The notes under the pieces are model-generated. The model worked only from the letters and a program-made list of their open reading frames with translations. It searched no databases and was not told where the DNA came from. DNA of 21,762 nucleotides from a virus: positions 1 through 21,762 of IMG/VR virus record IMGVR_UViG_3300045482_000040; one strand, 5' to 3'. Position 1 is the stretch's first letter. Each line of letters begins with the position of its first letter. The translations under genes were made by a program, and so were the position numbers. Below are positions 1 through 21,762 of this stretch, piece after piece.

Positions 1-2
1 AT

Positions 3-149
3 CTCGACCGTGGCTGGACCCTGGCGCGCGGCCCGTTGTTCGAGGACGCCACCGAATTCGACCTCTACCGCTGGCCGCATGAGGCGGACGACATCCTGCG
101 CCGCGCAGAGCGGGATGAGCGGCGGCATGCATCGAATGCAAGTGCATGA
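3..149 (+). CDS. C-terminal end of an unrecognised protein (truncated by window edge)
   Basis: An open frame enters from the left edge and gives the last 48 residues of a protein, ending at TGA 147-149. The visible part has a hydrophobic/aromatic stretch (TEFDLYRWPHEADDIL) followed by a charged helix-like tail (RRAERDERRHASNASA). The stop overlaps the ATG of the next gene (ATGA at 146-149), a sign of translational coupling, so this is probably the first visible member of the operon that continues into the sigma-factor gene. I do not recognise the family, and too little is visible to guess a function. Confidence 0.6.
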   Translation, partial: LDRGWTLARGPLFEDATEFDLYRWPHEADDILRRAERDERRHASNASA

Positions 150-895
150 GGACAGTTGAAGGGATGGTTATCAGGCCACCGAATGAACAGTACAGCGGGA
201 GTTTTTCACCAATGCATGGACCGATGAGGCACAACTCGCCGTACAGTGATTTCGTCGCGGCAGCATACGAAGCTCACCTCAAGGAGCTGCTTCGACTCGC
301 CGGAAGTGGGCAACATGTGAAAAAGACAGAGACGGATTTGCCTCCACTTGAGGAATATGAGGCTGAGAACTGCGTCACAGATTCTTTCATCAGACTTCTC
401 AAGGCCATCGAGAGGCGAAACCCGAAGGTCATGGAGATAGTGCTGGATTACGAGCCGAGCAGCAATGTTGTACGCTTTCTCATGATCCTAATGCTTCAGC
501 GAAGTATCATCGACTATCTGAGAAAAAGGACGAGGGGTACGTACCTCTCTGAGGCAGACATGGCTTGGGTAGAACGTATGGATTCTGAGATGGATGACGG
601 CAGGATTGGTGCAATTGAGTGGCTCGTGCACAATATCGAACCAGATTGGCACGTTTCTCCGCCGCGTCCCGATATGGCAAGTGCACGCACAGATCTGATG
701 CGGCTATTCGACCACGCTGTCGCTGCGGGCAAGCTGAATGAGAAATATCAGCGCGTTTTTCAGGGGATGATGCATGGCTACTTGCTGGGATTGGACGATG
801 AAGCCATCGCTAAAAGTCTCGGGCTTGGGACCCAGGATTTTCAAAGGCTGAGGTATAAGCTTATTCAGAAGCTGCGCCCGTTTGCCGGCTCTTGA
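146..895 (+). CDS. ECF-like RNA polymerase sigma factor
   Basis: The 249-aa protein has the two-domain layout of ECF (group IV) sigma factors. A region-2-like helical block runs from about residue 37 to 130: VTDSFIRLL, then a core-binding/-10 helix ending in QRSIIDYLRKRTR, which matches the usual iDylRrr pattern. A region-4-like helix-turn-helix occupies roughly residues 198-245 (EKYQRVFQGMMHGYLLGLDD, then EAIAKSLGLGTQDFQRLRYK and LIQKLR). At 249 aa it is longer than most ECF factors (about 160-200 aa); extra sequence lies at the N-terminus and in the linker. The start at 146 is chosen for its 4-bp overlap with the upstream stop; ATG 212, preceded by GGGAG at 197-201, is an alternative. The gene is much AT-richer than the tail module and uses AGG/AGA arginine codons, which suggests horizontal acquisition. 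It sits 11 nt upstream of the next gene. Its promoter targets cannot be read from this window. Confidence 0.72.
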   Translation: MRTVEGMVIRPPNEQYSGSFSPMHGPMRHNSPYSDFVAAAYEAHLKELLRLAGSGQHVKKTETDLPPLEEYEAENCVTDSFIRLLKAIERRNPKVMEIVLDYEPSSNVVRFLMILMLQRSIIDYLRKRTRGTYLSEADMAWVERMDSEMDDGRIGAIEWLVHNIEPDWHVSPPRPDMASARTDLMRLFDHAVAAGKLNEKYQRVFQGMMHGYLLGLDDEAIAKSLGLGTQDFQRLRYKLIQKLRPFAGS

Positions 896-906
896 GGGTG
901 ATGAAG

Positions 907-1593
907 ATGTCAAACACGAAGAAAACCGAACTCCTGAATATCATCGACAAGATCGCCGCCGAAAATCGAATGAAAGATTTTCTTTCTGATATCGAAGGTC
1001 GCACCCGTGAACCGGGTGACGATCTCGTTAAGCGCACTTCTGAGCGTGTTCGCGCGGCGATCAGGGAATTCGACGCGCGGGAGAATGTTGCCGTGGCCGC
1101 AGAGTCGGGAGGCGCGCTTTCCTTCGTGTTCGAGAAGCTCAAGGATGCCTACATTGCCCTGCCGCGCCTTGTCCTCGTCGATACGGACATTGGTGGCCCG
1201 GTAGCTGGCCGCGCCGATGATGGTGCTCGGCGCTCCGCACGCCGTCGTTCCAAGCCTTCCAATTTCTGCACCTGGAAGCAGGATGCCTTCCAGTTCACGC
1301 TGAGTTGCCGGCTCAGGAACCCCGATCCGGTCACGCTTCACATCGACGAGGGCCCCGAGGTCGAGTTCCGTGAATTGCGCTGGATCGACGAAGACGACGT
1401 TCAGGGCGATCCTGATCGGCCGATAACTGTGAAGAGCTTCCCTCTCAAGCGGTTGCCCGACACCACCAGAGCTTACGAGGTGAAGATGCACGTCGTTACT
1501 TTCCAGGCGAGGATGGGCGCCATCTATGCTGCCAAAGAAGGTGCGAGGGCGGACAGTGCCGACGTTCGGCTGCTGCTGCCGTTTGTTGTCTGA
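907..1593 (+). CDS. Unrecognised 228-aa protein between the sigma factor and the Lon-like protein
   Basis: I do not recognise this family. The first roughly 75 residues look helical and charged (TELLNIIDKIAAENRMKDFL; SERVRAAIREFD). A basic patch follows (ARRSARRRSK near residue 110), and the C-terminal half is rich in beta-type alternation (FQFTLSCRLRN, VTLHIDEGPEVEFRELRW, AYEVKMHVVTFQARM) and ends in LLLPFVV. ATG 907 is chosen because GAGG at 894-897 lies 9 nt upstream; the frame is open back to TTG 892, and ATG 901 is possible but too close to that site. It lies 11 nt after the sigma gene and 29 nt before the giant Lon-like gene, so it is almost certainly co-transcribed. By position it could be a sigma-binding regulator or a protease substrate, but no anti-sigma motif is visible, so that is inference only. 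Confidence 0.6.
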   Translation: MSNTKKTELLNIIDKIAAENRMKDFLSDIEGRTREPGDDLVKRTSERVRAAIREFDARENVAVAAESGGALSFVFEKLKDAYIALPRLVLVDTDIGGPVAGRADDGARRSARRRSKPSNFCTWKQDAFQFTLSCRLRNPDPVTLHIDEGPEVEFRELRWIDEDDVQGDPDRPITVKSFPLKRLPDTTRAYEVKMHVVTFQARMGAIYAAKEGARADSADVRLLLPFVV

Positions 1594-1622
1594 GTAGAGA
1601 TCAGGAAGGATCGGAGGTGAGT

Positions 1623-4600
1623 ATGCGGGACGCGGGGGCCGTGAAGGAGAAGTCGACATTGAGCCTCGGAGAATACTGGTTGCGCGATCAGGCCGCCGCT
1701 TTCGCGGCTACTCTTCTGGGCACCCATGATCCGCTGTCCGAGCCGCGGTCCCTCGCTTGTGCCAAGTATCTCGCCGACAGCTTGGACGTCGTATCCGTCG
1801 AACTGCTGTCCGACAGCACCCTGCGCCTGCTCTCAACAATCGATCGGGCTTGCTACGACTGGTACCGTGAGGATTGTGTCAAGGAATTGAGTACGGCGTG
1901 GAAGCTTGACAGCTTCTCCGCCGGACCGATCCACCTAGGCGCGCTCGCCGCCAAGGCTCATCGCGAACTCCTGAAGCGAGACAAGGTTGGGACCGGTGAA
2001 CTGAACCGGATCTTGATCTCGCATGCGGTCTACCTCCTGCGACGCCCGCACCTCCCTGCCCTCAAGATCCTCAAATGGTTACATCGTGCGGCACCCAAGG
2101 CTGTGCCCGGCATGAAGACGATCCTTCAGCACTTGCAGCACCCGGACTCGACAATAGGGCAAAGGATAGAGGCTGCCTTAAACGGAAGCCGCGATAACGG
2201 AAGCCGCGATATCACGAAGCAGACCCGAGATCGGCTCGACTACGCGGATGATCTTCACGACGCCGTGTTGGAGGCAGCCGGTCCTCAGCGACGCGTAGTG
2301 GAACCATGGCTGGTGCGGATCCTGACTGCTTATCGTAGCAGCATGTTCTGCTGGCCACTCCTGACTGAAGGGGCGGAGCAAAAGCCGGAGGATACAGAGG
2401 ACGAAGCGGCCGAAGGAGAGCAACGACATCAGCCTGTCAGGGGCCTGAGTTTGCCGATTTCGCTCTTCGTGTCCGAGGACGGAGAATCAGATTTTCTACC
2501 CAGTCCGAACCCTTACGGCCAGAAGGTCTCGCTCGATTACATCCTTTCACACGCGGAGAAAAAATTCTGTAAAGGCAAGCCGCAGTTTCAGCCCGCCGAA
2601 GCTGAGCTTCCGGCGCGGTTGGGTGATTTCCGCATTGGCTTCCTTCCGGAATGGCGGAGGTCCTTCCAGATCGGGCTCGATGTCGCCAAGAAGCTGTGGG
2701 CAAGCCAGAATGGGCGTCTCAACTTCGTTGACCCGAATGCGGCCAAAAAGAAGCTCTACGCGAGCCTGATTGTCGATGTTCGGGCCGCTTGCGACATCGT
2801 TGAGGCGGTGTTTTCAGTCGTTCCCGCCACCGGATGGAAGCGGCTGCCAACCGAGAACCGCTTCTTCATGTTGAGAGGCCGCAGTGCCGAAGCGTACTGG
2901 GTGCAGTGCGCTCTTTCGCTTCTTCTGCCTTCCGGCGACGTGCCCATGGGCGTGTGCACGGGGAAGATCGAATACAATGACAACGAGTTCGAAATGGGCA
3001 ATGTGCGGGGCATTTCTGCCAAGCTCGAGTACGCCAACCGGGCAGGTTTTCCGAGGGTGGTCATCGCAGGCGACCGTCGAGATTACTTCGGCGAGGAACC
3101 TGTCGACGAGGATGAAAAGGGTGCAGACGACGACACAAGTTCGACAATCCCATCGGTTGTGACTGCAGCGGAAGAGGACCTCGAGCCACTGGAGGATCCG
3201 GACCCCGTAAAGGCCGAAGTGAAGGCTTTTCTCGACGGTCTCTACAAGGATGGTTCGACCAAGACCCTCGAGGTCAACTTCGCACGCACCGCTCGGGCTG
3301 CGGCAGATGCGCTGCAGCCTTCGGGATGGCGCCGGACCAGCTTTCTGAGGACTCCGGACTTCCAGAAGAAATTCCTGCGCACTCAAAGACGCTTGTTCAT
3401 CACGAAAGCTTACAACGATCAGCACTTGAAGCGCCAGCTGAAAAGCGCTGATATCGAATTCTACGAAAAGAAAGGAGGACAGTGGTATCAGCATGAGGAG
3501 GAAAAGCTCGGGGCGCTGGATAAGCGTCTGACCTCTGCAACGGGGCGGACTGTGATTCATGTCACGCGCAAAAGCGTGCGAGACGCCTATCCGGGCCTTG
3601 ATGTAGAGACGGCCCTCGGAAAGTGGGCAGCGTGGAAGGATCACAGGGCACGTAACAATTTTCTGGAGCCGGGCCTTGGTGTGGCGACTCTTCGGTCAGC
3701 CGAAGGGGATACGGAAACGCGGCTATGGTCAGCCTTGGCCGAGATGCTCGATGCGGGCGAAAGCTGGTGGGAGCAATTCCAGTGGGCGGATTTGCCGAAT
3801 GCTGCCGATCTGCTCGGCAAGCTTCTGTGCAATCAGAACGCTGACCAGAGAATCGGTCTCGGTGTGGCGCCCGACCTCCTGATCGTGTTGGACGACGCCG
3901 GCTTCGCGACGCGCAGGACGAACCGGATTTTCCCGACAGAGTTTCATCACCAGTTTTTCGATCTGCTTAATCCACGACATCACTTGAATCACAAGCGTGA
4001 TTATCTGGACGAGGCGCTGAAACGGTATGATCGGACTGGACGCACACTCGGGACCCGGATCGTCGTAGTGCTCGCAGAGGATGAAGAACTGGCCCCGGCG
4101 CAGGTGGATGTTAACCTCCTGCCCGAAGACCGAGCCTTGCTCGACCGGCTGTCGATCTTCCGGTTCGGCAGCAGCCGTCACGCAGCCTACGCGATGGCCA
4201 ATTTCGATGTGGAGAAACGTTCTCTAATTGACTGGAAGCGCTTCGAGCAATCCGTTCTGAGGCTCCGCGATGCAGGGCTTGTCGCCGAGAGCCGCTCGGA
4301 TCTTTTCCTGACGCAGAAAGGCCGTCAAGCAGCAGGGAAGCCAGAGATATTCGAAGATCCCTGGTGCCTCGCCCTCGCGCATCGGCATGCGGCACTTGCC
4401 CTTTGTCCGATCCTTTATCCGCAGGGCGCGCGTATCGCGACAAACCGTGACCGTCAGCTTGAGCCGCAAACCGTCCTTGACGCTGCCTGGCATCTTCGGA
4501 CCGCATTTGACCTCGTGCCATGGCGATTCCGCAACCAGTGGCCGACTTCAGACGGCCTTCCGCATGTTCGCGGCGCCCAGGCGCAACTCACGTTCTTGCG

Positions 4601-5111
4601 GACCGCGCCCGACTGGGACACTGTAAAGAAGCTCCGTGCGAACCCAGACACGCTTTACGATAGTGTCGAACTGTCGCGCGAATTGCTGCGTTCTCAGGCC
4701 AAGGTGTTGGATCGGGAACCACCATCCACAGTCGTTGGTCTCGCTATCGAGACCCTTGGTCGTCTTCACAAGAACAAGCCGCCGGGCCGTGCCAAGATTG
4801 ATGCACATGCGGCCGAGATCTGCGCCTTGGTCGACGCGGCCATCACAAACTTGGAAAATGAGACGGAACACGGCCAGCTGACAAGAGTGGAGAAGCAACG
4901 CCGGAGGCGGCACCTTCTTTTTCGGCAGGTCTATGCCTTGCGGATGCTGGATCTGCCACTGGACGACTCGCGCGTCACGCGCGCGCGCGTGCATCGACAA
5001 TGCGGTGGTGAAGATATTGGCTCCGGACTTCCTTCGAAACCTCGGGGAAGGGCGCGAGGGCTTGGACGACTTTCCGATTTCCTACGACTGCTTGCAGGCT
5101 CTTTGGACTGA
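1623..5111 (+). CDS. Giant protein with Lon (S16)-like protease domain and winged helix; 5' part of a frameshifted gene
   Basis: This frame encodes 1162 aa, but only about the first 1120 look genuine; the tail after the (CG)6 run at 4978-4989 is out of frame and the gene really continues to 6048. Layout: helical N-terminus (1-250), acidic linker (about 253-275), Lon-like domain (about 290-495), second acidic linker (about 505-545), a mixed region with a Walker-B-like strand (LLIVLDDAG near 752) but no Walker A that I can find, a winged helix (about 868-905, LRDAGLVAES...LFLTQKGRQA), then helices. In the Lon-like part, RGRSAEAYW resembles the Lon DGPSAG serine motif (Ser421), and TGKIE...RGISAKLEYANRAGF resembles the LonB TGE...GGVTPKIEAAIEAG stretch (Lys467). 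The 46-residue Ser-Lys spacing is close to the 43 of E. coli Lon. Start ATG 1623 has GGAGGTGA at 1613-1620; GTG 1617 is an alternative. Whether it is an active protease, and whether the central region is a degenerate STAND-like NTPase, are inferences. Confidence 0.7.
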   Translation: MRDAGAVKEKSTLSLGEYWLRDQAAAFAATLLGTHDPLSEPRSLACAKYLADSLDVVSVELLSDSTLRLLSTIDRACYDWYREDCVKELSTAWKLDSFSAGPIHLGALAAKAHRELLKRDKVGTGELNRILISHAVYLLRRPHLPALKILKWLHRAAPKAVPGMKTILQHLQHPDSTIGQRIEAALNGSRDNGSRDITKQTRDRLDYADDLHDAVLEAAGPQRRVVEPWLVRILTAYRSSMFCWPLLTEGAEQKPEDTEDEAAEGEQRHQPVRGLSLPISLFVSEDGESDFLPSPNPYGQKVSLDYILSHAEKKFCKGKPQFQPAEAELPARLGDFRIGFLPEWRRSFQIGLDVAKKLWASQNGRLNFVDPNAAKKKLYASLIVDVRAACDIVEAVFSVVPATGWKRLPTENRFFMLRGRSAEAYWVQCALSLLLPSGDVPMGVCTGKIEYNDNEFEMGNVRGISAKLEYANRAGFPRVVIAGDRRDYFGEEPVDEDEKGADDDTSSTIPSVVTAAEEDLEPLEDPDPVKAEVKAFLDGLYKDGSTKTLEVNFARTARAAADALQPSGWRRTSFLRTPDFQKKFLRTQRRLFITKAYNDQHLKRQLKSADIEFYEKKGGQWYQHEEEKLGALDKRLTSATGRTVIHVTRKSVRDAYPGLDVETALGKWAAWKDHRARNNFLEPGLGVATLRSAEGDTETRLWSALAEMLDAGESWWEQFQWADLPNAADLLGKLLCNQNADQRIGLGVAPDLLIVLDDAGFATRRTNRIFPTEFHHQFFDLLNPRHHLNHKRDYLDEALKRYDRTGRTLGTRIVVVLAEDEELAPAQVDVNLLPEDRALLDRLSIFRFGSSRHAAYAMANFDVEKRSLIDWKRFEQSVLRLRDAGLVAESRSDLFLTQKGRQAAGKPEIFEDPWCLALAHRHAALALCPILYPQGARIATNRDRQLEPQTVLDAAWHLRTAFDLVPWRFRNQWPTSDGLPHVRGAQAQLTFLRTAPDWDTVKKLRANPDTLYDSVELSRELLRSQAKVLDREPPSTVVGLAIETLGRLHKNKPPGRAKIDAHAAEICALVDAAITNLENETEHGQLTRVEKQRRRRHLLFRQVYALRMLDLPLDDSRVTRARVHRQCGGEDIGSGLPSKPRGRARGLGRLSDFLRLLAGSLD
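2181..2210 (+). repeat. Perfect 15-bp tandem duplication inside the Lon-like gene
   Basis: The unit AACGGAAGCCGCGAT occurs twice back to back (2181-2195 and 2196-2210). It keeps the frame and encodes NGSRD twice, at residues 187-196 of the giant protein, in a polar linker between helical parts. The two copies are identical, so the duplication is probably recent. Confidence 0.9.
4978..4989 (+). repeat. (CG)6 dinucleotide run at the frameshift point
   Basis: Twelve bases of alternating C and G lie exactly where the coding frame of the giant protein changes. With six units, translation runs off-frame to a stop at 5111. One additional CG unit would give ...DDSRVTRARACIDNAVVK... and open the gene through to 6048. 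Dinucleotide runs are prone to slippage, so this could be a phase-variable switch, an inactivating mutation or a consensus error. Confidence 0.8.
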
Positions 5112-6048
5112 CGGCGCCCGAGAGACCTCTCCGAATAAGACGCTATCGGCCTCCGAGCGATCCCGCTACGCTTATGCCGCCGCTCGGTCCAACCTGCCGA
5201 GGTCTGGATCGGAAGAAGGGAAATACTGGGACGATCCGTGGTTCGCCTACTTTATCCGGACCAGGCCGGAAGATGTCGCCCCGGCGCAGATCGTGGCGCC
5301 GTTGATGACGTGGTGGGAGGTCTACGAGCACCCTCTCGAGGAGTCTCGAGCATTCGGGCAGCGCTTTCTGGACAAGGAGGTTCACGCGGCTCGTTCGAAA
5401 AGCGGAGAATGGAGGGAGAAATGGCTCAAGGACCTTGGTCAGGCGTCCGCCAACCTGTGGCACTACGTTGATAACCGAGACCCATCCAAGCGCCTGAAGG
5501 GACGGCCAGTCGCCCCTGCTCTTCGACTGATTAGCGTCATTGCGCTTCCGGAACTGCTTCCGGCATGGCGCTTCGTGAAGGACGGTGGGCCCGAGTGGCT
5601 GCAACGCTGGCCGATCCTCGCCGGTTCGAAACCCAGGCCGCATTGGCCGCCCCCCGCACATGGATGCTACGGCTTCGTGGCCGACGAGTGGTCGGCACTG
5701 GCCCGCGCCGTCGTCGGTCACAAGGCGGGCTGGGTTGCCATGCTTGCGTCACTTCGGCTGATGCCCGACAACTCGGCACGGCTTGCCCTCTTGCGGTCAT
5801 GGCTTTCAGGCTGCCAATCGCTCGGAATCACCCAACTGAGTGGGCGAGACCCTGAAGGCCTGCTGCATCTCTGCCCCGAACTGGACATCTCGAACGACTT
5901 CAGCAAGCACCTCTACTTCGCACGAGCGTATGTCGCCCGCTTCCTTGACGTCGGACGAGCCGGCGCGGACCTCCTGCAGGACCCTGAAGATTGCGGGCTT
6001 CTGAGAGATTTCGTTGGTCAGATCATCGGCGTCGTAGCCGAGGCCTAG
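4990..6048 (+). pseudogene. Out-of-frame 3' continuation of the giant Lon-like gene
   Basis: This frame is open from upstream of 4933 to TAG 6046-6048. It carries about 352 residues with normal globular composition (DNAVVKILAPDFLRN, WDDPWFAYFIRTR, LISVIALPELLPAWRFV, LHLCPELDISNDF). No Shine-Dalgarno site precedes any in-frame ATG or GTG near its beginning (GTG 5005 and 5008 are the nearest), and its sequence continues naturally from the preceding frame once the CG run is corrected. It is therefore best read as the C-terminal third of the same protein, giving about 1475 aa in total, rather than a separate gene. It looks largely helical with many Trp and Leu residues, and I recognise no domain. 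If the shift is real, the cell makes a protein lacking this part. Confidence 0.65.
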
Positions 6049-6094
6049 GGGAAAGCGGGAAAACCACCCCCCACCTCCGACTGAGTGTTCGAGT

Positions 6095-6114
6095 TCGCCC
6101 ACATGGGCGGGCGA
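6095..6114 (+). other. Small inverted repeat in the intergenic gap after the Lon-like gene
   Basis: TCGCCC at 6095-6100 is complementary to GGGCGA at 6109-6114; an alternative fold pairs CGCCC 6096-6100 with GGGCG 6105-6109. It lies in the 85-nt gap between the Lon-like gene and the HicA-like gene. There is no T-run after it, so terminator activity is doubtful; it could equally be an operator or chance. Confidence 0.25.
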
Positions 6115-6133
6115 GACCCAGAGGAGGTGGACG

Positions 6134-6580
6134 ATGGCGGACGACATCAGCGAGAGGCTCGTCAGGGCGGCGCGGGAGTGGGGCGCGACCGGTCTGCGTA
6201 TCGAGCGAGGCGGAAAGCACCCCCGGCTGATCGGACACTACGACGGCTTTGCCTTCATGTTCGTCTTCCCCGGCAGCACCGGGGATCGGCGTGCGGTTCT
6301 GAACTGCCTTTCCGATCTGCGGCGCGTCATGGGCGTCGAGCGGGAAGTAAAGCCGGAACGCAGTCCGACGAAGTCCCAAGTGCGGAGGGTCAAGCGCACG
6401 GTGCGGTCGACGTCGCCCGCGGTGGAGCCCGTCCGGCGCGAAGATCGGTACTACGCCCCGCTAGCTCAGATCAGGGACAGCATGGTTGCTAGCGGCCCCA
6501 AGGCGAGGGCCGAGGAAGATCGGCCTACGCCGCTTCGCACGCCGTTTCTGGGGCGGCGTCGGCGTTTCTTGAAGGCCTGA
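6134..6580 (+). CDS. HicA-like small protein with basic C-terminal tail
   Basis: This 148-aa protein begins with a domain of about 75 residues resembling the HicA/dsRBD-like fold: a first helix (ERLVRAAREWGA), a strand (LRIERGGKHPRLIGHYDG) with a Lys-His pair (His29) where HicA toxins carry their catalytic Gly-Ser-His, a strand (AFMFVFP), and a helix (DRRAVLNCLSDLRRVM). A Pro/Arg-rich tail follows, ending in RRRRFLKA, which is longer than canonical HicA (about 60-80 aa). GAGGAGGT at 6121-6128 sits 5 nt before ATG 6134, a strong ribosome site. No HicB-like antitoxin lies next to it, so it may be a stand-alone RNA-binding relative rather than a toxin. It is separated from the Lon-like gene by 85 nt and followed by two hairpins, so it may end the operon or be its own unit. 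Confidence 0.55.
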   Translation: MADDISERLVRAAREWGATGLRIERGGKHPRLIGHYDGFAFMFVFPGSTGDRRAVLNCLSDLRRVMGVEREVKPERSPTKSQVRRVKRTVRSTSPAVEPVRREDRYYAPLAQIRDSMVASGPKARAEEDRPTPLRTPFLGRRRRFLKA

Positions 6581-6585
6581 CATCG

Positions 6586-6600
6586 CCCGGTGGCACCGGG
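6586..6600 (+). terminator. First of two tandem hairpins after the HicA-like gene
   Basis: CCCGGT (6586-6591) and ACCGGG (6595-6600) form a 6-bp G+C-rich stem with the 3-nt loop GGC, five bases after the stop codon. No T-run follows, so it may act with the next hairpin, stabilise the mRNA end, or be a weak terminator. Confidence 0.45.
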
Positions 6601-6622
6601 CCGCGCCGGCGGCCCGGCGCGG
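6601..6622 (+). terminator. Second hairpin, 9-bp perfect stem
   Basis: CCGCGCCGG (6601-6609) pairs perfectly with CCGGCGCGG (6614-6622) around a 4-nt loop (CGGC). It abuts the previous hairpin. The stem is strong but is followed by TTCACAACC rather than a U-tract, so intrinsic termination is likely but not certain. It marks the boundary between the HicA-like gene and the ATPase unit. Confidence 0.5.
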
Positions 6623-6704
6623 TTCACAACCGACGCGCGGGAAATTCGATCGTGTCCGCCGACTGTGCCATTAGGCCCGCCACCAATCCATGAGGAGCGC
6701 CTCC

Positions 6705-6935
6705 ATGCCAGAAGACGAGCGTGTAATCTCGCCCGCCGTACGAGACAGCCTCGCGCTGTGCGAGCTGCGCGAGTTTCAACAGTGCGCGCGCCATCTTTCC
6801 TTCACCCTTGCGGTGCGTCGTGCGGCGATCGATGCGCTCACCACCGCGGCACGGCGCGTGGCGATTGATGCCACCAATCCTGCATTCAGCTCGCCCGACT
6901 GCATGGCCGCACGCCCTGGGGCCGACGATGCGTGA
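6705..6935 (+). CDS. Small 76-aa protein overlapping the ATPase gene
   Basis: I do not recognise this protein. The middle is alpha-helical in character (LALCELREFQQCARHLSFTL, AAIDALTTAARRVAIDA), with a polar C-terminus (PGADDA). ATG 6705 is chosen because GAGGAG at 6692-6697 lies 7 nt upstream; ATG 6690 in the same frame would overlap that site. Its stop (TGA 6933-6935) overlaps the likely ATG of the ATPase at 6928 by 8 nt, so the two are probably translationally coupled and may work together. The gene is supported by its ribosome site and overlap rather than by homology. Confidence 0.5.
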   Translation: MPEDERVISPAVRDSLALCELREFQQCARHLSFTLAVRRAAIDALTTAARRVAIDATNPAFSSPDCMAARPGADDA

Positions 6936-9139
6936 TCGGCCCCTGAGTCCGGGCGGAAACGAACCTCGTCGCTTGCCCCGCGGCGATGAAGAAATTGCTG
7001 GAATGAAGGTCTTCGGTGGTAACGGCGTGCTCCACGTCGCCGACAGCCCGTCACGGGAGGTAGTTTTGCGTTTGCGCCCCGGGACGATGCAACCTGACGT
7101 GGCGCTTCTAGATCGCCATCGCGTTCTCGCAGGGCTGGTGAACGACTCCAACGGAGCAACCCGCTTGAGTGTCACCTATGCGCTGCGCCGAGACCTGCCG
7201 TTAGAAGTTGCGGTTGCACTCGTCTATCGTGTCGGCCGCATTCGGTCTCCTGTGTCATCTTCAGGGGTCATTACGAAGCGGTCGCTCGAAGTGATATGCC
7301 GAGTGGCGTTCCCAGGCATGGCGGCTGTCGAACCTTCCATGCCCCTGCTCACGGGGGCGCCGACGCGACTGCTTGCCCCTGCTTTCGATGCTATGTCGCT
7401 TAGCTCCGTTCGAGGCGCCGCTGTTCATCCTGGTCCTGTCGGCAGGCCAGCGCACAAAGCCCTTTTCCTGCCACTCGGCGGCAGATCTGCCCTCTCGCTG
7501 GATCGTGCGCTGATTGGTCTGGCCGAAGCGGGCGTCGAGGCTGACCTCACGATCGAAATCTCCTGTGCCGTGCTCGATGCCTCGGTCCTGCGCGCACTTT
7601 GCGAAGCCCGGGAGCAGCTGGTCGCGGCGACATATTCGGAAGACCAGCCCGGTGCGGTACGTGCGGCGCTCGCGGATATTGATATCTGGATGAAGACCCA
7701 GAAGCCTATGCACAGGGTCGAGATCTCGGTGCGGTTTCTTGCTGCGTCCCAGACTGCCGAGTTACATCTCGTTGAAACGCTGATCTTCGGCACCGTTCCC
7801 CTCCCCGCCGGCACGCGAGCGTCCGGGGTCGATCTTTCCGACTTGGTTCGCGGAGGCACGCACGTCCCGAACTTCGTGGTGCATCCCGCCGCAGTCGCGG
7901 TGATCGCGAATGCCATGCGCAAGCGCCACCGGCGTCCAGTACGGGGCGACGTGATCCGGCTTGGTGCGGACGAGTTCGGCAGGACAGTCGCTGTGCACGC
8001 AGACGACCTGCGGCAACATCTCTACATCGTGGGTCAGACCGGGGTCGGAAAGAGCACCTTGTTGCGGAACATCGCGTTGGCCGACGCGCGAGCTGGACGC
8101 CCAGTGATCCTGGTCGACCCGCACGGAGATCTCCATGCCGAAGTCCTTGAGGCACTGCCCCGGCCGGTCCGGGCACGCGCGATCGTGGCGGACGCAGGCG
8201 ATTTCGAAGCACCGTTCTCGCTCAACGTCCTGGTGGTGAAGGGACGCCACGCTGCCATCCAGCGGAACTTCATCGCCAATCAGTTGATTGAGGTCTTCAG
8301 GTCTCTCTACGGCTTCAACGCCGAAATTCTGGGCCCGATGTTCGCGGCGTACTTCAGGGGCAGCCTGCTCCTCCTCATGGAGGCGGGTGGCGCCGACGCT
8401 TCGCTCGTTGATCTGGAACGGGTATTTGGTGACGCCGCATACCGGCGCAGCCTTCTGCAAGAGTGTACCGACCCTTCGGTGTTGAGCTTTCTGGAAGAAC
8501 ATTGCCCAGAAAGCAGGCGGAGAGGCCTCACTCGAGAATATTGCTCCCTACATCACCAGCAAGTTGACACAGATTGCGGGGAATCCGTTCCTTCGACCTA
8601 TCCTTTGCAATCCCCGCACGACGCTCGACCTGTCTGCTGCCATGGCCGAAGGCCGGAGCGTACTCATCAATCTTGCAAAGGGTCTCGTTGGGGGTGCGGA
8701 TGCAGGAATCCTTGGAGGGATTTTCACGATCCGCGTTTTCGCAGCTGCCATGGAACGCGCGCGCCTAAGGGTCGCGGATCGACGGGTGGCGAGAGTCATC
8801 CTCGACGAGTTCCAGACCTTCGGTGCGGTCGGACTGCTCAACGAGGCGCTTGCCGAGGTGCGAAAGTACGGACTGTCGATTGTTTTGGCAAATCAGTCTG
8901 TCACCCAGATCGACGGCGGTCGAGCAGGCGACCTCGCGCATGCCATTCTCGGCAATTCAGGCAATCTCGTAGTGTTTCGCTTGGGGCCGAAGGACGCCAA
9001 TCTCCTGGCGGAATGGCTCGGCCAGGAGATCGCCCCCTCGACGCTGCTTCGGCTACCCAACCACACAAGCGTAGCGCGCCTGCTTCGCAAAGGCGAACCG
9101 ATGCCACCAGTGGCTTTTCGCACCGTACGGAGCGACTAG
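6928..9139 (+). pseudogene. HerA/TraG-type DNA-pumping ATPase, split by one frameshift
   Basis: Reading through a one-base shift near 8491 gives 736 aa with the features of the HerA/FtsK superfamily ATPases annotated as DUF87 or type IV secretion DNA-transfer proteins. These are an N-terminal beta-rich region (1-345), Walker A GQTGVGKST with Lys375, VILVDPHGDLHAEV, LNVLVV, a helical insertion (QRNFIANQLIEVFRSLYGF), then after the shift VLINLAKGLVGGADAG, Walker B VILDEFQTF, RKYGLSIVLANQS and FRLGPKDANLLAEW. The break is located because family members have a Dp.v..FW motif: here AGC TTT is followed by an extra C and then TGG AAG, so the expected SFWKNIAQKAGG is restored by skipping C8491. The frame used before the break stays open to 9153 only by chance. 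Such ATPases translocate DNA in conjugation, repair or defence systems. The last codons overlap the oppositely oriented tail-fibre gene by 4 nt. Confidence 0.78.
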
Positions 9140-11043
9140 TAGTCCGTCTCTAGGCAGACGCCGCTGCAGTCATAGGCGACCGCAGCCGCCGTGCTGCCGG
9201 TGTTCATGTAGTTGCGGGGGCTCAGGAGCTGGGTGGCGGCGGGGAGGTTCGCGGTGATCTCGACCTCGGCGACGGCGCCGGAGACTTCCTCGACGACGCG
9301 GACCCAGACCGACGCGGCGTTCGGGGCGGCATAAAGGAAGAGGGTCAGGACGTTCGTGGGCGCATCGACGGGGAAGCTCGCGCCGAGATTGGTCAGCGTG
9401 GGCGACCCGGAGCCGGAGTTGTGGACGATCTGTCAGTTGGCATGCGTGCCGCGCTGGAAGCCGATGCCGATGGCGTTGACGACGGCAGAGAGTGCGAGCG
9501 TAGTCGCCAGCGCCGCCGTCGAGCCCATGAGCCCGAAGAAGCCCATGCCGGTGGGCTGAAGCGTCGTCAGCGAGAGCCGGTTCACATAGGTGAAGCCGCC
9601 CAAGCCCTTCGGCATTGCCGCGCCAGCACACCCAGCCCGCCGAGCGTTCTTCGGCCGCCGCGTCCACCGTGGCCGCGCTGGTCATCCGCCAGCGGCGCAT
9701 CGAGGTGGAGAGGTTGGTGGTGGCGAGGCCGGGCGTCGAGGCGGTGCCGACGCCCGTGCGTGGCATGCCGATCGCGTTGATCGTGGTGCCGGAGGACGGC
9801 GCCCACCAGGCGATCCGGTTCACCCCGAAGTGGGGCTGCAGCGGGAAGTCCCGCCCCGAGGGGCGCATGACGTCGATCCACGGCGCCCCGGCGCGGCTGC
9901 GCGCATAGACGGCGGCCTTGCCCGCGGGCGGCGGGTCCGGGGGCGTCGCGCGGCCGGGCAGGACCATGGGCTCGGGAAGTTCGACCCGGCCGCTGGCGCG
10001 GTCGATCCGGATCGCATCGAAGAAGGTCGAGCCATCGGGGCTGACCTTGAAGCTGAAGTCGTCATTGCCGGCAACCCGATCAGGGCGCGGGCCGAGAAGC
10101 CGGTCTTGAAGGCGAAGGCGGCATCGTCGCCGGGGGTGTTCTTGTTGAAGGTCGCCTCGATCCCGCCCCCCGCATGGTTGAACAGCATCGCGGGGGTGTT
10201 GATCGAGAAGCGGTTGAAGGCGTCGGCCGTGGCCCAGCCGTGGCCCAGCGCTTGGGCGGTCAGGTTGGCCTGGGGCATGCCGACCTGCGTGACGCTGTTG
10301 GCGAAGGTCACGGTGGGCGTGTTGATCACCGTCGTCCCGCCCGCACCGGAGGTGGCCGAGCCGATGTTCACGACGGTGTTCGACCCGGGCGCGCCGCCGG
10401 TCCCGAGGTTCACGGTCTTGGTGGTGCCATTGGTCGTGGCGCCTGTCCCGACGCCATAGGTGGCGGCGCCGGTCGAGGTGCCGAGGGTCGCCGTTCCCCC
10501 GGAGGCCGTCAGCGTGCCGGAGAAGGTCTTGTTCCCCGAGAAGGTCTGCGTGCCCGCAAGGATCGCCAGTTCCGAGGAAGTGTTCGGCAGCGTGTAGGTC
10601 CGGGTCTGGCCGGTCGAGATCGAGGCCAGCGAGAAGACGGCCTTCTTCGTCGGATCCGCGTCGTTAACCAGGCTGAAGACGCTGTCGGGCACGTCGCGCG
10701 GTTCGCCGACGCTGGCCCAGCTGGAGCCGGACCAGACGAGAAACGCGCCCTCGTCGGCGACCCAGACCAACCAACCCGGACGCGGGACGAGCCGGATCCA
10801 TGCGCCGTCGACCCAGAAGGCCACGTTCAGATCCCAGCCCGCCCAGATCCCGGTCGCACCCAAGGCCACCAGATGCCGGTCGCCGTCGGCGGGGCTCGCG
10901 GGCGGCGCGGTGCGGGAGCGGTCGAGGACGGCCAGCTGCACCATGGCGTCGAGCAGCCGCAGTGCCTCGTTGTGGGTGACATGCTTCTGCGTCTGCGCGG
11001 CCATGAGATACGGCAGGCCGAGATGGGTGGTGGTGTCGGACAT
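9136..11043 (-). pseudogene. DUF2793-type phage tail fibre protein, disrupted
   Basis: The N-terminus ([53 protein letters not shown]) is typical of DUF2793 proteins at the end of Rhodobacteraceae prophage and GTA-like tail modules. A low-complexity Gly/Thr/Ser region follows ([17 protein letters not shown]), then beta-rich receptor-binding-like sequence ending TDY with stop TAG 9138-9136. ATG 11043 has AGGA 8 nt upstream. Restored length is about 635 aa. Three lesions are visible: a one-base loss near 10071 (gene strand GGCC read as GCC), a one-base gain near 9600 (GG to GGG) and TGA at 9435-9433 inside HAN-stop-QIVHNSG, where Trp is expected. The gene ends against the plus-strand ATPase gene. 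It would recognise the host surface. Confidence 0.75.
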
Positions 11044-11075
11044 GGTCGATCCTGTGGGATTCCCGAAGGTTCGGA

Positions 11076-14000
11076 TCAGAATTGCAGCGTGATGCTTGCC
11101 GGTGCCCCGCGCCCGAGGCGGGCCGAGAGCTGGAAGATGCGGAGGGCCAGCGCGTCGCCGGGGCCGAGCAACGCGCCCCAATCGGCGGTCTGCTGGGCGG
11201 CACTGTAGAGGACCGAGGTCGTGCTGCTCGTCAGCACCCGCTTCACGGTGGCACCGTCGAGGATCTCGACCTCGTAGGCCTCCAGCTCCTCGGCCATCGG
11301 CACCTCGAGCCCGCCCCAGCTGTCGGCCGCGAGTGCTCGGGACCGGCGTGTCCAGCGGATCGTCAGATCGCCGGGACTGCGCGCCTTGCGCCACGGCTGT
11401 TCGACATGGACCGGGGCGAAGGGAACAAGCCCCCGGCCAGTGGGATTGAAGCCCAGCGCGGCATAGCTTGCGTCACTATGCGCCCGCGCGGCCGGGCCCA
11501 CGCGCCAGTTCCACGGTAGACCGAGGTCGGCCTCGGCGATGGGCAGCGAGGCCAGCGCCTCATCTAGCACGACCGCCCGTGCCCCGGCCGGGGCCGGGTT
11601 TCCCATCGTGTGCTCCGTTCCGCGCTGGCCGCGCAGGAGTCGGGTCAGGCGGTAGCGGCCCGGGGCGATCAGTTCAGCCGCGCCTGCCTGGACGATCTCC
11701 CACTGGCCAGCGGTGGCCTCGACTGCCAGCGCATTCGCTCCGCCGAACAGCGCGACGTCTGTCACGCTTTCCAGCGTTCCGGACAGGAGATCGACCACCA
11801 GTGCGTTGCCCAGATCGAAGCGGGAGGTTGGCCCGGGAAAGAAGTCGAAGGCAAGCGTGCCGATCCGGGCCCGACTGCCAAAGGTCGTCAGGAGGTTGAA
11901 CCCATCCGTGGACGCGCTGCGGAAGACGGCGATCTCGATCGGCCAGGGGCTGGCATGGGCGGCGATCAGGGGCCGATGCGCGGGCTGATCCTCGGTCAGC
12001 TGCGGCAGGTCGAGGAAGGCGACGTCCGGCGCGGCCAGCACCAGGGGGCGGGCCAGCGAGGCGGGACGGGGGTCGCCGGGCGGCAGGTCGTAGGCGGCGC
12101 GGTCCTGGCGGATCGCCTCGATGCCTCGCGCCTCGGCATCTGCGGTGGACAGCAGGCGGAAATCGAGACTGCGCCCGTCGTGCTGGAGCCGGATCACGTC
12201 GGCCGGATCGAGTGCCAGCCGCGAGGGCGGCAGGCGGAAGCTCGCGGTCTCGCGACCGATCCAGGCTTCCATGAGCGCGCGGCGGCAGCGGCGCTCGGCC
12301 TCCTGGGGCGCCACGGCCATGGGGAAGGCTTCCGAGGCGATCCGGCTCGCGGACACGGTGATCCGCTGCGCCTCGACCTGGGCTGCGTCGTTCGCGGGGC
12401 TTGCGCGGCCGCACTGCGGCCACGGTCCCCGCTCACCCTCGTCGGCGCGCGCGACCTGCCATTTCAGCGCCTGGGGCAGCTCGGTCTCCTGCGCGCGGGT
12501 CAGCTCCAGCCCCTCTGCGCGCGGATCGGGAGCAGCGACCAGATCGTCGGCGCCAATCTCGGCCACCGCCGCGCGGCCACGCATGACGAAGCGGATGACC
12601 CCGCCGCTCTCCACGGCATCGAAGCCGAAATGCCGCGCGAGCGTCGTGATCGAGGCGCGGGGGTTTTCCAGCGCGCCGATGACATAGCCCTCGACCGCGC
12701 CCCAGAGGCCGGTGACGTCGATGCGGTGCGCCGGGAGACCGGCGCGCAGGCAGAGGTGCCGGACGAGGGCCGCCAGCGATACCGCCCCGAGCCGCCCGGT
12801 CAGCCAGTGCCCGAGCCGCCAGTTCGGCCCGTCCGTCCAGACGCCGGTGAGTTCGGGGAAGAACGGATAGGGCCGCGCGTCCCAGGTCCAGGCGGCGCAT
12901 TCCGGCACATGCACCATCCGGCCGCCATAGACGGCGGACACCGGGTTGTTCGCCGCCTCGCCCCACCAGAGATAGGTCGCCTCGAGATAGGCGCGCTGGA
13001 TCGCGTCATCCCGCCAGCCGCGCGAGAAGTAGGGCGTGAAGCTCTCCGAGGACTTCGGATCGAAGAAGACGTTCGGCTGGTTCGTGCCCCGGTCGATGGC
13101 CGGGCAGCCGAGTTCGGTGAACCAGACGGGCTTCGACTGCGGCACCCATGCGGTCGGCGTCCCGCTCTCCACCCCGCCCGGGCGGTTGAAGTGGGGCTCC
13201 GACCACCAGGCGGGCAGATCCTTGTAGCGGAACACCCATGGCTTGCCGGCGGCACCATCGGTGATCGTGGTGCGCAGCTGTGTCCACCGATTGGCCTCCG
13301 AGGCATAGAACCAGTCGAAGCCCTCGCCGCCCGCGATGTTGGCCTGCAGGTAGCCCCGGTCGTGGATCGCAGGTCAGCCGGCTTGTGCATCGGCATGATC
13401 GAACCCGTCGCGCCAGTCCGACAGCGGCATGTAGTTGTCGATGCCGATGAAGTCGGTGTTGGCATCCGACCAGAGCGGGTCGAGGTGGAAGAACACGTCG
13501 CCGCTGCCGTCGCCCGGCTGGTGGCTGAAATATTCCGACCAATCGGCAGCGTAGCTGACCTTCGTCGCAGGCCGGAGGATCTGCCGCACGGCGGCCGCGA
13601 GATCGCGGAAGGCCTGCACCGCGGGATAGGCACTGGCGCTCGACCGGATCGTGGTCAGTCCCCGCATCTCGGTCCCGATCAGGAAGGCATCGACACCCCC
13701 GGCGGCCGCGCAGAGATGCGCGTAATGCAGGATCATCCGGCGCAGGCCCCAGTCGCCGGGCGTGCCGGTCCAGCTGACGCTCTCGCCCGAGACGTTGAAG
13801 CTCGCAGGCGTGGCCGCGCCGAACAGCGCCGCGACCTGTGTGGCGGCCGTGGCGGTCTTGTCGACCGTGCCCGCGAAGCCCGCCGCCGGCGAGCAGGTGA
13901 TCCGCCCGCGCCAGGGGAACGCGGGCTGCCCCGTCTCGGCGGCGTTGTCGGAATACGGGTTCGGCAGGGTGTTGTCCGAGGGCACGTCCATCAGGATGAA

Positions 14001-15088
14001 GGGATAGAAGGTGACCCGCAGCCCGCGCGCCTTCATCTCCTGGATCGCCTGCACCACGGAAAAGTCCGACAGCGTGCCGCCATAGACGGGACGGTCCTGA
14101 TCATCGCGGCTGACGAGGAAGGCGCTGGCGCGGCTCACACCGTTGACCGACCATGTAGCGGGCGTGGTCGACTTGGCCGAGACCTCTACGCCCGGTCGCA
14201 CCTTGCAGGAGCCTGCGCGCAGATCGTCGCCGAACCAGGCGACGACCAGGCTGACGCTCTCGATCGCTGGGGCCATGGCCTGCAGCCGGTCGAGCGCCTC
14301 CACCATGTCGGTGGAGTCGGCCAGCGCGTTCAGGTTCTCGGGCACCGTCGCGCCGCCGTCGGTCTTGCGGATGGCCTGCGCGGCATAGGTGAACTCGCCC
14401 GAGGCCGGGATCATGGTGACGGCGCGGGTCAGCCCCTCGGCTGTGTCGGGATCGGCGAGCGGCCGGAACACCTCGAAGGAGAGCTGCGGCAGGCGGTTGC
14501 CATAGGTCGAGAGCGCCAGTTCCTCGAAGACCATATAGGCCGTGCCACGGTAGGCCGAGGTGTTGGCCGCGCCCATCTTCGCGGCGATGAACGGGTCCGG
14601 GGCCTGCGTCTCGTCGCCGGGATACCAGCGCATCGTGATACCGCTCATGTCGAGCGGTTTGCCGTCGGCCCAGATGCGGCCGATCCCGGTGATCGGCCCC
14701 TCGCACAGCGCAACGGCGAAGCTGGCATAGTAGGGATACTCCGTCGTGCGCACCCGACCGCCGCCACCGCCCTTGCCGCCGCCCTGCGTGGTGATCTTGG
14801 TCTCCTCGCGAAAATCGGTCGCCCAGATGATTTGCCGCCCATCCGCATTCGACCGTAGAGCCTCGGAATGACCGCGCCCTCGGTGGCCGAGGTGATGCGC
14901 AGCGTGTTGAGCCGCGCGCCCTCGATGCGCTGGGTGGGGGCGAGCGAGGAGACAATCCAGCTGTCGATGACCGAGCCCACGGTCGAGCCGATCAGCCCGC
15001 CGATGGCGGCACCGGAGAGGCCGAGGATCGCGCCGCCAAAGCCCATGCCGATGCTGGAGCCGACGACGCCGAGAACGAGGGTGGCCAG
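11076..15088 (-). pseudogene. Baseplate hub / GTA gp15-like tail protein with TIM-barrel domain, disrupted
   Basis: Restored length is about 1337 aa, in keeping with the roughly 1300-aa hub of GTA-type tails. The N-terminus has Gly-rich hydrophobic helices (LATLVLGVVGSSIGMGFGG), then VIPRLYGRMRMGG...IIWATDFREE and KITTQGGGKGGGGGRVRTTE, both typical of this family. The middle carries the TIM-barrel-like region (FLIGTEMRGLTTIRS, FIGIDNYMPLSDWRDGF, PVWFTELGCPAIDRGTNQPN), and the C-terminal third matches the tail-assembly and receptor-facing domains (LTRLLRGQRGTEH, PWNWRVGP). Two lesions are visible: a one-base loss near 14835 (GGG to GG, gene strand) and TGA at 13376-13374 where AGWPAIHDRG would be expected. 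The true start is uncertain: the frame is continuous with the lysozyme, and CTG 15088 aligns with the usual initial Met. It forms the hub between tail tube and fibre. Confidence 0.82.
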
Positions 15089-15643
15089 AACCTCGGCCTC
15101 GCTCAGCCGCGCGATCACGCCGCCGAGGCGCCCCTCGGCATCGGCGCTGTAGACGGAGATCGGCCCGGACGGATAGCTGCCGGTCAGGAACAGCGCGCGT
15201 TCCTCGGCCCGGCGGCGCTTCAACCCCTCCAACACGCGCCCCCCTGCGCGGTTCCAGGCCAGAATCGCGTCCGCCGCTGCCTGCCGGTCGCCCGCGTTCA
15301 GGTGGCGGACCACGCTCGAGCGCGCGAGCGCCGCAGGACCGATGTTGAAGCAGAGGCTCACGAGCGCGTCCCACTCGTGCTGGGCAAGCGGCACCGTCAC
15401 GGTCTGACCCACGCCCTTCTCGTAGGGCGCGAGCCGGGCGCGGAAGAGGCGGAAGGTCTCGGGGAGGACGGCGCGCCAGTCGGGCGGCATGCCGCGCGGC
15501 ATGAGCCGGGGGTTGGGCGCGAGACCGGAGGTTTCGGTATGGCCGATCCCCCAGGTCCAGACGCCCGCGGCGTCGCGATAGGGCGCAGGAACGATGCCCT
15601 CGTGACGCACGAGCGCCACGAGGCCGCGAGGGCTGGTCTGCAT
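15089..15643 (-). CDS. Phage endolysin, GH24 (T4-type) lysozyme
   Basis: Residues 1-155 match GH24 lysozymes. HEG (Glu15), YRDAAG (Asp24) and VWTWGIGHT (Thr30) reproduce the Glu-Asp-Thr triad of T4 lysozyme with the same spacing (E11, D20, T26 there). QHEWDALVSLCFNIG and RRRAEERALFL are family-typical. It cuts the glycan backbone of peptidoglycan to release particles. No signal peptide or N-terminal membrane anchor is seen, so export would rely on the holin-like gene upstream. ATG 15643 follows GAGGTGA, which overlaps the stop of the small membrane gene. Oddly, no stop codon follows: the frame continues through a linker (YPSGPISVYSADAEGRLGG) into the hub, so 15089 is an approximate end. Confidence 0.82.
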
Positions 15644-15647
15644 GGGA

Positions 15648-15779
15648 TCACCTCAGGAGCGAGAGGAGAAGGATCAGCCCCGCGACGACGAGGCCGACGG
15701 CGAGGCGGTGACGGAAACGCGCGCCGGGGTCGGCGCTGTCGCAGCGGATAAGGCGCGCGAGGCGGAGGAGGTCATGCAT
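15648..15779 (-). CDS. 43-aa single-pass membrane protein of the lysis cassette
   Basis: A short open frame from ATG 15779 to TGA 15650-15648 encodes a basic N-terminal part (MHDLLRLARLIRCD) and one strong C-terminal membrane segment (LAVGLVVAGLILLLSLL). It overlaps the stop of the holin-like gene by 8 nt and ends 5 nt before the lysozyme start, so it is embedded in the lysis operon. Its size and place suit a small accessory holin, antiholin or spanin-like component, but no specific family is recognised and no lipobox is present. Confidence 0.55.
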   Translation of the reverse strand: MHDLLRLARLIRCDSADPGARFRHRLAVGLVVAGLILLLSLLR

Positions 15780-16134
15780 CGCCGTCGCCCCCCTTGGCGT
15801 TGCGCAGCCGGGCAAGCACCAGTTCGATCACCGCCGGGCCGAAGACGCCGACGAGATAGGCGGCGGACCCCGCGGCACCGCCCGCCGGGATCGCCTCGGG
15901 CGGCAGGCCGAGCCAGAGCGCGACCACCGCCATCGACAGGCTGCCCATGCCGGCCGCGATCAGCCCACCGAGCAGCACATGGCGCAGCACATGGCGCAGC
16001 ACATCGCGCAGGCGCATCTTCGTGGTCAGCGCGTTGGTCGCACCCCCGAGCGCGCCCCAGGCGGCAAGGATCACCGCCGTCGAGGCGGCAAGCTCGCGCA
16101 GGACCGCGGCGAGAAAGCCGGTCTCGTCGTTCAT
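15772..16134 (-). CDS. Holin-like membrane protein
   Basis: This 120-aa protein has three hydrophobic stretches (about residues 8-32, FLAAVLRELAASTAVILAAW; about 54-76, LLGGLIAAGMGSLSMAVVALW; about 88-108, SAAYLVGVFGPAVIELVLA) and a charged C-terminus (RLRNAKGGDGDA), the layout of phage holins that open the inner membrane. Its start overlaps the DUF2460 stop (ATGA, 16134-16131) and its stop overlaps the next small membrane gene, with the lysozyme immediately after, so the lysis role is well supported by context. The cytoplasmic loop contains a three-copy 12-bp repeat encoding LRDVLRHVLRHV, a possible recent expansion. The exact holin family is not identified. Confidence 0.68.
   Translation of the reverse strand: MNDETGFLAAVLRELAASTAVILAAWGALGGATNALTTKMRLRDVLRHVLRHVLLGGLIAAGMGSLSMAVVALWLGLPPEAIPAGGAAGSAAYLVGVFGPAVIELVLARLRNAKGGDGDA
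15972..16007 (-). repeat. Three-copy 12-bp tandem repeat in the holin-like gene
   Basis: Plus-strand unit GCAGCACATGGC at 15972-15983 and 15984-15995, with a third copy at 15996-16007 differing at one base. It stays in frame and encodes the repeated tetrapeptide Val-Leu-Arg-His/Asp in the loop between membrane segments 1 and 2. Confidence 0.85.
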
Positions 16135-16798
16135 CGGCGGATCTCCAGAAGCGGAATGGAGGCGAACGAGCCCAGCCGTTCGAGGTCGAGCGTCACGTCG
16201 AGCGTGTCGGTGTCGAAGCGGACGGGGGTGTCGAACTCGAAGCCCGCGGTGACGGGGACGCCCGCGCCGGGGGCCGAGCCGAAGGTGACGAGGCCGGTGG
16301 TGGTGTCGGCCGACCAACCCGAGAGCTGCTCGGTCCCGCCCAGCGCGACGCGGACGGTGCCCGCGACGGGCTTGGCGATGGACCGCGTCCAGCTCTGGCT
16401 GCCCGAGCTGTATCGCTTGACCAGCTGGAACACCGTGGTCGCACCGTCGCCCTCGCCGATGACCTGATCCTGCGGTCCGGGCGCCTGCGACGGCAGGCCG
16501 GACTTGTAATCGGCCCAGTCCTTGAAGCGGAAGCCATGGAGGCGCCCGTTGCGCGCCTCGAAGAAGGTGAGGAGGATCAGGAAACGGTCCAGTGGACCGT
16601 TTCCCCGACGCAAGGCCGCCGCCAGATCGTCGGCGCGGCGGATGCCGTAGGCCACATCGTAGCGGCGGCGCGAATTGGCCCAGCTGGCGTTGCGCTCCTC
16701 GTCACCGCTCGCGAGCTCGACCACCTGCGTGCGCCGCTCCGGCCCGCCGCGCGCGCCACGGTGATCGCATCCGGAAACCGGACCTCGTGAAACGCCAT
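16131..16798 (-). CDS. DUF2460 phage distal tail protein (GTA gp12-like), one frameshift near its start
   Basis: MAFHEVRFPD at the start, then ERRTQVVELASGDEERNASW, ANSRRRYDVAYGIR, LLTFFEARNGRLHGFRFKDW and the C-terminal DTLDVTLDLERLGSFASIPLLEIR are characteristic of DUF2460 (TIGR02217) tail proteins, known as gp12 in Rhodobacter GTA. The restored length is 222 aa. It forms part of the distal tail between tube and hub. ATG 16798 follows GAGGA by 8 nt, 11 nt after the tape-measure stop. A one-base loss near 16757 (expected GTGGGC, seen GTGGC on the gene strand) puts the first 13 codons out of frame with the rest; the 197-aa remainder from 16724 is intact. The stop overlaps the holin-like start by 4 nt. 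Confidence 0.82.
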
Positions 16799-16809
16799 TC
16801 TCGGGATCC

Positions 16810-19045
16810 TCAGAGGCCGCGGCGGCCCATCGACACCGCGCGGGCGATGTCGGCCGCGACCTGCGTGCGGGATTGGCGGAAGCTCTCTACGTCGCGGGCC
16901 ATGATGGTGACGTTGATCCCGCCGCCCGCGCCGTAGCTCTGCGCCTCCCGCCGCGACAGCACCCGCTCGCCGCGCTGGAGGGTCATGGCCCGCAGCGCCA
17001 CCGGTTCGAGCGTGGGCCATGACGGCACCTCGTCAGGCTTCAGCCCGACCCAGCCGCTCGAATGCATCCTCGGCGCGCCCGCGAAGGCCAGCGCCGGGAC
17101 CAACCGGCCGGGACCGGCCGCGGCGACCGTGCCACCTGCGTGCAGCACCGAGGCGAACATGCCCCCTGCACCGCCGAGGACGCCCGACAGAGGCCCCGCC
17201 AGCGGGCCGAGAATGAAGCGCCGTGCGGCGAGCCGGGCCAGATCGGCGATCATCGAGGTCACCAGATCGCGGAAGTCGAGCTTGCCCTTGCGCACGAAGT
17301 CGGCGACGGCGGTCTCGGCGGACCGGAAGGCACCCACCAGCGCCGCGCCGATATCGCTGCCGATCTCGCGGGCGCGGGTTGCGTAGTCCGACAGTGTCGC
17401 CGTCACCGCCTCCCAGCCGGTCAGCGCCGTGTCCGCGCCGCTGCCGGTATCGTCCCCCGCTTGGCGTCCGGCAGAACCGGCGCGCCCTGCGGCGGCTTCG
17501 GCTTCGTCCAGTGCTTCGGCCACACGGCGGGCCCCGGCGCTCGCGGCATCGAGCGCGTCCTCGGTCTCCGCTCCCGAGCCCTGAACCGCCGCCGCCAGCG
17601 CAGCCACCGCCTCGCGCAGACCGTCGAAGGCCGTGGCGCGGGTCTCCGCGGCACGCTCGCGGAAGCGGTCGGCGGCGGCACCGGCATTGCTGGCGGCATG
17701 ATCCAGCATCGAGGCCCAGGACTGCGCCCTGAACCAGTCGATCTGCAGGTCCGAGCCGACGCGCTCGGACACCGCATTGAAGGTCGGGCCGATCTGGCCG
17801 AGGAAATCGCCCATTTGCCCGCAAGAAAGGCCATCAGCCGCGTCCAGATGCCCTCGATATCGGCGCGCATGGCACGGAAGTCGTCGGCGAAGGAGCCGAG
17901 ATAGCGGCCCATGCCGTCCCAGACCGCGCGCGCCACATCGCCCATGAGCCGCAGCGCCTCGCCGATCCCGCCTGCACCGCGGGCAAGGCGGGAGAACTGA
18001 TAGACCAGCTCGCCCGCGCCGACGATCAGCGCCCCGATGCCGGTGCGGATCAGCGCGCCGCGCAGGACCACGAGCGCCGTCGCCAGCCCCCGGACCGACA
18101 GCGCCGCCGCCGCCAGCCCCACGACCCAGCGCCCGGCCATGAGGGCAGCAAAGGTGGCGGCATAGGAGGTGAGCCGTCCGAGATTGTCGAACAGGGTCCG
18201 GATCGCGATGCCGAGCGGCCCGGCGTGCGCGCGACCGTTGCCATGGGATCGGCGACAGCCTCCAGCGCGGGGGCGGCGGCGACAGCGAGCTGGTTCGAGA
18301 GACCACGCCAGATCAGGCCGAGGCGCGAGATCGCATCGTTTGTGCGCTCGATCTGGCGGGCGTCCTGATCTCTGACGACCACTCCGAAGTCGCGCACGTC
18401 CGCCGTCGCTTGCCGCAGCGTCGCGGTGTCGATCCGCGTGAAGACCAGCGCCGCACGGTCGCCGAAGAGCTGCGCGGCCACGGCGGCACGCTCGGCCTCG
18501 GGCACGAGGTCCGCCAGCCGGTCCTGGATAAGCGCGATGCGCTGATCGAGCGGCAGGGCCTGCAGCTGCGCCGCCGTCAGGCCGAGCCGCTGCAAGGCCC
18601 GGACAGCCGGCCCGGCTCCGGCGCGCGATGGCTCGCTCGAACCCATGGCGCTCGCCATCGCGCCCTGGCTCAGCCGCCGGGTCAGCTGCATCGCCGCTTG
18701 CTCGATCTGGCCCATCGACACGCCCGCCAGATCGCCCGCGCGCTCGAGCACCTGGATGCTGGCGACCGTCGTGCCGAGCGAGGCGGCGAGCTTGGCCTGC
18801 GCGTCGACGGCGGCGAGGCTCGAGCGGATCATCGCCGTCGCCGCCGCCGCCAGCGCCCCGGCCGCTGCCGCCGCGGTGATCCGCGCGCGCCGCGCGAAGG
18901 CGGCAAGCCGGGTGTTGGCCAGCTCCATCTCGCGCGACAGACGCCCGAAGCCACGCGCCCCGGCCTCGCCGACGCCTTCAAGCTCGGAACGCACCTGTCG
19001 GCCGCCCACCGCCGCGAGGCGGACGGATACGCGTTTCTCGGTCAT
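16810..19045 (-). pseudogene. Phage tail tape measure protein, two frameshifts
   Basis: Restored length is about 745 aa. The N-terminal part has helices and coiled-coil-like repeats (SRLSREMELANTRLAAFARR, ARITAAAAAGALAAAATAMI) typical of lambda-type tape measures, then TRRLSQGAMASAMG and the Leu/Ala-rich middle. A hydrophobic segment follows (VVGLAAAALSVRGLATALVV). The C-terminal third (DLVTSMIADLARLAARRFIL, GGMFASVLHAGG, INVTIMARDVESFRQSRTQV) is the conserved tape-measure end also seen in GTA-type tails. Two breaks: near 18224 (CC to C after GCGCA, gene strand) and near 17815 (AAAA to AAA); each is repaired by one added base. ATG 19045 has AAGGAG 6 nt upstream. It sets tail length and is injected. 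Unusually, its upstream neighbour is an antisense toxin-antitoxin pair. Confidence 0.82.
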
Positions 19046-19055
19046 CGGAAGCTCC

Positions 19056-19084
19056 TTGCTTTCGCGGCTCTCGCGTCTTACGTT
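19056..19084 (+). promoter_or_regulatory. Possible promoter for the toxin-antitoxin pair
   Basis: TTGCTT (19056-19061) and TACGTT (19079-19084) are spaced by 17 nt and lie 29 nt upstream of ATG 19114. Each matches the sigma-70 consensus at only three of six positions, so this is weak. The spacer contains CGCGGCTCTCGCG, an interrupted inverted repeat that could be an autoregulatory operator. Confidence 0.25.
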
Positions 19085-19113
19085 ATTGGCATCGATCCAT
19101 GAGGCGTATGACG

Positions 19114-19326
19114 ATGGCCGAGACCGCGACCCTGTCCTCGAAGTTCCAGATCTCGATCCCCAAGGCGATCCGGACTGCCCAGGCCTGGGAGGCCGGCCTG
19201 ACCTTCGCCTTCATCCCCAAGGGCACCGGCGTCCTGCTGGTGCCGGTGCCGAAGAAGGAGAGCCTTCAAGGCCTCGCGAAAGGGGCGCGGCCCGAGGATT
19301 ATCGCGACCGGTCGGACCGGACCTGA
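19114..19326 (+). CDS. AbrB/MazE-type antitoxin (VapB-like)
   Basis: The 70-aa protein shows the swapped-hairpin AbrB signature: TATLSSKFQISIPKAIR, a turn with WEAGLTFAFIPKG, then GVLLVPVPKKE, and a polar toxin-binding tail (GARPEDYRDRSDRT). ATG 19114 is favoured because GAGG at 19101-19104 lies 9 nt upstream; ATG 19108 and 19099 are in the same frame. The stop overlaps the toxin start (TGATG, 19324-19328), the usual antitoxin-first coupling. It should neutralise the PIN toxin and repress its own promoter. It lies antisense to the phage late operon, so late transcription through this site would make antisense RNA to it. Confidence 0.82.
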   Translation: MAETATLSSKFQISIPKAIRTAQAWEAGLTFAFIPKGTGVLLVPVPKKESLQGLAKGARPEDYRDRSDRT

Positions 19327-19706
19327 TGATCCTCGTCGACACCTCGGCCTGGATCGAATGGCTGATCGGCTCGCCTACCGGCGAGGCCGTCGCCGGGCAT
19401 CTGCCCGCGCAGGAGGCCTGGGTGGTGCCGACCATGGTCCAGCTCGAACTCGCCAGATGGCTCGCCCGCGAGGTGGGCGAGGGCAAGGCCGATCAGGTCG
19501 TCGCCTTCACGCAGGTCTGCCGGGTCGTGCCGCTCAACACCGAGATCGCGCTCGCGGCGGCCGAGGCCTGCCGCGCGCATCGTCTCGCCACCGCCGATGC
19601 CATCGTCCTCGCCACGGCGCGCGCGAGGGACGCGATGCTGGTGACCTGCGATGCACATTTCGAGGGCTTGCCGGGGGTGCAGGTGATCCCGAAGCGGCCT
19701 TCCTGA
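19326..19706 (+). CDS. vapC: VapC-type PIN-domain toxin ribonuclease
   Basis: This 126-aa protein has the complete PIN-domain acidic set: Asp5 in ILVDTSAWIEW, Glu41 in TMVQLELARWL, Asp91 in ATADAIVLATA and Asp109 in LVTCDAHFEGL. PIN toxins of type II systems are Mg2+-dependent RNases that typically cut tRNA or rRNA and stop growth; the specific target cannot be told from sequence. Length and all four residues are normal, so it is probably functional. It starts inside the antitoxin stop codon, and its own stop lies 3 nt from the convergent stop of the tail chaperone gene. Within a prophage it could stabilise the element or act against competing phages. Confidence 0.87.
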   Translation: MILVDTSAWIEWLIGSPTGEAVAGHLPAQEAWVVPTMVQLELARWLAREVGEGKADQVVAFTQVCRVVPLNTEIALAAAEACRAHRLATADAIVLATARARDAMLVTCDAHFEGLPGVQVIPKRPS

Positions 19707-19709
19707 CCA

Positions 19710-20374
19710 TCAACCGCGCGCGGCCGCCATCTGTTCGTTGATCCTGCGCACCATCACCGCCTCGATGGCGGGCAGGAACTCGGCCATGGCCAAGGGCGGG
19801 ATGCCGAGGGCGCGGCCCAGCGCGAGCGCCGCGCCCATGTCCCAGCCGATCACCGCGCCGGGGAGGAGGCGCAGCTCGCCGCCGAGGCGCTGCGCCAGAT
19901 CCCAGACCTGTGCGCCCTCAAAGGTGACAGGCCGGTTCAGCCTTGCGGGGCAGTCCGGGCAGGCTTGCGGGCAGGCCGCGCAGAAGGCGTCGCCCCCGCC
20001 GTAGGACCACTCGGCGAGGGCGCAGAGGCGTTTTTTTCCTGCTCGAGCAGCAGACCCTTCGCCACATACGCCGCCTGGAAGGCCTCGAAGGCGGGCCAGA
20101 TTTCGAGGAGTGCGTCGATCCCCTCGGGGGTCACGCCGACCGGGTTGCCCTCGGCATCGCCGATGCCCTCCCAGTCGAGGATGGCGAGCCACGCGACGGC
20201 CCTGGCCATGGTCAGGGCCAGTTCCTCCGTGCTCGCTTCGGGCGCCAGCGCCTCGACCGCCGGATCGGCGCGGGCCGCGACCATCAGCGCGGTCGTCAGC
20301 GGGCGCAGCTTCAGCCGCACCCCGGGCAGAAGCTCCAGCCAGCGGGGTTCGTTCGCAAGATCGAGCCGCAGCAT
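19710..20374 (-). CDS. Tail assembly chaperone, -1 frameshift product (lambda GT analogue)
   Basis: A -1 shift at A AAA AAC joins codon 115 of the chaperone to a downstream frame that stays open to TGA 19712-19710, giving 221 aa. The added 106 residues look like a real folded domain: Cys-rich start (FCAACPQACPDCPARL), then VTFEGAQVWDLAQRLGGELR, GWDMGAALALGRALGIPPLA and EAVMVRRINEQM, resembling the small DUF1799-like second chaperone ORF of other prophages. The GT form would bring tail-tube subunits to the tape measure, by analogy with lambda. The second frame has no independent start with a ribosome site near its beginning, which supports fusion by frameshifting. Confidence 0.68.
19937..20374 (-). 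CDS. Phage tail assembly chaperone, unshifted product (lambda G analogue)
   Basis: The zero-frame product is 145 aa. MLRLDLANEPRWLELLPGVR and LKLRPLTTALMVAARADPAV followed by AWLAILDWEGIGDAEGNPVG resemble tail assembly chaperones found between tail tube and tape measure in alphaproteobacterial prophages. After the slippery site at codons 113-115 the zero frame gives a 30-residue low-complexity Ala/Pro/Ser tail, as expected for a stretch under little constraint. Its ATG overlaps the tail tube stop (TGATG, 20376-20372). In lambda the equivalent protein G and its frameshifted form GT coat the tape measure during tail assembly; the same role is inferred here from position and signal. Confidence 0.7.
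   Translation of the reverse strand: MLRLDLANEPRWLELLPGVRLKLRPLTTALMVAARADPAVEALAPEASTEELALTMARAVAWLAILDWEGIGDAEGNPVGVTPEGIDALLEIWPAFEAFQAAYVAKGLLLEQEKNASAPSPSGPTAGATPSARPARKPARTAPQG
19991..20036 (-). promoter_or_regulatory. Programmed -1 ribosomal frameshift signal: slippery heptamer plus hairpin
   Basis: On the gene strand the heptamer A AAA AAC (20036-20030) is phased exactly in the zero frame (GAA AAA AAC). After a 7-nt spacer (20029-20023), CGCCCTCGCC (20022-20013) pairs with GGCGGGGGCG (20000-19991) as ten continuous pairs with a single G-U, around a 12-nt loop. This is the classical layout for -1 frameshifting in phage tail chaperone genes. Confidence 0.75.
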
Positions 20375-21319
20375 CAGGCATACTCCTCCACATCGTTGAC
20401 CAGCGTGACCGGCACATGCGCGCCGGCGAGGACGCTTTCGCCGGCTGCCAGGAGAACTGCGTCTGCACCGCCCCCGGCCCCTGCAGCTGCCGCCGCGGGC
20501 GCGACAGCTGCACCGCATGGGCGATGATCGTCAGCGACTGCGTCGGGCCGCGCTGCCAGCGAGCGCGAGTTCGCAGGGCGCCCCGTCCCGCGCCTGGTCG
20601 AGCAGCACGTGGTTCGAAAACCGCACCGTCAGATCGCCGGTGAGCGCCGCCATGCCCGGATCGCCCCCCTCGATCAGCCCGTCGCCGCGCACCGTGGCGA
20701 TCCGCTCGATCCCGTTCGCATACCGGAACGAACCCTCGTCACCCCGCCGAGCGGCACGCCGTCGCGCAGGATCTCGCCGTGGAAATGCCCGACCCGCAGC
20801 CGCTCCACCGCCGCGGGGGTTCCGGCGCCGCTCGTCGCGGCCGTCGTCTCGGACCGCGCGATGAGCGCCACGCTCGCGGCCAGCATCTCGTCGGCGCGCC
20901 GGAACCCCCAGCCGATCTCATTGAGCACGCAGCCGCCATGCATCGCGAAGGACGGCACGTCGGGGTTCTGCAGCTCGATCGCCGCCGAGGGCAGCGTGTA
21001 GGAGCCCGACTCCCAGACATGGGTGAAGACGCCGGCATCCTCGGTCGTCACGGGGTTGCCGAAGGCGAGCTTCAGCCAGAAGCCGATCTGGCGCAGGTCC
21101 ACCGGCACCTCGCCCGAGAGGTCCACGTCGATGAAGCCCTGCATCGGCGCGGCCGGGTCGCGGCCGGCGCCGAGCGGGTCCGAGGCGACGAGCTCCTGCT
21201 GCGCGCCTCAATCCATGCGCACGAAGCCGAGCGCCCGGTAGCCGGTCGCGGGCGGGGTGCCTGAGGCGCGTCTCATAGGCGAGCGCGAGGCCCGCCCGGC
21301 TGCCGAGAGCCGTGGCCAT
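20374..21319 (-). pseudogene. Phage major tail tube protein, multiply disrupted
   Basis: Restored length is about 315 aa. Recognisable blocks are MATALGSRAGLALAYET, TGYRALGFVRMD, MQGFIDVDLSGEVPVDLRQI, GFWLKLAFGNPVTTED, VFTHVWESGSYTLPSAAIEL, MHGGCVLNEIGWGFRRADEM and a C-terminal part ending VTLVNDVEEYA; the order fits the tail tube protein of siphovirus prophages in this group. It polymerises into the tail tube. ATG 21319 has AGGAG 6 nt upstream. Five lesions are visible: a shift near 21262 (one base gained or two lost), TGA at 21210-21208, and one-base losses near 20738 (expected GTGACC GAG), 20559 and 20444. If these are not sequence errors, no tail tube can be made. Confidence 0.68.
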
Positions 21320-21341
21320 GGTCGTCTCCTTTCTCGATGGG

Positions 21342-21761
21342 TCAGCCGAGCGAATCGGCGGTGGTGTAGTGCAGGACGACCGGGATCACCGCCGCCTTGA
21401 GGCTCGCGGCACCCTCGACAGGCAGATCGACCGGCCGTGGCGCTTCCGCCTCCACCCAGTCACAGAGGCCGCCAAGCGTCCGGTCGGCAGCGAGCGCCGA
21501 GCCGATGCTGGCGGTCAGCGTGTCGAAAGCGGCGTCACGCGCCGCGCCCTGCACGACCGCCTCGATCTCGGCGCGGTGCTGGTAGTGGTATCGCAGCGGC
21601 GAGAGCGTCACCTCCGGCTCCCCCGGGTCGCCATCGCGCAGGATCACGAGCCCCGCAGGCGGCACCCGCTCGGGCAGCACCTCGCTGCGCAGGGCGATGG
21701 CGGGCAGCGCGACAAGCCGCGCGTGCAGCGCGGCGAGGATGGTTTCGCGAAGGGTGGGCAT
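21342..21761 (-). CDS. Phage tail terminator / tail completion protein
   Basis: This 139-aa intact protein (MPTLRETILAALHARL, LPERVPPAGLVILRDGDPGE, VTLSPLRYHYQHRAEIEAVV, DRTLGGLCDWVEAEAPRPVD) matches the small protein found just upstream of the tail tube gene in Rhodobacteraceae prophages, sometimes mislabelled acyl-CoA transferase. The position and the alpha/beta pattern suit a tail terminator that caps the tail tube and joins it to the head. ATG 21761 is two bases from the window edge, so an upstream start cannot be excluded. It ends 22 nt before the tail tube ATG. Confidence 0.65.
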   Translation of the reverse strand: MPTLRETILAALHARLVALPAIALRSEVLPERVPPAGLVILRDGDPGEPEVTLSPLRYHYQHRAEIEAVVQGAARDAAFDTLTASIGSALAADRTLGGLCDWVEAEAPRPVDLPVEGAASLKAAVIPVVLHYTTADSLG

Positions 21762-21762
21762 C

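Follow-up and report, generated by a model that had tools for sequence, protein, structure and literature searches.

Probable programmed −1 ribosomal frameshifting in a tail assembly chaperone gene from a siphovirus prophage akin to those of Rhodobacteraceae

In a siphovirus prophage akin to those of Rhodobacteraceae, two reading frames of the gene for the tail assembly chaperone are very probably joined by a programmed −1 ribosomal frameshift. The gene lies in a 21.8-kb virus record (21,762 nucleotides), the whole of which is referred to here as the window, and whose tail genes fill the right half on the minus strand (Table 1). The case is built on a slippery site in the right phase, a stem just downstream, the conservation of both among relatives, the gene order, and a weak resemblance in fold. 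In the mechanism that we infer, which extends to the slippage itself, its efficiency, and the roles of the products, most ribosomes would stay in the zero frame and terminate at the stop ending at position 19937, giving a 145-aa, G-like chaperone. An 11-bp hairpin 7 nt ahead would sit at the mRNA entry of the ribosome during the slip, and a minority of ribosomes would re-pair both tRNAs one base back (from AAA AAC to AAA AAA) and read 106 more codons, yielding a 221-aa, GT-like fusion with the same start. If the parallel with lambda holds, the binding partner of the zero-frame part would be the tape measure protein, the −1 part would bring in the tail tube protein, and tail assembly would be sensitive to the proportion in which both products are made.

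Table 1. Features of the frameshift signal and of the surrounding tail genes, in window coordinates.
Feature	Position	Strand	Basis
Slippery heptamer A AAA AAC	20036-20030	-	Zero-frame phase, read from sequence
Zero-frame tail assembly chaperone ORF, G-like product, 145 aa	19937..20374, stop included	-	ATG at 20374, stop 19939-19937; PHROG 313 match; model fold
−1 frame continuation, T-like domain, 106 codons plus stop	19710..20030	-	Codons 20030 to 19713, stop 19712-19710
Spacer between heptamer and stem, 7 nt	20023..20029	-	Read from sequence; same length in relatives
5' arm of 11-bp stem (putative stimulator)	20012..20022	-	Folding, pair retention in relatives
Hairpin loop, 10 nt	20002..20011	-	Folding
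3' arm of 11-bp stem	19991..20001	-	Folding, pair retention in relatives
Tail terminator gene	21342..21761	-	PHROG 4204, E 2e-44
Tail tube gene, just upstream of chaperone	20412..21321	-	Relative's protein matches PHROG 290, tail
Tape measure gene, downstream	16810..19045	-	Relative's protein matches PHROG 8462, tape measure

The zero-frame codons around the site read ...GAG CAG GAA AAA AAC GCC... on the minus strand, placing the heptamer in the phase A AAA AAC, as a preliminary description of the window had stated. It is the only AAAAAAC in the window, where chance alone would give 0.34 copies and at least one turned up in 31 of 100 shuffled windows; by itself, the heptamer is weak evidence. 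The 7-nt spacer was likewise found where that description had put it. Of the hairpin, the G+C-rich stem stood and the dimensions did not: the proposed 10 bp and 12-nt loop give way to 11 bp and a 10-nt loop through one extra inner G-C pair. This 11-bp stem is the minimum-energy fold of a 55-nt segment, with pair probabilities of 0.95-1.0. The folding energy of an 88-nt stretch was not unusual when compared with dinucleotide shuffles (z −0.63), and this test is left out of the support because it was not significant; Rfam gave no match within 19700-20400. Translation of the sequence yields the open −1 frame of 106 codons and the products of 145 and 221 aa that had been predicted, the longer being composed of 115 + 106 residues.

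It is conservation, as judged from sequence comparison, that raises this signal above chance. Viral contigs, genome contigs, and a phage collection were scanned with both parts of the gene. The scans yielded genomes and prophages, from Rhodobacteraceae and otherwise mostly alphaproteobacterial; the phage collection contributed Rhodobacter, Nostoc, and Synechococcus phages. Once identical copies were dropped, 189 distinct loci were judged. The two parts stand in a −1 relation in 188 of them, and 187 combine this relation with a heptamer of the form X XXY YYZ where the parts meet: AAAAAAC in 183, AAAAAAA (followed by G) in two, and GGGAAAC in two. Because the pattern used to scan for the −1 part did not span the slip site, the resulting set was not selected for the heptamer. 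None of the 189 relatives fuses both parts in a single frame, and the heptamer is lost or out of phase in one true exception, L214, a metagenome-assembled genome that carries AAAAGAAC; the preliminary description had named both kinds of homologue as ones that would speak against it. L180, which also departs from the pattern, appears to be a misjoined scaffold; its heptamer is still there. Distant queries (the RcKemmy and Synechococcus versions) added 12 loci, down to 33% identity, and every divergent relative (33-49% identity) that was read at the joint has AAAAAAC or GGGAAAC at the same place. In L245, L247, and L248, the zero-frame stop comes one codon past the heptamer, and the hairpin is still present.

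These counts bear on the idea that the gene was once a single frame from which sequencing error or mutational decay removed, or to which it added, a base in the A run. The window itself invites such a reading, as its tail genes contain several frame breaks: four pieces make up the tail tube gene at 20412-21321, and the tape measure gene is spread over three frames within 16810-19111, both being intact in relatives L003, L165, and L166. These breaks may reflect a defective or decayed prophage, or indel errors in the contig. Yet the run recurs, together with the −1 relation, in independent genomes and assemblies (the 187 of 189 above, with no fused homologue), the relatives whose tube and tape measure genes are intact also carry the run, and the frameshift signal of this copy agrees with theirs. 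We give error or decay next to no chance of being the explanation.

Transcriptional slippage would produce the same two products if RNA polymerase added an extra A in the run of seven, leaving part of the mRNA already in the −1 frame. The run reaches eight in L074 and in cyanophages; seven A is short for polymerase slippage. Against this reading, GGGAAAC, which contains no homopolymer, occupies the same place in RcKemmy, RcKai, L244, L247, and L248. A replacement of AAA by GGG at the first three positions that leaves the logic of tandem slippage intact is predicted by ribosomal slippage and not by a polymerase slipping on a homopolymer. The conserved phase of the heptamer, the fixed spacer, and the presence of the stem also fit ribosomal slippage, and we regard the transcriptional route as very improbable.

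The preliminary description had proposed checking the spacer and the stem in homologues, and both proved to be kept. Among 65 non-redundant relatives, whose alignment is ungapped, the spacer is 7 nt throughout, and a mean of 9.85 of the 10 pairs originally described can form, compared with 4.9-7.0 with slid partners. When the sequences were folded individually, the minimum-energy structure contained 10 or 11 of the 11 pairs in 59 of the 65 and nine pairs in one more. RNAalifold proposed another, weaker consensus structure (−13.4), whereas the 11-bp stem scores −21.0 on the same alignment; this consensus was not accepted at face value because the named stem is nearly complete in 60 of 65 individual minimum-energy folds.

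Codon choice within the stem is unusual and favours the codons that pair. The Leu codon is CTC or CTT in 62 of 63 sequences, against a family frequency of 0.39, and the middle Gly codon is GGG in 59 of 62, against a family frequency of 0.10 and of at most 0.21 at 13 other Gly columns. The Ala codons agree with pairing and are less telling because some other Ala columns are nearly as biased. Compared with synonymous recodings drawn from family codon usage, the stem region is more stable, with a mean z of −2.2 versus −0.1 for control stretches, and z falls below −1.5 in 78% of sequences versus 11% of control stretches. The zero-frame overlap may contribute to this codon constancy; frequent C-to-U changes that leave a G-U pair in place but change the zero-frame residue speak for the stem as its cause.

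Changes on both sides of a pair are scarce because the stem sits in two overlapping coding frames. Among close relatives, such changes were no more frequent than in shuffles, a comparison that is uninformative since the columns hardly vary. In the divergent set, seven cells were changed on both sides; a single shuffle among 500 matched that number and none of the 500 the covariation score, counts that are not probabilities because the divergent relatives are not independent. The outer pair, for example, has gone from C-G to G-C in L245, L247, and L248, and a C-G pair has become U-A in RcKemmy, RcKai, L244, and L247. The branch comprising L252-L255 keeps the heptamer with only 5-7 of the 11 stem pairs. 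In this branch (positions about 2020-2045), another short hairpin, TTCGGCG...CGCCGAA, occurs further downstream. Taken together, the aligned sequences indicate that a stem a few nucleotides downstream of the heptamer is under selection, with a weaker case in L252-L255, and the family offers a clean comparative case for a hairpin at a tail-chaperone frameshift.

The frameshift could also be real and its stimulator a pseudoknot rather than a simple hairpin, with GGUC of the loop pairing with GAC-U in the downstream CPDC codons. In 56 of 63 sequences, four or all five of its pairs are possible, and the codons TCC (Ser) and GAC (Asp) vary unusually little, a constancy for which the zero-frame overlap and protein constraint can account. 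Where the loop has changed to CAC (His), however, the downstream GAC is unchanged, so covariation is absent. We consider the pseudoknot unlikely and retain the simple hairpin as the putative stimulator.

The identity of the gene was approached from its zero-frame product, which matches PHROG 313 (Tail assembly chaperone) with an E value of 1.4e-24. For the AlphaFold model of this part (mean pLDDT 78.5), comparison with PDB structures reported two matches, both with Z above 4, one of them the HK97 protein 2OB9 (Z 4.3, rmsd 5.9 over 93 residues), which is weak in absolute terms. The named leading matches in the Foldseek viral list were mostly tail or tape-measure chaperones, again weak (E about 1e-3). 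Foldseek found no significant match for the zero-frame model in the PDB, and profile searches of both parts against PDB sequences gave nothing meaningful. Weak singly, the structural matches point in the same direction, that of a tail assembly chaperone. The gene order is tail terminator, tail tube, chaperone, and tape measure, with the same placing in RcKemmy and RcKai. PHROG 313 and the gene order support a G/GT-type tail assembly chaperone, with which the model fold weakly agrees, and, with the conservation of the site, they support the original suggestion that a tail chaperone here carries a −1 frameshift signal.

The surroundings of the gene hold further elements. A PIN-domain VapC-like protein (PF01850, E 8.6e-21) and a small upstream ORF without a Pfam match, at 19099-19706 (+), form a toxin-antitoxin-like cassette that lies in antisense orientation in the gap separating the chaperone stop from the tape measure start. 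Among 163 distinct loci with enough flank, 34, this window included, have a VapC of 72-92% identity in the same gap, its 3' end at most 16 nt from the chaperone stop; the tape measure gene directly follows the chaperone in 107. In L164, L068, L200, L086, L087, L122, L158, and L099, a gap of 320-860 nt separates chaperone and tape measure without a VapC match, and other cargo may occupy the same site. In the left half of the window, at 146-9150 (+), a 1164-aa ORF and its neighbours have no Pfam or PADLOC matches and are followed by a HerA/mad8-like ATPase ORF (PADLOC mad8, E 2e-9), accompanied by a TraG/TraD-like ORF in another frame at 8564-9136; together, these genes may be a module for defence or of a mobile element.

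The −1 part matches Pfam DUF7697 (PF24752) and PHROG 11212, both labelled as of unknown function in their databases, only from residue 53-56 onward (residues 53-105). Both families thereby begin near the earliest start codon (ATG or GTG) in the −1 frame, located at codon 55 in 82 loci and at codon 60 in 66, as would be expected if the −1 ORF were an independent gene, translated from a start of its own by coupling to the zero-frame stop. It is drawn so for Nostoc phage Nsp-JY21 and Synechococcus phage Sc-Yong805-1, in which two genes are annotated. The conservation of the −1 frame, however, extends well ahead of that start. Invariant residues begin directly after the heptamer (L2, A4, L5, W8, C17...), and the roughly 54 codons before the internal start are strongly conserved in the −1 frame. 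W8, C17, C20, C24, and C27 are invariant in 44 of 44 aligned sequences, the cysteines forming a C-x2-C-x3-C-x2-C motif; divergent relatives keep all four, with variable spacing between the two pairs. Moreover, the −1 frame of the relatives tallied contains no ATG or GTG between the heptamer and codon 31, and a joined gene is annotated in the RcC phages, the GenBank records of RcKemmy and RcKai giving a short chaperone gene plus a two-piece joined gene. A separate gene is extremely improbable; an extra product from the internal start, made beside the frameshift product, is possible.

Both DUF7697 and PHROG 11212 appear to be pieces of the frameshift product that were truncated at a start codon, and the simplest reading is that both families were built from gene calls beginning at the internal start. 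Their models miss the first half of the domain, which holds W8 and the four cysteines, and with it the frameshift link. Automatic annotation had been expected to split the gene, and it has done so in Nsp-JY21 and Sc-Yong805-1 and in the half-length DUF7697 and PHROG 11212. The plasmid collection gave two matches, both lacking annotation, and DUF7697 is not mentioned in the collection of papers searched. In Sc-Yong805-1 (OP858991), the tail gene that directly precedes the chaperone bears the label 'site-specific tyrosine recombinase' and the one before that 'acyl-CoA transferase'; both are probably misannotated tail proteins.

The four-cysteine pattern is typical of metal binding, and metal binding is what we infer for it from the sequence. 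AlphaFold modelled the −1 part with low confidence (mean pLDDT 60). We propose tentatively, and with slightly more doubt than conviction, that the −1 part forms a T-type domain of its own, which binds metal and is confined to the frameshift product, and that DUF7697 and PHROG 11212 are truncated pieces of it. If so, the frameshift ratio would set the number of chaperones with a zinc- or iron-sulfur-dependent contact to the tail tube. The case as a whole suggests a function for DUF7697 and PHROG 11212. The arrangement itself is already annotated in RcC-cluster Rhodobacter phages; what is new is the reassignment of these two families and the cysteine motif.

The choice of heptamer deserves note, as A AAA AAG outperforms A AAA AAC as a slip site in E. 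coli (PMC5009743). Here, a site held to be weak in that host appears to be the rule. Its near-universal use may reflect alphaproteobacterial tRNAs, or only the final C; since this C also starts a conserved arginine codon of the −1 part, the preference may be partly forced.

Frameshifting of this kind is known from lambda and many other phages, and the gene is probably a further example. Like lambda gpG/gpGT, it lies between tail tube and tape measure and encodes a short zero-frame product and a putative longer −1 fusion from one start. The slippery site of lambda is G GGA AAG, whereas the family described here has A AAA AAC (or G GGA AAC). Also unlike lambda, the family has a strong conserved hairpin 7 nt downstream, and its −1 domain carries the invariant four-cysteine motif; in this window, the toxin-antitoxin-like cassette lies between chaperone and tape measure. 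The −1 frameshift of lambda was described by Levin 1993 and Xu 2004, 2013, and 2014 (as reviewed in PMC5009743). There, the binding partner of the zero-frame protein is the tape measure and that of the −1 domain the tail tube, at a ratio of about 30:1 (PMC5009743). With the HK97 chaperone 2OB9, the likeness is confined to a weak fold resemblance of the zero-frame model, without detectable sequence similarity to PDB chains; frameshifting of 6-7% has been measured in assays for an HK97-like chaperone cluster (PMC3711429). The Rhodobacter capsulatus RcC-cluster phages (RcKemmy, RcKai, and others; PMC8601537, GenBank MW677517, OP009272) have a homologous chaperone whose parts likewise stand in a −1 relation, with about 41% identity in the zero-frame part and about 50% in the −1 part, and differ from this window in using GGGAAAC.
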